Source: Aurantibacillus circumpalustris (GTDB lineage: Bacteria > Bacteroidota > Bacteroidia > B-17B0 > Aurantibacillaceae). Taken from it: a stretch of 64,000 bases of DNA. Location of the stretch: NCBI RefSeq assembly GCF_029625215.1, contig NZ_CP121197.1, forward strand, positions 2,976,001 to 3,040,000, read 5' to 3'. The notes below the pieces were generated by a model. The model made no database searches. It saw nothing but the letters and a program-made list of their open reading frames with translations, and had not been told where the DNA came from. Made by a program: the position numbers and the translations under genes. This document shows, piece by piece, positions 1 to 64,000 of this stretch (positions are counted from its first letter, which is position 1; each line of letters opens with the position of its first letter).

Positions 1-101
1 TGTAAATATCTGTTTTTTTCAGGAAAAACAAGGAAATTAAAGAAATTTTTGTATATTTTTGCTTAAGATTTGAAAATCTTCGACAAACCTATAGTTTTTG
101 C

Positions 102-3100
102 ATGACGAAACAGCTTTTTATTTTATTGTTTGTATCGCTATTTGCTATGAAGTCAAGATCCCAGATCGACACTAGTTTCTGGTTTGTGGCGCCTGATGTA
201 CCTGCCAATATGGGTGACTTCCCAATTGTACTGCACTTTCAAACGTATTCACAGCCTACAATAATCTATATTCAGCAACCAGCATTGGTTGGGCCATCTG
301 CCATAAACGTATCGGTTGCTGTGGCTGCAAATACCACGTACACCCTTGATATTACAGCTAATATTTCAGTTGTGGAGTCTGGTCCTGCAAATTCCGCGAA
401 TCCTTTTGGAATTTATATCAGTTCAAAAGAGAATATTTCGGTTTATTATACATTTGACAGACAGTCTGTTGGAATTAAAAATAGAGAAATGATCAGCTTG
501 AAAGGACGCAGAGCGCTGGGTAGAGATTTTTACGCCTCGGTTCCTGCCTCGGCTTCCATTTTAACGTATACAGTAAATGGAGGAGGCGTCGGTTTTGACG
601 TGGTAGCCACACAAACAGGCATTACTACCGTATTAATTACGCCAAAAGCCTCATGTGTAGGGCATGCTAAAAATGCCACCTTTGTAAAAACCTTGAATAG
701 AGGTGAAACATTCTCGGTTTTAGACACAAATACTTTAAATTTTAGTGAATTAGCGGGTTCTATTGTTTCAGCAGATAGGGACATTGCTGTTACGGTTAAA
801 GGTTCCATACGAACAACCTCTACTTGTCCCTCATATTTTGCTGATCAAATCACGCCTAGCAACCATTTAGGAAAAGATTACGTTGTGCTTAAGGGTAATG
901 GCACCGAAGACATTGCCTATATTTTAGCACCTTTAAACTCTACAAGTTTTACAATAACAACGAGTTCTGGTGCAACTCCTTGGTTAATTAACGCAACAGA
1001 AACATATTCTATAAACATTTCAGATCCAATAGCTTACATACATTCAGATAAACCAATCTATGTTTTTCATTTAAGTGGTTATGGGTGTAAATTGAGTGGA
1101 GCACAAATGGCACCCGTTTCTTGCGCTGGATCTTATTCAGCAGCATTTATTCGCCTAAGCAGTGATTCTTTGAATTTGAATATTTCTACCAGATCGGGTT
1201 TTCAGTCTAGTTTTACTTTAACAAGCAACGGTGTGAATGTTCCTATTAGTTCCACCAGTTTTACAACTGTGCCAGGTAGTGGTGGTAATCTTGTTACAGC
1301 AAGAATATACCTTCCTACTTCGTCTGTATCGGTTGGTTCTTATAATGAATTGGTAAATCCTGCCGATATTTTTGGTTTAAGTGTGAGTAATGGTGGTTAT
1401 TTGGCTGGAAGTGCTTATGCTCAAGCCAGTGATTTTGAAATTAGTTCTTTTGCTTACGCAAACTCAGCACCTACCGCAACTATTTGTGGTAATACTCAGT
1501 TTACCTTAAGCGGAATAGTGGGTGGTGGACCTATAACTGGTGTTTGGTCAATTCTGCAGGGTTATGGTACTTTGTCCTCTGGCAATACACAATTAACGAA
1601 TAATATTTATACACCAAGCCTTTTAGATACAACAAACAACGCTCTGTCCATTCCGATTAATAATCGTTACGTAAAGTTTATTCTTAGCAGCACAGGTATT
1701 TGTCCGAACACGTCCGATACATTTCAATTACACGTAAAGCAACCTCCAATTGTAAGCGCGGGTTCAAGTTCTATTATTTGTGGAAACAATCCAATTTTAC
1801 ACTTAAACGGCAATGTTTTTGGTGCAACCAATCAAGGAGTTTGGAATGTTAAGGCTCCAGGTAGCGGTACATTTGTTTCCGGAATAAATAGCTTTACGCC
1901 TACCTATCAATTATCATCATCAGACACTACGTTAAGTCAGCTTTATTTTATCTTAACGAGCACGAATAACGCTGGTTGTAATGCCGTAAATGATTCTGTT
2001 TTGATCATCATCAATAAAGCACCGCTTATAAAAGCAAGTACGATAAATCCTATTATCAAATGTTCGAATAATGCTACAGTTTCATTAAACGGGCTAATTT
2101 CTGGTACAACCACTTCTACAGGTATTTGGCAGACAAATGGTACTGGTATTTTTTCACCAAATAATGTGGCTTTGAGCACAAATTATATTCCCAGTATAAA
2201 CGATGTTGCTATGCCAAACCTTAAGCTTTATTTGGAAAGTACTAACAACGGTGCGTGTTTCTCTGTGAAAGATAGTGTGAGTATTTTATTTACAGAACCT
2301 TCTTACGCAAATGCGGGTGGTGATGTAAATGCCTGTGTAAATGATCCGCGTGGTGTTTTATCAGGCGCAGTCACCGGAACGGTTACAAACACTGGCCTTT
2401 GGTCTGGTGGCTCAGGCTCATTTTTACCATCCAATAGCGTTTTAACAGCAACGTATATCGGAACTCCTTCTGAAGTGTTAACAGGGTTTGTTACCCTAAC
2501 CTTAACGAGTAGTAATAACGGTTTGTGTTTAAGTACAAGTGATGTTGTACGTGTTAATTTTCAAAGCAAACCTTTTGCAAATTATTCGGTCACTTCGGTG
2601 TGTTTGGGGAAACTTACAGACTTTGGCGATCAATCGGTTAACCTATCGGGAGTAGGTGTTTTAAAATCGTGGAAGTGGGATTTTGGAGATAATTCGGCGC
2701 CATCAACATTACTGTATCCTTCACACACTTATTCAAACGTTGGCACGTTTTCTGCGCAACTGATAGTAATAAATAGTTTTAATTGTGCAGATACTGTTAT
2801 AAAACCTGTTGTGATTTATGAATTGCCAAATGTAAATTTTTCATTTAGTCGCTCTTGCAGTGGTTCGGCACAGCTTATCTTGTTTAAAGATAATTCATCA
2901 ATTGCAGCACCTTCAACAATTTTACCTGGCGGTCATTTTTGGGATTTTGGAGGTTTTGGGTTTTCTAATTCAGTAGATACTTCCGTAGTTTTTCCAAGCG
3001 AAGGTTTGTATAGTATTACCCACATTGTTACTTCCAATAAGGGCTGCCAATCGGTTATTTCTAAGTCGGTTAACATTACACCGCGCCCCGTTGCCAAATT

Positions 3101-3614
3101 TGTTCACATCAATAATTCTATAGCAGGCCTAGGAGCGAATGTTTTGTTTAGAGACACGTCTTCTTACGCTGAAAGTTGGACTTGGGATTTTGGAAACGGG
3201 GAAACAAGTAACTTAAAATATCCTTCAACTTTTTACAATCAAAATGGCCTTTATGTTGTAACGCTTAAAATAACCGATTTGTTTGGATGCCCCAGCACCT
3301 TCACAAGTGAGATTAGAATATCCACGATAGTATCGGATATCGTAAAACTCATTCCAAATATTGTTACACCAAACGATGATGGTAAGAATGATCTTTGGCG
3401 TTTAGAATTTATTGATGTTTATTTTCCAACTGCCGAAATTGAAATTTATAACCGTTGGGGGGTACGTATTTTTAAAAGTATAGGTTACAAAAATGCTTGG
3501 GATGGCAGCTATTTGGGAGACCCGTTGCCTGTAGGGGCTTATTTTTACACGATTAATTTGCATGATAAGGATAACACGCCAGTAATTAAAGGCACTTTAA
3601 CCTTGATTAAATAG
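102..3614 (+). CDS. T9SS type B cargo: PKD-repeat surface adhesin-like protein
   Basis: This is probably a large secreted cell-surface protein exported by the type IX secretion system. A signal peptide occupies residues 1-21. It is followed by a region resembling the IgGFc-binding N-terminal domain (about 25-450), which opens with the motif FWFVAPDV. Four Cys-containing repeats of roughly 90 residues begin near 460, 557, 652 and 743, with the pattern C-x-N, LxG, GxW, then a closing C. Three PKD domains (WDFG motifs near 857, 945 and 1026) come next. The type B C-terminal sorting domain spans about 1086-1170, with TPNDDGKND and NRWG motifs. It is the first gene of a tight + strand operon. The next gene encodes an SprF/PorP-like protein, the kind of partner that type B cargo is known to need. 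The ligand is unknown. The family assignment is secure; the adhesin role is inferred. Confidence 0.88.
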   Translation: MTKQLFILLFVSLFAMKSRSQIDTSFWFVAPDVPANMGDFPIVLHFQTYSQPTIIYIQQPALVGPSAINVSVAVAANTTYTLDITANISVVESGPANSANPFGIYISSKENISVYYTFDRQSVGIKNREMISLKGRRALGRDFYASVPASASILTYTVNGGGVGFDVVATQTGITTVLITPKASCVGHAKNATFVKTLNRGETFSVLDTNTLNFSELAGSIVSADRDIAVTVKGSIRTTSTCPSYFADQITPSNHLGKDYVVLKGNGTEDIAYILAPLNSTSFTITTSSGATPWLINATETYSINISDPIAYIHSDKPIYVFHLSGYGCKLSGAQMAPVSCAGSYSAAFIRLSSDSLNLNISTRSGFQSSFTLTSNGVNVPISSTSFTTVPGSGGNLVTARIYLPTSSVSVGSYNELVNPADIFGLSVSNGGYLAGSAYAQASDFEISSFAYANSAPTATICGNTQFTLSGIVGGGPITGVWSILQGYGTLSSGNTQLTNNIYTPSLLDTTNNALSIPINNRYVKFILSSTGICPNTSDTFQLHVKQPPIVSAGSSSIICGNNPILHLNGNVFGATNQGVWNVKAPGSGTFVSGINSFTPTYQLSSSDTTLSQLYFILTSTNNAGCNAVNDSVLIIINKAPLIKASTINPIIKCSNNATVSLNGLISGTTTSTGIWQTNGTGIFSPNNVALSTNYIPSINDVAMPNLKLYLESTNNGACFSVKDSVSILFTEPSYANAGGDVNACVNDPRGVLSGAVTGTVTNTGLWSGGSGSFLPSNSVLTATYIGTPSEVLTGFVTLTLTSSNNGLCLSTSDVVRVNFQSKPFANYSVTSVCLGKLTDFGDQSVNLSGVGVLKSWKWDFGDNSAPSTLLYPSHTYSNVGTFSAQLIVINSFNCADTVIKPVVIYELPNVNFSFSRSCSGSAQLILFKDNSSIAAPSTILPGGHFWDFGGFGFSNSVDTSVVFPSEGLYSITHIVTSNKGCQSVISKSVNITPRPVAKFVHINNSIAGLGANVLFRDTSSYAESWTWDFGNGETSNLKYPSTFYNQNGLYVVTLKITDLFGCPSTFTSEIRISTIVSDIVKLIPNIVTPNDDGKNDLWRLEFIDVYFPTAEIEIYNRWGVRIFKSIGYKNAWDGSYLGDPLPVGAYFYTINLHDKDNTPVIKGTLTLIK

Positions 3615-3659
3615 AACCTTTTGATCGCATTGATCGTATATAGAGTTCTTAGACATAAA

Positions 3660-4928
3660 ATGAAAATAAAAAAATATATAACCTCTCTGTTCTTGATGAC
3701 GGTGGCTTTGGCGCTCGGTCAACAACAAACGTTGTATACAAATTATTTAATGAATCAATATCTCTATAATTCAGCATATGCTGGGGTGGAGGATGGTACA
3801 CAATTTAATATTGGTTATAGAAATCAGTGGGTTGGATTTGATGGGGCACCCAAAACCTTTATGCTGAGTGGTTATGGTAAGCTTAAGAAAAAACCAAACA
3901 TGGCGCTGGGAGCACTTATAATGACCGAGCAAATAGGGTTGCTTCAAAAAACTAACTTTTATGTGAGTTACAGTTATCATTTAAAAATTAATAAAAAAGC
4001 AGCCATTAATTTTGGCTTGGGCATTGGTGGCATTCAACATAAATTAAGAGTTTACGATGCAAAACCTTACGACCATGACGATAGTTTTTTAAGATCTGAT
4101 GTTTTGCGCGCCTTGTCTTTTGACGCGAATGCTGGGTTTTATTTTTATACCAAGAATTTCTTCCTAGGGTTTAGCGATCAGCACATGATTAATTCTAAGC
4201 TTTATTGGGATAATTCAACTGGAAGAAACACAACACATTTTTATGCCTACACAGGTTATAATTTTCATCTTAATAAAACGTGGGTTATTCAACCAACCAT
4301 TTTAGCACGCACAAATAGTCCTGCACCATACCAGTTAGAATATAATGCACGGATTATTTACGACGATATGATTTGGGCAGGTTTCAGCTACCGCCATACC
4401 TCTTCAGCCTGTTTTATGATAGGCTGTAAAATAGATAACCAGCTAAGTTTTGCCTACAGTTACGATATTACTTTAAGCGCTTTGAAAAAATACTCAACAG
4501 GAAGTCACGAGATCGTAGTGTCTTATTTGATACCGTTTAAGAAAAAGAAATCTAAAAGTGATTTGATACAAGATGCCGATGAAGAAGAATTAAATAAGAT
4601 TGATAACTCATTAAAAACGAATTTAAAAAGTAAAAAGAAAAAAGAAGAAGACTCTAATAAAAAGGAAGAGGAGAAAGAAAAACCGGTGGAGACTGAAATA
4701 CAAAAAGTTGAGGAACCTACTCCAGAAACAATTACTGAACCAAAATCAGAAGAAGTTGCACCGGATAAAATATCAGAACCAGAAGTGAAAACCGAGTCAG
4801 AAACAACTTCTGAACAAGCACCTGAAGCAACGGTGCCGACTGTAATTGAAGAACAACCAACCAATACTCCTGATTCTGAAATAAAAAAAGAACCAGAAGT
4901 TAAAACCGAAACTGAACCTAATAATTAG
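3660..4928 (+). CDS. SprF/PorP family T9SS outer-membrane protein with charged tail
   Basis: This is an outer-membrane beta-barrel protein of the PorP/SprF family, which pairs with T9SS type B cargo. The ATG at 3660 is preferred over an upstream TTG at 3621 because it starts directly on a signal peptide ending near ALGQQQ. The N-terminal sequence QYLYNSAYAGVEDG and the following RNQWVGF are typical of the family. The barrel ends around residue 300. About 120 further residues follow, very rich in Lys, Glu, Pro and Thr, which the paralogue at 8964 lacks. The gene lies 45 bp after one type B cargo gene and 1 bp before the next, so co-expression is very likely. The tail could be periplasmic or surface exposed; the sequence does not say which. 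Confidence 0.87.
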   Translation: MKIKKYITSLFLMTVALALGQQQTLYTNYLMNQYLYNSAYAGVEDGTQFNIGYRNQWVGFDGAPKTFMLSGYGKLKKKPNMALGALIMTEQIGLLQKTNFYVSYSYHLKINKKAAINFGLGIGGIQHKLRVYDAKPYDHDDSFLRSDVLRALSFDANAGFYFYTKNFFLGFSDQHMINSKLYWDNSTGRNTTHFYAYTGYNFHLNKTWVIQPTILARTNSPAPYQLEYNARIIYDDMIWAGFSYRHTSSACFMIGCKIDNQLSFAYSYDITLSALKKYSTGSHEIVVSYLIPFKKKKSKSDLIQDADEEELNKIDNSLKTNLKSKKKKEEDSNKKEEEKEKPVETEIQKVEEPTPETITEPKSEEVAPDKISEPEVKTESETTSEQAPEATVPTVIEEQPTNTPDSEIKKEPEVKTETEPNN

Positions 4929-4929
4929 T

Positions 4930-7900
4930 ATGAAAATAAAAACTAAAGTCATAGTGTTATTTTTGGTTTTTGTAATCAAAGCAACTAATTCGGTTGCTCA
5001 GATAGATACTGCGTTTTGGTTTGCTGCACCTTGGTCTACACCCGATCATACCGAAAGGCAGGACATTGTTGTACACCTTTCCACTTTTTCAGCTCTCTCA
5101 ACAACAGTTCATTTAAGACAACCAGCCGCCATTGCACCAAACAAATACGATACGGTAATTGTAATTGGACCAAACACTACATTTAATTACACTTTTTGGA
5201 GAGATAAAATAGCCGCTGGTCCACCATCAACGTTAACGCCTAATGTTGGTTTCGATTCCTTGGAGACAAAACCTGCAAATATGGTGGTTCCTTACGGTTT
5301 ATACATTTCTGCAAGTTCTAATATTACCTCGGTGTACGATGTTATTTGTCAACCCCCAGGTTATAATAATCCTGAAACATTTTCTTTAAAAGGACAAAAT
5401 GGATTAGGTACTGAATTTGTTTGTCCACAACAAACGTTATACAGAAACAGGACTCTTGGTGATAGAGCAAATACACCCGCCGGCGTATCGCAGCCAAAAC
5501 AGCAAATTGCCATAGTTGCCACTATGCCTAATACAGTGGTATGGATTACACCACGTTGTAACGTAGTTGGTCATATTGCTAATGTAACCTATAGTGTTTT
5601 ATTGCCTTCACCAGGTAGTTGTTATAACATAGAGAACCTTGTTCAAAATACATATTTACCCGGAAAAAATTTATCGGGGACAATCATTGTTTCTGATAAA
5701 CCAATAGGGGTCACGGTTGCAGATGACTCCATAAATAATATTCATTCGAGTACTGCAGAGCCTGGGGTAAGTACTTGGGGAGGAATGGGCTGTTATGATT
5801 TGGTAGGTGATCAGATAGTACCCGTGGATGTGGTTGGCAAAGACTATATCATAAACCGCGGTCAGTTGTTCAGAGAAAACCAACTCGGTGCAGGTAACCC
5901 TGGCATGAAAGAATCAGCCTTTATTGTGGCTACAGAGAATTTCACGCAATTAACCATTAATGCCGGTGGTACGCCAACATTCACATACTTAAACAAAGGC
6001 GATACTTATGTTGATACTCTGACCACTGATTTAACCTATGTTCATGCTGATAAAAATGTATATGTGTATCATTTAAGTGGAATTGGTTGTGAGTTAGGCG
6101 CAGCTTTGTTACCACCTCTGAGTTGTGCCGGTTCTAAATTAGTAGCTTTTTCGAGAAACACACCACAGAAATTTGCATTAAACATTCTTTGCAAAAATGG
6201 ATCACAAAGTACTTTTACTTTAAATGGTTCAACCACATTAGTGCCGGCGGCAGCATTTACAGTAGTTCCAGGTACAGCGACTTTGCAGGGCGGACCGTTT
6301 TGGGGTGCACAAATAAGTTTATATTCCACCGGTGTCTTGCCAATTGGTTCATATACCATTGGCAACAATACAGATGAATTTGCTTTGGGTGTGTTTGATG
6401 GCGATTTAACAAGCGGTGGATTGTTCCACTATATGTCTGCCTTTTTAAGAAAAACTGTTGTACAAACACAAACATTAAGTCCTATTTGTGCCGGTTCGGG
6501 TGGCACGGTCGTTCTAACTGGCACTATCACCGGCGCTGATATTTCGGGTGTATGGAGTACTAGTTATAATAACGGAACGGTTACCATAAATGGAGGGGCT
6601 TCTGGCGCAATTCCTACAGCCTCTAATTATATTTCTTCGGTAAATATTATTTCTGCTGTTTATACGGTTTCTATAAACGACACAACGTCTGTTTCGCCAA
6701 CTAAAACAATTACTTTATATTTATCTTCGGTTGGCAGTTGTAGAAGTGTAACAGATTCCGTTAAACTCGTCATTAATCAACGCCCTAAGGTTTCCGTAAG
6801 TTCTGGAACCGTTATGTGTAAAAATAACATCTTCCCTGTTATTTTAAGTGGCACGTTATCAAATGTTCAAGCTCAGGCTGGTCAATGGAGTGGAGGAAAT
6901 GGTGGTATTTTTGGAGTACCCGGACTGGTAACTACCTACACGCCGTCTCAGGCCGATCTCACATTAAATACAATTACTTTAAGTCTTACCAGTTCTGTGC
7001 CTCTAGATGGATGTCCAAATACGGTAAAAACGTTAACTGTTGGTTTTATTGATCCTCCAGTTGTAGCAATTGTGCCAAACAATGGCGTTGTTTGTACAAA
7101 CTCAAGTACTCTTGCATTGAATGGAAGTATTAGCGGAACTACGGCTGGAATATGGCAAGGCGGAACAGGTGCCTATACTTTAACTAACACGTCGCCAACA
7201 GCAACGTATATTCTAAGTCCTGGTGATCTTTTGCAAAATAACATTACACTCACTTTAAGTTCAATAGCCGACGGCTTGTGCGCCAGTGAGAGCGCGACTA
7301 TGTTGGTAACAGTTGTGCCCGAACCCTTATTATTTTTACCGTCAACTTCAACAGTTTGCGCTGGCGCAATTACGATTCCTTTGAGCGGCACAATCAGTGG
7401 TGCCCCGCAAGGAATTTGGAGTTCTAATAACAGCCATGGTGCATTCTCCAATCAGCAACCACAAAACACTCCGGTAAATACAACTTATAGTTTAAGTTCA
7501 CTTGATACTAATTTTGTATATTTTATTCTTGAAAGTGCCGGTGGTATTTGCCCTGCGAAAAAGGATTCTTTTATGGTATCAATCCTTGCAGCTCCTATTG
7601 TAAAGGTTAACGAAACATTTATTCCAGTGTGTAAGAACGCTCAAATTGCCTTAACGGGCACTGTGTCAGGTTACACCAATTCTGGCGAATGGAGCACAAG
7701 TAGCAGTACCACTAGTCCAGGTACCTTCACGCCTGGCTCAAATTTTCTTTTTGGATCCTACCTTCCCAGTGAAGCGGATATAACAAATGGTTTTGTGATA
7801 TTAACATTAACATCAACAAACAATCAATTATGTCCTCCTTCCTCAGCAGCATTCACAGCGTCCTTTATTCCCTCTCCAAGCGCTCGTTTTACGTTTTCTC

Positions 7901-8964
7901 CTAAACGTTGTGTAAATTCTCCTTTAATATTTAGTGACGCCTCCCTTTCAAATGGTACTGCCTTCTTAAAGTGGAATTGGGATTTCGGAGACAATTCTCC
8001 AACAGGAGGTTCAACAAGTCCTAATCCTATTAAAACATATACAGTAGCCCAACAATATGTGGTTACTGTAACGGTTACGGGTGTAAGCTTGTTAAACATT
8101 GAATGTCCGGATGTGTTTGATACTTTAATTCGGATCAAACCATTACCGCTTGCAGATTTTAAAGTTTCTGCTGCTTGCCAAGACTTTCCTGCAATATTTA
8201 CAAATAAATCAATTGCTCCTCCTGGTTCAGATCCGATTGTTGCCTGGCAATGGGAATTTGGTGATAGCATTAAATTTAATGTTCCACCACTTTTTACCAG
8301 TATTCCCACAACAACTGTTGCGCATGCCTATGCAACAGCAGAAAGGTTTTCAGCCTTTCTAACGGTTACTGCCACACCAGCAGGTTTATCTCCTAGTCTG
8401 GGTTGTGTTTCTGATCCGCATCGCGAGTATGTGGATGTGTTTCCAAAGCCAAAAGCTGAATTTGGGTTAACAAATAATCCTTCTGTTGTGCAAGAGCCTG
8501 TTTATTTTGCTGATTTTACAACACCGGTTGGCAATATTGACCAATGGTTTTGGGAGTTTGGCGACGACGGAGCTTCATCCGAACAAGCGCCTGTTCACAC
8601 CTTTCAGCAAGCGGGTTTATTTAGTATTAAACTTACCGTTACAGATTTTGCAGGATGCACAGATACATTAAGAAAGGATATTGATGTAACCTTACTTCCG
8701 CAGCTTCCAGGTGCTTTCACACCTAACAGTGATGGTAAGAACGATCTCTTGTTAGTTAAGGGAGGGCCATTTTTAAAAATGTTATTCAGAGTGTATAATA
8801 ATTGGGGTGAATTGGTATTTGAAACAGCAGATCAAAATATTGGATGGGACGGTAGAAAGAATGGCATAGACCAACCAGTTGGGGTTTATGTATGGACATT
8901 GGTTGCGGATATGTATAATAACCGGCAGGTTAAAAAAAATGGTGACGTTACACTTTTAAGATAA
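4930..8964 (+). CDS. T9SS type B cargo: PKD-repeat surface adhesin-like protein, paralogue
   Basis: This is a second large T9SS type B cargo protein with the same architecture as the gene at 102. It has a signal peptide (1-24), an IgGFc-binding-like N-terminal region opening with FWFAAPW, and five Cys repeats of about 90 residues starting near 516, 625, 719, 808 and 899. Three PKD domains (WDFG or WEFG near 1011, 1106 and 1206) follow, then a type B sorting domain at about 1259-1344 (AFTPNSDGKND). It has one more Cys repeat than its paralogue. Its stop codon overlaps the start of the next SprF-like gene by 1 bp. The cargo-SprF pair therefore appears to have been duplicated as a unit. Ligand and function are unknown. 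Confidence 0.88.
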   Translation: MKIKTKVIVLFLVFVIKATNSVAQIDTAFWFAAPWSTPDHTERQDIVVHLSTFSALSTTVHLRQPAAIAPNKYDTVIVIGPNTTFNYTFWRDKIAAGPPSTLTPNVGFDSLETKPANMVVPYGLYISASSNITSVYDVICQPPGYNNPETFSLKGQNGLGTEFVCPQQTLYRNRTLGDRANTPAGVSQPKQQIAIVATMPNTVVWITPRCNVVGHIANVTYSVLLPSPGSCYNIENLVQNTYLPGKNLSGTIIVSDKPIGVTVADDSINNIHSSTAEPGVSTWGGMGCYDLVGDQIVPVDVVGKDYIINRGQLFRENQLGAGNPGMKESAFIVATENFTQLTINAGGTPTFTYLNKGDTYVDTLTTDLTYVHADKNVYVYHLSGIGCELGAALLPPLSCAGSKLVAFSRNTPQKFALNILCKNGSQSTFTLNGSTTLVPAAAFTVVPGTATLQGGPFWGAQISLYSTGVLPIGSYTIGNNTDEFALGVFDGDLTSGGLFHYMSAFLRKTVVQTQTLSPICAGSGGTVVLTGTITGADISGVWSTSYNNGTVTINGGASGAIPTASNYISSVNIISAVYTVSINDTTSVSPTKTITLYLSSVGSCRSVTDSVKLVINQRPKVSVSSGTVMCKNNIFPVILSGTLSNVQAQAGQWSGGNGGIFGVPGLVTTYTPSQADLTLNTITLSLTSSVPLDGCPNTVKTLTVGFIDPPVVAIVPNNGVVCTNSSTLALNGSISGTTAGIWQGGTGAYTLTNTSPTATYILSPGDLLQNNITLTLSSIADGLCASESATMLVTVVPEPLLFLPSTSTVCAGAITIPLSGTISGAPQGIWSSNNSHGAFSNQQPQNTPVNTTYSLSSLDTNFVYFILESAGGICPAKKDSFMVSILAAPIVKVNETFIPVCKNAQIALTGTVSGYTNSGEWSTSSSTTSPGTFTPGSNFLFGSYLPSEADITNGFVILTLTSTNNQLCPPSSAAFTASFIPSPSARFTFSPKRCVNSPLIFSDASLSNGTAFLKWNWDFGDNSPTGGSTSPNPIKTYTVAQQYVVTVTVTGVSLLNIECPDVFDTLIRIKPLPLADFKVSAACQDFPAIFTNKSIAPPGSDPIVAWQWEFGDSIKFNVPPLFTSIPTTTVAHAYATAERFSAFLTVTATPAGLSPSLGCVSDPHREYVDVFPKPKAEFGLTNNPSVVQEPVYFADFTTPVGNIDQWFWEFGDDGASSEQAPVHTFQQAGLFSIKLTVTDFAGCTDTLRKDIDVTLLPQLPGAFTPNSDGKNDLLLVKGGPFLKMLFRVYNNWGELVFETADQNIGWDGRKNGIDQPVGVYVWTLVADMYNNRQVKKNGDVTLLR

Positions 8965-9959
8965 TGACACGTGTAAAAAAATATTTAGTTACTTTTTTAG
9001 TGGGATGTGTTCTTTTGGGTCATGCTCAGGATTTTCACTTGAGTATGTACGATGCAGCGCCTATTTTTTTAAATCCTGCTATGACTGGTTTAATTGAAAC
9101 AAAAATGAGAGCACACATCCATTTTCGTAACCAGTGGAATGCTCTCGCTTTTAAACCCTTCACAACGGCACTTGTTAGCTTTGATGTACCAAAAGGTAAA
9201 TGGGGCTTTGGTGGACAGATTACAAATATGCGTGCTGGTGCAGGCAATTATAATGTATTGCAGTTGTTAGTTTCTGCGGCTTATGCCGTTCCAATTGATA
9301 AAAAGAAATTTCATAATCTTTCCTTTGGACTTCAATTAGGTTTTAATCAAAAACATATTGAATACGGTATTCTTTCTTTCGATTCGCAATGGACGACTGC
9401 AAACGGTGGATCGTTTGATAAGTCTATAGCCAGTGGTGAAAATTTCACTGGAACCTCGCAATATCAGGAAGTGATAAATTTTGGAGCACTTTATTTTTAT
9501 GGAAAACAACAATCTCGCTTTAATCCTTTTTTGGGTTTTAGTGCATTTAATTTAACCAAGCCAAAGGAGAGTTTTTTGGGCGGTGATAATCGTTTGCCCC
9601 GCAGGTATTATATACATGCGGGTGTTAGGGTAAATGTTAGTGAAATTCTTTATGTGATCCCGAAAATTTTAATTTACGCACAAGCTAAAAATATTCAACA
9701 AACTTACGCACTTGATGCTGGTTACTATTTTAAAGGTGAAAAGTTTTTTGCTCTTGCCGGCTATACGTACAGAGTTAAAGATGCAAGTATTCTCTATGTT
9801 GGATTAAAAAAGGATAATTATATTTTTAAAATGTCCTACGATTTTAATACATCGACCCTGAGAGGTATTTCAAAAACTCGTGGCGCATACGAATTATCAT
9901 TAACCTGGTTGGGTAAAAAAACAAAAAACACTGAAATTAAAAACTGTCCACGTCTCTAG
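8964..9959 (+). CDS. SprF/PorP family T9SS outer-membrane protein
   Basis: This is a PorP/SprF family beta-barrel of normal length (331 residues). A signal peptide ends near GHAQDF. The family signature appears as YDAAPIFLNPAMTGL followed by HFRNQWNAL. The ATG overlaps the stop codon of the preceding type B cargo gene, which indicates translational coupling and a dedicated cargo-partner relationship. It lacks the long charged tail found in the paralogue at 3660. By analogy with SprF in Flavobacterium, it probably helps secrete or anchor the cargo encoded just upstream. Confidence 0.9.
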   Translation: MTRVKKYLVTFLVGCVLLGHAQDFHLSMYDAAPIFLNPAMTGLIETKMRAHIHFRNQWNALAFKPFTTALVSFDVPKGKWGFGGQITNMRAGAGNYNVLQLLVSAAYAVPIDKKKFHNLSFGLQLGFNQKHIEYGILSFDSQWTTANGGSFDKSIASGENFTGTSQYQEVINFGALYFYGKQQSRFNPFLGFSAFNLTKPKESFLGGDNRLPRRYYIHAGVRVNVSEILYVIPKILIYAQAKNIQQTYALDAGYYFKGEKFFALAGYTYRVKDASILYVGLKKDNYIFKMSYDFNTSTLRGISKTRGAYELSLTWLGKKTKNTEIKNCPRL

Positions 9960-9966
9960 TAATAGT

Positions 9967-12072
9967 ATGTTGTTAAAGAAATCAATTTTATTTTTATGTT
10001 GCCTGTTTATAGCTTCTGTAGCTAATTCACAGTCAAAAAAAGTATGGATTGACCTTGCAGACGAATCTTATGCGAAAAGAGATTACGCAAATGCGGCCAT
10101 TTATTATTTAAAAGTTTTAGACGATACGACTGTGTTACGAAGCTACGTTTTGCCATATGAACCTCAATTAGTGAACTTAAAAATGCCTTCCTTGTTTAAA
10201 GTTCCCGAGCTTGAAATAACAAAGAAGAAAGACAGTATCAACATTGTTAAAGCAGATCTGGTTCAATCAAGTAAATATGACTTTATTTTATACCGTTTAG
10301 CACAGAGTTATCGTTTAAACTTTGACTACTCCCATGCAGCTGACGCCTATAATAAATGTGTTGAAAGAAAAGTGTATAAAGATGCTGGTTACTATTATGG
10401 AATCAGTTTAATGCATCAGAAAAAATACGACGTGGCTCTGAAAGCCTTCGATTCCTTTGTGGCAGAAAAGGAAGGAACAGATTCACTTATTTTGTTAGCG
10501 GCGAGGCGTGAAACGTGGTGCTATTTTGCCTTAGATACATTAGCGCCAACAAAGGCAAACATTCGAATGATGGATACACTTGTGTTTAACCGCGGCACAA
10601 GTAATTTTGGTACCATGTATTATCTCAGCGATGAAAAGGTGATTTTTACGAGTTCAAGAAGAGGTGGCGTTGTTACTGATCCCGAAAAACAAGATTCAAG
10701 ATACTATTGCGATTTATATTATTCTACTCTGGAAGATACTATTTGGCAACGTCCTATAAATTTTGGAAGACCTGTAAACACCTCTCTTCATGAAGGATCT
10801 GGCGTTTTTACACCTGAAGAGGTGATGCTCTTCACACGCTGGAGTGATAATAACCGTTACGAAGCGTTTATTTATATGGCCAGAACAACCGGTGGAAAGT
10901 TTTTTGAAGCAATGAAGCTAGGAACAAATATTAACATGCCTGGTTACAAGTCCCATCATCCTTTTGTTACAGCCGATGGTCACCGATTATTCTTTTCTTC
11001 AAATCGCCCCGGTGGTAAAGGTGGTTTTGACATTTGGATGGCCTCCATTGATGAGAACGGTTTTGTTGGTGACGCTACAAATCTTGGTGATGAAATTAAT
11101 ACGCCCGCCGACGAGGTAACACCTTTCTACCACGATATCAGTAATACACTTTACTTTAGTTCAAACGGACTACCAGGACTTGGTGGCTTAGACATATTTA
11201 AATCAAGTTTAAATGTGGATGATTCTATTTATCAGGTACCAGTTAATTTAAATCGGCCGATAAATTCTTCCAAAGACGACGCTTATTATGTAACAAACAG
11301 ACTGGGTACAAAAGGATTTTTATCAAGTGATCGTTTAGATTGTGAAGGAGGGCATTGCTACAATATTTATTCCTACGAAAATGATCCAATTAAATTTGAT
11401 TTGGAAGGTGTGGTAACCGACGAAACTACAGGACTCCCTATTCCCTCAGCACTCGTTACAATAAGAGACGTTCACGATAACGATGAACCTTTTTATGTAG
11501 TAACCGATGAGCAAGGCTATTATAAAACAGAACTTAAAGCCAACTTCGAGTACTTTTTAAAAGCACAAAAAAGTAAATATTTCGGAAAGTCTGCCAGTGT
11601 TATTACAAAGGGCTTAACCGATAGTAAACATTTTGAAGAAAATTTTGAACTTATTCCAATACCAGAAGGTGACATTGAAATTGAAGGGGTGGAGTACGAT
11701 TTTAATAAAGCAACCTTGAGGCCAAAATCGATGGAAGTTTTGGATAAAATTGTAGACCTTCTAAAGCTTAATGATAATCTTAGTATAGAATTAAGTTCGC
11801 ACACCGATTCCAGAGGTAATGATGCTTACAATTTAAAGCTGTCGCAAGCGCGAGCGCAAAGTTGCGTTGATTATTTAATTCAACACGGTATTGATAAGAA
11901 CCATTTAAATGCTCGTGGATACGGAGAAAGTAAGCCTATTATTCCCCAAGTAGATATTGATGCCATGGTGGATAAAAGTCCTGAATTTGAAGCTGCGCAT
12001 CAAAAAAACAGACGTACTGCTTTTAGAATTATTGGAGAAACAAATTTAAACTTGATTAACGCAACAAAATAA
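9967..12072 (+). CDS. PorE-like protein: TPR, beta-propeller, CRD and OmpA domains
   Basis: The four-part architecture matches PorE of Porphyromonas gingivalis, a T9SS component that ties the machinery to peptidoglycan. After a signal peptide (about 1-22) come TPR-like helices to about residue 190. A PD40/WD40-like propeller follows at about 210-460, with FFSSNRPGG and YFSSNG blades. A carboxypeptidase-regulatory-like fold (about 478-560, GVVTDETTGLPIPSA) precedes a C-terminal OmpA peptidoglycan-binding domain (about 570-690, with SSHTDSRG and RARS-like segments). No convincing lipobox is visible. The gene sits 7 bp after an SprF-like gene, so it may anchor this adhesin system specifically and need not be the core PorE of the cell. 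The operon may continue into the acylphosphatase gene. Confidence 0.85.
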   Translation: MLLKKSILFLCCLFIASVANSQSKKVWIDLADESYAKRDYANAAIYYLKVLDDTTVLRSYVLPYEPQLVNLKMPSLFKVPELEITKKKDSINIVKADLVQSSKYDFILYRLAQSYRLNFDYSHAADAYNKCVERKVYKDAGYYYGISLMHQKKYDVALKAFDSFVAEKEGTDSLILLAARRETWCYFALDTLAPTKANIRMMDTLVFNRGTSNFGTMYYLSDEKVIFTSSRRGGVVTDPEKQDSRYYCDLYYSTLEDTIWQRPINFGRPVNTSLHEGSGVFTPEEVMLFTRWSDNNRYEAFIYMARTTGGKFFEAMKLGTNINMPGYKSHHPFVTADGHRLFFSSNRPGGKGGFDIWMASIDENGFVGDATNLGDEINTPADEVTPFYHDISNTLYFSSNGLPGLGGLDIFKSSLNVDDSIYQVPVNLNRPINSSKDDAYYVTNRLGTKGFLSSDRLDCEGGHCYNIYSYENDPIKFDLEGVVTDETTGLPIPSALVTIRDVHDNDEPFYVVTDEQGYYKTELKANFEYFLKAQKSKYFGKSASVITKGLTDSKHFEENFELIPIPEGDIEIEGVEYDFNKATLRPKSMEVLDKIVDLLKLNDNLSIELSSHTDSRGNDAYNLKLSQARAQSCVDYLIQHGIDKNHLNARGYGESKPIIPQVDIDAMVDKSPEFEAAHQKNRRTAFRIIGETNLNLINATK

Positions 12073-12084
12073 GTACTTAGTTCA

Positions 12085-12357
12085 ATGATTCGCAGTTATA
12101 AAATAGTGGTTAAAGGAAAGGTTCAAGGGGTAGGATATAGGTTTAACGCTCAGGCGACTGCACACAAAAATAATCTTACAGGTTTTGTAAAAAACCAACA
12201 TGATAAAAGTGTATTAATTCACGCAGAAGGATTGGAGGAAGGAATCAACAAATTTATTGAGTGGTGTAATCTCGGTTCCCGTTTAGCCGATGTAACAGAA
12301 GTGGAATCAGAAGAACAGGAAGTAATGGGGTATCAGACATTTGAGATTAAGCGTTAA
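12085..12357 (+). CDS. acyP: Acylphosphatase
   Basis: This small cytoplasmic enzyme hydrolyses acyl phosphates such as acetyl phosphate or 1,3-bisphosphoglycerate. The signature GKVQGVGYR is present, with catalytic Arg19 and Asn37 at the spacing usual for the family (18 residues). Its 90 residues are the normal length. It starts 12 bp after the PorE-like gene and may be co-transcribed with it, though the products share no obvious function. Confidence 0.92.
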   Translation: MIRSYKIVVKGKVQGVGYRFNAQATAHKNNLTGFVKNQHDKSVLIHAEGLEEGINKFIEWCNLGSRLADVTEVESEEQEVMGYQTFEIKR

Positions 12358-12595
12358 CTTGATAATCTTCCGCGATTTTCTATTAAAACAGATTAAATCC
12401 GTATTTATTTCCCAACAGTGAAAGCTATTGTTGAAACACAAGGTAAAATTGTAAAAGTTTGAGGCGCAGCTGTATAAGAATAAGCATATATACAGGTGCG
12501 CCCCTAACCTCAATAATAAAACTAGTATAGTTATTCCAACAAAACAGGCAAAGCGAATCTATTACTCTATATTGAAATTAATTTTTTAACTCAGT

Positions 12596-15500
12596 TTAAT
12601 TACCTTTAATAATTTTAACAACCTCCACGTTTTTCTCTGACTTAATTTTCAAATAATAAACACCAGAAGATAGATTATTTATATCTATTTCTGTTTTCTC
12701 ACTATGAATTACATCTGATAAAACAATACGCCCCGTTATATCAACTAATTCAATTGTTTTTTCATTACCAGCAGATGTTTCTAGGATAAACAACCCATTG
12801 TTTGGATTTGGATATGCTCTTATAGGGTTAAATTCTTCGGTAACTTTATTTAATCCGGTACAGTCATTTACTGATAAAATGTAACTACCCTTATTAGAGC
12901 AGCCGTTAGAATCAGTACCCGTTATTGTAAACGAAGCTGAACTAGTAGGATTAATAACAATAGTACTGCCAATGTATAAAATTGCTGATGTATTCGAAAC
13001 CCAATTGTAAGTTGAGGCACCTGTAGCGCTTAACTTTACAGACTCACCAGAGCATATTTGTGAAGAAGTACTTGTTGCACTAATATTTGGCAATGGTTTT
13101 ACTAAAATAAATTTTGTTGCTATTGAACTACATCCGTAAATATTTGAACCAGATAAAGAATAGGTAGTACTCGTTGTTGGATAAACGACATTAGCTGGTT
13201 GGGTCACGCCATTCTCCCAACTAAAAGAAACAATATTTGTGCCTAGTCCGCCAAGATTTACAGGTGATCCAGCACAAACAATATCCATGTTTGAAGTAAT
13301 AAATAGTTCTGGCGAAGGAAACACAGTAATGTTTTGAACAAATTTAGCCGTACAGCCTGTAAGAGCTTTAGTTGCCATCACTGTATAGCCTGTGGTTGTG
13401 ATCATCGGCGTAACTGTTATTACCGATGTATTTTCGGAAGTACTCCATGTGTATGTATCAGCACCAACTGCAGAAATCTGAAAAGGTTTATCACTACAAA
13501 CAGTCGAAGAATTGACGCTAAGAGAAACTGTTGGTCCATTTAGAGAGCAAGGAAGAGTGATTTCCAAATCATCCCATGATAAATAAGCAGCACTTCCAGC
13601 AGTTGATGTAGCTTTTACAGCTATATAATAAATTCCGTTAGCAGCAACCGTAAAGGTGTTAGACAGTAATTTGTGTGTTGCGCTTATGGCTGGTCCATTT
13701 GTTGAAACGATAGGAGTAAGACCTGTTGGAGATTGATTTGATCCTACTAAAATAGATAAGTCTGTCCAATTAGTGTATCCGACAGATTCCGTAAGATACC
13801 ATAATGATGCTGAATAAGTTTTACCAGCGTCAAGAGATATTCCATTCGAGTAAAAATAATTAGCTCCTATTGGACTATTTGAAAACATCGCAAAATTCGA
13901 ACCAGTACGTGGAATTCTACCGTTTGGATTAGAAATTGTTTGAGTTAAAGCAGTAACAGAGTTGTTTACAGCCCAAGAACAGTTTGGCAATCTATTTTGG
14001 GAGTTTAGAGATTCGAAGCTCTCCAAATAAGGTACTACACTGGTGGTAGTTACCACCATATTTACGGGACTAGAAGGCAAATTTAGTGTGCCACTACCAG
14101 GACAAACAACTACATTACTGTAATAGGTTGTAACGTTAACCAAGGGCGAAGTTGCTAAATTGGTTAAGGTCGCTCCGGGTATTGCGGTAAAGGGACCTAA
14201 AGGAGAAACTGTTGATGATTGCCATTGATAATTTAGTCCGGCAAAGGTATAGTTATTAGCACTGAAGGAGACACTAACTGTTGTGCCTGGGCAATACACC
14301 ATTGTTGGAGTAATGATAGATGTTGTAGATGGTTGACCGATACAGGTTTGGGTGTAAAATTCAATTGCACCTGGATCAGGTGTTGGCAAGCTACGTGTAA
14401 AATTATTGAAATCGGCTAGTGTGCCTAAAGCATCGCCCATATTATTTATTGCAAGTGCTGTAGGCGCATAGTTAGCACCTAAAGCAGTATAAACAGGATC
14501 ATTGTCTTTACTATTTTGGTCTAATACATTACTATTACTTGCCTTTAACGCTGATAAATTTGCAAGGTTAGCGTTCATATAGGCAAGGTTATTAGTACCC
14601 GCTGGCGAATTCATATAAAGTACGTTGTAATCAGATTTAAAGTTTGTAGCTGTTCCACTGTACCAAATGCAAAATTTAGCGCCTGTTCCCCCTCTGGTAA
14701 TCGAAATAATATTGTTTTTTATAACGAAAGGACCTGTGTAAAGTTGCAGCCCGTATGTTGCACCAGCAGTAGAATTAGGATCATCTAAAGAAATAGTATT
14801 ATGAATGATGTTTTGGTATGTATAACCTCCGTTATATATTCCATAGATAGCAGCATTACTTTTTATATCGGAGATGATATTATTTGAAACAACAATCTCA
14901 TTTCCTACAGTTGCGGAAGAAGCCAAATACATGCCGTAGTAAATATTAGTAGTGTTAGTAACTGAAAACACGTTTCTAATATGGTTACCATCAATAAGTA
15001 TTCTAAGTTGATTTCCGTTCAAAAATATCCCGTAACTGGTTGTGTGTGTTGTTCGAGTGGGACGTTCGATAATATTGCCTTTGAATGTATGGTCTGTGGT
15101 ATAATAAGAATAGATTCCTGCATAATAAGTATCGGCAATTCTGCAATTAATAACTTTGTTACCTAACATAAAAGGAGTGGCAGTAGTACTGTAAAAACAA
15201 AACCCATAATATCCATTATTAGTGAAACAAGATGTCCACTGATTATTATTACTTAGTCCACTCGTTGTTGGACTTGTGCTAGACCCACTAACAGAAACGG
15301 GAGTAATTGCCGCAAGGGTAGTATTTGGGTTTACTGTAATAGTACAATTAGTAAAACTATTAAAATCTGAAGAGTTCCATAAATGTAAGGCCAGTGCATA
15401 TGAAGTACCTGTTCCTATTATATTTAGGTTGTTTACTTTCATGTAGTCAGCACCACTAAGCATAAAGGTATGAGGTAAGGCGGCCAGAGTTGCATTATAG

Positions 15501-15802
15501 GATATAGTACAACCATTTCCATTCATAGTTATAGTGTTGGTGGAAGAGGTGCCAACAATTGCAGTAAAATTCACCTGTTCAGTGTAAGGGCCGCTTCCTG
15601 AGGCCACATTTACTGTTAATGGACCGTTTACGCCAACGGCATTGATAGACGCCGCAAAAGTCGCAAAACTTGTAAAATTTGTTGAAGATGCAGGTAAGGT
15701 GTTATTGATTGTAACAACACCAGAAAACTGTGCTCCTAACTTAAGTGTTAGAACGGTAAGCAAAAGGGCTCCCAGCTTAATTTTTAGGTAATTAGACTTC
15801 AT
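12596..15802 (-). CDS. T9SS type A cargo: parallel beta-helix secreted protein
   Basis: This is a large secreted protein. The ATG at 15802 is chosen because it begins a clean signal peptide ending at KLGAQ; an upstream in-frame ATG at 15841 would add a 13-residue extension. The N-terminal half (about 100-480) carries repeated N-x-I and N-N-x-I turns typical of right-handed parallel beta-helix proteins. Ig/PKD-like modules with paired Cys follow. The last 80 residues form a type A T9SS sorting domain (YPNPNNGLF, SSGVYYLKI). It is a monocistronic minus-strand gene between two + strand operons. Beta-helix proteins often bind or cleave polysaccharide, but no catalytic residues can be assigned here. 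Confidence 0.82.
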   Translation of the reverse strand: MKSNYLKIKLGALLLTVLTLKLGAQFSGVVTINNTLPASSTNFTSFATFAASINAVGVNGPLTVNVASGSGPYTEQVNFTAIVGTSSTNTITMNGNGCTISYNATLAALPHTFMLSGADYMKVNNLNIIGTGTSYALALHLWNSSDFNSFTNCTITVNPNTTLAAITPVSVSGSSTSPTTSGLSNNNQWTSCFTNNGYYGFCFYSTTATPFMLGNKVINCRIADTYYAGIYSYYTTDHTFKGNIIERPTRTTHTTSYGIFLNGNQLRILIDGNHIRNVFSVTNTTNIYYGMYLASSATVGNEIVVSNNIISDIKSNAAIYGIYNGGYTYQNIIHNTISLDDPNSTAGATYGLQLYTGPFVIKNNIISITRGGTGAKFCIWYSGTATNFKSDYNVLYMNSPAGTNNLAYMNANLANLSALKASNSNVLDQNSKDNDPVYTALGANYAPTALAINNMGDALGTLADFNNFTRSLPTPDPGAIEFYTQTCIGQPSTTSIITPTMVYCPGTTVSVSFSANNYTFAGLNYQWQSSTVSPLGPFTAIPGATLTNLATSPLVNVTTYYSNVVVCPGSGTLNLPSSPVNMVVTTTSVVPYLESFESLNSQNRLPNCSWAVNNSVTALTQTISNPNGRIPRTGSNFAMFSNSPIGANYFYSNGISLDAGKTYSASLWYLTESVGYTNWTDLSILVGSNQSPTGLTPIVSTNGPAISATHKLLSNTFTVAANGIYYIAVKATSTAGSAAYLSWDDLEITLPCSLNGPTVSLSVNSSTVCSDKPFQISAVGADTYTWSTSENTSVITVTPMITTTGYTVMATKALTGCTAKFVQNITVFPSPELFITSNMDIVCAGSPVNLGGLGTNIVSFSWENGVTQPANVVYPTTSTTYSLSGSNIYGCSSIATKFILVKPLPNISATSTSSQICSGESVKLSATGASTYNWVSNTSAILYIGSTIVINPTSSASFTITGTDSNGCSNKGSYILSVNDCTGLNKVTEEFNPIRAYPNPNNGLFILETSAGNEKTIELVDITGRIVLSDVIHSEKTEIDINNLSSGVYYLKIKSEKNVEVVKIIKGN

Positions 15803-16229
15803 GTTTTTAGAGTTAAAGTTTGTTTGCGTAAAAAAAAACAAATAAATTGATAAAAGTCAATAAAACCGCAAAATATTCTTATTTAAGGCCAAGTTTTAAC
15901 TTTAACATTTCAATTTCAATTACTGTGAGTTTACTATATAAAAATTTTCACAAGCGTAAAATACTTTCTTAAGGGGCTAGGTACTGCACAAAAATTAGCG
16001 TAAAGAAAGTAATACTTCCAGGATCTTTTAACATGGTAATGAAAATGAAAAATTATGCTTTGTGACTAATTTTGAAGGTTATAAAGTTGGTTGGAAATCC
16101 ATTGAAAAGAGTTTAAATTATTGACTAGTTTAAAAACCTCATTTTACATTTAGTGTGGTTTCTAAATCTTACCAAATTTTAAGAAATCCCGATTTCCCAT
16201 CAATCCTTTTTTGAGTAAATTTACCGCTG
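15803..16229 (+). other. Intergenic region between divergent genes
   Basis: This 427-bp AT-rich gap separates the divergently transcribed beta-helix gene and the SurA-like gene and must contain both promoters. A 30-codon open stretch without a start codon ends at a stop codon near 16124; it could be a decayed coding remnant. I see no hairpin terminator, RNA gene or repeat. Confidence 0.5.
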
Positions 16230-17570
16230 ATGTTAAAAATAAAATTCTTTCTATTTCTTGCTTTTTCGGGTTTTGTGATGCAAGGTCAGCAACAGGTACT
16301 TGATAAAGTTATTGGTGTTGTTGCTAAATACCCAATTCTATTAAGCGATTTGCAAAGCAGTATGATTGAGCGCGATCAACAAGGCCTTCCTATAGATAAG
16401 TGTATGGCTTTTGAAATGCTTGTGTTTCAAAAACTTTTAGTGGCGCAAGCAGATAGAGATAGTGTTGTTGTTGGTGATGCTGAAATAGAGACGGAACTTA
16501 CGCGCAGAATGAACTATTTTATTCAACAGTTTGGAAGTGAAGCTAAGTTGGAAGAGTTTTACGGTAAACGCACCAATGTTTTAAAAGACGAGCTCAGAGC
16601 TGATATTCAAGAACAACTTGTTGCCGAAAAAATGAACGGCAAAATTACCGGAGATGCAAAATTAACACCTGCTGAAATCAGACAATTTTATAATTCCATT
16701 CCCGAAGACAGTTTACCACTTATTGAATCAGAAGTTGAATTAGAGCAATTGGTTAAAAAACCATCTTTTAGTCACGAGGCAAAAATAGATGCCAGAGAAA
16801 CTTTAGAAGCCTACCGTCAAAGGGTTATTAAAGGAGAAGTTAGTATTAGTACAATTGCCCGTTTATACAGCGAAGATCCAGGTTCCGCAAAAGACGGTGG
16901 TCGTTATGAGAATGTAGGTAGAGGTGTTATGGATCCTAGTTTTGAAGCCGTGGCCTTTCGTTTAAAAAAGGGCGAAATTTCGAATGTTTTTGAAACACCG
17001 TATGGCTATCATTTTATTCAACTCGAACAACGTAAAGGTGAGTTAGTCGATTTGCGTCACGTGCTTGTTATGCCAAAAATGAGCAACGAAGATTTTTATA
17101 ATTGCAAACTAAAACTCGATACAATTTACGAGGAAATAAAATCGGGAAAAATAACTTTTGAAGATGCTGTAAAAAAATACAGTGATGATGAGGAAACAAA
17201 ACAAAACGCGGGTTTAATGATTAATCCTTCAAACGCATCTACACGTTTTGATAATGAAACGTTGAGCCAGATCGACAAAAACTTGATTGCGACTATAAAC
17301 AGTATGCAACCAGACGATATGAGTAAACCGATGCAATTCTCAACGCCTGACGGGAAGCCAGGTTATAGAATTTTAAAATTAAAAGCCCGTATTGATCCGC
17401 ATAAAGCCAATTTGAAAGAAGATTATCAACGTCTCTCTTCAATGGCAAATCAATCTAAAAAGAAAGAGTTGGTGCGCGATTGGATTAAAAAGCGTTCAAA
17501 AATCACTTACATAAAACTCGATAAAGAGTTTGCTTGCAAATTCGAAAATCAATGGACAATCAATAATTGA
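16230..17570 (+). CDS. surA: SurA-like periplasmic peptidyl-prolyl isomerase
   Basis: This is a periplasmic chaperone/isomerase for outer-membrane proteins. A signal peptide (1-20) precedes a SurA N-terminal chaperone domain (about 22-170, beginning DKVIGVVAKYPILLSDL). Two parvulin (PPIC) domains follow at about 175-272 (SEDPGSAKDGGRYENVGRG, then YGYHFIQLE) and about 275-385. The second parvulin domain is divergent. Its location beside several outer-membrane and T9SS genes fits a role in barrel biogenesis. The gene symbol is by family resemblance; Bacteroidota usually carry several such proteins. Confidence 0.87.
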   Translation: MLKIKFFLFLAFSGFVMQGQQQVLDKVIGVVAKYPILLSDLQSSMIERDQQGLPIDKCMAFEMLVFQKLLVAQADRDSVVVGDAEIETELTRRMNYFIQQFGSEAKLEEFYGKRTNVLKDELRADIQEQLVAEKMNGKITGDAKLTPAEIRQFYNSIPEDSLPLIESEVELEQLVKKPSFSHEAKIDARETLEAYRQRVIKGEVSISTIARLYSEDPGSAKDGGRYENVGRGVMDPSFEAVAFRLKKGEISNVFETPYGYHFIQLEQRKGELVDLRHVLVMPKMSNEDFYNCKLKLDTIYEEIKSGKITFEDAVKKYSDDEETKQNAGLMINPSNASTRFDNETLSQIDKNLIATINSMQPDDMSKPMQFSTPDGKPGYRILKLKARIDPHKANLKEDYQRLSSMANQSKKKELVRDWIKKRSKITYIKLDKEFACKFENQWTINN

Positions 17571-17601
17571 TTTTTTAGTACCTTGACCAGCGAAACGAAG
17601 C

Positions 17602-18630
17602 GTGGTTAAGAAATATCATATTTATTGGTACTGTCAGATTTTTGGTTGGTCATTTTACATAGTAATCAACTCTATTTTTTTTGGATTAACTTCTGAATCT
17701 GGTTACCGCGAATACCTTATCTATTTTTTAATGCTGCCAATCGGTATCGGTATTTCACATTTTTACCGGCACCTTCTCATTCGTCTGCATATTTTGGATT
17801 TAAAAATTCCATCTCAACTTATATACATTGTTTTATTTAGTTTTATTAAAGGAATTATCTTCTTCGGGATGATATTAGCCTTATCAAAAATTTTCGGATT
17901 GGCTTTGGCAGATCTCACTGCGGTTGATGTTTCTGTTTCCGTCATAAATTTCGCAGTAATATTTTGTTTGTGGAATGTTATTTATTTTGGATTTCAGTAT
18001 TTTCAAAACTATAAGCGTTCTGAAATAAACTCGCTCCGCTATCTTGCTGCCAGTAGAGAGTCCGAATTAAATAGTCTAAAAGCGCAGTTAAACCCGCATT
18101 TTATTTTTAACTGTATGAACAGTATCAGGGCTTTAATTGACGAAAATCCTTCAAAAGCTAAAGATGCTGTAACTCAGCTGTCTAATATTTTAAGGAACAC
18201 TTTGTTAATGGATAAACGAAAAGAAATTTTATTAAGGGAAGAAATTTCGTTAGTAAAAGATTATCTTAATTTAGAAGAAATTCGTTACGAAGAGCGGCTG
18301 AATTACGATTTCGAAATCGATGCACAAGCTTTAAATGTACTCATACCACCCTTTATTGTGCAATCACAAGTTGAGAATGCTATCAAACATGGTATTTCTA
18401 AGCTTCCTGGTAAAGGTCGTATTTCAATACGCGCCGGTGTAGAGGCCGCAAATCTTAAAATACAAGTTTCCAACACCGGTAAAATTAATTCTGAAGCTCC
18501 GTTAACGGGAGTTGGGTTCAAAAATTCAATCCAAAGACTTGATTTATTGTACGGAAACGCCGGGAATATTTCGATAAAAGAAATAGAAGATTTGGTAGTT
18601 GTTGAGATTAATTTACCTTTGAAAGTGTAA
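17602..18630 (+). CDS. LytS/YehU-type sensor histidine kinase
   Basis: This is a membrane histidine kinase with four predicted transmembrane segments in residues 8-145 and no extracellular sensor domain. A short coiled linker leads to the His_kinase domain, whose phospho-acceptor is His166 in NPHFIFN. The ATPase N-box has Glu258-Asn259 (ENAIKHG). The start is a GTG at 17602, since no suitable ATG occurs before the first membrane helix. It is 13 bp upstream of a LytTR response regulator gene, its evident partner. The pair lies between surA-like and porQ genes, which hints at envelope-related output, but this is inference from position only. Confidence 0.9.
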   Translation: MVKKYHIYWYCQIFGWSFYIVINSIFFGLTSESGYREYLIYFLMLPIGIGISHFYRHLLIRLHILDLKIPSQLIYIVLFSFIKGIIFFGMILALSKIFGLALADLTAVDVSVSVINFAVIFCLWNVIYFGFQYFQNYKRSEINSLRYLAASRESELNSLKAQLNPHFIFNCMNSIRALIDENPSKAKDAVTQLSNILRNTLLMDKRKEILLREEISLVKDYLNLEEIRYEERLNYDFEIDAQALNVLIPPFIVQSQVENAIKHGISKLPGKGRISIRAGVEAANLKIQVSNTGKINSEAPLTGVGFKNSIQRLDLLYGNAGNISIKEIEDLVVVEINLPLKV

Positions 18631-18643
18631 ACATTAGCTGTAA

Positions 18644-19357
18644 ATGAAAGCCATAATAATTGATGATGAGCGCCTTGCGCGCCAGGAATTAAAGAACCTT
18701 CTTGCTATTCATAAAGAAGTAGAAGTGATTGCAGAATGTTCTGATGCCATACAAGCTAAAGAAAAAATAAATGAATTAAAACCCGATATTATTTTTTGTG
18801 ATATTCAGATGCCAGGAAAAACAGGACTTGAACTTGTAGAAGAGATCTCAGCTACTGTAGATGTTGTTTTTATAACTGCTCACGACGAACATGCCATTAA
18901 AGCTTTTAAATTAAATGCTTTTGACTACCTCTTAAAACCTGTTAAAGCTGAAGACTTAGCCGAAACGATCAAAAAATTATCAATTAAAGAAATAGCTTCC
19001 CGTGTTGATAATGATACTCCTTTGACCGAAAAAGACATGGTTTTCATTAAGGACGGAGATAAGTGTTGGTTCGTAAAGCTATCGGATATCCGTTTGTTTG
19101 AATCGGAAGGAAATTATGTTCGTGTTTATTTCGATAATTTCCGTCCCCTCATTTTGCGAAGTCTAAATAGTCTGGAAACCCGCCTAAATGAAAAACAATT
19201 TTTCAGAGCCAGTCGTAAACACATGATTAATATGAGTTACATTGCAAGCGTAGAGACTTGGTTTAATGGGGGTTTAAACGTAAAATTAAAAGACGGTAAA
19301 GAGATTGAAATTTCTCGCCGGCAGGCGGTTAAATTAAAGGACATGATGAGTTTATAA
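18644..19357 (+). CDS. LytTR-family response regulator
   Basis: This is a DNA-binding response regulator. The receiver domain spans about 1-118, with acidic pocket Asp7-Asp8, phospho-acceptor Asp53 (CDIQMPG) and the Lys of LLKPVK. A LytTR DNA-binding domain follows at about 135-235 (FESEGNYVRVYF, SRKHMINM, ISRRQAVKLKD). It is almost certainly phosphorylated by the LytS-type kinase encoded immediately upstream. LytTR proteins usually bind imperfect direct repeats near promoters. The targets here cannot be read from the sequence; porQ, 23 bp downstream, may be part of the same transcript. Confidence 0.92.
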   Translation: MKAIIIDDERLARQELKNLLAIHKEVEVIAECSDAIQAKEKINELKPDIIFCDIQMPGKTGLELVEEISATVDVVFITAHDEHAIKAFKLNAFDYLLKPVKAEDLAETIKKLSIKEIASRVDNDTPLTEKDMVFIKDGDKCWFVKLSDIRLFESEGNYVRVYFDNFRPLILRSLNSLETRLNEKQFFRASRKHMINMSYIASVETWFNGGLNVKLKDGKEIEISRRQAVKLKDMMSL

Positions 19358-19380
19358 ATTATGTTCGTTTCTCATACTAA

Positions 19381-20463
19381 ATGTATAAATTCGCCGTTAT
19401 TATCCAGTTGAAAAAGATAGCACTTCTTATATCTGTTTTTGTTGCCCTTAAAAGCTTTTCGCAAATTGGCGGAACAAAAACTTACCGATTTCTTGATATT
19501 CCTATGACAGCAAGGGCAGCAGCGCTTGGTGGAAGTAATATGAGTATTTGGGGCGACGATGTCAACCTGCTTCACAGTAACCCTTCGCTTCTAAATAATG
19601 GAATGACGAAACAGGTAGGCTTCAATTACTGCAATTATGTTGGTGATATGAATTTTTTTTATTTGGCGTACGCTCATAATCTCAAACAAAACGGCACAGC
19701 AGCAATTAGCGTTCAAACATATAATTATGGGAATTTTGATGGTTATGACGAATTAGGACAAAAAACAAACACATTTAAAGCGAATGATAATTGCTTAAAT
19801 CTTAATTACGCTAAACCATTGGCAGATTCAATGTTTAATGTTGGTATCGCGTTAAAAACCATTATTTCTCAGTATGATGTGTACAAATCTTTTGGAAATG
19901 CAATTGATTTTGGTGTGACTTTTCACAATAAAAAAGCACTCACTATTAGTTTATTGGTTAAAAATGTAGGTTTTATTTGGAAAGATTATACCACAGGTAG
20001 GGAGAAGGAAAAGTTACCTCAAACCGTTCAATTAGGAATTAGCAAAAAATTAGTTAAAGCACCTTTTCGCCTGTTTTTAGTGTATGATCAATTATTAAAA
20101 TGGAATTTGAATTATGTGAGTCCTATTGATACCACAGGTAAATCAAGCCAATTAAATTTTAGTCAAACATCTCAAGATTCATCAAGTTTTCAGAGATTTA
20201 AAGTAAAAGCAGGTAAATTCGGCGATAATTTTATGAGACATATTGTTATTGGAACGGAGATTGTTTTGTCGAAAAACTTTAATTTAAGAGTTGCTTATAA
20301 CTACAGAAGACAAAAAGAAATGACTCTTCCCGAACGAAGAGGTTTTAATGCCTTAAGTTTTGGTTTCGGGTTTAAAGTAAAAAGGTTTGCTCTTTCTTAT
20401 TCCTTTTCAAAAATGGCCTTCCCGGGCAGTGCCCATATCTTTGGCTTAACCTATGGCTGGTAA
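19381..20463 (+). CDS. porQ: T9SS protein PorQ
   Basis: This is an outer-membrane beta-barrel of the PorQ family, a non-core but conserved T9SS component involved in attaching or processing cargo at the cell surface. It has a signal peptide (about 1-27), then the family hallmark GGTKTYRFLDIPMTARAAAL and the DDVNLLHSNPSLLN segment, which resembles the NPA motif of PorV/PorQ proteins. Its length of 360 residues fits the family. It starts 23 bp after the LytTR regulator gene. Confidence 0.85.
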   Translation: MYKFAVIIQLKKIALLISVFVALKSFSQIGGTKTYRFLDIPMTARAAALGGSNMSIWGDDVNLLHSNPSLLNNGMTKQVGFNYCNYVGDMNFFYLAYAHNLKQNGTAAISVQTYNYGNFDGYDELGQKTNTFKANDNCLNLNYAKPLADSMFNVGIALKTIISQYDVYKSFGNAIDFGVTFHNKKALTISLLVKNVGFIWKDYTTGREKEKLPQTVQLGISKKLVKAPFRLFLVYDQLLKWNLNYVSPIDTTGKSSQLNFSQTSQDSSSFQRFKVKAGKFGDNFMRHIVIGTEIVLSKNFNLRVAYNYRRQKEMTLPERRGFNALSFGFGFKVKRFALSYSFSKMAFPGSAHIFGLTYGW

Positions 20464-20545
20464 ATAGTCAAATTTCATTTAGTTTTATTAGCTTAAATCC
20501 ACTTATTAGGTGAACACTGCCAATTATTAATACGCCTAAGTTCTT

Positions 20546-20553
20546 TACCTTTG
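20546..20553 (+). promoter_or_regulatory. Putative -7 box TAnnTTTG
   Basis: TACCTTTG lies 29 bp before the start of the SprB-repeat gene and matches the Bacteroidota -7 consensus TAnnTTTG. No clear -33 TTG is visible at the expected distance, so the call is tentative. Confidence 0.4.
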
Positions 20554-20582
20554 CAGTTGTAATTTTACAGTAACTCTAAGGC

Positions 20583-23333
20583 TTGAAAAAAATTAAATAT
20601 AGTTTTGTTTTTTTAGTGATGTTTTTTTGCTTTTTGCAAAGAAATAAGAGCCAGTGTGTGCTTCAGTATAATCTTATACCAAGATACAATTGTACAAATT
20701 CCAAAGGTCAACTAACTGTTACCATACAAAGTCCAGCAACGCCACCTTTTACTGTTACATCTTCACCATCAGATTTCAGCGGTACTTCTGCAACTAATAC
20801 TTATACGTTTATAACAAGCAATTCTGTTACTCCAGGTTCAACGTTTAATTTCACAATTGTTAGTGCAAATAACTGTTCAGTAATTACTCAAGCGTCATGG
20901 GATATTAATATCAGTCCTTCAGATATTAATATTGCTACCACTTCTCTTAATTGTCACGGAGATAATACTGGCGCCATTTCTGCTGTTTTTATTGGAGCAG
21001 ATCCACCAGTAACATGGTTGTGGTCGAATAATTCTACAAATTCTTCCATTTCCGGTATTCCTGCGGGTAGCTATTCTGTTACGGCTACTAATAGCTCAAA
21101 TTGTTCTGTGACTAAGGTTGTGAGTGTAACGCAACCTTCAATAATTGTTAGTACACTTTCAAGTACATTCATTCCCTGTTTTAGTTCAACTATTTCACCT
21201 ACCATTACTACTAGTGGTGGTATTGCGCCATTTACTTACACTGTAAACGGTAATCCAATTTCGGTTTCGCCGGGAAATATAGCAACTAATCTTTCAGCCG
21301 GTCTTCAATCTATTATTACGAAAGATGCGAAAGGATGTATAAAAACCAATGCAATTTTAATAGACCAGGCTGCGCAGCAAATTATCTCTTCCACTGTTAC
21401 ATCACCGCTATGTCCCAATCAATCGAATGGTAGTATTCATGTTTCTGTTAACGGACCTGTTGCAATAAACAGTTATTCATGGAATCCAGGTGCTTCTGGT
21501 AATGCAACTTTATCCAATATAGCAAGTGGTAATTATACCATTTATCTTTCTGATGCCAGTAATTGCATTACTACCAGTGTGATTACAGTTCCACCTGCAC
21601 CCTCTGTTAATGTCGTTTCAGTGGTCAAAAAAGAAAATTGTAGCGCTGTAGATGGAGCGTTTACTTTAACCGTATCTGGTGGTTTCCCACCTTATACTTA
21701 TACCACCTTACCGGTAAATACGAACGGCAATGTTGTAACAGGATTAAGTTCGGGGGCTTATAAAACAATAATTATGGACTCACATGCTTGTGTAGATTCA
21801 ACGAATACTTATATCGGTAATTTAAGTACCGTTAGTCTAAATATTCTAACCATTACACCAGTTCAATGTTATAAAGCCTGTAATGGAAGCGTGCTTTTAA
21901 ATGTTCAAAATGCTGTTCTCCCAATTACATATAGTTTAACAGGTTTTCCGGTTACAACAAATAGTGTTATTTCAAATTTATGTGCAGGATTCTATTTGGT
22001 AAAAGCTGTTGATAATATTGGTTGCCCAGCTTTCGATACTATCAATTTTCCAACACTTGCTGTATTTTCCTATTCTGCTGTTACACCTCCAACTATTTGT
22101 ATTGGCAAGTACGCAAAGCTTTCTGCAAGCGCTTTCGGTGGAACCGGAGCTCTCTCTTATATTTGGAATCCAGGTTCATTAACTGGAGCTACCGTAAATG
22201 TTGAACCCACTGTAACTACAATCTATAGCCTTAATGTTTACGATTCAAAGGGCTGCACCTTACCTTCTTATTCGGTGACCGTAAAAGTCAATCCTCAAAT
22301 TTCAATTAATATAAATAGTTCCAATGCGGGCATTTGTCCTGGCACAACGGCACAAATTACACCTACTATAACCGGTGGTGACGGAAACTATAGCTATGAA
22401 TGGCTACCAAGCGGGAGCAAGGGTTCAAGTATTTATGTAGAAAGCATTGTGATTCCAACTTACACATTAACCGTGAATGACGCCTGTGGCTCTCCTAAAG
22501 GTGTTAAGGAAATTACAATAAAGTTACATCCTTTTATAAAGCCAGTTTACAAACAAGAGAATGAAGCGGGGTGCGCACCCTTTTGTACAAATTTTATAAA
22601 CGTTACGCCGAATTCGAAAAATGCTATCTGGAGTTTTGGAGAAAGGCCATTTGAGCAGAAAGGCGATTCAACTTTTTATTGTTATGAAAAATCCGGGAAA
22701 TTTAATTTACGTCTAACGGTAACCGATTCCAATTATTGCAAGGCTTCTTACACTTATACAAATGCCGTAAATGTTTTAGTAAAGCCATCTGCAGGTTTTA
22801 TTACAAATCCTACAATTATCACTTTAAACGATGCAGAGAATGTGGAAATTAAAAACACCTCGGTCAATGCTTCTGATTTTAAATGGTATTTGAATAACAA
22901 TAAACTCGGAACCAGTAAAAATGTCTATTATACTTTTAGAGACACTGGTTGCTACGATATTAAATTACTTACAGAAAATGAAAACGGGTGTAAAGATTCT
23001 ACAATTCGAAGTGTGTGCGTATTTGAAGGGTTTAATTTTTACATGCCGCACGCTTTCACTCCCAACAATGATGGGCTGAACGATGTGTTATTACCAAAAG
23101 GAACAGGGTGGTTGTACGAAAATTATAAATTTGAAGTGTATAACCGCTGGGGACATAAAATATTTTCAAGCAACAATGTAAATTTGGGATGGGATGGGGG
23201 ACTAGAAGTTAACCCATATGCAAAAGATATCACAACCACAGACATTAATGATGTTTACTCATGGAGGGTTGTTCTAACCGATAATCTTTCAAAAGTACAT
23301 GAACTACAAGGCTTTGTAACCCTGGTTAGGTAA
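20583..23333 (+). CDS. T9SS type B cargo with SprB repeats
   Basis: This is a large secreted surface protein. It starts at a TTG (20583) that leads directly into a signal peptide ending near RNKSQC; no ATG gives a better start. The body carries SprB-type repeats, for example near residues 117-185 (NCHGDNTGAIS, then IPAGSYSVTATN) and near 275-335. These repeats occur in the gliding adhesin SprB. A PKD-like region (about 655-725) precedes the type B C-terminal sorting domain (about 822-916, AFTPNNDGLNDV and NRWGHKIF). Unlike the cargo genes in the first operon, no SprF-like gene adjoins it, so it would have to use one encoded elsewhere. Confidence 0.85.
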   Translation: MKKIKYSFVFLVMFFCFLQRNKSQCVLQYNLIPRYNCTNSKGQLTVTIQSPATPPFTVTSSPSDFSGTSATNTYTFITSNSVTPGSTFNFTIVSANNCSVITQASWDINISPSDINIATTSLNCHGDNTGAISAVFIGADPPVTWLWSNNSTNSSISGIPAGSYSVTATNSSNCSVTKVVSVTQPSIIVSTLSSTFIPCFSSTISPTITTSGGIAPFTYTVNGNPISVSPGNIATNLSAGLQSIITKDAKGCIKTNAILIDQAAQQIISSTVTSPLCPNQSNGSIHVSVNGPVAINSYSWNPGASGNATLSNIASGNYTIYLSDASNCITTSVITVPPAPSVNVVSVVKKENCSAVDGAFTLTVSGGFPPYTYTTLPVNTNGNVVTGLSSGAYKTIIMDSHACVDSTNTYIGNLSTVSLNILTITPVQCYKACNGSVLLNVQNAVLPITYSLTGFPVTTNSVISNLCAGFYLVKAVDNIGCPAFDTINFPTLAVFSYSAVTPPTICIGKYAKLSASAFGGTGALSYIWNPGSLTGATVNVEPTVTTIYSLNVYDSKGCTLPSYSVTVKVNPQISININSSNAGICPGTTAQITPTITGGDGNYSYEWLPSGSKGSSIYVESIVIPTYTLTVNDACGSPKGVKEITIKLHPFIKPVYKQENEAGCAPFCTNFINVTPNSKNAIWSFGERPFEQKGDSTFYCYEKSGKFNLRLTVTDSNYCKASYTYTNAVNVLVKPSAGFITNPTIITLNDAENVEIKNTSVNASDFKWYLNNNKLGTSKNVYYTFRDTGCYDIKLLTENENGCKDSTIRSVCVFEGFNFYMPHAFTPNNDGLNDVLLPKGTGWLYENYKFEVYNRWGHKIFSSNNVNLGWDGGLEVNPYAKDITTTDINDVYSWRVVLTDNLSKVHELQGFVTLVR

Positions 23334-23371
23334 TCTATAATTTTCCTTTAACAAGAACCCAGATTATTTGA

Positions 23372-23379
23372 TATTTTTG
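23372..23379 (+). promoter_or_regulatory. Putative -7 box TAnnTTTG
   Basis: TATTTTTG lies only 7 bp before the ATG of the M1 peptidase gene. If it is used, the transcript would be leaderless or nearly so. No -33 element was found at standard spacing. Confidence 0.3.
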
Positions 23380-23386
23380 GTGAGGT

Positions 23387-25060
23387 ATGAAAATTAATCT
23401 GCTTTTTTTCTGTAATGTTCTAGTCCTCATACTTCTGTCGTCGTGTATGAGTATTGGCTTAAATTATAAAAATAAAACGCCTAGAAATCCTTCAAAACTA
23501 CCAAGGTTCACTTACAAGGATTCTTTACTCGGATATAACAACGCTAACAGAAATTGTTTCGATGTAAAATATTATGACATCCATCTTACAATAAATACAA
23601 ATAAAAAAAATATAGCAGGTTTTGTGACCACACGTTTTGAGCTTTTAAAAGAATCAAAAAAAATACAATTAGATTTAGCTGCGCAATTTGTAATTGACTC
23701 TATCACTCAAAATTCTAAACGTTTAATTTATAAACGCAGCTACACGGCAATTGAAATAGAGCTTATTTCAAAAAATAAAAAACAGGAAGTTGCCGTGTAT
23801 TATCATGGTAAACCTATTGTAGCAAAACGACCACCCTGGGAAGGAGGGTTTGTTTGGAAAAAAGACAAAAATAAAAAACCTTTTGTTTCGGTCGCCTGTG
23901 AAGGGTTAGGGGCGCAGACATGGCTCCCAGTTAAAACCTATTTAGGCGATGAGCCCGATAGTATTTCAATACACCTTACGGTACCAGAAGAGTTGACGGC
24001 GGTTTCGAATGGAAATTTAATTTCTATCTCTGAAAACAAAAATCAAAAAACATTTCATTGGCAAACTTCTTATTCCATAAATCCATACAACATAACATTT
24101 TATGTGGGAGATTACAAAAAGATGGAAGAGCCATATGAGTGTGAAAATGGTGAGACAATGAATTTAAACTACTACGTTTTACCTGAAAATTTTGAAAAGG
24201 CAAAAACACATTTTTTACAAACCGCTAAAATTTTAAAGGTGTATGAAGATCTGTTTGGAACATATCCCTGGGTTAAGAATGGTTTTAAATTAGTGGAAAG
24301 TCCTTTTGCTGGTATGGAGCATCAAACGGCCATTGCTTATGGCAATGGATATAGAAATGAAAGAGGTTTTGGTTTCGATTACATCATTTTGCACGAAAGC
24401 GCACATGAATGGTGGGGAAATGCTGTATCTGTAAATGATTTTTCAGATCTCTGGATTCATGAAGGTATGGCGACTTACGCAGAGGCTTTGTATGTTGAGC
24501 GAACTCAAGGATATCAAAGCTATTTGAATTATATGAATTGGACAGCTATAGGCATTAAAAATAAAAAAAGTGTAGTAGGACCACGGGACGTTTATTATTC
24601 AGATTATAAAGATGGTGATCCTTACAACAAAGGTGCTATTATGCTACACTCATTAAGAAATCACGTCAACAACGATACACTCTTTTTCGCCATTCTTAAA
24701 ACATTCTTTAAAAATAAATGTTACAAGAATACAACTACAAGTGAGTTTATTGAACTTGTAAATGAAATGACTGGAAAAGATTTGTCCTGTTTTTTTGATC
24801 AGTATTTGTATCAAAGAAACTCTCCTTATTTAAAGTGGAACTTTAATTATGATCAAGAGAAAACAAGACTGATTTTTAAATTCGATAGAGTTAATGATTG
24901 TTTTACCATGTCAGTTGAGGTGCAACAAGGCGATAAGATTTTTAGAATAAACCCTACAAATAGAGTTCAATACTTAACTTTACCAGAACCTGCAACTACT
25001 CCTGTGCGAGTAAATTTAAAAAACACTTATTTGCAGGATGGCTATAAAAAAATTAAGTAA
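23387..25060 (+). CDS. M1 family metallo-aminopeptidase, lipoprotein
   Basis: This is a zinc aminopeptidase of the M1 family, exported as a lipoprotein (lipobox LLSSC, Cys20). The zinc site is complete: His336, Glu337 and His340 in HESAHEWWG, and Glu359 18 residues after the second His. The exopeptidase motif normally reading GAMEN appears as FAGMEHQ. At 557 residues it holds the beta-saddle and catalytic domains and part of the C-terminal region, so it is shorter than full four-domain enzymes such as PepN. It probably acts in the periplasm or at the outer membrane in peptide uptake. It stands alone between two T9SS cargo genes. Confidence 0.9.
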   Translation: MKINLLFFCNVLVLILLSSCMSIGLNYKNKTPRNPSKLPRFTYKDSLLGYNNANRNCFDVKYYDIHLTINTNKKNIAGFVTTRFELLKESKKIQLDLAAQFVIDSITQNSKRLIYKRSYTAIEIELISKNKKQEVAVYYHGKPIVAKRPPWEGGFVWKKDKNKKPFVSVACEGLGAQTWLPVKTYLGDEPDSISIHLTVPEELTAVSNGNLISISENKNQKTFHWQTSYSINPYNITFYVGDYKKMEEPYECENGETMNLNYYVLPENFEKAKTHFLQTAKILKVYEDLFGTYPWVKNGFKLVESPFAGMEHQTAIAYGNGYRNERGFGFDYIILHESAHEWWGNAVSVNDFSDLWIHEGMATYAEALYVERTQGYQSYLNYMNWTAIGIKNKKSVVGPRDVYYSDYKDGDPYNKGAIMLHSLRNHVNNDTLFFAILKTFFKNKCYKNTTTSEFIELVNEMTGKDLSCFFDQYLYQRNSPYLKWNFNYDQEKTRLIFKFDRVNDCFTMSVEVQQGDKIFRINPTNRVQYLTLPEPATTPVRVNLKNTYLQDGYKKIK

Positions 25061-25087
25061 GCAAACACCGTCTAATTTGATTTTGAT

Positions 25088-25095
25088 TATATTTG
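25088..25095 (+). promoter_or_regulatory. Putative -7 box TAnnTTTG
   Basis: TATATTTG is 22 bp before the ATG of the type A cargo gene and matches the Bacteroidota -7 consensus; the -33 element is unclear. Confidence 0.4.
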
Positions 25096-25117
25096 ACTTG
25101 CCTAAAACCTAAAGCTC

Positions 25118-26908
25118 ATGAATTCAAAAATTATTTTAGTTTTAATTTCGTTTACTGTTTCTTTTAGTGCTGCCTTTGCTCAATTTTTTTCGGAAGATTC
25201 TCTCAAAGGTTTTGATGAAAATTCTGTAAGAACCAGACTTATTTCTCAGGACTTTTTAGGTCAAGAGTTAAAATATAAACTGTTTGTATCAAAAAGAGAG
25301 TACATAAATTCTAAGTACAATTTAGTTCAAAAGCAAACGTATTACCCGCAACCGCAGAGTAAACAAACCGTTTTTGCCGGGTGCAACAACGAAGATTTTG
25401 AGGCTTCAAGTCCTGGAGTGGTTACAAATTCAACCCAAATTGCAGGTTGGATCATTAATAGTGGTTACAATGGTAGTCTCTCCTCTAGTTCAACTAACAC
25501 AATTGTTCAATATTTTCCTGGTGGTTTAACTGGAGCTAATTCTTGCAATCTCTTGGGATGCTGTCCTGCGCCGCCTGGTAATTCTGAGATTATTGATTGC
25601 AGTGCACCAAGCGGCTACATCGATAATAACATTGGCACACACTATCCCATTTTTTCAGTTTTTGGTACTGGCACTGTTTCTGGTGCGGCGGCAACAAACT
25701 CGCACATTGCTGGTGGACTTTATGGAAACAAGGTTTTACGGATTAACGACCCTATTACCGGCGATTATAGTATTGAAAAATTAAGTAAGACTTTTTTGGT
25801 AACTGCTGCAAATTCTTTTTTTCAGATGGCTTTTATTTCTGTTTTTTCGCCTGGTCATGGGTGTTGTGATGCAGGCGGGCTTCAGATGAATCTTACAAAC
25901 ATCACAACAAATAGTATTATTCCTTGTTCCAGTTTTTCTGTTTCTGCCCCAAGTTCTCAATGCACAGCTACAGTGTTTATTCCCTATTTAATCAGCCTAA
26001 GTGGAGCGCCTTATACGTCAACAAGTTCTGCTAATAGTATTTACAATCGCTGGAAACTTATCTCTTTCGATTTGAGTCCCTATGTCGGTCAAACAATTAA
26101 TTTGAACGTAATTGTAACCGACTGCAGTGCAGGTGGTCATTTTGGACTTCTATATTTCGATTCTCAATGTGGCGCTTTAAAAGTAAATATTAATAATACA
26201 GATTTTATTGCAGCAGATTCAGTTGTAAATTTTAAGAGTTGTGATACGATTGCAAAATTAAAAGCACCAGCTAACTTTGCTTCCTACCAATGGAAAGGAC
26301 CATCTGGTTTTACTTCAGTAAATCCAGCACTCACTACTACTGTAAATGGTATTTATACCTTAACCCTAAATAATAGTGATTTATGTGCACCAATAACAAA
26401 AACAATTAACATTCAACTGGAGCAAAACACTATGCATATTGTAAGTCCAGAAAGTATCATTTGTGCTGGGGAATTGTTAGTATTATCTGTGACCGGAACT
26501 AATAATGGCGTTTGGAGTACGGGAAGCACAGCCTTAAGTATTAATGTTTCACCAACCGTTACATCTACTTATTCATTCACCGCCATAAGTCCTTTAGGCT
26601 GTCTTATAACCGCTTCTTATACTCAATTGGTTGAAGAATGTGTTGGATTGAATGCGCAAAATTATTTTAATAAAGCTATTTCGATTTTCCCCAACCCTAA
26701 CAACGGTGAATTTGCACTGAAGATTGAAATGAAACTAGATAAAGCAATGTTATCGATTGAGTCATCGCTCGGTCAATCAGTTCACAAACAAGCTGTGCAA
26801 CAAGGGAGTAACGCTATTAAAACCAAAGGCTTAGCTTCTGGTGTTTATTACTTTACCTTAAGCGAGAAAGAAAAAACAATCTATAAAGGAAAACTACAGA
26901 TAGAGTAG
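25118..26908 (+). CDS. T9SS type A cargo protein of unknown function
   Basis: This is a secreted protein with a signal peptide (1-21, ending AAFAQ) and a type A T9SS sorting domain at about 520-596 (FPNPNNGEF, SGVYYFTLS). The middle part is rich in Cys, Ser and Thr and has a jelly-roll-like region (about 190-350, with RWKLISFDLSPYVGQTI) resembling carbohydrate-binding or MAM/LamG-type sandwich folds. An Ig-like module with paired Cys follows (about 360-420). No catalytic motif is recognised. It converges with the cytochrome gene, leaving 2 bp between the two stops. Confidence 0.8.
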   Translation: MNSKIILVLISFTVSFSAAFAQFFSEDSLKGFDENSVRTRLISQDFLGQELKYKLFVSKREYINSKYNLVQKQTYYPQPQSKQTVFAGCNNEDFEASSPGVVTNSTQIAGWIINSGYNGSLSSSSTNTIVQYFPGGLTGANSCNLLGCCPAPPGNSEIIDCSAPSGYIDNNIGTHYPIFSVFGTGTVSGAAATNSHIAGGLYGNKVLRINDPITGDYSIEKLSKTFLVTAANSFFQMAFISVFSPGHGCCDAGGLQMNLTNITTNSIIPCSSFSVSAPSSQCTATVFIPYLISLSGAPYTSTSSANSIYNRWKLISFDLSPYVGQTINLNVIVTDCSAGGHFGLLYFDSQCGALKVNINNTDFIAADSVVNFKSCDTIAKLKAPANFASYQWKGPSGFTSVNPALTTTVNGIYTLTLNNSDLCAPITKTINIQLEQNTMHIVSPESIICAGELLVLSVTGTNNGVWSTGSTALSINVSPTVTSTYSFTAISPLGCLITASYTQLVEECVGLNAQNYFNKAISIFPNPNNGEFALKIEMKLDKAMLSIESSLGQSVHKQAVQQGSNAIKTKGLASGVYYFTLSEKEKTIYKGKLQIE

Positions 26909-26910
26909 TT

Positions 26911-27291
26911 TTAGTTAGCCTTCGCAACCGTGTTTGCTTCTCTGTAAGATAAAATATGCTTGGTCAACTTCAGTTTTTCTTCTGGTGTTAATTTCGCTTT
27001 TGGCGACATGTCATCAATTTCATGCAACCATTTTTTCTCGCTAAAACCCGTTATTTCGTATGCTTGGTGACATTTTACACATTTCGTTGTAAAAATTGTT
27101 TGTCCTTCAGTAATATCTCCTAAAGGAGTGCCTGCCCATCGTTTTTCAACGATTTCTAACTGTTTTGGACTTGGTGTAAAAGTTGCAACAGGACTTGGTG
27201 TTGTTGTTTCAGAACTTGAAGTTTTTGTGCTTTTGCAATGAACTAAAAACATTAAACCAATCGCTATGGCAGGGTACTTAATTTTTTTCAT
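26911..27291 (-). CDS. Single-heme cytochrome c-like lipoprotein
   Basis: This is a small predicted periplasmic electron carrier. A lipobox (LVHC, Cys19) is followed by a Ser/Thr-rich linker and one CxxCH heme-binding motif (CVKCHQ). A candidate Met axial ligand lies in DDMSPKAKLT, in the usual C-terminal position, and the final helix reads KLKLTKHILSYR. Redox partners are not encoded nearby. It lies 7 bp downstream of carB on the same strand and may be transcribed with it, although the functions look unrelated. Confidence 0.82.
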   Translation of the reverse strand: MKKIKYPAIAIGLMFLVHCKSTKTSSSETTTPSPVATFTPSPKQLEIVEKRWAGTPLGDITEGQTIFTTKCVKCHQAYEITGFSEKKWLHEIDDMSPKAKLTPEEKLKLTKHILSYREANTVAKAN

Positions 27292-27298
27292 AAATAAT

Positions 27299-30115
27299 TT
27301 ATTTACTTAAATATAAATTTCTTTCACTGTATACGTTTTGGAAAAACTCATCCTGTAAATTGTCAATAAAGTAGATTGCCTCACCGGTACTCTTCATTTC
27401 AGGACCAAGCTCTTTTTGTATCTCAGGGAATTTTTCGTAACTAAATACTGGAATCTTAATAGCGTAACCAATTTTTCTTGGAGCGAATTTAAAGTCCTTT
27501 ACCTTTTTAGCACCAAGCATTACTTTAGTAGCGTAGTTTACATAAGGCTCATCATAAGCTTTGGCAATGAATGGCACTGTACGCGAAGCTCTTGGATTTG
27601 CTTCGATGATATATACTTTACCATCTTTCACAGCAAACTGAATGTTTAATAAACCAACGGTATTTAAAGCTACTGCAATGGTGCGGGTGTGTTGTTCAAT
27701 TTGTTTAATTACATCGGCACTCAGATCAAATGGAGGAAGAACAGCATAACTATCACCGCTGTGAATACCTGCTGGCTCAATGTGCTCCATAATTCCAATG
27801 ATGTAAACATCTTTACCATCACAAATAGCATCGGCTTCCGCTTCAATGGCTCCTTGTAAAAAATGATCCAACAATACTTTATTATCAGGCAAATCGTTCA
27901 ACAGTTTTACAACGTGTTGCTCTAACTCCTGCTCATTAATTACAATCTTCATACTTTGTCCGCCTAATACATAACTCGGACGAACTAGTAAAGGGAAACC
28001 AAGTCTTTTAGAAAGTGTGATCGCTTCTTCAGCATCTTCGATTACTCCAAACTCAGGGTAGGGGATATTGTTATTTTTTAAGAGCGTAGAAAAACTTCCA
28101 CGGTCTTCCGCAAGGTCAAGTGATTTAAAGTCGGTGCCAATAATTTTGATGCCGTATCTATCTAACTTTTCTGCAAGCTTCAATGCGGTTTGTCCACCCA
28201 GTTGCACAATTACACCTTCTGGTTTTTCATGCAGAATGATATCGTAAATGTGTTCCCAGAACACCGGTTCAAAATATAATTTATCAGCAGTACTAAAATC
28301 AGTACTAACGGTTTCTGGATTACAGTTAATCATAATGGTTTCGTAACCACATTCTTTTGCAGCCAAAACACCATGCACACAACTATAATCAAATTCTATA
28401 CCCTGACCAATTCGGTTAGGTCCGCTACCAAGAATCACTACTTTTTTCTTATTGCTTGATACACTTTCATTCTCATCTTCAAAAGTAGAGTAGTAGTAAG
28501 GCGTTTTAGCTTCAAACTCTGCCGCGCAGGTATCTACCAATTTGTAAACACGTTTTATACCAAGATCATTTCTTTTAGCGTAGACTTCACTTTCTTTGCA
28601 ACGCACCAGGTGAGCGATCTGACGGTCGGCATACCCTTTTTGCTTTGCTTCGTATAAGAGATCTTTTGAAAGACTTTTTAAATCAAATTTTTCAATTTCG
28701 TTTTCGAGAGCAATCATTTCTTCTATTTGCTGAAGAAACCACATATCAATGCGAGTAAGCTTTTGAATGGTTTTGATAGAAATTCCCATTTTCATGGCAT
28801 CGTAAATCATAAACAAACGGTTCCAACTCGGACGCTCAAGCGCTCTCAATAGTTCTGCCTGATCGGTAATTTCTTTTCCGTCGGCACCTAAGCCATTACG
28901 TTTTATTTCTAAACTCTGACAGGCCTTTTGCAAGGCTTCCTGAAAACTTCTTCCAATGGCCATTACTTCACCAACCGATTTCATTTGGAAACCAAGTTCG
29001 CGGTTACAGCCTTTAAATTTATCGAAGTTCCAACGCGGAATTTTTACGATCACATAATCTAACGTTGGTTCAAAATAAGCGGAAGTAGATTTTGTAATTT
29101 GATTAATGAGTTCATCCAAATGATAACCAATTGCCAGCTTGCTAGCTATACGTGCGATAGGATACCCCGTTGCTTTGCTTGCAAGGGCAGAAGAACGCGA
29201 TACACGTGGATTAATTTCTATAGCAATAATTTCTTCTTTTGCATCATCACTTACCGCGAACTGAACATTACAACCACCGGCAAAGTTTCCAATACTGCGC
29301 ATCATCTTAATGGCCATGGTACGCATTTTTTGATACGTTGAATCGCTCAAAGTCATTGCAGGAGCTACTGTAATACTGTCTCCTGTGTGTACACCCATTG
29401 GGTCAAAATTTTCAATGGAACAAATAATGGCTACATTATCATTTTTATCACGCAATAGCTCTAATTCGTATTCTTTCCAACCTAATACAGCTTTGTCTAT
29501 AAGTACTTCATGAATTGGAGATGTTTGTAGACCGCGATTTAATAAGGCATCGAAATTTTCTTTTTCATATACCACCGATCCACCACTACCACCAAGTGTA
29601 AACGAAGGACGAATTACCAGAGGGAATCCAAATTCCTGAGCGATACTTTTTCCTTCAAGAAATGATTTTGCTATTTTGCTTGGGGCCATTGCGACACCTA
29701 TCTCTTCCATGCGTATTCTAAAAAGATCACGGTCTTCAGTAACTTTGATGGCTTCAATATCAACACCAATCATCTTTACGTTGTATTTTTTCCAAATCCC
29801 CATATCCTCACATTTAAGTGCAAGGTTTAAGGCAGTTTGTCCTCCCATGGTTGGAAGTACAGCGTCTATCTTTTGTTCTTCAAGAATTTTAATAATTGAT
29901 TTTACTTCTAAGGGTAGTAGGTAAATATTATCAGCAGTAACTTTATCCGTCATAATTGTAGCCGGATTGGAGTTAATAAGGGTTACTTCAATTCCTTCTT
30001 CACGAAGACTTTTGGCCGATTGAGAACCGGAGTAGTCAAATTCGCATGCTTGTCCAATAACAATAGGGCCTGAGCCTATGATTAAAACGGATTTTATAGA
30101 GGTATCTTTTGGCAT
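27299..30115 (-). CDS. carB: Carbamoyl-phosphate synthase large subunit
   Basis: This subunit makes carbamoyl phosphate from bicarbonate, ammonia delivered by CarA, and two ATP, feeding pyrimidine and arginine synthesis. It holds two homologous ATP-grasp halves: residues about 1-400 (IGSGPIVIGQACEFDYSG) and about 553-920 (LGSGPNRIGQGIEFDYS). The linking oligomerisation domain lies between them. At 938 residues it ends after the second synthetase domain and lacks the MGS-like allosteric domain that brings enterobacterial CarB to about 1070. As I recall, this shorter form is common in Bacteroidota, so it is not a truncation. No carA is in the window. Confidence 0.96.
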   Translation of the reverse strand: MPKDTSIKSVLIIGSGPIVIGQACEFDYSGSQSAKSLREEGIEVTLINSNPATIMTDKVTADNIYLLPLEVKSIIKILEEQKIDAVLPTMGGQTALNLALKCEDMGIWKKYNVKMIGVDIEAIKVTEDRDLFRIRMEEIGVAMAPSKIAKSFLEGKSIAQEFGFPLVIRPSFTLGGSGGSVVYEKENFDALLNRGLQTSPIHEVLIDKAVLGWKEYELELLRDKNDNVAIICSIENFDPMGVHTGDSITVAPAMTLSDSTYQKMRTMAIKMMRSIGNFAGGCNVQFAVSDDAKEEIIAIEINPRVSRSSALASKATGYPIARIASKLAIGYHLDELINQITKSTSAYFEPTLDYVIVKIPRWNFDKFKGCNRELGFQMKSVGEVMAIGRSFQEALQKACQSLEIKRNGLGADGKEITDQAELLRALERPSWNRLFMIYDAMKMGISIKTIQKLTRIDMWFLQQIEEMIALENEIEKFDLKSLSKDLLYEAKQKGYADRQIAHLVRCKESEVYAKRNDLGIKRVYKLVDTCAAEFEAKTPYYYSTFEDENESVSSNKKKVVILGSGPNRIGQGIEFDYSCVHGVLAAKECGYETIMINCNPETVSTDFSTADKLYFEPVFWEHIYDIILHEKPEGVIVQLGGQTALKLAEKLDRYGIKIIGTDFKSLDLAEDRGSFSTLLKNNNIPYPEFGVIEDAEEAITLSKRLGFPLLVRPSYVLGGQSMKIVINEQELEQHVVKLLNDLPDNKVLLDHFLQGAIEAEADAICDGKDVYIIGIMEHIEPAGIHSGDSYAVLPPFDLSADVIKQIEQHTRTIAVALNTVGLLNIQFAVKDGKVYIIEANPRASRTVPFIAKAYDEPYVNYATKVMLGAKKVKDFKFAPRKIGYAIKIPVFSYEKFPEIQKELGPEMKSTGEAIYFIDNLQDEFFQNVYSERNLYLSK

Positions 30116-30141
30116 AGTGTACAGTGAATTTAAAAATCCTG

Positions 30142-30149
30142 CAAAGATA
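30142..30149 (-). promoter_or_regulatory. Putative -7 box for carB
   Basis: On the minus strand this reads TATCTTTG, a full match to TAnnTTTG, 26 bp before the carB start. A -33 TTG is not clear. Confidence 0.4.
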
Positions 30150-30206
30150 GCAAGAAGATGGATTTTTTGGACGAAAGATATTGACTAAATATTAAATAAA
30201 CTTCAT

Positions 30207-30241
30207 AAAAAAAGCCGAAAGTTTTTTCTTTCGGCTTTTTT
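30207..30241 (-). terminator. Rho-independent terminator
   Basis: A hairpin with stem AAAGCCGAAAG / CTTTCGGCTTT is flanked by A and T tracts on both sides, so it can work on either strand. It sits just after the end of the RRM gene and before carB, and should separate the two transcripts. Confidence 0.85.
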
Positions 30242-30259
30242 CTTTAAAGGGTCTATTTT

Positions 30260-30529
30260 TTACTGTTGTGATTCAGGAGCTGGCTCCTTTTTACCTTTTG
30301 CTTCAGCTACAACAATATTACGTTCGTAATGTTCTGTGCCATTTAATGCATTGATTGCGACGTTTGCTTCAGCATCATTTGACATTTCAACAAACCCGTA
30401 ACCTTTGCTACGTCTTGTTTCCTTGTCCTTAATGATTCTAACGCTAGTTACTTCACCGTACTGCGAGAAAAGTTCGCTAAGAGATTGCTCTCTTACTTTA
30501 AAACTGATGTTGCTAATAAAAATGTTCAT
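30260..30529 (-). CDS. RRM-domain RNA-binding protein
   Basis: This is a small single-RRM protein of about 89 residues. Both RNP motifs are present: RNP2 as NIFISNIS near the N terminus and RNP1 as RSKGYGFVEM near residue 45. The ATG at 30529 is chosen because the RRM starts there; an upstream in-frame start adds an unlikely leader. A short charged C-terminal tail (KGKKEPAPESQQ) follows. Such proteins are common in Bacteroidota and Cyanobacteria, where they act in post-transcriptional or cold-shock regulation. The target RNAs are unknown. It is monocistronic, with a clear promoter and terminator. Confidence 0.93.
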   Translation of the reverse strand: MNIFISNISFKVREQSLSELFSQYGEVTSVRIIKDKETRRSKGYGFVEMSNDAEANVAINALNGTEHYERNIVVAEAKGKKEPAPESQQ

Positions 30530-30553
30530 AGTTGTCTGTTTTTGTGTGTTAAG

Positions 30554-30584
30554 TAAAGGTATTGATAAAAAACAAAAAAGCAAA
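30554..30584 (-). promoter_or_regulatory. Putative promoter of the RRM gene
   Basis: On the minus strand, TTTG (30581-30584) and TACCTTTA (30554-30561) are separated by 19 bp, matching the Bacteroidota -33/-7 layout with one mismatch in the -7 box. The distance to the ATG is about 25 bp. Confidence 0.5.
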
Positions 30585-30643
30585 TATTTTTACAAATATT
30601 GTTAAATGTTTACCACTTTTTTAACAAAAAACCGATTAACTAT

Positions 30644-31024
30644 TTAAAAAAGAATGGCTTCTACGCTAATTTCTACATTAGCATCTTTTGGTAGGCGTGC
30701 AGCCTGAATAGTTGCACGTGCCGGAAATTCCCCCTTAAAATAAGAAGCGTAAACCTCATTTACGTGAACAAAATTATTCATATCATTAAGAAAAATAGTG
30801 CTTTTTACCACATTATCGAATGTACAACCTCCAGCTTTTAGAATGGCGCCAATATAATCCATCACCATTTTAGTTTCTTCTTTAATGGTTGTTTTAACCA
30901 ATTGTTTACTTTGAAGATCCATAGCAATGGTTCCGCTAATAAACATAATGTTTCCAACAATTATTGCCTGATTATAAGGTCCAATAGGGGATGGCGCATC
31001 TGGAGTATTGATTATTTTTTTCAT
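30644..31024 (-). CDS. ridA: RidA family enamine/imine deaminase
   Basis: RidA hydrolyses reactive enamines and imines such as 2-aminoacrylate released by PLP enzymes. Family motifs are present: APSPIGPYNQA at the N terminus and the catalytic Arg103 in PARATIQAARLP, followed by Glu118. The 126 residues are the normal length. It is 71 bp downstream of paaZ on the same strand; its own -7 box in the gap suggests separate transcription. Confidence 0.93.
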   Translation of the reverse strand: MKKIINTPDAPSPIGPYNQAIIVGNIMFISGTIAMDLQSKQLVKTTIKEETKMVMDYIGAILKAGGCTFDNVVKSTIFLNDMNNFVHVNEVYASYFKGEFPARATIQAARLPKDANVEISVEAILF

Positions 31025-31045
31025 GTTTGTGTTGAGTTAGTGTAA

Positions 31046-31053
31046 CAAATATA
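31046..31053 (-). promoter_or_regulatory. Putative -7 box for ridA
   Basis: On the minus strand this reads TATATTTG, a full match to TAnnTTTG, 21 bp before the ridA start. No -33 TTG was found at the expected spacing. Confidence 0.4.
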
Positions 31054-31095
31054 ACAAATTGTCTTAATGTGATTTTTTTGATTTGTAATAAGTTT

Positions 31096-33144
31096 TTAAT
31101 CTTGGTTACGCATTTTTACCATAGTTAGAATAGTAGCAATAGCAACGGTTTCACCGGTTTCGTCGTAAACATCTACCAACCATTTTACAATTCCCTTGGC
31201 AACATCCTCTTCATTTTTTTTCTCTTGAACAATTTTTTCCTTACACGTAAAACGCACACCAATTGTACTTCCCATGTAAACAGGTTTGGTAAAACGGCAC
31301 TCGTCTATTCCGTAATTTAATAAAACTGGACCCTTTTTTGCGTTTACAAATAATCCTGCTGCCTTGCTCAAAATGTAGTATCCATGTGCAACTCGACCAG
31401 TGAAAATAGTTCCATCCAAACTTGTTACATCTGTATGGGCGTAAAAATGATCTCCACTTACGTTTGCAAAATTAACCACGTCAGCCTCTGTTACGGTATG
31501 TTTTGCCGTGATTAAGGTTTCTCCAATTTCTAAATCCTCAAAGTATTGACGGAAAGGATGAATGTCTTTTTCAATTTGTTTTGCTCCTTGTTGGTATTGA
31601 TTTAAAATATGGGTTATGGTTGTTGGAGAACCTTGAATAGCAGTACGTTGCAAATAATGAAACACACCACGTTTGCCGCCCATTTCTTCACCTCCGCCAG
31701 CGCGACCAGGTCCACCATGCACCAATAATGGCATTGGTGAACCGTGACCTGTGCTTTCTTTCGCACATTCGTTATTCAAAACTAAAATTCGTCCGTGCAT
31801 ACAGGCTGCACCAATGGTGTACATTCGTGCAATACGATCATCGGCAGTAATGATACTACTTACCAGACTACCTTTTCCCATTTTGCTTAACTCAATAGCT
31901 TCATCGATTGTTTTATAAGGCATAATGGTACTAACAGGACCAAAGGCTTCAACACTATGACAATCTGTATTCGTAAAAGGTTTTTCATTCAAGAAAATAA
32001 TAGGAGGCATAAACGCACCTTTATGTTTATCAGCGCCTTTCACTTCAAATTTTTCAAAATCACCAATGATTATTTTTTGAGTTTTAGAAAGCAATTCAAC
32101 TTTTTCTTTTACTTCAATGAGTTGTGCTTGTCCAGCCAAAGAGCCCATTCTAACACCTTCTACATTTGGATCTCCTATAATACTCTGAGCCAGTCGTTTA
32201 CCCAATGCTATATGAACATCTTCTACCATGTTTTCTGGCACAATAATCCGTCGAACCGCCGTACATTTTTGTCCTGCCTTTGTAGTTATTTCACGTGCAA
32301 TTTCTTTAATAAAAATATCAAACTCAGGCATTGCGGTGGTAACATCTGTTCCAAGAACGCAGCAATTCAATGAATCTGCTTCCATATTAAAGTGCACAGA
32401 TTCTTGTAATAAGCGTGGATGAGCTTTTAGCATTTTTCCTGTAGAAGCAGAACCAGTAAAGGTTACAACATCTTGATTCATCACATGATCGAGAATACCA
32501 TTGGCGCTTCCACAAATTAATTGAAGCGCACCTTCTGGTAAAATTTTACTCGCAATAATTTCTTTTACAACAGCTTCGGTTAAAAAGGAGGTAACGGTTG
32601 CCGGTTTTACGATAGCAGGAACTCCTGCTAACCAGTTTACAGCCACCTTTTCAAGCATCCCCCAAACCGGGAAGTTAAAGGCGTTAATATGAATAGCAAC
32701 ACCTTCTTTTGGTACACAAATATGGTGACCAATAAAAGTGTTGTTCTTAGAAAGTCTGGCTACATCTCCGTCATAACAATAACTTTCGTTTGGAAACTGG
32801 CGACGCAAAGAGGCATAGCTAAATAAATTCCCAATACCACCTTCAATGTCTACCCAGCTATCAATTCGGGTTGCTCCGGTTGCCCAACTTACTTTATAAA
32901 AATCTTCTTTTTTATTTAAAAGATGCATGGCTAAAGCTTTCAACATCAGTCCACGCTCTTGAAAGGTCATTTTTCTTAGTTTCGGACCACCCACATTCCT
33001 TGCGTAGTCACACATCTGACCAAAATCAATACCTTTACTGCTTGTTGTAGCAATGGTTTCACCCGTTATGGCATTAAATAAATCTTGTCCTTTATCTGTT
33101 CCTGCCACCCATTTACCGCAGGCATAATTATGTAATTGATTCAT
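31096..33144 (-). CDS. paaZ: PaaZ: oxepin-CoA hydrolase / semialdehyde dehydrogenase
   Basis: This bifunctional enzyme of aerobic phenylacetate breakdown opens the oxepin-CoA ring and oxidises the resulting aldehyde. The N-terminal aldehyde dehydrogenase domain (about 1-515) has its catalytic Cys294 in GQKCTAVRR. The C-terminal MaoC-like hotdog hydratase (about 530-682) has the Asp-His dyad region SGDHFYAHTD. The length matches E. coli PaaZ. No other paa gene (paaABCDE, G, J, K) is within the window, so this copy is isolated. It could complete a pathway encoded elsewhere or act on another CoA thioester. Confidence 0.93.
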   Translation of the reverse strand: MNQLHNYACGKWVAGTDKGQDLFNAITGETIATTSSKGIDFGQMCDYARNVGGPKLRKMTFQERGLMLKALAMHLLNKKEDFYKVSWATGATRIDSWVDIEGGIGNLFSYASLRRQFPNESYCYDGDVARLSKNNTFIGHHICVPKEGVAIHINAFNFPVWGMLEKVAVNWLAGVPAIVKPATVTSFLTEAVVKEIIASKILPEGALQLICGSANGILDHVMNQDVVTFTGSASTGKMLKAHPRLLQESVHFNMEADSLNCCVLGTDVTTAMPEFDIFIKEIAREITTKAGQKCTAVRRIIVPENMVEDVHIALGKRLAQSIIGDPNVEGVRMGSLAGQAQLIEVKEKVELLSKTQKIIIGDFEKFEVKGADKHKGAFMPPIIFLNEKPFTNTDCHSVEAFGPVSTIMPYKTIDEAIELSKMGKGSLVSSIITADDRIARMYTIGAACMHGRILVLNNECAKESTGHGSPMPLLVHGGPGRAGGGEEMGGKRGVFHYLQRTAIQGSPTTITHILNQYQQGAKQIEKDIHPFRQYFEDLEIGETLITAKHTVTEADVVNFANVSGDHFYAHTDVTSLDGTIFTGRVAHGYYILSKAAGLFVNAKKGPVLLNYGIDECRFTKPVYMGSTIGVRFTCKEKIVQEKKNEEDVAKGIVKWLVDVYDETGETVAIATILTMVKMRNQD

Positions 33145-33325
33145 AAATAGTATCCTTGTTTAAATAGATAAAAGTAAGAAAGGAATCACTAATAAACCAT
33201 ATTTTGTTTAAAAGCTGAACATAAATTTAACTGTTAGTTAAGTGTAGCGCTAATAATTTGATTTTTGTTAAAAAAACTATTCACTAGCTTTTTTGATTGA
33301 AACACTTTAATTTAGTGCTTAGTAA

Positions 33326-33712
33326 ATGGTTAAGATTAGTACGCATAATATTGAAATTTCGGTGGAAGTGAAATACTGGCCTCAGCACAGTATGCCAAAG
33401 GAGAATCATTATTTCTTTGTTTATTTTATCAGTATCGAAAATAAAAGTGATTATGCTGTTCAATTACTTAAAAGACATTGGGATATTTTTGATAGTATTG
33501 GTGACGCGCGTGAGGTTGACGGTGAAGGCGTTGTAGGGGAAACTCCAGTTTTAGAACCGGGTCAAAAATTTGAATACAATAGTGGTTGCAATCTTACCAG
33601 CGAAATGGGACACATGAAGGGGTATTACACGCTTTTAAAAATATTAGATGGTACTGAGTTTAATGTTGAAATTCCAAAATTCAATCTCATCGTGCCGGCA
33701 AAAATGAATTAG
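33326..33712 (+). CDS. apaG: ApaG family protein
   Basis: This 128-residue protein has the ApaG fibronectin-III-like fold. Matching segments are VEVKYWPQHSMP, FVYFISIENKS, LLKRHWDIFD, DGEGVVGETPVLEPGQKFEYNSGC and GHMKGYYTL. ApaG has been linked to cobalt/magnesium resistance and Ap4A metabolism in enterobacteria, but its biochemical role is unsettled. It is a single gene divergent from paaZ. Confidence 0.93.
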   Translation: MVKISTHNIEISVEVKYWPQHSMPKENHYFFVYFISIENKSDYAVQLLKRHWDIFDSIGDAREVDGEGVVGETPVLEPGQKFEYNSGCNLTSEMGHMKGYYTLLKILDGTEFNVEIPKFNLIVPAKMN

Positions 33713-33718
33713 AGTAGT

Positions 33719-34099
33719 TTAGACCTCGATTTTATATTCCGTTGAATCTTTTACTGTTCCATTATTATTATTAAAGTGTTTCCAATGCCCAATTTTTTTA
33801 TCATTTTTATAAAAACCTTCTTCTATTTTACATTTTCCCGAAGAACACGTTAGTGGTTTTGCGTTTACAATAGAATCTATCGGGCAGGCTATGGATGCAT
33901 TTATGTTGGAAAGTCCTATCTCGTAAATAATCCAGTGACCTTGCCTTAGGCCATTTATATCTAAGTAGTTAACTGTGTCTTGGTTATCAAGCACTTCATA
34001 CTGTGGTAATATTTCTTTTAATTCTGTTTTGGTTTTGTTTTCGCATGAGGAGAGTAATACTAACAACCCAATTGCCAAAAAAAGAATAGTGTGTTTCAT
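33719..34099 (-). CDS. Hypothetical lipoprotein
   Basis: This 126-residue protein has a lipobox (LLSSC, Cys19) and is probably anchored in the outer membrane. The mature part contains two weak MORN-like stretches (INGLRQGHWIIYE and FYKNDKKIGHWKHFNN), the pattern of toxin-antitoxin and surface proteins with beta-hairpin repeats. No family was recognised with confidence. It converges on apaG. Confidence 0.72.
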   Translation of the reverse strand: MKHTILFLAIGLLVLLSSCENKTKTELKEILPQYEVLDNQDTVNYLDINGLRQGHWIIYEIGLSNINASIACPIDSIVNAKPLTCSSGKCKIEEGFYKNDKKIGHWKHFNNNNGTVKDSTEYKIEV

Positions 34100-34152
34100 A
34101 ATTATGCAGTATAGTAGTTAGTACACTTGAACAAAACGTGAGTTCAATTTTA

Positions 34153-35001
34153 TTATTCAGAAAATCTAAAAGCGTTTGCTTTAAAAGGTTGAGACAAATA
34201 TGTATCTACTGTTTTATTAAAAAGATCTGGATTTAATTTTGCTACACCATGTTTTTCTCCGCTAAGAATGCACAGATTTGCAAAAGGAATATTTTTATAA
34301 ATAAAAAAAGTATGTTCTTCTTTAATAAGGTCACGGTCGGTAGACATCACTAATACCGGAATTTTTATTTTGTGAAGGTCTGCAGAAGTAATGTGTGGTT
34401 GGAACTCCATCATTCGGTTGCGTTGCTGTTCTATTAGCCAATTTTTTGCAGTGTCTTTTACTGCCAGCATTTTGTCTGCCTTTTCTCGCTCATGGTGTAT
34501 TTCCAATACTGTTGAAGGATACAAGGAATTTGAATCAGGTTGCATATTAGCACCAAACGCAACAATCTTTTTTATGTGTTCGGGAAAATAAATGCCCAAT
34601 AAAATACCAATAATTCCGCCGTCACTTTTTCCAACAATGTAAACGGAATCCATTTTCATTGCTTTTATGAATTCAGCCAAATCTTTTGCTTGTTGCATGT
34701 ACGTGAGTGAATCTTTTCCAAGTTCAGATTTGCCCCGTCCCCGACAATCAATGGAATACACTTTATATTTTTTTGAAAAAAAATCAATTTGTGGCGCCCA
34801 ACCTCTGGTGGGGGTTGAATTTCCGTGAATCAGCAATAATGGTGTTCCATTACCATACACTTCATAATAATGTTTGACACCATTCAGTACAACATATTTT
34901 CCTACTTCTTTATTATCACCGTACGGTGTTTTGTTTTGGGATTTTATGTTAGAAGAATTAAAACACCAAAACAGAATCAGCAAAATTAATTTAGTTTTCA
35001 T
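34153..35001 (-). CDS. Alpha/beta hydrolase, exported
   Basis: This alpha/beta-hydrolase has a signal peptide ending near IKSQN. The oxyanion segment is LLLIHGNSTPTRGW. The nucleophile is Ser126 in VGKSDGG, the acid is probably the Asp of STDRDL, and the catalytic His lies in GEKHGV. The substrate cannot be told from sequence; esters or lactones are plausible. It stands alone. Confidence 0.88.
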   Translation of the reverse strand: MKTKLILLILFWCFNSSNIKSQNKTPYGDNKEVGKYVVLNGVKHYYEVYGNGTPLLLIHGNSTPTRGWAPQIDFFSKKYKVYSIDCRGRGKSELGKDSLTYMQQAKDLAEFIKAMKMDSVYIVGKSDGGIIGILLGIYFPEHIKKIVAFGANMQPDSNSLYPSTVLEIHHEREKADKMLAVKDTAKNWLIEQQRNRMMEFQPHITSADLHKIKIPVLVMSTDRDLIKEEHTFFIYKNIPFANLCILSGEKHGVAKLNPDLFNKTVDTYLSQPFKANAFRFSE

Positions 35002-35042
35002 CCGCGTTTTTAATTTAAAGATAAGAGCATTTTTAATACTAA

Positions 35043-36620
35043 TTAAAACGGCCTATCACTTTTTTTAGACTTAAAGGAAGCGAGTTCTTTTCTGATTGAT
35101 TTTCGGATTTCAAAGTAATGTGATTTGAGTAAAACATCTAAATTATTTTTATCATCCGTTAGAATGTTTGAGGACTTATAGTCAAATAGGGTGATTGGCA
35201 AAGTGTACTGCAAAAGAGCACCTCCCTTAATTAAAACATCCGGCAAAAGACTAATTTTACTAACATCAAGTGGATTTTTAGTAGCAACAAACATTACATC
35301 TCCTATTTTTTCAGAAAGTAGTGGATTAAAAAGATTTACCTGAAAACCAGTAGCCGTAAGTGTTTTGTAGATGGAAGGAACAAAGGCGTTTTCAGTGAAG
35401 CCTTTTACACCACCGTGTTCTATAATTAGTGTACCATTTGTATTTAAGAGTTTATAGATCTGCCGAAAACTTTCCAGGGTAATTAACTGAGCTGGAATGC
35501 TCTCTCCAATAATCACATCCACAATAATGAGGTCGTATTTTTTTTTTGTTGAGTTAATATAGTATCTGCCGTCAGTAATAAAATGTTCTTTATGTTCAAG
35601 CATACCAAAATACTTAACTCCGAAATCATAGATTCTTTTGTCTATTTCAACCGTTTCCACATACGCGTATTGATCTTTCAATACCTTAAACAAACTGCCG
35701 GCTCCCAAGCCAATTAACAAAGCTGATTCTTTTTTAGGAAAGTGTTTCAGCAATTGACGGGTAAAGTTAACGTATGGAAAAAGGCTTTGCGTTGGTAGGT
35801 TAGCAAAAACATAATTCTGTGGTATGTTATTAACTCTTAGTTTCAATACTGTTGTTGGAGAGCCATCGTTACCATAAACGTGTTCATTGGTAACTTTCAA
35901 TTCACCAAGTAAGCCTTCAGAATACTCTAATAATTTCATGTTATCCTTTAGTGGAATGCTTGGTCTAGATTTATTAAATGAAATGCCGGCAACTAAGAGA
36001 ATTAGAAATAATGCCTGCGGGAATTTTTTAGCGGATAATTTATCTTTAATAAGGAACACGGTGGCAAGTGCCGCTACACTTAAACCTAAAATTCTTAACG
36101 GAAGGCTTATTCCATAATTTGGTATCACTATAAAACCAAAGACCAAGGTGAATAAAATACCGCCTGACGTAGAGATTGCATAAATGTTCCCCGCCGATCT
36201 TCCAGATAGCTCGGCTTTTTTTGTTATTTGAAATATAATTAATGGACTTATCATTCCCATTAAAAAAATCGGAAAAAATAAAAAGAGTAATTCTGAAATA
36301 ATAAGTCCCGAAAAAAACGAAAAAGAAATTGTTTTTTGCATTATGAAGGTAGCAATAGTGGGCATTATTAATACAGATAAACCGCTCACCAGAAATACCC
36401 AAATTATTTGATTGCTGGAAGCAAATCTAGATTTTGTTGTGACGTAACCACCGGTATAGTAGCCGGTCATCAGTGCAAAAAGTGTGATGGATAATGTGGA
36501 AGCCCAACTGTATAATGAGGCTCCGAAAAAAGGAGTTAAAATTTTGGCGCCTGCGAGTTCAGTTACCATAACAACGCCGCCTTCAATAAATGAAATGAGA
36601 TAGAGATTTTTGGGTTTCAT
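35043..36620 (-). CDS. Membrane protein fused to spermidine synthase-like domain
   Basis: This 525-residue fusion starts at the ATG at 36620, directly before the first membrane helix; a longer in-frame start would add 24 polar residues. Six to seven transmembrane segments fill residues 1-220. A class I methyltransferase-like spermidine synthase domain follows (about 240-430), with the cofactor motif LLIGLGAGSLF and acidic TVEIDKRIYDFG. The position that is usually DAF in true spermidine synthases reads VDVIIGES, so polyamine synthesis is doubtful. Such fusions are common and have no established function. Confidence 0.85.
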   Translation of the reverse strand: MKPKNLYLISFIEGGVVMVTELAGAKILTPFFGASLYSWASTLSITLFALMTGYYTGGYVTTKSRFASSNQIIWVFLVSGLSVLIMPTIATFIMQKTISFSFFSGLIISELLFLFFPIFLMGMISPLIIFQITKKAELSGRSAGNIYAISTSGGILFTLVFGFIVIPNYGISLPLRILGLSVAALATVFLIKDKLSAKKFPQALFLILLVAGISFNKSRPSIPLKDNMKLLEYSEGLLGELKVTNEHVYGNDGSPTTVLKLRVNNIPQNYVFANLPTQSLFPYVNFTRQLLKHFPKKESALLIGLGAGSLFKVLKDQYAYVETVEIDKRIYDFGVKYFGMLEHKEHFITDGRYYINSTKKKYDLIIVDVIIGESIPAQLITLESFRQIYKLLNTNGTLIIEHGGVKGFTENAFVPSIYKTLTATGFQVNLFNPLLSEKIGDVMFVATKNPLDVSKISLLPDVLIKGGALLQYTLPITLFDYKSSNILTDDKNNLDVLLKSHYFEIRKSIRKELASFKSKKSDRPF

Positions 36621-36842
36621 GAAGTATTGTGAACAAATCTCGTGCCGTTTTTTAAAATAATGTGCGGGACGTTTGTTAAAATTATTGACCACCTATATCC
36701 ATTTTAATATTAAGAGGGGTTAATAATAATCTAAAAATTATAGGCGCATCCCTAGAAACTATTCCTATCCTCTTTTTACTTTTCTAAAAATTTAGAATGT
36801 AGGGTTAACTCACCCATTAGTTTTTTTACTCGCTTTTATTAT

Positions 36843-36850
36843 TACTTTTG
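36843..36850 (+). promoter_or_regulatory. Putative -7 box TAnnTTTG
   Basis: TACTTTTG lies 23 bp before the STAS-like gene at 36874. The -33 element is not clear. Confidence 0.4.
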
Positions 36851-36873
36851 CATAACTAGGCTACTCAATATTT

Positions 36874-37287
36874 ATGATTACGACACCAATAGAATTACCA
36901 TTCGTTACAATCTATTACGAGGAACCTGTAATTGTTTTTAATTATAAACCAGATACTCTTTTAGGTGTACCCGAATTAAAAAAAATTGTAGCTGTTGCCG
37001 AAAATTTAAGCGAAGGTAAACCTTATGTGACTTTTTCAGATGTGCGCTCAACTATTAATATGACCGAGCAAGCAAAAAAATTTCTTGCTGATCCAAAGAA
37101 TATGCCTTTATTCAGAGGTTCGGCCATATTAGTGTCTACAACCTTGTTTAGTTTTGCTGTTAATTTTGCACTGAGTTTTAGTAAAAAAACTTATCCCATA
37201 AAAGCTTTTGTTACAGAAGAAAAAGCATCAGAATGGTTGCGTTTATTGTCTTTAGAAGATAAAGTGGCTGTTTTTGAAGTTAGCTGA
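36874..37287 (+). CDS. SpoIIAA/STAS-like small protein
   Basis: This 137-residue soluble protein has the alternating strand-helix pattern of the SpoIIAA-like (STAS) fold: a first strand pair to about 25, KKIVAVAENLSEGKPYVTFSDVRS in the core, and a C-terminal helix EEKASEWLRLL. No catalytic residues are seen. A divergent protein of similar size and layout lies at 40164. Its 3' end overlaps the convergent ygiD-like gene by 8 bp. The role is unknown; such proteins often serve as small signalling or membrane-associated modules. Confidence 0.7.
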   Translation: MITTPIELPFVTIYYEEPVIVFNYKPDTLLGVPELKKIVAVAENLSEGKPYVTFSDVRSTINMTEQAKKFLADPKNMPLFRGSAILVSTTLFSFAVNFALSFSKKTYPIKAFVTEEKASEWLRLLSLEDKVAVFEVS

Positions 37288-38155
37288 ATATCACACTTCG
37301 CATGCTAATGGAACCCAAATCAAATGTGCTGTTAAAGAATTCAAATTTATCTGTTTTAGATCTCAGTCCAATCGCATACATTAAAGGTAAATAGTGGTCA
37401 TTTGTCGGATGTGCCATGGTTGCTATTTTACCCAACTTTTGATAGTCTATTAAAGCTTGTGGATTATTGTCTTCAATACTTTTTTTAACCAGATAGTCAA
37501 ACTCAACAGCCCAATCAAATTTCTTTTCTTTGTCGCCCCAACTCACCATACCAAGATTATGTACTACATTTCCACTAGCGACAATTAATACTCCTTTGCT
37601 ACGTAGCACAGAAAGTTCTTTTGCTAAATTAAAATGATACTCGGGCGCCTTGCCGTAATCAATACTCATTTGAAACACGGGTACATTTGCTTTTGGATAC
37701 ATATTTTTAAGTACCGACCAAGCACCATGATCTAATCCCCATTCAAAATCTTCGTGAACTTTTGTTGAAGTTACTGACGACATTGCCATTTTCGCATAAT
37801 CAACAGCGCCAGGTGCCGGATATTCCACTGCAAATAAAGAATCAGGAAATCCACCAAAATCATGAATCGTTTTTGGTTTATCTGTCATTGTTACTGCAGT
37901 GCCATTGGTCAACCAATGTGCTGACACGCACAGAATAGCTTTTGGTACTGGAAGTTTTTTTCCCAACTCAGACCAACTTTGACTGTAAATATTATCTGTA
38001 ATGGCATTCATGGGATTACCATGTCCTACAAAGAGAACAGGCATTTGGTCTGTCGTCCCAAAATTTTCTGTGAGTTTAGTTAAGTCGTTTAGTTGCATGG
38101 CTTTTCCGGCTAATGGTAATAGAGCAAGTGATTTTATAAAATCTTTCCTGTTCAT
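37280..38155 (-). CDS. ygiD: Class III extradiol dioxygenase, YgiD family
   Basis: This resembles YgiD, the 4,5-DOPA extradiol dioxygenase. Metal-ligand His segments include LFVGHGNPMNAI, CVSAHWLTNG and LDHGAWSVL, and a C-terminal AHPTNDHYLPL segment carries the last conserved His. An N-terminal stretch of about 30 residues (MNRKDFIKSLALLPLAGKA) resembles a Tat-less export or membrane-targeting leader, which YgiD itself does not have. The physiological substrate is uncertain. The next gene on the same strand is an FMN reductase, 40 bp upstream, so an operon is plausible. Confidence 0.9.
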   Translation of the reverse strand: MNRKDFIKSLALLPLAGKAMQLNDLTKLTENFGTTDQMPVLFVGHGNPMNAITDNIYSQSWSELGKKLPVPKAILCVSAHWLTNGTAVTMTDKPKTIHDFGGFPDSLFAVEYPAPGAVDYAKMAMSSVTSTKVHEDFEWGLDHGAWSVLKNMYPKANVPVFQMSIDYGKAPEYHFNLAKELSVLRSKGVLIVASGNVVHNLGMVSWGDKEKKFDWAVEFDYLVKKSIEDNNPQALIDYQKLGKIATMAHPTNDHYLPLMYAIGLRSKTDKFEFFNSTFDLGSISMRSVIFS

Positions 38156-38195
38156 TTGTTGAAATTTCTTCGACGATTGAAATTACTTAATTTAT

Positions 38196-38762
38196 TTAGA
38201 AGATTACGTCTGTTTTACTTTTCTGAATTTCTTCAACAAGGTGATTGAAAATTTTTGCCAGATCTTCTTTTAATTGAGGATCAAGAATCTCCGCAGAAGC
38301 ATTTATTTTTTTACTAATGTTAGGAATACTTAAATGTGATTTCTCATTCATCTTTGTTCCTAATGCTCCAAGTGTAAGTAGAAGAGAAGTCATTGCTTTT
38401 TTACCACCTTCATACAATGGTGAAGCACTAATAGCTATAACTGGTTTTTCATTCAGTTCACCTGATGAAACCGTCCAATCCAAGGCATTCTTTAAAGTAC
38501 CCGGTACACCGAACGCGTATTCTGGTGTACTAATGATCACACCATCAGCTTTTTTTAACTGTTCTTTAAAATTTGCAACCGCATCCGTTCCTTTTTCATT
38601 TTCGGGATTAAAGTGGGAGAGTTGATCGAGACCATCGAATACTATAAACTCAATATTTTCTGTTTTAAATTTAGAAAGCGCACGTAAAATATTGGTATTG
38701 GAAGATGTGGATTTAAGACTGCCAGATATGGCGAGAATGTTTAATGGATGAGCTTGTGACAT
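38196..38762 (-). CDS. NADPH-dependent FMN reductase
   Basis: This is a flavodoxin-like reductase of the NADPH-dependent FMN reductase family. The phosphate-binding loop SGSLKSTSSNTN and the flavin-contacting TPEYAFGVPGTLKNALDW are both intact. Its 188 residues are the normal length. It lies upstream of the ygiD-like gene on the same strand and could supply reduced flavin or quinone reduction. The substrate is not predictable. Confidence 0.9.
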   Translation of the reverse strand: MSQAHPLNILAISGSLKSTSSNTNILRALSKFKTENIEFIVFDGLDQLSHFNPENEKGTDAVANFKEQLKKADGVIISTPEYAFGVPGTLKNALDWTVSSGELNEKPVIAISASPLYEGGKKAMTSLLLTLGALGTKMNEKSHLSIPNISKKINASAEILDPQLKEDLAKIFNHLVEEIQKSKTDVIF

Positions 38763-39278
38763 ATAAATTAGCTTTGCTTCTATAAAAGTACTGCTGCATA
38801 TTTAAGATCACAAATCTTTAAAATGGTTTTAAGAAATTTTGTTTTTTGTTTTGCTCAAGTATTACAAAATAAATAGGACCGCTAAAAGTTATTTTTGTTT
38901 TGGGCGCCCCTGCCTACCGGCAGGCAGGCGGGCGCGCTTTCGCTATCGCACAAACTGGCTCAAAAGTTCACAGAACTTTTGCCCTTCGCTCTTCATGTTT
39001 GCCCTCAGGGACAAACATAAAGGAGCTCAAACAGGCCGCTCAATCGCTGGCGCTTACTGCTTTTTAAACCTGTAGTTCTTTTGAGGTTTTAAATTCCCGA
39101 AGTTGGAAATTCACAACTTTTTATTTTATACAACATTTTTTTTATAAAGGAAATAATTTATTGTTGATAGATTATTTGTTAAAGCTTTGTGCATCTGTTT
39201 TTGATTTAGAATTACGGTTTAAAACCATTCAAATAGTCTAGATTGATCAACTAATTAATATCATTGTGTATTTTGGTA
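38763..39278. other. Intergenic region carrying a GC-rich hairpin repeat
   Basis: This 516-bp gap holds a GC-rich block at 38902-39067 that contrasts sharply with its AT-rich flanks. The rest is low-complexity AT-rich DNA with no gene. An open frame across the block reads GRPCLPAGRRAR-like peptide and looks like a by-product of the repeat. Confidence 0.6.
38902..39067. repeat. GC-rich compound hairpin repeat
   Basis: Three inverted repeats stand in a row: CCTGCC-TACC-GGCAGG (38909-38924), AAAAGTTC-ACA-GAACTTTT (38962-38980) and a near-perfect 24-bp palindrome at 38995-39018. Base composition is clearly foreign to the surroundings. It resembles the palindromic intergenic repeats seen in several Bacteroidota genomes; a mobile or structural-RNA origin cannot be decided from one copy. 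Confidence 0.6.
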
Positions 39279-39668
39279 CTACCCTTCATAAAGCTCAATA
39301 GGTAAGTTATCCGGATCAAAAAGAAATGTGAATTTTTTGTCGGTGAATTCATCTACACGCGGTGCTTCAACTTTTACCTTGTTTTTTTTGAGTATTAATA
39401 TAGCTTCATCTAAATTAGCCACTTTAAAGGCAATATGTCTAAGACCGGCGGCTTCTGGGCGACTTAAGCGTTCCGGAACAGTTGGAAAAGAAAAAAGTTC
39501 TATCTGGTATAAACCGTTTAGGGCAAGATCAAGTTTATAGGAATCTCTTTCTTTTCGGTAAACTTCCCTAATAATTGTAAATCCTAAAACTTCGGTGTAA
39601 AATTTTTTAGACACAGAATAATCAGAACAAATAATAGCGATGTGATGCAGTCCTTTTAGTGATAACAT
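39279..39668 (-). CDS. VOC family (glyoxalase I-like) protein
   Basis: This 129-residue vicinal-oxygen-chelate protein resembles the YaeR/SMU1112c group. The first beta-alpha-beta unit has LKGLHHIAIICSDY with the metal-ligand His, and the later RHIAFKV and NLPIELYEG supply the second His and the terminal Glu ligand. The substrate is unknown; family members are called lactoylglutathione lyases without proof. It is 7 bp downstream of the DUF1304 gene and probably co-transcribed with it. Confidence 0.88.
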   Translation of the reverse strand: MLSLKGLHHIAIICSDYSVSKKFYTEVLGFTIIREVYRKERDSYKLDLALNGLYQIELFSFPTVPERLSRPEAAGLRHIAFKVANLDEAILILKKNKVKVEAPRVDEFTDKKFTFLFDPDNLPIELYEG

Positions 39669-39675
39669 AAATAAA

Positions 39676-40044
39676 TTAGTGTTGAGCTAGCAATGTGATT
39701 ACCAAAGCAAGTGTAGCTGGAACGGTTTGAATAAAGAAAATAGATTTTTGTGCCGTAATTGCTCCGTAAATTCCTGCAACCATTACACAGCCCAGAAAAA
39801 AGTACGCTACATTCGCACTCCAGGCCGTATCAGCAATAAATAAAGACCAAATTAATCCGGCAGCCAGAAAACCGTTATATAAACCTTGATTTGCAGCAAG
39901 CGCTTTTGTTTTTTCAAAAAGATCGGGTGGAATGGATTTAAAGGTCTTTCTGCCACGCGTAGTCCAGGCAAACATTTCAAGCCAAAGAATATAGATATGC
40001 AAAATGGCAATCATGCCGATAAGGATTTCGGAGATAAACTTCAT
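39676..40044 (-). CDS. DUF1304 family membrane protein
   Basis: This 122-residue protein has four predicted transmembrane helices, with the DUF1304 pattern IHIYILWLEMFAWTTRG and ANQGLYNGFLAAGL. The function is unknown. It heads a likely two-gene unit with the VOC protein. Confidence 0.87.
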   Translation of the reverse strand: MKFISEILIGMIAILHIYILWLEMFAWTTRGRKTFKSIPPDLFEKTKALAANQGLYNGFLAAGLIWSLFIADTAWSANVAYFFLGCVMVAGIYGAITAQKSIFFIQTVPATLALVITLLAQH

Positions 40045-40163
40045 AATAAATTGATTTTGTAATAAAAATAGCGAATCGTTTTATGAGTTCAAATAAAAAA
40101 CGGTTAGAACATTTATGTCATTTATTTGTTTATCTTGTGTCACCGAAAAAAGGATAAAATTTT

Positions 40164-40571
40164 ATGACCGGCTCAAAAATCAATTTAGCTTCTCAATCGC
40201 ATGACTTTGATGGTTATACGATTTCTAAAAGAAAGGATGGCATTGTACAAGTTCAGTTTAAACCAGGCTTTAGTATTGACATTGAACACGCCAAACACAT
40301 GGTGACTGTTATAGAGAGTATTAAGGAGAATGAAAAGTGTCTTTTTCTTGTAGTGTTTGAAGAGGATAATACCTTTAGTATGGAAACACGAAATTATTTT
40401 TCTTCAGATGCAGTTTCAAAAATCATTAAAGCAGATGCTCTAGTCATAAAGGGCTTGGCATGGGAGATTCTTGGGCGCGGTTATCTGCAAATTAATAAAC
40501 CAAACAGGCCGACACGTTTGTTTAAATCGGCCGCAATTGGTACCATGTGGTTATTAAATAATATCCATTAA
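40164..40571 (+). CDS. SpoIIAA/STAS-like small protein
   Basis: This 135-residue soluble protein has the same fold pattern and size as the protein at 36874. An N-terminal strand pair (YTISKRKDGIVQVQFKPG) is followed by EHAKHMVTVIESIKENEKCLFLVVF and a final segment KSAAIGTMWLLNNIH. Sequence identity between the two is low, so common origin is only suggested. It converges with the TMEM175-like gene with 1 bp between stops. The function is unknown. Confidence 0.65.
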   Translation: MTGSKINLASQSHDFDGYTISKRKDGIVQVQFKPGFSIDIEHAKHMVTVIESIKENEKCLFLVVFEEDNTFSMETRNYFSSDAVSKIIKADALVIKGLAWEILGRGYLQINKPNRPTRLFKSAAIGTMWLLNNIH

Positions 40572-40572
40572 T

Positions 40573-41154
40573 TTATTCTTCTTTTTTCAATCGCTTTTCG
40601 ATGCGTTTGTCTGGCACCAACCAAAGAAGCGCAACACCAACATAAATAGCACCTGAAATCCATTCACTTAAAAAAGCAGCTGGAATGGCTATTAAATAGA
40701 GTAGGGGGGATAACTTACCTTTAAAATCGGTACCAAGAGCTAGAGCAAGTGTTGAATTGTTTCCGTGTTGATGAATGATAGTACGTTGCAAAATAAAATA
40801 GGCAATGGCACACATTAATAAGATAAGACCGTAAAGTGCTAATGTTTGCGGAGCAAAATGATTTTCGCCCATCCAAGCAGTAACAAAGGGAATAAGTGAT
40901 AGCCAAAACAATAAATGCAAATTAGCCCATAATATCCCGCCACTCACGCGTTCAACAGTATTTATTAAATGGTGGTGGTTGTTCCAGTAAATACCTAAAT
41001 AAACAAAGCTAATTAGGTAGCTTAAAAAAACAGGTATAAGTGGTATTAATGCGCTAAAATCGGCACTGTGTGGCGTTTTTAATTCCAACACCATAATGGT
41101 AATGATAATGGCTAAAACCCCGTCACTAAAAGCTTCTAATCGCCCTTTTTTCAT
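40573..41154 (-). CDS. TMEM175/DUF1211 family membrane protein
   Basis: This is a six-TM protein of the TMEM175 family; bacterial members form tetrameric potassium-permeable channels. The signature RxxxFSDG appears at the N terminus as RLEAFSDGVLAIIITI. At 193 residues it is normal for the prokaryotic form. The C-terminal end is strongly charged (RIEKRLKKEE). It is a single gene, followed upstream by a tandem hairpin repeat. Confidence 0.9.
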   Translation of the reverse strand: MKKGRLEAFSDGVLAIIITIMVLELKTPHSADFSALIPLIPVFLSYLISFVYLGIYWNNHHHLINTVERVSGGILWANLHLLFWLSLIPFVTAWMGENHFAPQTLALYGLILLMCAIAYFILQRTIIHQHGNNSTLALALGTDFKGKLSPLLYLIAIPAAFLSEWISGAIYVGVALLWLVPDKRIEKRLKKEE

Positions 41155-41217
41155 TGAATTGTTTATATCACTGCTATGTTAACCACAGAGTTTCACACAG
41201 AAAAGCACTGCTATGTC

Positions 41218-41372
41218 AACCACAGAGTATCGCTGAGGAATAAAAGAGTTTCACGGAGAATAGTATAAATCTGTACGTCTCTTCTACTCACTTTACTCTA
41301 CATAAAAAAATACTCTGCGAGACTCTGTGGTAAGAAACTCTGAGCGCCTCTGTGGTTAAAAACGAAGCAGTG
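41218..41372. repeat. Imperfect hairpin repeat, copy 1
   Basis: The copy begins AACCACAGAGTATCGCTGAGG and ends with the complementary CTCTGTGGTT arm, so it can fold into one long interrupted stem. The central part around 41260-41310 is identical or nearly so to copy 2. A short partial arm also occurs at 41181-41200. No coding potential. Confidence 0.8.
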
Positions 41373-41379
41373 CTAACTT

Positions 41380-41496
41380 AACCACAGAGTTTCGCTGAGG
41401 AATAAAGGAGTTTCGCGGAGAATAGTATAAATCTGTACGTCTCTTCTACTCACTTTACTCTACATAAAAAAATACTCTGCGCGCCTCTGTGGTTAA
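41380..41496. repeat. Imperfect hairpin repeat, copy 2
   Basis: This is a second copy 162 bp after the first, with the same arms (AACCACAGAG and CTCTGTGGTT) and the same centre. It is shorter because copy 1 carries an extra partial arm near 41330-41350. It ends about 20 bp before the efp stop codon. Confidence 0.8.
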
Positions 41497-41517
41497 AAAC
41501 GAAGGCGGAGCCGCATT

Positions 41518-42069
41518 CTACTTAACCCTTTCAACATACTCCCCATTCTCAGTTGTGATTCTGAGCACATCGCCCATGTTCACAAAAAGAGGAACCTGGA
41601 CAGTAATATTACCCTCAACTTCTGCGGGTTTTAAAAGTTTGCCTTTTACACCTTCTTCTGTGTATGTTACAGGAAGCTCAACATATTTTGGAAGGTCTCC
41701 ATTCAATGGTTTTTCGTTGTCATCAAAACGAATAGTCAAAATCATCCCTTCTTTTAAAAATTTAATCGCTTCTGCAAATATAATTTTGGGAATATGAGTT
41801 TGTTCAAATGTCTCTTGGTTCATGCATACTAGGAACTCACCTTCCTCATAAATAAATTGCATTTCAATTTCATCCACACGAATAAAATCAATTTTTTCTC
41901 CTGAACGGAAACGAATTTCACTTTGTTTGCCCGTTTCTACATTACGACATTTAACTGAGTAAATAGCATTGCCTTTACCTGGAGTAATATGATCGTAATC
42001 GATAACTTTTAAAAGTTCATTGTCTTGTCTAAAGAAAGCGCCTTTAGAAATATCAGAAGTAGTTGCCAT
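41518..42069 (-). CDS. efp: Translation elongation factor P
   Basis: EF-P relieves ribosome stalling at polyproline stretches. The three beta-barrel domains are all present in 183 residues. The tip loop reads HITPGKGNA, with Lys32 at the position modified in many bacteria. The loop differs from the KPGKGxA form common elsewhere. The C-terminal domain ends GDVLRITTENGEYVERVK. No modification enzyme (EpmA, EarP, YmfI) is nearby. Confidence 0.95.
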   Translation of the reverse strand: MATTSDISKGAFFRQDNELLKVIDYDHITPGKGNAIYSVKCRNVETGKQSEIRFRSGEKIDFIRVDEIEMQFIYEEGEFLVCMNQETFEQTHIPKIIFAEAIKFLKEGMILTIRFDDNEKPLNGDLPKYVELPVTYTEEGVKGKLLKPAEVEGNITVQVPLFVNMGDVLRITTENGEYVERVK

Positions 42070-42261
42070 AATTTTAATTTAAGCCATGAATTTACGGGCT
42101 TTTTTGGAGGGAGACAAATACAGGACTTTCTTCAATAATTAATTGGATGTTTGACATAGTTAAAATTACTTATAATTTGAATAAATTTAAATGTGATTGT
42201 TTTCAGGTTATTAGCTGTATTTCGCAGGTTTACAAATCCTGCGGAGTGTGAAGAATGGGCT

Positions 42262-42666
42262 TTATTTGTTTTTTAGATAGTCATCTAACTCAGCGTCAGT
42301 TCTTATATGGTAGGCAGTTCCTTTTACTTTTGCGAATTTTACTTGTGGAGTAACAACAATTAGAGGTACACTTGTCTTATGATACGTTTGAACTTGGTCT
42401 ATTAATCCGTCTGCGTTAGGATAGAATTTTAGAGCTTTTTTATAAGCTCTGCCCTTAACCCAATTATCGCCTGCCCAACCCAATGGAATGAAAAGGATCC
42501 AGACTCTTGCTCCAACCGAACTCCCTTCTGCTTTGCCAAGTATTTGTAGTCTATCCTTTTCATTACTCGAAATCGTTGTTGTATTTGGGACGTTAGTTAC
42601 ACGGTTTGTTATACAGGAGTTTGTTAAAACGATAACCATCCCAATTAAAAGTAATTTCATTTTCAA
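42262..42666 (-). CDS. Hypothetical lipoprotein
   Basis: This 134-residue protein has a lipobox (LTNSC, Cys18) and is probably membrane anchored. A central hydrophobic segment (VGARVWILFIPLGWAG) and a C-terminal strand-rich region (LIVVTPQVKFAKVKGTAYHI) are visible. No family was recognised. It stands alone between efp and the signalling island. Confidence 0.7.
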   Translation of the reverse strand: MKMKLLLIGMVIVLTNSCITNRVTNVPNTTTISSNEKDRLQILGKAEGSSVGARVWILFIPLGWAGDNWVKGRAYKKALKFYPNADGLIDQVQTYHKTSVPLIVVTPQVKFAKVKGTAYHIRTDAELDDYLKNK

Positions 42667-42812
42667 ATCATTTTTTATTAAGATTTTCTACGTAGAGCGT
42701 TAATTTGACTTGTTCGTTCAATGTTATTATCATTTCTATATTCAATAAAACCGTCCTAAAGCGTTTTGAGCTTAGGCGCTGTTATAGTCAGTGCTTTTTG
42801 TCATTCGTCTTT

Positions 42813-43211
42813 CTATAGTTTTTTTATCAAATCTATCAATTTGTCTTTAGTAATAGGTTTAATAATATAATCAGAAACCTCGCTAATAGTTTTGGCGCGT
42901 GTAACATCGTCAGGCGAAATGGATGAGGAGCATATGTAAATCGAAATCTTTTTCCCGATTGTTGGATTAAGTTTAGTGTATTCTTCAAGAAACTGCCAAC
43001 CGTTCATTATTGGCATACTAAGATCTAACAGAATGATTTCAGGTAATACATCTACATTGTTTTTATTTTCTTTTAAAAAATTTAAAGCGTCTAAACCATT
43101 TTCGAAAACCTTTATAAGGTCAACAAGCTTAGTTTGCTCAATTGCTTTTTTTGTCAGGAAAACGAAAACGTCATCGTCATCAACAAGTGTAAGGGTTTTT
43201 ATCGGGCTCAT
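42813..43211 (-). CDS. Single-domain response regulator
   Basis: This is a receiver-only regulator of 132 residues with acidic pocket Asp11-Asp14, phospho-acceptor Asp63 (LLDLSMPIMNG) and the conserved Lys in IIKPIT. It has no output domain, so it probably acts in a phosphorelay or by protein-protein contact. Its ATG overlaps the stop codon of the PAS histidine kinase by 4 bp, which makes that kinase the likely partner. Confidence 0.93.
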   Translation of the reverse strand: MSPIKTLTLVDDDDVFVFLTKKAIEQTKLVDLIKVFENGLDALNFLKENKNNVDVLPEIILLDLSMPIMNGWQFLEEYTKLNPTIGKKISIYICSSSISPDDVTRAKTISEVSDYIIKPITKDKLIDLIKKL

Positions 43212-44695
43212 ATATTTTGGTTTTTAAATTCTATGAAAAAAGTAGTGCCTTTTTCGGGTTCACTCTCAACCCAAATTTTCCCATCCTTAGCTTCAACTTG
43301 GGTTTTTGTCATGAACAAACCAAATCCTTTTGCATCAGGATGCTTATGAAATGTTTTACGGATTTTAAAAATTTGATCTTTATGTAATACTAAATCAATT
43401 CCCAATCCATTATCCGTTACTGATAATAATATTCTATTGTTTACTTCTTTTTTAGTTTTTATTGTAATTATAGGTTTTCGATTTGGTGATTTATATTTAA
43501 GAGCGTTACTTATTAAATTTGTAAGAATGCTTTCTAAATATTGTTGAGGGAAATAAATTATATCCGTCTTGTCGAAGTTTAATTGAATATCTGCACCATA
43601 CTCTTTAATTTGAGTTTCAAAGCCAATAAGAATCTTTTCTAAACAATCTTTTAGAATTACTTGATCAGATTTTATTTCGATGTCTTGTTTAATTTGTATA
43701 GATTCGACTAATTCATTAAATACTTCCATTAAATGATTTACAACCGGTTTTATTTTCGCTAATACTTCTTTTTGTTCAGCTTCATCTGAACTTTGTTCAA
43801 TATAATCTACAAGCATGGATATATTTATTAAAGGAGCTCTTAAATTATGTGAAACAATATTGCAGAAGTCAACAAGCTGCAAGTTTTTTAATTGCAATAT
43901 GTGAGCGTGTTCAATCGCTTTTTCATTGCTTTTTTTGATTTGATCTTCTCCTTTTTTTCGCTCCGTAATATCAGATCTAATAGCAACATACTGGTAAGGT
44001 TTTCCGATTGAGTTTAAAAAAGGAACAATAGTGGTGTCCACCCAATATACAGATCCATCTTTAGCTTTATTCTTAAGTTCTCCTTTCCATACCTTTCCAT
44101 TGGCAATAGTTGCCCAAAGCTCTTTAATAAACTCTTTCGGGTGATGTCCAGAATTTATAATGCGATGATCTTGTCCAATTAATTCTTTGTTGGAATATTT
44201 TGATATTTTGCAAAAGTTATCATTTACGTGGGTAATGATTCCTTTTTGGTCAGTAATCGCCATAATAGCCGATTCGTCAAGGGCGTACTTATAATCGGAA
44301 ATTTCTTTTAGCGTCTTTTTAAGTTCTTCTTCACTCTTTTTTCTGTCCGTTATGTCTGAACGAATGGCGACATATTGGTAAGGCTTGTGATCCATATCTA
44401 AAAAGGGCACAATAGTGGTGTCAACCCAATAAACAGTTCCATCTTTCGCCTTATTTTTTAGTTCACCTTTCCATACTTTCCCATTGGCAATAGTTGTCCA
44501 AAGTTCTTTAATAAACTCTTTTGGATGATACCCTGAATTTATAATCCGATGGTCTTGTCCGATTAGTTCTTTAGCAGTATACTTCGATATATTACAGAAA
44601 TTATCATTTACATATTTGATGATTCCTTTCTGGTCGGTAATAGCAACAATTGATGATTCATCAAGAGCATATTTATAATCTGTTATTTTCTCCAT
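43208..44695 (-). CDS. Tandem PAS-domain sensor histidine kinase
   Basis: This is a cytoplasmic kinase of 495 residues without membrane segments. Two PAS domains of about 125 residues each are almost identical in sequence; both have DHRIINSG and VWKGELKNKAKDG. Their similarity points to a recent internal duplication. A HisKA domain (HNLRAPL) and a complete HATPase (NALKYKSPN, DNGLGID, GFGLFMTK) follow. This PAS type resembles redox or aerotaxis sensors such as Aer, but the ligand is not known. It is coupled to the receiver gene downstream. A partial palindromic site (44915-44941) lies about 220 bp upstream. Confidence 0.92.
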   Translation of the reverse strand: MEKITDYKYALDESSIVAITDQKGIIKYVNDNFCNISKYTAKELIGQDHRIINSGYHPKEFIKELWTTIANGKVWKGELKNKAKDGTVYWVDTTIVPFLDMDHKPYQYVAIRSDITDRKKSEEELKKTLKEISDYKYALDESAIMAITDQKGIITHVNDNFCKISKYSNKELIGQDHRIINSGHHPKEFIKELWATIANGKVWKGELKNKAKDGSVYWVDTTIVPFLNSIGKPYQYVAIRSDITERKKGEDQIKKSNEKAIEHAHILQLKNLQLVDFCNIVSHNLRAPLINISMLVDYIEQSSDEAEQKEVLAKIKPVVNHLMEVFNELVESIQIKQDIEIKSDQVILKDCLEKILIGFETQIKEYGADIQLNFDKTDIIYFPQQYLESILTNLISNALKYKSPNRKPIITIKTKKEVNNRILLSVTDNGLGIDLVLHKDQIFKIRKTFHKHPDAKGFGLFMTKTQVEAKDGKIWVESEPEKGTTFFIEFKNQNI

Positions 44696-45034
44696 GATAA
44701 TTAAATTTAAGTGTCAATTAATTATTTTGCAGTTGTAACAAAATTGTCTACAGCATTATATCAGGTTTGTCTCTATGCATTGGCTATAACTACTGGCTTG
44801 GTCCGAAAACAAATACTTACAAACGGATAAAAGTATTTGTTGCTGTTTAATAAAAAGAGGCTGATGAATAGGGTATATTGAAAATACACTCTTAAAACTA
44901 TTGATTCCACCAAATGTCAGAATCCCGCCATGTTTTGTCGTTCTTTTATTTTGCTTTGGCTTCATTAATTTGTTGAGTGGTCAAATTTCTTAGGTCGTGA
45001 ATGTGTCCGATAAAATTTTCATTTGATTTAAATT
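44696..45034. other. Intergenic region with palindromic site A
   Basis: This 339-bp gap upstream of the PAS kinase holds one degenerate copy of the compound palindrome (44915-44941). A 69-codon frame across it has no family features and is not called a gene. Confidence 0.5.
44915..44941. promoter_or_regulatory. Compound palindrome, site A (partial)
   Basis: Half-sites TGTCAG, CCGCCA and TGTCGT appear with the spacings (4 and 5 bp) of the complete copies; the fourth half-site is missing. It lies in the promoter side of the PAS kinase gene. Confidence 0.5.
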
Positions 45035-45322
45035 TTACAATTTAATTACGGCATTTGGTTCGATGTCGAATTTATTGCCGCTCAGTTTACCTGTTACAGC
45101 GCCGTAAATTTTACATTGGCCTTCGTTGAATATATTGCCTTTTGTTTTCCCATAAATAGTAACCGATGAACCTTGTTGAATAGTAATTTCTCCATTTATC
45201 GTACCGAGAACAATGAAGTCAACGGAGTTTGTAACAGTAACATTTCCAGTAATTATACCGTAAAGTGTGGCAGTAGTATCTATTGTAGTATCTTGTCTTA
45301 GATGTGTTTTAATTTCAGTCAT
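45035..45322 (-). CDS. Small bactofilin-like beta-helix protein
   Basis: This 95-residue protein is built of short beta-strand repeats with Gly turns (LYGIITGNVTVTNSVDFIVLG, GEITIQQGSSVTIYGKTKGN, KIYGAVTGKLSG). That is the pattern of bactofilins (polymer-forming cytoskeletal proteins) and other small left- or right-handed helices. It has no signal peptide or membrane segment. Bactofilin status is a fold-level guess. A well-formed palindromic site lies about 120 bp upstream. Confidence 0.7.
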   Translation of the reverse strand: MTEIKTHLRQDTTIDTTATLYGIITGNVTVTNSVDFIVLGTINGEITIQQGSSVTIYGKTKGNIFNEGQCKIYGAVTGKLSGNKFDIEPNAVIKL

Positions 45323-45443
45323 TTTATCGCGTTTTAAAAAGTACGAATAGCTAGCGGCTTTGCGTGAGCCTAGGGTGCAGGTAAACAGGAATCATTTGTT
45401 TCCATAGTTAAAGCTAAAAATTAAAACTACCATTTCCACCAAA

Positions 45444-45480
45444 TGTCAGAAACCCGCCATTTTTTGTCGTTTTTCCGACA
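45444..45480. promoter_or_regulatory. Compound palindrome, site B
   Basis: Four half-sites TGTCAG, CCGCCA, TGTCGT and CCGACA are spaced 4, 5 and 4 bp, for a total of 37 bp. It lies upstream of the bactofilin-like gene. Confidence 0.65.
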
Positions 45481-45553
45481 TTTAACATTTTCGTAATTTT
45501 TTAGTGGGTCTGGTTCAGGAAGTACGAAATGAGTTTTAAACTAAGCCATCTCA

Positions 45554-45979
45554 CTAATAAAACACCATTCGTTTTATGTAAACCTTATCCTTGTTGCGTA
45601 TTAACACCAAATAGGATCCTTTGCTGAGCTGTAAATCTGCCGCTTGTATCGTTAGTTTGATCTCGTTTTTTTCGTCAGCAACAAGGCCAGCTTGTTTATA
45701 AATTAATTGCTGGTTTTGGTTGTACCAGTTAACGCTGGTTAAAGAATGTGTATTGGGTTTAAAATGAATGAGGAATTCGTTGCTTTCTGGGTTCATAAAA
45801 ATATTTAAAATGAGTTTCCTTTCTGCAATGGCCAATTCGGTTATGCGGATAAGCTGTTTAATAGAATCGCTGTTGGCAATCAAGAGTGCATTGCGTGCAT
45901 CAATCGTTTGAGATTGAAGTGTCGTGTTACATGCAAACAAAAGTACTATGGCGCAGATAAAATTTTTAATGTACATCAA
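45554..45979 (-). CDS. Hypothetical secreted protein
   Basis: This 141-residue protein has a signal peptide ending near LQSQT. The C-terminal 60 residues (QQLIYKQAG, LSKGSYLVLIRNKDKVYIKRMVFY) look like a short beta-sandwich with the G-x-Y-x-x-x-I pattern found in type A T9SS sorting domains, but the usual YPNP entry motif is absent. It could be a degenerate cargo protein or a periplasmic protein. Palindromic site C lies 81 bp upstream. Confidence 0.65.
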   Translation of the reverse strand: MMYIKNFICAIVLLFACNTTLQSQTIDARNALLIANSDSIKQLIRITELAIAERKLILNIFMNPESNEFLIHFKPNTHSLTSVNWYNQNQQLIYKQAGLVADEKNEIKLTIQAADLQLSKGSYLVLIRNKDKVYIKRMVFY

Positions 45980-46059
45980 TTAATGTAGTTTTAATCAATA
46001 AGTTTGATAAACCATATGGATACCCCTTGCAAAGCTAAGCTAAATGTGCGGGTATACCG

Positions 46060-46095
46060 TGGCGGATTCCCGACATTACTTGTCGGAAAACGACA
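46060..46095. promoter_or_regulatory. Compound palindrome, site C
   Basis: TGGCGG-N4-CCGACA is followed after 5 bp by TGTCGG and a shifted ACGACA. The inner CCGACA-N5-TGTCGG core is perfect. It lies about 80 bp before the start of the gene at 45979. Confidence 0.7.
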
Positions 46096-46147
46096 TCATG
46101 TTTACAGCGTTTTATTTTTTTTTAACCATAGTGGCTGGCGATTAAGT

Positions 46148-46765
46148 CTACTTTTTAAAATAATTTATCCAAAGTTCATTTCGATATATGGTTGAATGAT
46201 TAATTTTATTTTTTAAAGATGGATAGTTTTTAATTAAGTTGAACTTAACTGTGTTAAAAACAGATTCGGGCATTTGTTGACTAAAGGTTATTCTTCTTAT
46301 AATTTCAATGGGTACTTTAATTTCAAAATAGGGTTTCGTTGATTTTCCTTCCCAGATAACGCGGTATTCTCTTTCAAATTTGTAGGGTAGTCTTTTTATA
46401 AAAGGAAAATCTTTTAGTTTAAACGGTTGCATTTCTTCGTTAATGCTTTTGTAATTCACATTGCCATGCCTTATTCCAGGTGTTTTATCAAATATTTCTG
46501 TGAGTTTGTTAGCATTAAATTCAATACAGCAACCGTTGTTTCCCTTAGCAAAGGTTTTCCAGTGATGAATTGTTTCACCTGAGTCGGTAAAGCACAGAGC
46601 GAATACACTTTTTATTTTAGCTTTTCGTTTATATTCTAAAATCACTTCGCTGTCATTTTTATCCTCCCAGGAAATTGGATCTAATAAAACTAGTTTTTGC
46701 TTCTCAAGAAAATCTAATAGTATGGGAAGCGTTGTAAAGCGATTTAAATTGATTAAATTTTTCAT
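46148..46765 (-). CDS. DUF2971 family protein
   Basis: This protein of about 206 residues has DUF2971 hallmarks: the N-terminal hot-spot LINLNRF, WEDKNDSE, CFTDSGETIHHWKTFAKGNNGCCIEFN and FEREYRVIW. Members often occur in defence or mobile contexts, but their function is unknown. The ATG at 46765 fits the family start; a longer frame from 46831 would overlap the preceding gene by 29 bp. It probably shares a transcript with the Cys-rich protein gene upstream. Confidence 0.8.
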   Translation of the reverse strand: MKNLINLNRFTTLPILLDFLEKQKLVLLDPISWEDKNDSEVILEYKRKAKIKSVFALCFTDSGETIHHWKTFAKGNNGCCIEFNANKLTEIFDKTPGIRHGNVNYKSINEEMQPFKLKDFPFIKRLPYKFEREYRVIWEGKSTKPYFEIKVPIEIIRRITFSQQMPESVFNTVKFNLIKNYPSLKNKINHSTIYRNELWINYFKK

Positions 46766-46802
46766 AAACGGATCAGCTATTTTAGGTAGACATTCAAATT
46801 CT

Positions 46803-47171
46803 CTAACCCCCATGTTGCCAGCATTTGCCATTTGTGATTTTGGTCATTCGCTTACATCTGCTTCCTGCCTTTGTTGTTGCCGTACATTGGCTTGATACGG
46901 CATTTTTTTCTGGTGTATTATAAGTAGTAGGTGAGGGCTCGGTTTTGTTTTTTTGAACGCTGACAGATTGTGCAGGTGCGCATACTTTACAGGCATCGTA
47001 ACCTTGCAACAAAGCATCTTTTAATTCAATAGAAAATTTACTGTGACTTAAATACCTGCAATCTCCCTGATGATATTTGGCTCCTGTTTTGGTTATATAA
47101 ACCGGTTGAGCTTGCAATGAATTTGCAAGTAAACTAACAAGTAAAAAAGAGAGTAATACAATTTTTTTCAT
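46803..47171 (-). CDS. Secreted Cys-rich small protein with DUF5763-like tail
   Basis: This 122-residue protein has a signal peptide (ending LQAQP). It contains a first Cys pair in HQGDCRYLSHS and GYDACKVCAP, a pattern resembling Ada-type zinc-binding modules. After a Thr/Pro linker comes a second module, CTATTKAGSRCKR followed by CWQH, resembling DUF5763. The two Cys/His sets suggest metal binding. The function is unknown. Confidence 0.72.
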   Translation of the reverse strand: MKKIVLLSFLLVSLLANSLQAQPVYITKTGAKYHQGDCRYLSHSKFSIELKDALLQGYDACKVCAPAQSVSVQKNKTEPSPTTYNTPEKNAVSSQCTATTKAGSRCKRMTKITNGKCWQHGG

Positions 47172-47228
47172 ACACTTGTTTTTATGTTAAGTAGTACTGT
47201 TTTTTATTCAGTATTATTAAGCATTGTA

Positions 47229-47705
47229 TTACACAAAGCCTTTATACTCTTCACCAAAATGCATTTGATATAATAATTTTGTTTCTTCTATGGCTTTTTT
47301 AAATGAAACGCTGGCTAATTTTTTATTTAAAAATATGAGAGGAGAATGGTGCAAGAAATATCCAAAAATGGTTTCACAATCTTCGGCATATTTTTTAGTG
47401 TGTAGAATGTGTTGATTCCAGAATTTGTCGATGAGTGTATTTGGTATAATGTCTTTATACTTAAAGGCACGTTTTAAGGCTAAGAATCTTTTGTATTCTT
47501 TTTCTACTTTTTCGCAGGTTGAGAGAGCCCAACCTTCCCCTTCTTCTTTGTCGATTAGTTGTAATTTAATAAGTTCAAAATTGAGTGCGTTGATATCTTC
47601 AAAATCGAGATCACTCGAAAAATTGAGATCGCAAGAATCTAAAACAATGCGTGTTTTGTGCTGATTCTCTTTTTGTTTTCCTTTTTCAGTGTTTCGTAGT
47701 TGCAT
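47229..47705 (-). CDS. Glycine-rich domain-containing protein-like (GRDP) protein
   Basis: This cytoplasmic protein of about 158 residues has the core of the GRDP-like family (PF07173): EYKRFLALKRAF, a run of about 15 residues, then DKFWNQHILHTKKYAEDCETIFGYFLHHSP. The ATG at 47705 is used; a frame from 47732 adds nine residues. In other genomes similar proteins are short, like this one. The function is unknown. Palindromic site D lies about 55 bp upstream, the closest spacing to any gene in the set. Confidence 0.78.
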   Translation of the reverse strand: MQLRNTEKGKQKENQHKTRIVLDSCDLNFSSDLDFEDINALNFELIKLQLIDKEEGEGWALSTCEKVEKEYKRFLALKRAFKYKDIIPNTLIDKFWNQHILHTKKYAEDCETIFGYFLHHSPLIFLNKKLASVSFKKAIEETKLLYQMHFGEEYKGFV

Positions 47706-48074
47706 TTTAGTGGGTTTAGAAATTAGGACCAAGTTACGGGATTAAAACATGCTGTAGGTGTCGGATTCCCGACATTTTATGTCGGAAAACGACGGGAGTT
47801 TTTTGCTTTTTTTAATGAATTAATTAATGTTGACGGTAGTCTAATTGATGTCAAATTAAAAAGAAAGTAATAATGCGAAATTTTATGCGGCCTTGAATTT
47901 TTGTACCTTTTTTTCAAAAGAAAAACTCAAAACCTGCCACTAAAAAAACTTAGGGTTTTAAAGTATTTAACTTGACGCTCATTCGAGCCATCTGGACATG
48001 GTGAAATGAAATAAAACAAAAATTCTTTGAGCTTTAACATCCAATCATAGCTGAAAAATGTCATCTCTAGAAGA
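47706..48074. other. Intergenic region with palindromic site D
   Basis: This gap of 369 bp separates the GRDP-like gene from the end of the LuxR-type regulator gene. Apart from site D it is AT-rich with no further gene or terminator that I can support. Confidence 0.5.
47759..47794. promoter_or_regulatory. Compound palindrome, site D
   Basis: TGTCGG-N4-CCGACA, 5 bp, TGTCGG, then a degenerate CGACGG. The inner CCGACA-N5-TGTCGG core is perfect. It lies upstream of the GRDP-like gene. Confidence 0.75.
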
Positions 48075-48734
48075 TTATTCATCAACAGTAATGTAATTGT
48101 GTTTTAAAGCGAAAAGAATAAGTCCGGCGGAAGTTTTTGCGTGGGTTTTTTCGTAGAGGCTTGATTTATAGCGTTCGATGGTGCGTTCTGTGACCTGCAT
48201 TTCGGATGCAATCTCTTTAGTGAGTTTATCCGCACATATTAGAATGAGGGTTTCTTTCTCTTTGTCAGTTAAGACTAAATTATTAAAGGTTGGGTTTATA
48301 GCTTTTAAAGCGAGAAGTTCTTTTAAAATGCTGTGATTTATTTTTTTATCAAAAAAATATCCCAAGCTACTCACTTCATGAATAGCATTCATAAACGTTT
48401 CAAAATCGGTGTTTTTTGGTAAAAAGCCTCTTACGCCTTTTGCTGTTAGGTCTTTTATAGAAGAGTTTTCAAGAAGCATACTCATCACAATGATTTTACA
48501 CTGAACCTTATTCTTTGCAATCCATTCTAATGTTTGCCAGCCATTCATAACAGGCATTTGCAGGTCTAAAATAATAAGGTCTGGTTTTGTTTTCTTAATA
48601 ATTTCTATTAAAACTTTTCCGTTTTCTGCAATTCCGACTACCTGAAGTTTTTTATCTGTTTCTATGCAACGTGCTAAACTTTGTGAAACTAAGGTGTGAT
48701 CGTCGGCTATAGCTATTTTAATTTTGTTTGCCAT
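48075..48734 (-). CDS. NarL/FixJ-type (LuxR HTH) response regulator
   Basis: This is a transcriptional response regulator of 219 residues. The receiver domain has Asp11-Asp12 and phospho-acceptor Asp57 (LDLQMPVMNG). A LuxR-type helix-turn-helix occupies about 148-215 (LTDKEKETLILICADKLTKEIASE, ERTIERYKSSLYEKT). It overlaps the HisKA_3 kinase gene by 17 bp, so the two form one signalling pair. It is one of only two DNA-binding regulators seen in the window and the only one inside the signalling island, which makes it the obvious candidate for the palindromic sites. Confidence 0.93.
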   Translation of the reverse strand: MANKIKIAIADDHTLVSQSLARCIETDKKLQVVGIAENGKVLIEIIKKTKPDLIILDLQMPVMNGWQTLEWIAKNKVQCKIIVMSMLLENSSIKDLTAKGVRGFLPKNTDFETFMNAIHEVSSLGYFFDKKINHSILKELLALKAINPTFNNLVLTDKEKETLILICADKLTKEIASEMQVTERTIERYKSSLYEKTHAKTSAGLILFALKHNYITVDE

Positions 48735-49536
48735 GTGAGTGCGGTAATCTTATTAAAACCTGTGTGAGATTGTTTGTGCTCGTGTAGTTTAAAGTTCCTT
48801 TTAGTAGTTCAATTCTGTTTTGAATGCTGCTTAAGCCAATGCCTTTATTTTGTTTAATAAGCACTTCTACATGTTCATTGGTAAAGGCTTGACCGTTGTG
48901 TTCAAATTTAATCTCTAATGAATTAAAAGTCTTGGTCAAAATTACATTTAAAGTACTGCAATTACTATGTTTAATTAAATTATTAAGCACCTCCTGAAAA
49001 ATTCTAAATACGTTAAGTATCTTTTCTTGGTTAGTGCCAATGTCTGAATCTTCGATATCACTTTTAAAAGTAGTTTTAATGATGCTGCTATCATTAATAC
49101 GCTTAATTAAATCCTTTAGTGTTCGAATAATACCCTGGTTTGTAAGAGCAATGGGGTAAAGATCTTTACATATTGCAGAAATTGTAGCGATGGTATGATC
49201 GAGGTTGTTGAGTTCTATTCTAAAATTATTTTTTTCTTCATCGGTACCTTTCATAAAAAAAAGATATTTTGAAAAATTTAATTTCAACATTGAGAGCTCG
49301 GCACCAACACTGTCGTGAAGGTTTTTGGCGATACGGTTACGTTCTTCTTCTTGTCCGGAAATGATTGCTTTTAAAATTGCCTGTTCTTTTTCATTTTCTA
49401 TACGTTGCAATGTATTTTGCTGAATGAGGTATTTTTTACGGTGAGAGGTAACAAAATAAATAACCAGTATCGCTATGCCAAACATGATAATGGCACCCAC
49501 CAAAACGATTATAACGATTGAGTCGCTTTTTTCCAT
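48718..49536 (-). CDS. HisKA_3-type sensor histidine kinase
   Basis: This kinase of about 272 residues starts at the ATG at 49536 with one transmembrane segment (IVIIVLVGAIIMFGIAILVIYF). A coiled coil leads into a HisKA_3 dimerisation domain with the acceptor His in NRIAKNLHDSVGAELS. The HATPase (EVLNNLIKHSN, GIGLSSIQNRIELL) is intact. It lacks a sensor domain, so the sensing part may be the membrane protein encoded just upstream, with which it overlaps by 28 bp. Together with the LuxR regulator it forms a NarX/NarL-type pair. Confidence 0.92.
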   Translation of the reverse strand: MEKSDSIVIIVLVGAIIMFGIAILVIYFVTSHRKKYLIQQNTLQRIENEKEQAILKAIISGQEEERNRIAKNLHDSVGAELSMLKLNFSKYLFFMKGTDEEKNNFRIELNNLDHTIATISAICKDLYPIALTNQGIIRTLKDLIKRINDSSIIKTTFKSDIEDSDIGTNQEKILNVFRIFQEVLNNLIKHSNCSTLNVILTKTFNSLEIKFEHNGQAFTNEHVEVLIKQNKGIGLSSIQNRIELLKGTLNYTSTNNLTQVLIRLPHSHGKQN

Positions 49537-50165
49537 TTTAGTAAACCTACCGCTAATAAACAATTATAAATGACATGTGCAAAGTTGTGTATGATCCACA
49601 AGTGTTTTATCGGTCCATGTGCTCCTGGTGCTGTTATATAATTCATGACAAGAAAAAGAGATAATACGATCGAAAAATAGATGAGTAAAGCCGTATTGAA
49701 CCAAAAAAAATAGTATTCGGTGAGGCTAGGAATCTCTGTGTTGTTTGTGAGTTTGGAGAAGTAAACGATGCTCATAATAATAAACACGAGTGCTTTAAAG
49801 GTGTTGATGTGTGCGTAAAAATCACCTAAACTCAGTATTGAAAAGAAAGGCAAAAGAAAATAGGCCATAAAAACAACCGCAATTGTAATAAAAAGCGGTC
49901 GAAGTTTGGGTGAATTCCATTGTAATTCAAAAACGAATAAAATGGCTAAAAATTCCACAAACGTAAAACCGTTTATTAAATAATAATTGGTGTAAATAAT
50001 GTGTAAAGATGCGAAAAAATCTGCCGAAAAGGAGACGATTAAATAAAAAAGCAAAACCTTTAACTGAAGATTAAGGGTTTTGCCTTTGATAAAAAAATAA
50101 ATGCATAATGGTAGGATGGTACTGGCAACTGAAAAGTATGTCATTATGTTATATGCCAGTTTCAT
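49509..50165 (-). CDS. Multi-TM membrane protein, possible sensor partner
   Basis: This integral membrane protein of 218 residues has six to seven predicted helices and no catalytic motif (IMTYFSVASTILPLCIYFFIKG, SLTEYYFFWFNTALLIYFSIVLSLFL). It overlaps the kinase gene downstream and starts 3 bp after the stop of the small conserved protein gene. This tight arrangement suggests it is the membrane sensor or signal-transfer part of the system. I did not recognise a named family. Confidence 0.75.
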   Translation of the reverse strand: MKLAYNIMTYFSVASTILPLCIYFFIKGKTLNLQLKVLLFYLIVSFSADFFASLHIIYTNYYLINGFTFVEFLAILFVFELQWNSPKLRPLFITIAVVFMAYFLLPFFSILSLGDFYAHINTFKALVFIIMSIVYFSKLTNNTEIPSLTEYYFFWFNTALLIYFSIVLSLFLVMNYITAPGAHGPIKHLWIIHNFAHVIYNCLLAVGLLKWKKATQSL

Positions 50166-50168
50166 CTT

Positions 50169-50480
50169 TTATCCGTTTAGTGGACTAGTATTATCGCAAT
50201 TACTTGGACATGGTGCAGACATGTCCAAAATAACACCACTATACAAATCCTTTTCATCAGCATCCGCTCCTACAAATACCAATTGTTTATTTCCATCTGC
50301 ATCTATGCCATAATACGCTCTAATACCAACGCATCCATTCTGGTTTAATATGTCCATGAGTTTGTTTTTACCAAAAAAATGGGCTTTTGTTTCATTAGGA
50401 TTATTTGTTCTGTAATCACTTGTCATTTCAGTTGCCACTGCTAAACTGATTGCGCTTGATTCATTTCCGTTAAACGACAT
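50169..50480 (-). CDS. Small conserved Bacteroidota protein, first gene of the kinase operon
   Basis: This 103-residue protein begins MSFNGNESSAISLAVAT and has the pattern AHFFGKNKLMDILNQ, GCVGIRAYYGID-x-DGNKQLVFVGAD. I recognise this as a widespread unnamed family of Bacteroidota. No signal peptide or membrane segment is present. A C-terminal Cys pair reads CPSNC. Its stop lies 3 bp before the multi-TM gene, so it should be expressed with the kinase and regulator. It may be the input or output partner of that pair; nothing shows its activity. Confidence 0.8.
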   Translation of the reverse strand: MSFNGNESSAISLAVATEMTSDYRTNNPNETKAHFFGKNKLMDILNQNGCVGIRAYYGIDADGNKQLVFVGADADEKDLYSGVILDMSAPCPSNCDNTSPLNG

Positions 50481-50615
50481 AAGTTTTGGTTTTAAGTTAG
50501 TTAATTTAGTTTTGGTTAATTATAAATGATGAAAAAATTCACATTTCGCTTTAAATTTTTTTACTGGCTAAAAATACCTAATTCCTATACACTAAATAAA
50601 ATACTCGGGTGTTTT

Positions 50616-50642
50616 TCGACACAACAAGTGGTTACGTCGACG
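50616..50642. promoter_or_regulatory. Compound palindrome, site G (degenerate)
   Basis: TCGACA, 5 bp, AGTGGT, 4 bp, TCGACG keep the spacing of the complete copies with several mismatches. It is placed about 135 bp upstream of the small conserved gene and the kinase operon. Confidence 0.3.
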
Positions 50643-50801
50643 TATGTTTGTTAGTGCAGTGATGGATATTTTTTTTGAGGTCAAGTAAAATGTCGAAATG
50701 CTCCAATCTTTTTTATTTCAGCATAAATTTCAAAACAAAGTTTACTAAATAATTTTAAGGCATGCAATTATGCAATTAATTCAGGTTGAGTGCACAGTGC
50801 C

Positions 50802-50962
50802 AAAAAACCCACACCTTAGCTTTGGCGTGGGTTACTGGTTTTTTTTGGGTTTAAATGTTAGGATTATAACAACTAACACAACTAACTTTGACGAAGATAT
50901 TGTAAAAAAATTGTATTTTTTAAAAATGTCGAATTCCGACACAAAATGTCGGAAATCCGACA
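50802..50962. repeat. Composite repeat E: hairpin plus compound palindrome
   Basis: A stem ACCCACACC / GGCGTGGGT (50807-50832) followed by TTACTGG and a T run is followed, 95 bp later, by palindromic site E. The block at 59335-59490 has the same order, orientation and hairpin-to-palindrome spacing. The two lie on opposite sides of the CheR-CheB-kinase cluster. Confidence 0.65.
50927..50962. promoter_or_regulatory. Compound palindrome, site E
   Basis: TGTCGA-N3-CCGACA, 5 bp, TGTCGG-N4-CCGACA. All four half-sites are well preserved, and it is nearly identical to site F at 59455. Confidence 0.75.
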
Positions 50963-51241
50963 TTTTTTAAACTCAATTAAGAAAATAGTGGTCTGAAAGC
51001 ACTTTGTCTTTGAGAAATTGCTAATTTTTTCTTTAAATCGTTCGTGAATTATTGGAAATTGGCACTTAATTACGGTCTGTAAACCGCTCTTAAACGTAAT
51101 TACGTATGTAAAAACTGAAAGATTCCAGAACTGGGAGATTCTCTTTAAAATGGCCGAGCAGGAAGATTAGTTGTTCTTTTATTATGACAATGCCTTATTC
51201 AATTTTTTGATCTTGTAGTTACAAACTTTACAAAATTATCA

Positions 51242-52336
51242 TTAAGGTCTAATTTTTTGTATTGGGAGTATGATGCTAAAAACGGAACCTATACTTTTTT
51301 CACTAACCACCTCAATGGTGCCGCCCAATTTTTTTATACTAGTTTTTGCAATATATAAGCCGAGCCCAGAACCAAATGAATGTTGGTTACCGCGGAAATA
51401 CATGTCAAAAATATTATCCAAAACATCTTTTTCAATACCAATACCGTCGTCTGTTACCTTAATAACAAGTTCATTTTTTATTTGGGATATGTCAATGTTA
51501 ATTGTAGGACTAGTGTTTCTGTGATCACGAAATTTTACAGCATTTTGTATAATGTTATACAGAGCAAGTTGAAGAATTACTTCATCAAAATAAACTAGGC
51601 CTACTGTGCAATTTAATTCCCAATTCAGATCAATTGTTGGTTCCTCCAATGTTATTCTTTTCCTAATGCTATCTATTAACTTTCGCAAATCAATTTCTTT
51701 GTAAATCGGTTTTCCATTTTTAATGGACATTACATCCATTAACGACAGTAAAATAGAATCGAGTTTATTTGCGCATTGCGAAATTTTAAGAATATAATTT
51801 TCTGTATTTTCCGGCGAAGCTTTTTCATTGGCCATATTAATGAGCCCCAAAATTGAGCAAACGGGTCCCCTCAGATCATGCGCCGCCTTGTAAATGAACG
51901 TGCTCAGTTCTTTGTTGACAAGTTCTAACTCAGTATTGGCAATTCGTTTTTCAGATTCAATTTTTCTTGACTTAAGTGCTTGAGCAATTGCTGAAGGTAA
52001 GCGTGTTAAATTACCCTTTAGTAAATAGTCATCGGCTCCTTCTTTTATACTTTGAATGGCGAACTCTTCTGAAACTGTTCCTGTTACAAGAATAAAGGGT
52101 ATTTGGTAATTAAACTTTTTGTAAATTTTTAAAGCTTCAGATGAGTTAAACTGAGGTAAAGAGTGGTCAGATAATATTAGGTCTGGGGCATCACTTTCTA
52201 AGGCTTCAACAAACTTTTCTTTGTTTTGCGCTACTTTAATAGTAAAAGCGGAGTTAGTTTTTTTTAAAAATCTCGCAATTAATTCCGCGTCAGCTGGATT
52301 GTCTTCAAGATGAAGTATTTTTAAAATTGCTGCCAT
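51242..52336 (-). CDS. Receiver-histidine kinase protein
   Basis: This 364-residue protein has an N-terminal receiver (HLEDNPADAELI, acceptor Asp in LILSDHSLPQFNS), then a HisKA domain (acceptor His in AAHDLRGPVCS) and a HATPase (NIIQNAVKF, DDGIGIEKD, GSGLGLYIAKT). No membrane or sensor domain is visible, so it probably receives phosphate or signal from the neighbouring kinases. It is the last gene of the cluster. Confidence 0.92.
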   Translation of the reverse strand: MAAILKILHLEDNPADAELIARFLKKTNSAFTIKVAQNKEKFVEALESDAPDLILSDHSLPQFNSSEALKIYKKFNYQIPFILVTGTVSEEFAIQSIKEGADDYLLKGNLTRLPSAIAQALKSRKIESEKRIANTELELVNKELSTFIYKAAHDLRGPVCSILGLINMANEKASPENTENYILKISQCANKLDSILLSLMDVMSIKNGKPIYKEIDLRKLIDSIRKRITLEEPTIDLNWELNCTVGLVYFDEVILQLALYNIIQNAVKFRDHRNTSPTINIDISQIKNELVIKVTDDGIGIEKDVLDNIFDMYFRGNQHSFGSGLGLYIAKTSIKKLGGTIEVVSEKSIGSVFSIILPIQKIRP

Positions 52337-52352
52337 TTAATTTTTTGTTTAT

Positions 52353-52799
52353 TTAAATTTGATTTATTGATTCGTTCAGAAATACCCAATACAAACCCAA
52401 ATCGGAAATTGATTTGGAAAAATTTTCAAAGCCCACCGGTTTAACAACATAACTATTTGCACCAAGATTGTAGCAAGTTCCTATATCTGCGTCTTCTTTT
52501 GACGAAGTGAGGATAACAATTGGTATTACCTTTAAGTTATCGTCAGACCTTAACTTGCGGAGCACTTCAATACCATTTACTTTAGGCATTTTAAGATCTA
52601 AAAAAATAACTTTAGGTATAACGTTTAGAGTTCTTTCTTTATACGCTCCCGTTCCAAAAAAGAAATCCAAGGCTTCAACACCATCTTTTAAATGAACTAT
52701 ACTGTTTATGTTATTGTTTTTCTTTAGAGCGCGGATTATCATTTCCGCATCATAAGGATTGTCTTCAATTAAAACAATTTCAATAGACTTCGTTTCCAT
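52353..52799 (-). CDS. Rcp1-like single-domain response regulator
   Basis: This 148-residue receiver has IEDNPYDAEM, phospho-acceptor Asp68 (FLDLKMPKVNG) and the Lys in VVKPVG. An insertion between strands 2 and 3 (FFFGTGAYKERTLNVIP) is typical of Rcp1-type regulators that pair with phytochrome-like or hybrid kinases. It has no output domain. It is 11 bp downstream of the receiver-kinase gene at 52811. Confidence 0.93.
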   Translation of the reverse strand: METKSIEIVLIEDNPYDAEMIIRALKKNNNINSIVHLKDGVEALDFFFGTGAYKERTLNVIPKVIFLDLKMPKVNGIEVLRKLRSDDNLKVIPIVILTSSKEDADIGTCYNLGANSYVVKPVGFENFSKSISDLGLYWVFLNESINQI

Positions 52800-52810
52800 A
52801 ACTAGTATTT

Positions 52811-53926
52811 TTAAATAGTTGGTAATGTAAAACTAAAAGTAGCGCCCTCACCAAGTTTAGCTTGAGCCCAAACTTTGCCGCCGTGTTTGTTAATTATGCG
52901 TTGAACTATAGCTAAACCAACTCCTGTTCCTTCAAATTCCTCTTGAGAGTGAAGCCGTTGAAAGACACCAAATAGTTTATCTACATATAGCATATCAAAA
53001 CCAACTCCATTATCCTTGATTTCATAAATTACTTCTCCGCTTTCTGTTTTTGAACTTATCTCAATAAGTGGATTTGTTTTCTTTGATGTATATTTTATTC
53101 CATTTGATATTAAATTAAGTAACACCTGATTAATAAGACTAGGATCTCCCATTGCCGGGCTTAAATTATTTACTTTTACTTTTGTTTTTTTCTTATCTGT
53201 TTTAAGCACTGTATTCAATATATCATCAATAAGTATATTCATATTCAGTTCTGTTTTTTGAACAGTTTTTTTACCTAATCTCGAAAAAGCCAAAAGGTCA
53301 TCAATTAAAAAGCTCATTCTTTGTGAATTAAACTGTATCGCATTAAGCAATCGAACACCTTCGTTGTCGAAAAGCTCACTATAATCCTCCTCTAACATTT
53401 TTGCATATCCGTCTACTGCTCTTAATGGTGCTCTTAAATCATGAGAGACAGAATAAGAAAATGATTCTATTTCTTTATTTGAATATTCAAGTTCTTTATT
53501 TTTCTTTTCAAGGTTTTTATAAAGTTTAAATAACTCTATTTCCTGTTGATGTTTCTCAACAAAAAATTTCACTTTATTAATTAGAATTTCTGGTTGAAAT
53601 GGTTTTGTTATAAAACTAAAAGCTCCTTTTTCGTATCCTTTAAAAACATTTAAATTATCAGTGTAAACCGCAGAAATAAAAATAAAAGGTAAATGTGCTG
53701 TTTTTTCTTCTTCTCTTAGTATGCTAGCTAATTCATAACCATCCATGTCGGGCATTTGAACATCAAGTAATGCTAGAGTAAAATCGTTGTACAAAGTTGC
53801 CTTTAGAGCATTATTTCCACTTGAAGCTTCAACAAGTTCTACATCCAAATCTCTCAGCACTTTTCTTATTGCGACTAAATTTTCTGGTTTGTCATCAACT
53901 ACCAATATTTTTGGTTTTATATTCAT
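52811..53926 (-). CDS. Receiver-histidine kinase protein
   Basis: This 371-residue protein consists of a receiver (VVDDKPENLVAI, LLDVQMPDMDGYE, the Lys in ITKPFQ), a coiled-coil linker, a HisKA domain (SYSVSHDLRAPLRAVD) and a complete HATPase (LISNGIKYTSKK, DNGVGFDM, GTGVGLAIVQRI). The ATPase type resembles bacteriophytochrome-like kinases. It has no sensor domain and sits between two other receiver proteins, so a phosphorelay is likely. Confidence 0.93.
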   Translation of the reverse strand: MNIKPKILVVDDKPENLVAIRKVLRDLDVELVEASSGNNALKATLYNDFTLALLDVQMPDMDGYELASILREEEKTAHLPFIFISAVYTDNLNVFKGYEKGAFSFITKPFQPEILINKVKFFVEKHQQEIELFKLYKNLEKKNKELEYSNKEIESFSYSVSHDLRAPLRAVDGYAKMLEEDYSELFDNEGVRLLNAIQFNSQRMSFLIDDLLAFSRLGKKTVQKTELNMNILIDDILNTVLKTDKKKTKVKVNNLSPAMGDPSLINQVLLNLISNGIKYTSKKTNPLIEISSKTESGEVIYEIKDNGVGFDMLYVDKLFGVFQRLHSQEEFEGTGVGLAIVQRIINKHGGKVWAQAKLGEGATFSFTLPTI

Positions 53927-53952
53927 AAACGTTTCTGTTAAAAATTAAAATA

Positions 53953-56900
53953 CTATTTGCTTAGCCAAACCCTCAATAAGGAAAGCATACGTTCACTATC
54001 AATAGGTTTGGTAATATAATCGTTAGCCCCAGCATCTATACATTTTTGTTTGTCATCTTTCATTGCTTTTGCCGTAAGAGCAATCACTGGTAATTCTTTA
54101 AATTCATCTTGGGCTCTTATCCTTTTCATTGCTTCATATCCATCCATTTCAGGCATCATTATATCCATTAAAACAATGGCGATATCCTTGTTCTTATCTA
54201 AAATTTCAAGTGCGGTTTTACCGTTATCAGCTTTTAAGATTTCCATTCCGTGTTCCTTTAATATTTTTGATAGAGCAAATACGTTTCGCATATCATCATC
54301 AACTAACAAAACTTTTTTTTCATGATAAATTGCCTCCTTATCGTACAATTTATTTATTATAGATTGTTTTGATTCAGGTAAATTGCTGATGGTTCTATGC
54401 AGAAATAAGGCGGTTTCATCTAAAAGACGCTCCTCAGATTTTACACCTTTAATAATAATACTCTCGGCATATTTTTGCAGTTCGTAATTTTCTTCTTTTG
54501 TGAGTTCCCTACCTGTATAAATAATGATAGGTGAAATACTATCCTTTAAATTCTCGAGTTTATAAATAAGGTCAAAACCGGTCATATCTTGTAAACCAAT
54601 ATCTAACACAATACAATCAATGTGATTTTTCTGATATAATTCTATAGCTTCGTGTCCCGTTTCGGCTTCAAAACACATTACATCTCCATTGCCAATTAAT
54701 TTCTTAATCGCCGTTCTTAAGTTTTGGTCATCTTCTACAATAAGAAGGTTTTTCATTTTTCTATTTACAAAATTCTCAATCCTGCCAAAGGCTTCATCTA
54801 AATCCTTTTTATCTACTGGCTTCCTTAAGTATTCGATAGCCCCTTCTTTAATGGCCGCTAATGAACGTTCGTTTACCGACATGATGTGAACCGGTATATG
54901 TCTCACGGCAGGATTTTCTTTCAACTCTGTCAGCACCTTATAGCCATTAATTCCAGGGAGATCGATATCAAGAATGATGGCATGTGGTTTATATTCTAAT
55001 GCCAGTTTTAATCCGTCTTCGCCTGTTGCTGCCGTTAAACATTTAAATTCATTTTTCTTTGCCTGTTTTAAAAGTATTGAAGCAAATTTTAAATCATCTT
55101 CGATTATTAACACAACCTTATCTTGGTTGGTTATTGTATTTCTATCATCATCAATTGTTGGATAGTTCAAAAATTTGCGACTATTTTCAGTTGATGGCGT
55201 TAGCACATTAGTTTCGGTAATGGAGTCTGAATCGAACTGTTGGTTTTCTTCACGTATTTCAAAGGGGAGTATAAGCGAAAAAGTGGAACCCTTTTTTACT
55301 TTACTACTAAGTTTTATTTCTGCACCAAGCAATTTTGCCAGTTCACGTGAAATAGACAAGCCTAAACCTGTGCCGCCAAACTTTCTTGAAGTGCCTCCGT
55401 CGGCCTGCTGAAAAGCCTCAAATATGGAGCTCTGTTTATCTTCTTGTATTCCTATGCCAGTATCAATAATTGAAATAATAACTTTGTCTGAATCAAGTTT
55501 GTTTATAGTAAGCGTTACACTGCCTTTTTCGGTGAATTTTATAGCATTGGCTAAAAGGTTTTTTAATATCTGGTTTAAACGCTGTGAATCTGATCGAATA
55601 GTTTCTGGTAATCCATCCTCAAGGCTAAAAGATAGTTTCAATCCTTTTTCTTCAGCATTATATTTAAAATCGCGCACCAGTGTATTTGCCAACTTCCTCA
55701 AAGAGATACTTTCTATATTTATCATCATTTTCCCAGCTTCTATCTTAGAAAGATCAAGCACTTCATTAATTAGTACGAGTAAATCTCGTCCGCTCTTATA
55801 AATAATTTCAGCACTTTCAATCTGATCTTCATCAAGATTTTTCTTCTTGTTTTCGGAAAGATCTTTCGATAAAATCAATAAACTGTTTAGAGGCGTTCTT
55901 AATTCATGTGACATATTTGCCAGAAATTCCGATTTGTATTTACTACTTACCTCTAATAGTTTTGTTTTCTGTTCAATATCATTTTTTGCAGCTTCTACCT
56001 CTTGGTTTTTTACTTCTAAAGATTGAGTTTGATCTTCCAATTCCTTGTTAGTTATTTGTAACTCCTCCTGCTGTTGTTTTAAACTTTGAGTCTGCTCCTC
56101 AAGTTCTTCATTCATCTGCCTTAACTCTTCTTGTTGTGAAAGCAGTTCTTCACTTTGAACTTGGGTTTCTTCGAGCAATTGACTAATACGTTTTCTCGCA
56201 AATGCTGAATTAAAGCTCAAAGCAATGCTTTCCATTGCAATTCTAATGAACTCTTTTTCGGTTTCGGTAATGGGGGTTAATTTTCCTATTTCAATCACAC
56301 CTAATGTTCTTCCTTCAAAAACAAAAGGAATGATTGACAAGTTTTTGGGTTTGGTATTTAAAATGGCAGAGCTAATGCGCATTTCTTCTGCCTCGATTTC
56401 GTCCAAATAAATTGGCTTTTGCACGCTCGCGGCCTGTCCAATTAATCCTTCACCCATAACGAATTGTTGTTTTACATTTTTTGGCGATAAAAACGCATAA
56501 CTAGCGGAAAGGAATAGTGAATTGTCATTTTCATTTAGTAAGTATATTGCTCCAATATTCCCTTTTATATAAGTAGTTAGAAAGGTTATTGTTTTGGTTG
56601 CCATCTCTTCTATTCCTTTGTCGCCCATCAATCCATCAACGAGTTGATTTTGCCCTAATGTAAGCCAATTATGTTTTTCGTTAGCGGCAGTGGTTTCCCG
56701 TAATGAGGTGGTCATTTCTTTTAAGGCTAAGCCCAAAACATCGCGATCAGACTTCGGCTTTATGGTAACATGATAATTACCTGAGGCGACATTATTGGCG
56801 CTTTGAGCTATTTCCCTGAAGCTTTCATTTATATTAATAAGGGCGTTAAATACCGTTCTCAACTCATCATTTGTTTTATCTTCCGACCGTTCCTTTGTAA

Positions 56901-57585
56901 ATTCTCTACTTGCAATTTTTTCTGCTTCCTTTGTGATAAATGAAATTCTTTTTGTAATGTTTTGAGTAATTGAATAGGAAATAAACAAAGCAATGATTAA
57001 GCTCGAAATAATTAAAAAAAATACAGTATTAAGGGCACTACGGTAAGCCTTATCATTACGTATTTGATCTTCGCTCATTTTAATTTCATTTTTATTAACA
57101 AGACTTCCCAATTGCTGTATTACAACTGTCTTTGTTTTAGAGCTCTGATTGACTGAAATTTCGAAAGCCTTTTCGGGTTCATTTTGCAAAGAATATTCTA
57201 CAATTTTATTTAGGTTGGGTCTGAATTTTACCCATTCAGTTTTAAATGCTTCCAGCACCGTTTTACCTTCATTGTCAACAATATTTTCAAGTTCGAGGGT
57301 TTTCTTATCCACCGAGTCTAATGCCTGATAAATGAGCTTTTTATAAAACTCCATCTTTTCAGGGTTTCTTTCTACAATAATATTTTTTTCATGGCGAGTT
57401 ACCTGAAGCACATAAATCATTATTTCGTTAGATAGATTAATTTTCCGTGCCGAAACATTTACGAGGTATTTTATTCGGTCGTTAGATTCAGAGTTTTTGC
57501 TTATCATAACAAACGCGCATGCGATAAACAGCAGTAAAATGAAGGAAAGTCCGAATTGTAATTTTCTTTTAATGGATAGATTCAT
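53953..57585 (-). CDS. Large hybrid sensor kinase with GAF and three receivers
   Basis: This 1210-residue membrane kinase has TM1 (about 12-32), an extracytoplasmic CHASE3-like helical region (about 35-185), TM2 (about 186-208), HAMP (about 209-305), GAF (about 325-460) and a long coiled coil (about 465-555). HisKA follows with acceptor His560 (NMSHELRTPL), then HATPase (about 660-780). Three receivers lie at about 830-945, 950-1065 and 1085-1207. Receiver 2 has VLDIGLQDMTG and a less standard Lys region. This layout is typical of the hub kinase in CheB/CheR-linked Bacteroidota clusters. CheR and CheB encoded upstream may adjust the signal by methylating it or a partner. Confidence 0.93.
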   Translation of the reverse strand: MNLSIKRKLQFGLSFILLLFIACAFVMISKNSESNDRIKYLVNVSARKINLSNEIMIYVLQVTRHEKNIIVERNPEKMEFYKKLIYQALDSVDKKTLELENIVDNEGKTVLEAFKTEWVKFRPNLNKIVEYSLQNEPEKAFEISVNQSSKTKTVVIQQLGSLVNKNEIKMSEDQIRNDKAYRSALNTVFFLIISSLIIALFISYSITQNITKRISFITKEAEKIASREFTKERSEDKTNDELRTVFNALININESFREIAQSANNVASGNYHVTIKPKSDRDVLGLALKEMTTSLRETTAANEKHNWLTLGQNQLVDGLMGDKGIEEMATKTITFLTTYIKGNIGAIYLLNENDNSLFLSASYAFLSPKNVKQQFVMGEGLIGQAASVQKPIYLDEIEAEEMRISSAILNTKPKNLSIIPFVFEGRTLGVIEIGKLTPITETEKEFIRIAMESIALSFNSAFARKRISQLLEETQVQSEELLSQQEELRQMNEELEEQTQSLKQQQEELQITNKELEDQTQSLEVKNQEVEAAKNDIEQKTKLLEVSSKYKSEFLANMSHELRTPLNSLLILSKDLSENKKKNLDEDQIESAEIIYKSGRDLLVLINEVLDLSKIEAGKMMINIESISLRKLANTLVRDFKYNAEEKGLKLSFSLEDGLPETIRSDSQRLNQILKNLLANAIKFTEKGSVTLTINKLDSDKVIISIIDTGIGIQEDKQSSIFEAFQQADGGTSRKFGGTGLGLSISRELAKLLGAEIKLSSKVKKGSTFSLILPFEIREENQQFDSDSITETNVLTPSTENSRKFLNYPTIDDDRNTITNQDKVVLIIEDDLKFASILLKQAKKNEFKCLTAATGEDGLKLALEYKPHAIILDIDLPGINGYKVLTELKENPAVRHIPVHIMSVNERSLAAIKEGAIEYLRKPVDKKDLDEAFGRIENFVNRKMKNLLIVEDDQNLRTAIKKLIGNGDVMCFEAETGHEAIELYQKNHIDCIVLDIGLQDMTGFDLIYKLENLKDSISPIIIYTGRELTKEENYELQKYAESIIIKGVKSEERLLDETALFLHRTISNLPESKQSIINKLYDKEAIYHEKKVLLVDDDMRNVFALSKILKEHGMEILKADNGKTALEILDKNKDIAIVLMDIMMPEMDGYEAMKRIRAQDEFKELPVIALTAKAMKDDKQKCIDAGANDYITKPIDSERMLSLLRVWLSK

Positions 57586-57586
57586 A

Positions 57587-58165
57587 CTAACTTGCTAAAT
57601 TGTTTTGTTCTAATTGTATTAATAAATCAACTATTTTTTTAAGCGGCAAAATGTGATCAGGTTTGGTTGTCGCAATGGCAGCTAAAGGCATAGTATTTGA
57701 TTCTGCTGTTTCTGGGTCCTCAACTACAACTAAACCGCCATATTCCTGAATTCGTTTTACGCCAGCAGCGCCATCTTTATTTGAGCCCGTTAGAATTATG
57801 CCAATGAGTTTGTCTTTATATGCGGCTGCCGCAGATTCAAAAAGCACATCAATGGAGGGCCTGGCGAAGTTAACTCTTTGATCAATCGTTAACGAAAAGG
57901 TTTCGTCCATTTCAACTAACAAGTGATAATTGGCAGGTGCTACATAAACATTGCCCAGTTCAACTTTTTCTTTTTCACGTACTTCCTTTAATTTAAGATT
58001 GCTAGTTGTGTTTATGAAATTTATCCACATATTATCAGAACGGGCACCTATATGTTGAACAATTATTATCGGGATACTGAAAGTAGACGGCAAGGATGCA
58101 AACAATACCTTCATCGCATTCATACCTCCTAACGAAACACCTATGACAATTGCTTTATACTGCAT
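57587..58165 (-). CDS. cheB: Stand-alone CheB methylesterase domain
   Basis: This 192-residue protein is only the CheB catalytic domain, without the receiver of classical CheB. The catalytic triad is intact: Ser11 (GVSLGG), His38 (VQHIG) and Asp131 (GSNKDGA). It lies 1 bp downstream of the hybrid kinase start and 16 bp downstream of cheR. With no CheA, CheW or MCP gene in the window, it is probably part of a non-chemotaxis signalling system. The symbol refers to the domain family. Confidence 0.93.
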   Translation of the reverse strand: MQYKAIVIGVSLGGMNAMKVLFASLPSTFSIPIIIVQHIGARSDNMWINFINTTSNLKLKEVREKEKVELGNVYVAPANYHLLVEMDETFSLTIDQRVNFARPSIDVLFESAAAAYKDKLIGIILTGSNKDGAAGVKRIQEYGGLVVVEDPETAESNTMPLAAIATTKPDHILPLKKIVDLLIQLEQNNLAS

Positions 58166-58181
58166 TACTTGAATTTAAAAT

Positions 58182-59033
58182 TTAATATTTTTTCTTAAAA
58201 ATTTTATGTTTACTGTCTAGTTCGTTATACGTAGTATGTGCATTATTAAAGCGCAGGCTCTCTTTAGAACCCAAGCAGAGTATACCACCCTTAATAAGAC
58301 TGGCGTTAAAAAGAGAATGTACCTTGTTTTGAAGATTTCTATCAAAATAAATTAAGACGTTTCTGCAGAAAATCATTTGTACTTCTGCAAACACACTATC
58401 TGTAACAAGATTATGATTAGCCCAAACTATATTCTTCCCTAAAGATTGATGCATAATAACATTATCATAACTGGAAGTGTAATATTTACTAAAAGATTCT
58501 TTGCCACCAGATAGTTGATAGTTTAGTGTGTATTCTTTCATTAATTCGTTTGAAAAAATACCTTGTTTAGCTCTGTTCAAAGCTTGCTGATTAAAATCTG
58601 TTGCATAAATGGTAGCACGATCGTACAAACCTTCTTCTTTTAAAATAATTGACATGGAGTAGGCTTCTTCACCAGTTGAGCAACCAGCATGCCAGATTTT
58701 AATAAAGGGATATGTTTTTAAAATAGGTATTACTTTTTCGCGCAGAGATTTGTAAAACTCGGGATCGCGGAACATTTCAGTGACTGTAATGGATAAATCT
58801 CTTAGTAATTCGGCCGCGAACGTTTCATCGTGTAACACTTTTGCGTGTACCTCGGTAACATTTTTTAACCCAGTAATAAGCATTCGGTTATTAACCCTAC
58901 GTGCAATATGAGCCTGAGAATATTGCCTGAAGTCATATCCGTGTTTTTGATATATTGCATCAAGGAGAAGGGAAATTTCAATATCTAAATTATCTTTGTG
59001 CGGTGTCATATTAAAGAAAGTACTAACAAGCAA
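58182..59033 (-). CDS. cheR: CheR-type methyltransferase
   Basis: This 283-residue SAM-dependent glutamate methyltransferase has both CheR domains: the N-terminal helical part (YSQAHIARRVNNRM) and the catalytic part with WHAGCSTGEEAYSM (SAM-binding), ATDFNQQALNRAK and FCRNVLIYFD. An in-frame ATG at 59009 is an equally good start and would give 275 residues. It heads the CheR-CheB-kinase cluster. Palindromic site F lies about 420 bp upstream. Confidence 0.93.
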   Translation of the reverse strand: MLVSTFFNMTPHKDNLDIEISLLLDAIYQKHGYDFRQYSQAHIARRVNNRMLITGLKNVTEVHAKVLHDETFAAELLRDLSITVTEMFRDPEFYKSLREKVIPILKTYPFIKIWHAGCSTGEEAYSMSIILKEEGLYDRATIYATDFNQQALNRAKQGIFSNELMKEYTLNYQLSGGKESFSKYYTSSYDNVIMHQSLGKNIVWANHNLVTDSVFAEVQMIFCRNVLIYFDRNLQNKVHSLFNASLIKGGILCLGSKESLRFNNAHTTYNELDSKHKIFKKKY

Positions 59034-59253
59034 TTATTTTATTCTACGTAAACAAGGACAAATTTTTTTAGAGTGACAGAAAGCTCTAATGATTAGTCGT
59101 TATTGATACGGTTAAGTTTCGGCGAATCGTGTTTATTAAATTAGGTTTAACTCATTTTATGTTGTGGTTAAAAGGAATTAGACAAATAGTATTGTTGTGA
59201 AAATAATTAAACCTTTATAGTTTTTTTACACTAAGAATATTGATTTAATCTGA

Positions 59254-59283
59254 TGTATATGTGCCGGAGAAATAAGGATTAGC
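59254..59283. repeat. Weak relic of the tRNA-Ser 3' end
   Basis: GCCGGAGAAATAAGGATTAGC resembles the tRNA-Ser 3' end and its downstream sequence, including the TAGC ending seen in the relic at 61081. It is too short to be certain. Confidence 0.35.
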
Positions 59284-59334
59284 ATACACTTATCTAAAAA
59301 ATCCCGTAGTTAGAAAGCGAAAGAACGGTCGTAA

Positions 59335-59490
59335 ATACACGCACCGCTTGCTTCGGTGCCGATTACTGGCTTTTTATGGGTTAAATTTTAATGCTTCACG
59401 AAACAAAATATTTCTGGCATAAAGTTAGGTTAAAAAAATGCATTTTTTTGATGTTGTCGAATTCCGACACAACATGTCGGAAATCCGACA
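59335..59490. repeat. Composite repeat F: hairpin plus compound palindrome
   Basis: A stem GCACCG / CGGTGC (59341-59359) followed by TTACTGG and a T-rich run comes 96 bp before palindromic site F. It matches block 50802-50962 in order, orientation and spacing, though the stems differ in sequence. Confidence 0.65.
59455..59490. promoter_or_regulatory. Compound palindrome, site F
   Basis: TGTCGA-N3-CCGACA, 5 bp, TGTCGG-N4-CCGACA; differs from site E at very few positions. It lies upstream of the cheR-cheB-kinase cluster. Confidence 0.75.
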
Positions 59491-59657
59491 TGTTTACACT
59501 TAAAAAGATGCGTTGTGAAAATTTTGAAATAGAATTGAGTAGCATATTTATGATTTTAATAACACTCTTTCAAAAAAAATGGAAATCTAACGAGTCGATT
59601 GCATTTTTTTACAATTGTCGTGTGGAAGTTGGAAAACTTTGTACGCTTTGGGTGCTT

Positions 59658-59790
59658 GGGGATTAGTAAACACTAATACTTAAACTCCAAGAGTCATAAT
59701 ACAGGGCGCAAGCCAGTTCGCACAAGGAGGGTTTGTGAAAAACGAGCCTTATGTATTTACCAGTGGGAAGAAAGCTCCCGAGTTCGAACC
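59658..59790. repeat. Decayed duplicate of the tRNA-Ser locus
   Basis: Three elements of 61103-61290 recur in the same order: a 44-bp GGGATTAG...CATAATAC segment (59658-59702) of equal length, the exact GTGAAAAACGAGCCTT stem piece (59735-59750), and a GTATTTACCAG...GTTCGAACC tRNA 3'-like end (59752-59790). No tRNA could fold from it. Confidence 0.55.
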
Positions 59791-59951
59791 AATTTATTAA
59801 GGATTTAAAGAAAATCCCTAATTTTCAGAAATTTGTTTAGTTAGAAGTAATAAACAACTGATATTGAAAGCTTATTACTTGTTTATGAAGTTTGAGAGTA
59901 TATTTGTTTTATTTCGGGTGGTTCATAGTGTTCTTATAAAGTTGATAGAAA

Positions 59952-60359
59952 TTAGGTCAACCACTTATGTCTAAGGTCTAATGAAATAAGTTTCTGTTCT
60001 ATCTTTCTTTCAAGGCCACTATAAAATTCAGCAACACCAAAAACTCGTAATTCCTCTCTGTTTTTTTCGTCACGACTTGAATTTATTATTGCCACAGGAA
60101 CTTTACTCAGTAGTTTTGTTGTTCTTACTGTATATAATACAAATTTCAAAAAAATGGTGTGCATATTCATGTCTAAAAATATGAGACTTGGTTTTGTTTT
60201 ACACTTCTCAAAATAAGCGATTGTTTCTTCTTCATCGTATAATGATTCTATAAGAACTTGAGGCACTGCGTTATTTATAGTCCTTCTCAAAAGAAAATGA
60301 TCCTTCTTTTCATGGTCAATGATAAGCGCATAGAATAAATTAGAATTAAGATTTTTCAT
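59952..60359 (-). CDS. Degenerate receiver-domain protein
   Basis: This 135-residue protein resembles a receiver. The acidic pocket is reduced to IIDHEKKD, and the acceptor Asp63 is present in FLDMNM, but the MPxxxG motif after it is lost. The region of the conserved Lys reads VAEFYSGLERK, with no Lys-Pro. It may be phosphorylation-independent. It is separated from the main cluster by the repeats at 59.2-59.8 kb and shares no operon with a kinase. Confidence 0.72.
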   Translation of the reverse strand: MKNLNSNLFYALIIDHEKKDHFLLRRTINNAVPQVLIESLYDEEETIAYFEKCKTKPSLIFLDMNMHTIFLKFVLYTVRTTKLLSKVPVAIINSSRDEKNREELRVFGVAEFYSGLERKIEQKLISLDLRHKWLT

Positions 60360-60414
60360 TTCAGTTTTTTTTAAAGGTTCATATCCAACTCTATAAAATC
60401 AATCGCAATTTTGG

Positions 60415-60675
60415 TCAGTTTGACGATAATACGGTTACACTATTAGCGAAAAAAATGTACTTGTAAATTTTGCCTTTTATAAGTACCACTTTGTTTTTAA
60501 GTTTTTTTAATTTTTCACAGTTAAAAGGCTCTTCACCTTTAAACATTAAAAAATAGGTTCTGCCTTTAGATTTCAAGTAGAATGCAATGTTGTCTTTTTT
60601 GGAAAATTTCCCGAAAGAACGAGCAATCAGTTTGCCTTGAATGACGGTGTTATTTTCAGCATTTTCAGATTTCAT
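60415..60675 (-). CDS. Hypothetical small protein
   Basis: This 86-residue, Lys-rich, soluble protein has a likely five-strand pattern (IQGKLIARSFGKF, IAFYLKSKGRTYFLMF, KVVLIKGKIYKYIFFANSVTVL), reminiscent of a small OB-fold. No family was recognised. It is 55 bp upstream of the degenerate receiver gene on the same strand, and may be expressed with it. Confidence 0.6.
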   Translation of the reverse strand: MKSENAENNTVIQGKLIARSFGKFSKKDNIAFYLKSKGRTYFLMFKGEEPFNCEKLKKLKNKVVLIKGKIYKYIFFANSVTVLSSN

Positions 60676-61050
60676 GGAGCTAAGGGTTTAAGTAAATACT
60701 CTGCTGTCTATATTTAAGACTTTAAAAGCGTCACATACCCCTTAATGAATAGGCAAGTTGTTTTCTAAAAAAATGTTAAACTGAAAAATCGGTTACCAGA
60801 GCCATGAAGAAAGTTTTACTATTCTGTGTTAAGGAAAATTTTTCTTATTAAAGTTCAATTTGGGCTAGAAGTACTAATGCTTCCGCTGAATCATTCAACA
60901 CTAAAATGAAAGCTTATAGAGACTCTTTCAGAGGTGTAAATAATATTAGTTTTTCCTATTCAGATTCTCAAATATTTATGCTTATAATTCCTTTCCTCCA
61001 ACAATTCGGATTGATCCCCTGAAAGCAAGCTTTCTACAACTGATCAAAAT

Positions 61051-61082
61051 AAAAAAAGGATTGAGCAAAGCCCAATCCTTTT
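61051..61082. terminator. Terminator-like hairpin
   Basis: The stem AAAGGATTG / CAATCCTTT is flanked by an A run on its left, which gives a T tract on the minus strand. It stands directly before the tRNA-Ser relic, just as the true tRNA terminator stands before the tRNA end. Confidence 0.65.
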
Positions 61083-61111
61083 GTATTTATCTGCGGAGAA
61101 ATAGGGATTAG
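61081..61111. repeat. Relic of the tRNA-Ser 3' end
   Basis: TGTATTTATCTGCGGAGAAA and the next ten bases repeat the sequence at 61260-61288 with a single change, covering the acceptor stem 3' side and part of the T arm. The rest of the tRNA is missing; a GGGATTAGC / GCTGATCCC hairpin follows instead. Confidence 0.75.
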
Positions 61112-61147
61112 CTTTCGCTGATCCCTATAAACCCAGAGTCACAATAC

Positions 61148-61184
61148 AAACGAAGGCTCGTGAAAAACGAGCCTTCGTTTTTTG
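61148..61184 (+). terminator. Strong bidirectional terminator-like hairpin
   Basis: A 14-bp perfect stem (AAACGAAGGCTCGT / ACGAGCCTTCGTTT) with a short loop and a T run after it on the + strand. No + strand gene ends nearby, so it may serve the tRNA transcript on the minus strand or be part of the repeat unit. Confidence 0.7.
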
Positions 61185-61233
61185 TTTTCACACCCCCGAT
61201 TGAAAGCTTGCTTTCATCGTGTGTGATGAAAAC

Positions 61234-61260
61234 AAAAAAAGCGCACTAACGTGCGCCTTT
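61234..61260 (-). terminator. tRNA-Ser terminator
   Basis: On the minus strand the stem GCGCAC-GTTA-GTGCGC is followed by seven T. It begins about 15 bp after the tRNA 3' end and fits a rho-independent terminator for the tRNA transcript. Confidence 0.85.
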
Positions 61261-61272
61261 TGTATTTATCAG

Positions 61273-61357
61273 CGGAGAAATAGGGATTCGAACCCCAGGT
61301 ACCTCGCGGTACAACAGTTTTCAAGACTGCCGCAATCGACCACTCTGCCATTTCTCC
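61273..61357 (-). tRNA. tRNA-Ser (anticodon UGA)
   Basis: The 85-nt cloverleaf has acceptor stem GGAGAAA / TTTCTCC with discriminator G, an anticodon loop CTTGAAA with TGA at 61321-61323, a long variable arm (GTACC-GCGA-GGTAC) as expected for serine tRNA, and a T arm GGGG-TTCGAAT-CCC. CCA is not encoded. Its own terminator lies just downstream. It is the source of several partial copies in 59.2-61.1 kb. Confidence 0.95.
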
Positions 61358-61429
61358 AGAGGTGGCAAATTTACTACTTTTTTTACATCTGGCAAACCAT
61401 TTTAATTTTTTTTCATTAAATTTATAGTA

Positions 61430-62941
61430 TTGAATTGGTTTACACTTCATAAGAATTTAAAATCCGCAGTACTTCTTATTTTTGCGGTTTATTTAAGTGG
61501 AAATTTATCCGCTCAAGTAGATGCTTATTATAGTTCTGGCGTATTTAATACACCTAAAAATGAGCCATTTATAGAGACTTACCTCACCATTGTTGGTAAA
61601 TCTTTAACAGCAAAAAGAATAGAAGATAAGCTTCAAAATTCGATTAACGTCGAGCTTAAAATATTTAAAGATTCGGTTTTAGTGAAAGTAAATAAGTACA
61701 ATCTACTAGGACCAATTTTTCCGTCATCTCAACTAGCACCTTCTTTCATTGATAATCAGCGCTACTCACTTCCAAACGGTAATTATATTATTGAGATCAG
61801 TTTGCAAGATAACTACGAACCAGCTCGAAAACCTTTACTTATAAAAGCGCCTTTAAAAATCGATTTCAATGCTGTAGACCTTCAGTCTTCATCCATTCAA
61901 GCTCTGGAAAGTTTTAAAAAAAGTGAGAACGAAAGTGCTATCACTAAATCTGGGTATGATCTGGTTCCCTACACGGCGAACTATTACCCAGAGAACAATA
62001 AACAACTTGCTTTTTATTTTGAAGCATACAACACCGATAAAGTACTTGGTGTGAATAAGTCTTTTATTTTTTCTTATTATCTCGAGATAAATGCAGATCG
62101 TACCATACTAAATAATTATGGTGCTTTCAAAAAACAAACGACCGCAGCCGTTAATCCGCTGCTTGCTAAATTAGACATAAGTAAGTTAGCTAGTGGCAAT
62201 TACAATCTTGTTATTCAAGTAAAAGATGAAGATAACAAATTGCATTTAGAGAAAAAATACTTTTTTCAAAGATTAAATACAACAGCCGATAAAATTGAAA
62301 GGCAACGTTATAACAATGAACAAAGCATTGCCGAGTATGTGGGACAATGTAATAATCTTGATACGCTTAAAATGTTTGTGGAGTGTTTGTGGCCAATTGC
62401 AAACAGTTATGATAAGGAACGTATAATCAATCAGTCTCTTGGAAAAGATGGTCAAATAATGAAGAACTTTGTTGTTGATTTTTGGGAACGAAGGGCTGCT
62501 GATACAGCCAATCCTATAAAGCTGTGGGCTGCCTATTATAAAGAGGTTCAACAGACCCTGATTCTTTTTAAGTGTGGTAAGCAGAAAGGATACTACTCTG
62601 ACCGCGGACGTGTTTATCTTCAGTATGGCGCTCCAAGTCAACGCAGTCAGCAAAACATCGAAAACAATACCTTTCCATACGAGATTTGGCAGTATTACAG
62701 AACGTCAGATGCTGTAAATGGGCAGTTTTTTAGTAACAAAAAATTTGTATTCGTAAATAATATGTTGGGTGACGATTGTTTTAAGTTAATTCACAGCGAC
62801 ATGCGAGGTGAAATAAATAATCCAAGATGGCAATTTGAAGTCACCCGAAGGAATAACAATGGTTTGGGAGATCTTGATAACACAACTCCTGCGGGAACGG
62901 AGTATAACCAATTTAATGAAATTTATAGTAACCCGAGATAG
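61430..62941 (+). CDS. GWxTD domain secreted protein
   Basis: This 503-residue protein starts at a TTG (61430) that opens a signal peptide ending at NLSAQ; no in-frame ATG precedes the mature part. The C-terminal domain (about 285-475) matches the GWxTD family of Bacteroidota and related phyla, with YYSDRGRVYLQYGAPSQR and PYEIWQYYRT. The namesake motif itself is not clearly visible here. The function of the family is unknown. A glycosyltransferase gene follows 5 bp later, so they are probably co-transcribed. Confidence 0.85.
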   Translation: MNWFTLHKNLKSAVLLIFAVYLSGNLSAQVDAYYSSGVFNTPKNEPFIETYLTIVGKSLTAKRIEDKLQNSINVELKIFKDSVLVKVNKYNLLGPIFPSSQLAPSFIDNQRYSLPNGNYIIEISLQDNYEPARKPLLIKAPLKIDFNAVDLQSSSIQALESFKKSENESAITKSGYDLVPYTANYYPENNKQLAFYFEAYNTDKVLGVNKSFIFSYYLEINADRTILNNYGAFKKQTTAAVNPLLAKLDISKLASGNYNLVIQVKDEDNKLHLEKKYFFQRLNTTADKIERQRYNNEQSIAEYVGQCNNLDTLKMFVECLWPIANSYDKERIINQSLGKDGQIMKNFVVDFWERRAADTANPIKLWAAYYKEVQQTLILFKCGKQKGYYSDRGRVYLQYGAPSQRSQQNIENNTFPYEIWQYYRTSDAVNGQFFSNKKFVFVNNMLGDDCFKLIHSDMRGEINNPRWQFEVTRRNNNGLGDLDNTTPAGTEYNQFNEIYSNPR

Positions 62942-62946
62942 AAAAC

Positions 62947-64000
62947 ATGAGTGAGTCGAATGTTGCGGTGGTTATTTTAAATTTTAATGGTAAATCTTTT
63001 CTAGAAAAATTCCTTCCTGGAATTATTAAAAACTCATCACCACATAAAATAGTTGTAGCCGATAATGGTAGTACCGACGACTCCCTTAACTATTTAGAAT
63101 CTCATTTTCCTCAAGTTTCTATTATCAAAAATGGAGGAAACTATGGGTATGCGAAAGGTTATAATTTAGCACTCCAAAAAGTAGAAGCCGATTATTTTGT
63201 ACTCTTAAATAGCGATGTGGAAGTAACTCCAAATTGGATTGAACCCATTATTTTGTTAATGGATGTGGATAAACAAATTGCGGCCTGCCAACCCAAACTA
63301 ATCGACTATGCTAAGAGAAACCTCTTTGAATATGCAGGCGCTTCTGGTGGTTTTATTGATAAATACGGTTATCCATTTTGTAGAGGCCGCATTTTTAATA
63401 CACTCGAAGAAGATAATGGTCAGCATAATGTTGCACGTGAAGTTTTTTGGGCTAGCGGAGCTTGTTTATTTATTCGGGCAGATGCTTTTAGAAGAGTGGG
63501 GGGATTTGATGATGATTATTTTGCGCACATGGAAGAAATAGATTTGTGTTGGCGGTTAAAAAATCTTGGTTATAAAATATATGTAGAACCGGCTTCCGTT
63601 ATCTACCATATTGGAGGCGGAACTTTGAACAAGCTTTCGAAACGTAAAACCTTTCTTAATTTTAGAAATAATTTGGTTACGTATACTAAAAATAGTCATT
63701 CGAGTTTTTTATTTTGGAGGATCTTACTTCGATTTATTTTAGACGGTGTTGCTGCCTTTAAATTTTTATTCGATGGACAACCAAAACATTTTTTTGCTGT
63801 ATTAAAAGCGCACGGCAATTATTATCTCTGGCTTCCGCGAACGCTTGCAAAACGCAGGTTAATGAAAAGAATGACAGGGTTTAATTACACAGAAACGGAA
63901 ATTTATCAGTCTAGTATTGTCTCTGAACACTTCCTAAAACATAAAAATAAATTCAGTGATCTGCAGGAATCTTTTTTTAAAACTAAGTCTATCAGCAGAT
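62947..64000 (+). CDS. Family 2 glycosyltransferase (cut by window end)
   Basis: This frame starts at ATG 62947 and is open to the end of the window (351 codons), so the C terminus is missing. The GT-A domain shows VVILNFNGKSFLEKFL, the nucleotide-binding VADNGSTDDS, the metal-binding LLNSDVEV and the acceptor-site EEIDLCWRL. A hydrophobic segment near 257-275 follows. It resembles rhamnosyl- or dTDP-sugar transferases of polysaccharide synthesis. It lies 5 bp after the GWxTD gene. Confidence 0.93.
   Translation, partial: MSESNVAVVILNFNGKSFLEKFLPGIIKNSSPHKIVVADNGSTDDSLNYLESHFPQVSIIKNGGNYGYAKGYNLALQKVEADYFVLLNSDVEVTPNWIEPIILLMDVDKQIAACQPKLIDYAKRNLFEYAGASGGFIDKYGYPFCRGRIFNTLEEDNGQHNVAREVFWASGACLFIRADAFRRVGGFDDDYFAHMEEIDLCWRLKNLGYKIYVEPASVIYHIGGGTLNKLSKRKTFLNFRNNLVTYTKNSHSSFLFWRILLRFILDGVAAFKFLFDGQPKHFFAVLKAHGNYYLWLPRTLAKRRLMKRMTGFNYTETEIYQSSIVSEHFLKHKNKFSDLQESFFKTKSISR

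Follow-up and report, generated by a model that had tools for sequence, protein, structure and literature searches.

In a 64,000-nucleotide window of the Aurantibacillus circumpalustris genome (contig NZ_CP121197.1; all coordinates are those of the window), a small protein (SP) and a membrane protein (TM) encoded side by side are best read as a sensor, whose membrane bundle would signal through a kinase (HK) to a regulator (RR). We give this reading a probability of roughly 0.6. The evidence is computed: the gene set, its order, co-occurrence and a common C-terminal tail, together with a seven-helix model and its orientation, alternative outputs and chain-like co-divergence. The features concerned are the following.

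50928..50962, no strand assigned: tandem palindrome element GTCGAATTCCGACACAAAATGTCGGAAATCCGACA, upstream of the operon, a possible operator
50169..50480, minus strand: SP, 103 aa, first gene of the operon
50172..50210, minus strand: SP C-terminal tail C-P-S-N-C-D-N-T-S-P-L-N-G, residues 91-103, common to divergent upstream partners
49509..50165, minus strand: TM, 218 aa, starting 3 bp after SP
48718..49536, minus strand: HK, 272 aa, ATG at 49536, overlapping TM by 28 bp
48075..48734, minus strand: RR, 219 aa, overlapping HK by 17 bp
47759..47793, no strand assigned: inverted copy of the tandem palindrome, downstream of the operon, 89% complementary

The layout given in a preliminary description of this DNA, four minus-strand genes at 48075-50480 with a 3-bp gap and overlaps of 28 and 17 bp, was confirmed throughout. 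No terminator-like site was found between SP and TM in the window, which, together with the 3-bp gap, argues against separate transcription of SP. In relatives the SP-TM gap has a median of 7 bp and is at most 100 bp in 129 of 136 cases. No RNA elements were detected at Rfam gathering thresholds in the interval 46000-53000.

HK carries HisKA_3 and HATPase_c domains and RR carries Response_reg and GerE domains (NarL/LuxR type), all above Pfam cut-offs, and the pair was classified as a two-component system of the NarL/HisKA_3 class. As described earlier, the kinase has a single hydrophobic, transmembrane segment N-terminal of the H-box and no sensor domain; among related kinases, 158 of 168 have one such segment, eight have two and two have none. 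The NCBIfam LiaS model matches HK at 3.3e-21 with 75.9 bits, far under its 450-bit cut-off. PADLOC returned only weak matches for HK (0.022) and RR (0.0015 and 0.0042), and its anti-phage defence models matched neither SP nor TM.

The SP alignment shows a core, HFFG..ILxQ..CVGIR.YYG...kQLVFVG, followed by the C-terminal tail. Tail residues C91, P92 and C95 are present in at least 90% of the 66 aligned rows and L101 in all of them, and the extreme N terminus is strongly conserved as well (F3, G5 and E7 in at least 90%). The AF2 model (pLDDT 90.7) consists of two helices and a beta hairpin. A signal peptide is absent from the window SP and from most relatives; the annotated ATG is the first start codon in a frame that is open for only ~12 codons upstream, and a hidden signal peptide is therefore excluded. 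A search of the whole genome with SP gave one match. Neither Pfam (up to E=1) nor NCBIfam has a family for the window SP, and neither has a convincing one for its relatives. The earlier description of the family as widespread was borne out, but its restriction to Bacteroidota was not: among the best 80 of 105 matches, relatives are also labelled KSB1, Zixibacteria, Ignavibacteria, Calditrichaeota, Neomarinimicrobiota and Gemmatimonadales. Seven of 66 SPs matched DUF6968 (best 6.2e-4), a relation treated as unproven. No convincing SP match was found in the PDB by sequence or by structure (best Foldseek E 0.17; VIA Z at most 2.8), a result that does not by itself prove a new fold. As for a mobile origin, no relatives of SP were found in IMG/VR by a pattern-based scan, in phages, or in plasmids searched with one Pontibacter SP only.

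TM is predicted to be an N-out/C-in seven-helix bundle with the arrangement of rhodopsins and GPCRs, based on an AF2 model with a pLDDT of 92.0. Lysine and arginine are richer in the inner loops of 160/160, 19/20 and 16/16 TMs across three partner types, and the orientation read from loop charge is identical whatever the partner type. In fold comparison the best Z was 14.4 (4.2 A over 208 residues, a nearly full-length superposition on rhodopsins and GPCRs), a score to be read against the 13-14 or so that helical models reach without known kinship; Z was at least 8 for 960 of 1000 Foldseek candidates, and the best Foldseek E was 0.061. The modelled TM resembles microbial rhodopsins and GPCRs in helix number, topology and superposition, but it adjoins a bacterial kinase, has no sequence or profile match to either group and has no conserved mid-TM7 lysine for retinal binding. 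The match may reflect a common helical arrangement rather than kinship. Pfam (up to E=1) and NCBIfam gave no family for the window TM, and no convincing Pfam family emerged among 60 TM members at E<=0.1, where Ceramidase matched one of the 60 at 3.3e-3 and was treated as unproven; sequence searches of the PDB likewise gave nothing convincing.

No residue is invariant across the 60 TMs, and there is therefore no sign of a catalytic site. In the outward-facing half of TM, 8 of 85 columns have at least 60% D/E/H/N/Q, against 1 of 86 in the inward-facing half, a modest difference (p=0.018) that was tested after the list had been seen; mean conservation does not differ between the halves (p=0.54). 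Conserved residues in mid-TM7 are W190, H193, N197 (mostly N, H in the window) and N201. Agr and ComQXPA systems also combine a small protein with a conserved tail, a multi-helix protein, a kinase and a regulator in one operon, and their receptor kinases are multi-helix. The same combination in the window operon would fit a TM that processes or exports SP, with the processed tail secreted as a pheromone. This is very unlikely, given a TM with no invariant residue, an SP that is a conserved folded domain, and HK-type kinases that have one hydrophobic segment in 158/168 cases, in contrast to the Agr and ComQXPA receptors.

Among 87 family genomes searched, 42 hold SP or TM and 41 of these hold both: TM is present in 41 of 41 genomes with SP, and SP in 41 of 42 with TM. 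In 296 sampled Bacteroidota genomes, where the TM search scored at most 10 candidates per genome, TM was found in 59 genomes, and in 33 of the 34 holding SP. Relatives keep the order SP-TM-HK-RR on one strand, and because this order recurs in distant genomes, the grouping is beyond chance. A TM-profile gene follows SP in 74 of 80 named-genome loci, several of which share contigs with the other set of relatives used for gene order; the other six comprise three at or near a contig end and three with an unrecognised stretch before HK. Where the contig leaves room, HK follows TM in 186 of 210 loci, and both HK and RR do so in 151 of 182, so that neither arrangement is universal. The neighbourhood survey therefore found the SP family kept beside TM and kinase, not rarely next to kinases.

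When loci were sought with TM instead, most of those without a recognisable SP proved to encode, upstream of TM, a protein that ends in a CPxxC or PP tail and in some cases has a lipoprotein signal. Among the phylum loci, 23 of 57 have the motif CPx(1-6)C within the last 50 aa of an upstream ORF, and among the family loci 18 of 20, compared with 13 of 1967 control ORFs; for CP or PP within the final 40 aa, the counts are 44/57, 17/20 and 165/1967. Thirty-four of the 57 phylum loci thus fail the first test and 13 the second, and at six no ORF of 60 aa or more lies upstream within range; among SP-profile partners, 13 of 136 lack the CPx(1-6)C motif, several through lost tail cysteines. The phylum loci were drawn from 29 new loci and 40 more from the 296-genome TM list, and the 57 are those whose TM was absent from the earlier, mostly SP-found, loci; because the latter were excluded, the set is SP-poor by construction. 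The 20 family loci were picked for having no SP match nearby in the first search, and other hits of the family TM search (partial or lower) were left out of the locus set. With hhalign, three of five divergent partner groups align to SP (single-pair E 4.8e-13, 6e-7 and 1.8e-6), the match of group D3 not reaching the tail. Groups D4 (probability 21.7%) and D5 (48.2%) are unconvincing, and their homology to SP is unproven.

The pair of partner and TM is also found beside other outputs. By Pfam, 10 hand-picked proteins, which are not a census, include LytS kinases (one with LytTR), PAS-HisKA kinases, a hybrid kinase, a PAS-LuxR protein and RR-AraC. Across 102 loci, partial rank correlations of distance matrices are 0.33 for SP-TM, 0.34 for TM-HK and 0.53 for HK-RR, and 0.01, 0.09 and 0.19 for SP-HK, SP-RR and TM-RR. 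This co-divergence supports a chain SP-TM-HK-RR, although it is confounded by gene order: the mirror-tree order is the gene order, and linkage alone could therefore produce the chain. SP could instead be mainly an effector, co-transcribed with and regulated by TM-HK-RR but outside sensing, as its first place in the operon and its lack of a fold or family match would allow. We regard this as unlikely, since SP remains beside TM where other kinases and regulators take over, its divergence tracks that of TM and not that of HK or RR, and its tail is similar to that of otherwise unlike partners. The earlier proposal that SP is a product of the pathway is disfavoured because of the same persistence beside TM. 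The earlier interpretation is thus supported in part: TM as the sensor, with SP as its dedicated partner, draws support from co-occurrence, order, other outputs, the sensor-less HK and the SP-TM correlation. The sequence would fit SP as either a ligand or an inhibitor.

In the favoured sensor reading, SP, or elsewhere a divergent CPxxC/PP-tailed protein that is sometimes a lipoprotein or membrane-anchored, would make the sensor with TM. The SP tail would dock in a TM pocket of conserved D/E/H/N residues in the outer half of the membrane, binding or loss of SP would alter the bundle, and TM would hand this change on to HK through the one helix with which the kinase spans the membrane. HK would then phosphorylate the LuxR-type RR and so switch genes. 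We infer the physical contact, as well as any agonist or inhibitor direction, the compartment of leaderless SP, the signal and the target genes. Canonical SPs have no signal peptide, and contact at the periplasmic face would therefore require export, a point against this reading.

Export signals are absent in 160 of 196 labelled loci under a crude hydrophobicity rule, which called L268 leaderless despite an N terminus that looks like a lipoprotein signal. Other partners, SP-profile members among them, do have a lipoprotein signal or an N-terminal anchor. With a quick FastTree phylogeny of TM (211/212 TMs, 186 labelled), parsimony gives at least 20 changes of export state after removal by hand of L258, L265, L282, L332, L334, L344 and L347; the apparent anchors of L265, L332 and L344 are probably unrelated ORFs. 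The predominance of leaderless partners and the conserved F3, G5 and E7, which fit an unprocessed cytoplasmic protein, would suit an SP that responds to a cytoplasmic cue and acts as a cytoplasmic inhibitor or adaptor, bound either to TM from inside or to HK in its cytoplasmic part, with exported partners as a separate specialisation. This is doubtful, however. The TMs beside lipoprotein and anchored partners are oriented like the rest, the export state changes repeatedly, lipoproteins L354/L365 and leaderless L362/L363 are relatives with the same domain and tail, and the SP-HK partial correlation is near zero. An extended form of the sensor reading is possible but tentative: GPCR-like signalling in Bacteroidota and neighbouring phyla, with a separate seven-helix receptor, an outward pocket filled by the C-terminal tail of a dedicated, encoded protein ligand, and interchangeable kinases. 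A single transmembrane helix would link such a receptor to these kinases, and even to a one-component transcription factor. Ligands without a leader would need some route of export, and the system may report neighbours, kin or envelope state.

No description of an SP-TM system was found in the open-licence PMC literature, among the matches listed. The earlier statement that no described system has this composition is nearly right: LiaFSR with the surface protein LiaX has been proposed as a four-component system in Firmicutes (PMC10269926), and its accessory domains are absent here. LiaFSR-X is the closest known composition (accessory membrane protein, kinase, LuxR-type regulator and modulating surface protein), without sensor families in common. 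LiaX is encoded apart, in a liaXYZ operon, and the LiaF C-terminal domain is given as PF09922 (PMC10269926). At E<=0.1 in Pfam, PF09922 is absent from the window TM and 60 TM members, and the putative adhesin domain of LiaX, PF13349, from the window SP and 66 SP members. RcsB is a NarL-type regulator, and Pfam includes RcsF and IgaA families. The Rcs phosphorelay joins an outer-membrane lipoprotein, an inner-membrane protein, a kinase and a regulator (RcsF-IgaA-RcsC/D-RcsB; PMC12189002), and some partners of TM are lipoproteins, but the window SP is leaderless. A Pfam search of SP, TM and eight divergent partners found neither the RcsF nor the IgaA family. 7TMR-DISM exists as a Pfam domain and does not occur among the Pfam hits of 60 TM members (E<=0.1). 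7TMR-DISM, LytS-type and other integral-membrane sensors of bacteria also couple multi-helix membrane sensing to kinases, BtsS being described as a 7-transmembrane receptor (PMC10653868); here, in contrast, the membrane module is a gene of its own, with no Pfam family and with a dedicated protein partner.

Palindromes of the form TGTCGG-N4-CCGACA cluster near the operon. Relatives' loci contain no tandem palindrome and just two single sites, each with one mismatch (L263 and L279), and because of this the palindrome is kept only as a lead to an RR operator. In Pontibacter, the cluster directly precedes curli genes in 5 of 8 loci, an adjacency that suggests a possible first phenotype. The window genome has no CsgE match; curli was therefore rejected as a general output, and the link is at most lineage-specific.

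The four genes probably form one locus of a widespread and apparently undescribed sensing system. TM occurs in 59/296 sampled Bacteroidota genomes, yet both SP and TM are without a convincing Pfam or NCBIfam family. The system raises a testable question, namely how leaderless SP would reach the receptor, if at all. If the sensor reading is true, a class of sensor-less kinases gains a sensor, and the partner-TM pair would be a receptor module naturally combined with different outputs.

An operon of four genes, with a 3-bp gap followed by 28- and 17-bp overlaps, had been proposed in the preliminary description, and the gene coordinates agree with it:

50169-50480, minus strand: open reading frame of SP, a 103-residue small protein with a conserved C-terminal tail
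49509-50165, minus strand: open reading frame of TM, a 218-residue membrane protein with seven predicted helices
48718-49536, minus strand: HK, a kinase with HisKA_3 and HATPase_c domains
48075-48734, minus strand: RR, a response regulator combining a receiver domain with a GerE domain of the LuxR type

SP and TM had no family matches in Pfam or NCBIfam, and a search of the window genome returned a single match for each. A terminator-like hairpin was spotted by eye at ~50812-50850. A same-strand cluster of response regulators, kinases and CheB-/CheR-like genes occupies 51242-59033, upstream of the operon (Pfam was run on 51242-52336, the remainder being judged by eye). Elsewhere in the window, 46148-46831 encodes a DUF2971-like protein slightly under the Pfam cut-off.

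The operon reading would have failed had the small-protein family rarely adjoined kinases elsewhere; instead, SP and TM co-occur, and TM, HK and RR lie behind SP in relatives. Within the family, 87 genomes were searched: 41 contained SP, 42 contained TM and 41 contained both (Fisher p 3.7e-24); the sole TM-without-SP genome (G054) carries a 27-residue TM fragment. In a phylum sample of 296 genomes, the SP profile matched 34, the TM profile 59, and both 33. Behind 62 SP frames from the window and 60 extended loci, several of which stop at a contig end, TM stands at the expected place in 46 cases, HK in 53 and RR in 51. A hand count gave a TM-profile gene behind SP in 74/80 loci of named genomes, some of them on the same contigs as the extended loci. 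Weak SP matches in other phylum genomes (E up to ~1e-5) still have TM, HK and RR behind them in the extended loci. When 212 unique TM loci are considered, HK follows TM in 186 of the 210 where >900 bp of sequence is available; where >2000 bp is available, 151 of 182 loci have both HK and RR behind TM. Among the matches listed, named records with SP relatives include Pontibacter, Hymenobacter, Pedobacter and Mucilaginibacter, as well as metagenome-assembled genomes labelled KSB1, Zixibacteria, Ignavibacteria, Calditrichaeota, Neomarinimicrobiota and Gemmatimonadales.

Some relatives multiply the first two genes. Two Hymenobacter loci (L197, L199) have the order SP-TM-SP-TM-HK-RR and L282 has several TM genes in a row, arrangements that look as if the receptors made hetero-oligomers. 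Tandems of the form SP-TM-SP-TM or SP-TM-TM(-TM) ahead of one kinase were noted in L197, L199, L282, L283 and L299. Separately, a single open frame of ~250 aa in L280 (genome G183, 3908-4660) contains two tandem SP-profile matches, and L186 (7914-8648) also has a double-length frame, with a stronger SP score.

Using TM as the starting query removed the bias of searching for SP. The TM-first set comprised 20 family loci picked for having no nearby SP match and 57 phylum-sample loci with a previously unmet TM. Within the last 50 residues of the directly upstream ORF, CPx(1-6)C occurs in 18/20 family and 23/57 phylum loci; CP or PP occurs within its last 40 residues in 17/20 and 44/57. Control ORFs (120 aa or longer) from the same loci carry these motifs in 13/1967 and 165/1967 cases, respectively. 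Typical ends of these upstream partners are YDFSYPCPPTC, LDLNAPCPATC, NHGGLCPPLTNC and MNYGNIGRPP. Three divergent-partner groups align to SP by profile (hhalign single-pair E 4.8e-13, 6e-7 and 1.8e-6), and the other two gave no convincing hhalign match to it. Given the tails in TM-first loci and these alignments, what unites the system is the pairing of a tailed partner with TM rather than the exact SP sequence.

A single hydrophobic segment precedes the H-box in 158/168 HK relatives, so sensing is probably supplied by another component. Ten hand-picked output proteins, read by Pfam, were varied: SP-TM lies ahead of PAS-HisKA kinases (L282, L284), a hybrid kinase (L279), a PAS-HisKA_3 kinase (L094) and a PAS-LuxR protein whose N terminus has a hydrophobic stretch (L162), and the regulator behind the kinase is an RR-AraC protein in L145 and receiver-only in L157. 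TM with a divergent tailed partner precedes LytS-type kinases in L339 and L366, with a LytTR regulator next in L339, whose partner ends in a PP-type tail that escaped the stricter tail tests. Across 102 four-gene loci, partial rank correlations of distance matrices were 0.33 for SP-TM, 0.34 for TM-HK and 0.53 for HK-RR, and 0.01, 0.09 and 0.19 for the non-neighbour pairs SP-HK, SP-RR and TM-RR. This chain matches what a relay would give, although gene linkage is a confounder because the chain equally fits gene order.

AlphaFold2 models were built on alignments of the window proteins and the listed relatives. SP is predicted as a beta hairpin and two helices (pLDDT 90.7), and no convincing relative was found in the PDB by fold or by sequence. 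The TM model (pLDDT 92.0) has seven helices and superposes on rhodopsins/GPCRs over almost its full length with a best Z of 14.4 (rmsd 4.2 over 208 residues), a score that, as the tool warns, helical bundles without known kinship also reach. Of 1000 Foldseek candidates, all had Z >=2 and 960 had Z >=8; Foldseek E-values were all >0.05, and a profile search gave no match. The model thus suggests a rhodopsin/GPCR-like helical arrangement, a reading that stops short of kinship. No TM column is invariant among 60 sequences, which speaks against TM being an enzyme.

Positive charges predict that the TM N terminus is outside and the C terminus inside, and this orientation is constant across leaderless, lipoprotein and anchored partners. 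The outer and inner membrane halves show no difference in overall conservation; columns with at least 60% D/E/H/N/Q number 8/85 in the outer and 1/86 in the inner half, in a test made after the list was seen. A rough hydrophobicity rule, known to err both ways, assigned a lipoprotein signal to 20 and an N-terminal anchor to 16 of 196 labelled partner loci. Partners with and without an export signal interchange at least 20 times on a quick TM tree, and related partners are split (lipoprotein signal in L354 and L365, none in L362 and L363). Leaderless partners would either be exported despite lacking a leader or work from inside. The main rival, that SP is a cytoplasmic adaptor acting from inside, takes the second course, and the window SP frame leaves no space for a signal peptide. 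With moderate confidence, we favour SP or its counterpart touching TM at the outer face.

In 5/8 Pontibacter loci (L172, L174, L178, L179, L191), SP-TM-HK-RR lies directly upstream, on the same strand, of curli genes, ~135 to 185 bp away by ORF starts: csgE, an ORF at the csgF position, csgG and curlin genes; one example each of csgE, csgG and curlin was identified by Pfam and the rest by tblastn, csgF being putative by position. A genome search found no CsgE in the window genome, and the curli association is therefore lineage-specific. The window also contains intergenic elements of two TGTCGG-N4-CCGACA-like palindromes ~21 bp apart:

45444-45480, 46060-46095, 47759-47793, 50928-50962 and 59455-59490: tandem palindrome elements

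When up to one mismatch is allowed, the whole 4.6-Mb genome has 10 sites, 5 of them inside the 64-kb window, and relatives' loci in other genomes gave just two single near-matches. These palindromes may act as local operators or belong to a repeat family.

No description of an SP-TM-HK-RR system was found in the open-licence PMC literature. The closest composition found in print is LiaFSR with LiaX, termed a possible four-component system (PMC10269926); the Rcs phosphorelay, which includes RcsF and IgaA (PMC12189002), is also among the closest. Both work alike in outline, but by Pfam SP and TM have no domain family in common with either. A bolder and rather doubtful reading would make TM a GPCR-like receptor with a protein ligand. 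We file SP-TM-HK-RR under accessory-protein two-component signalling, of which it would be a new variant.
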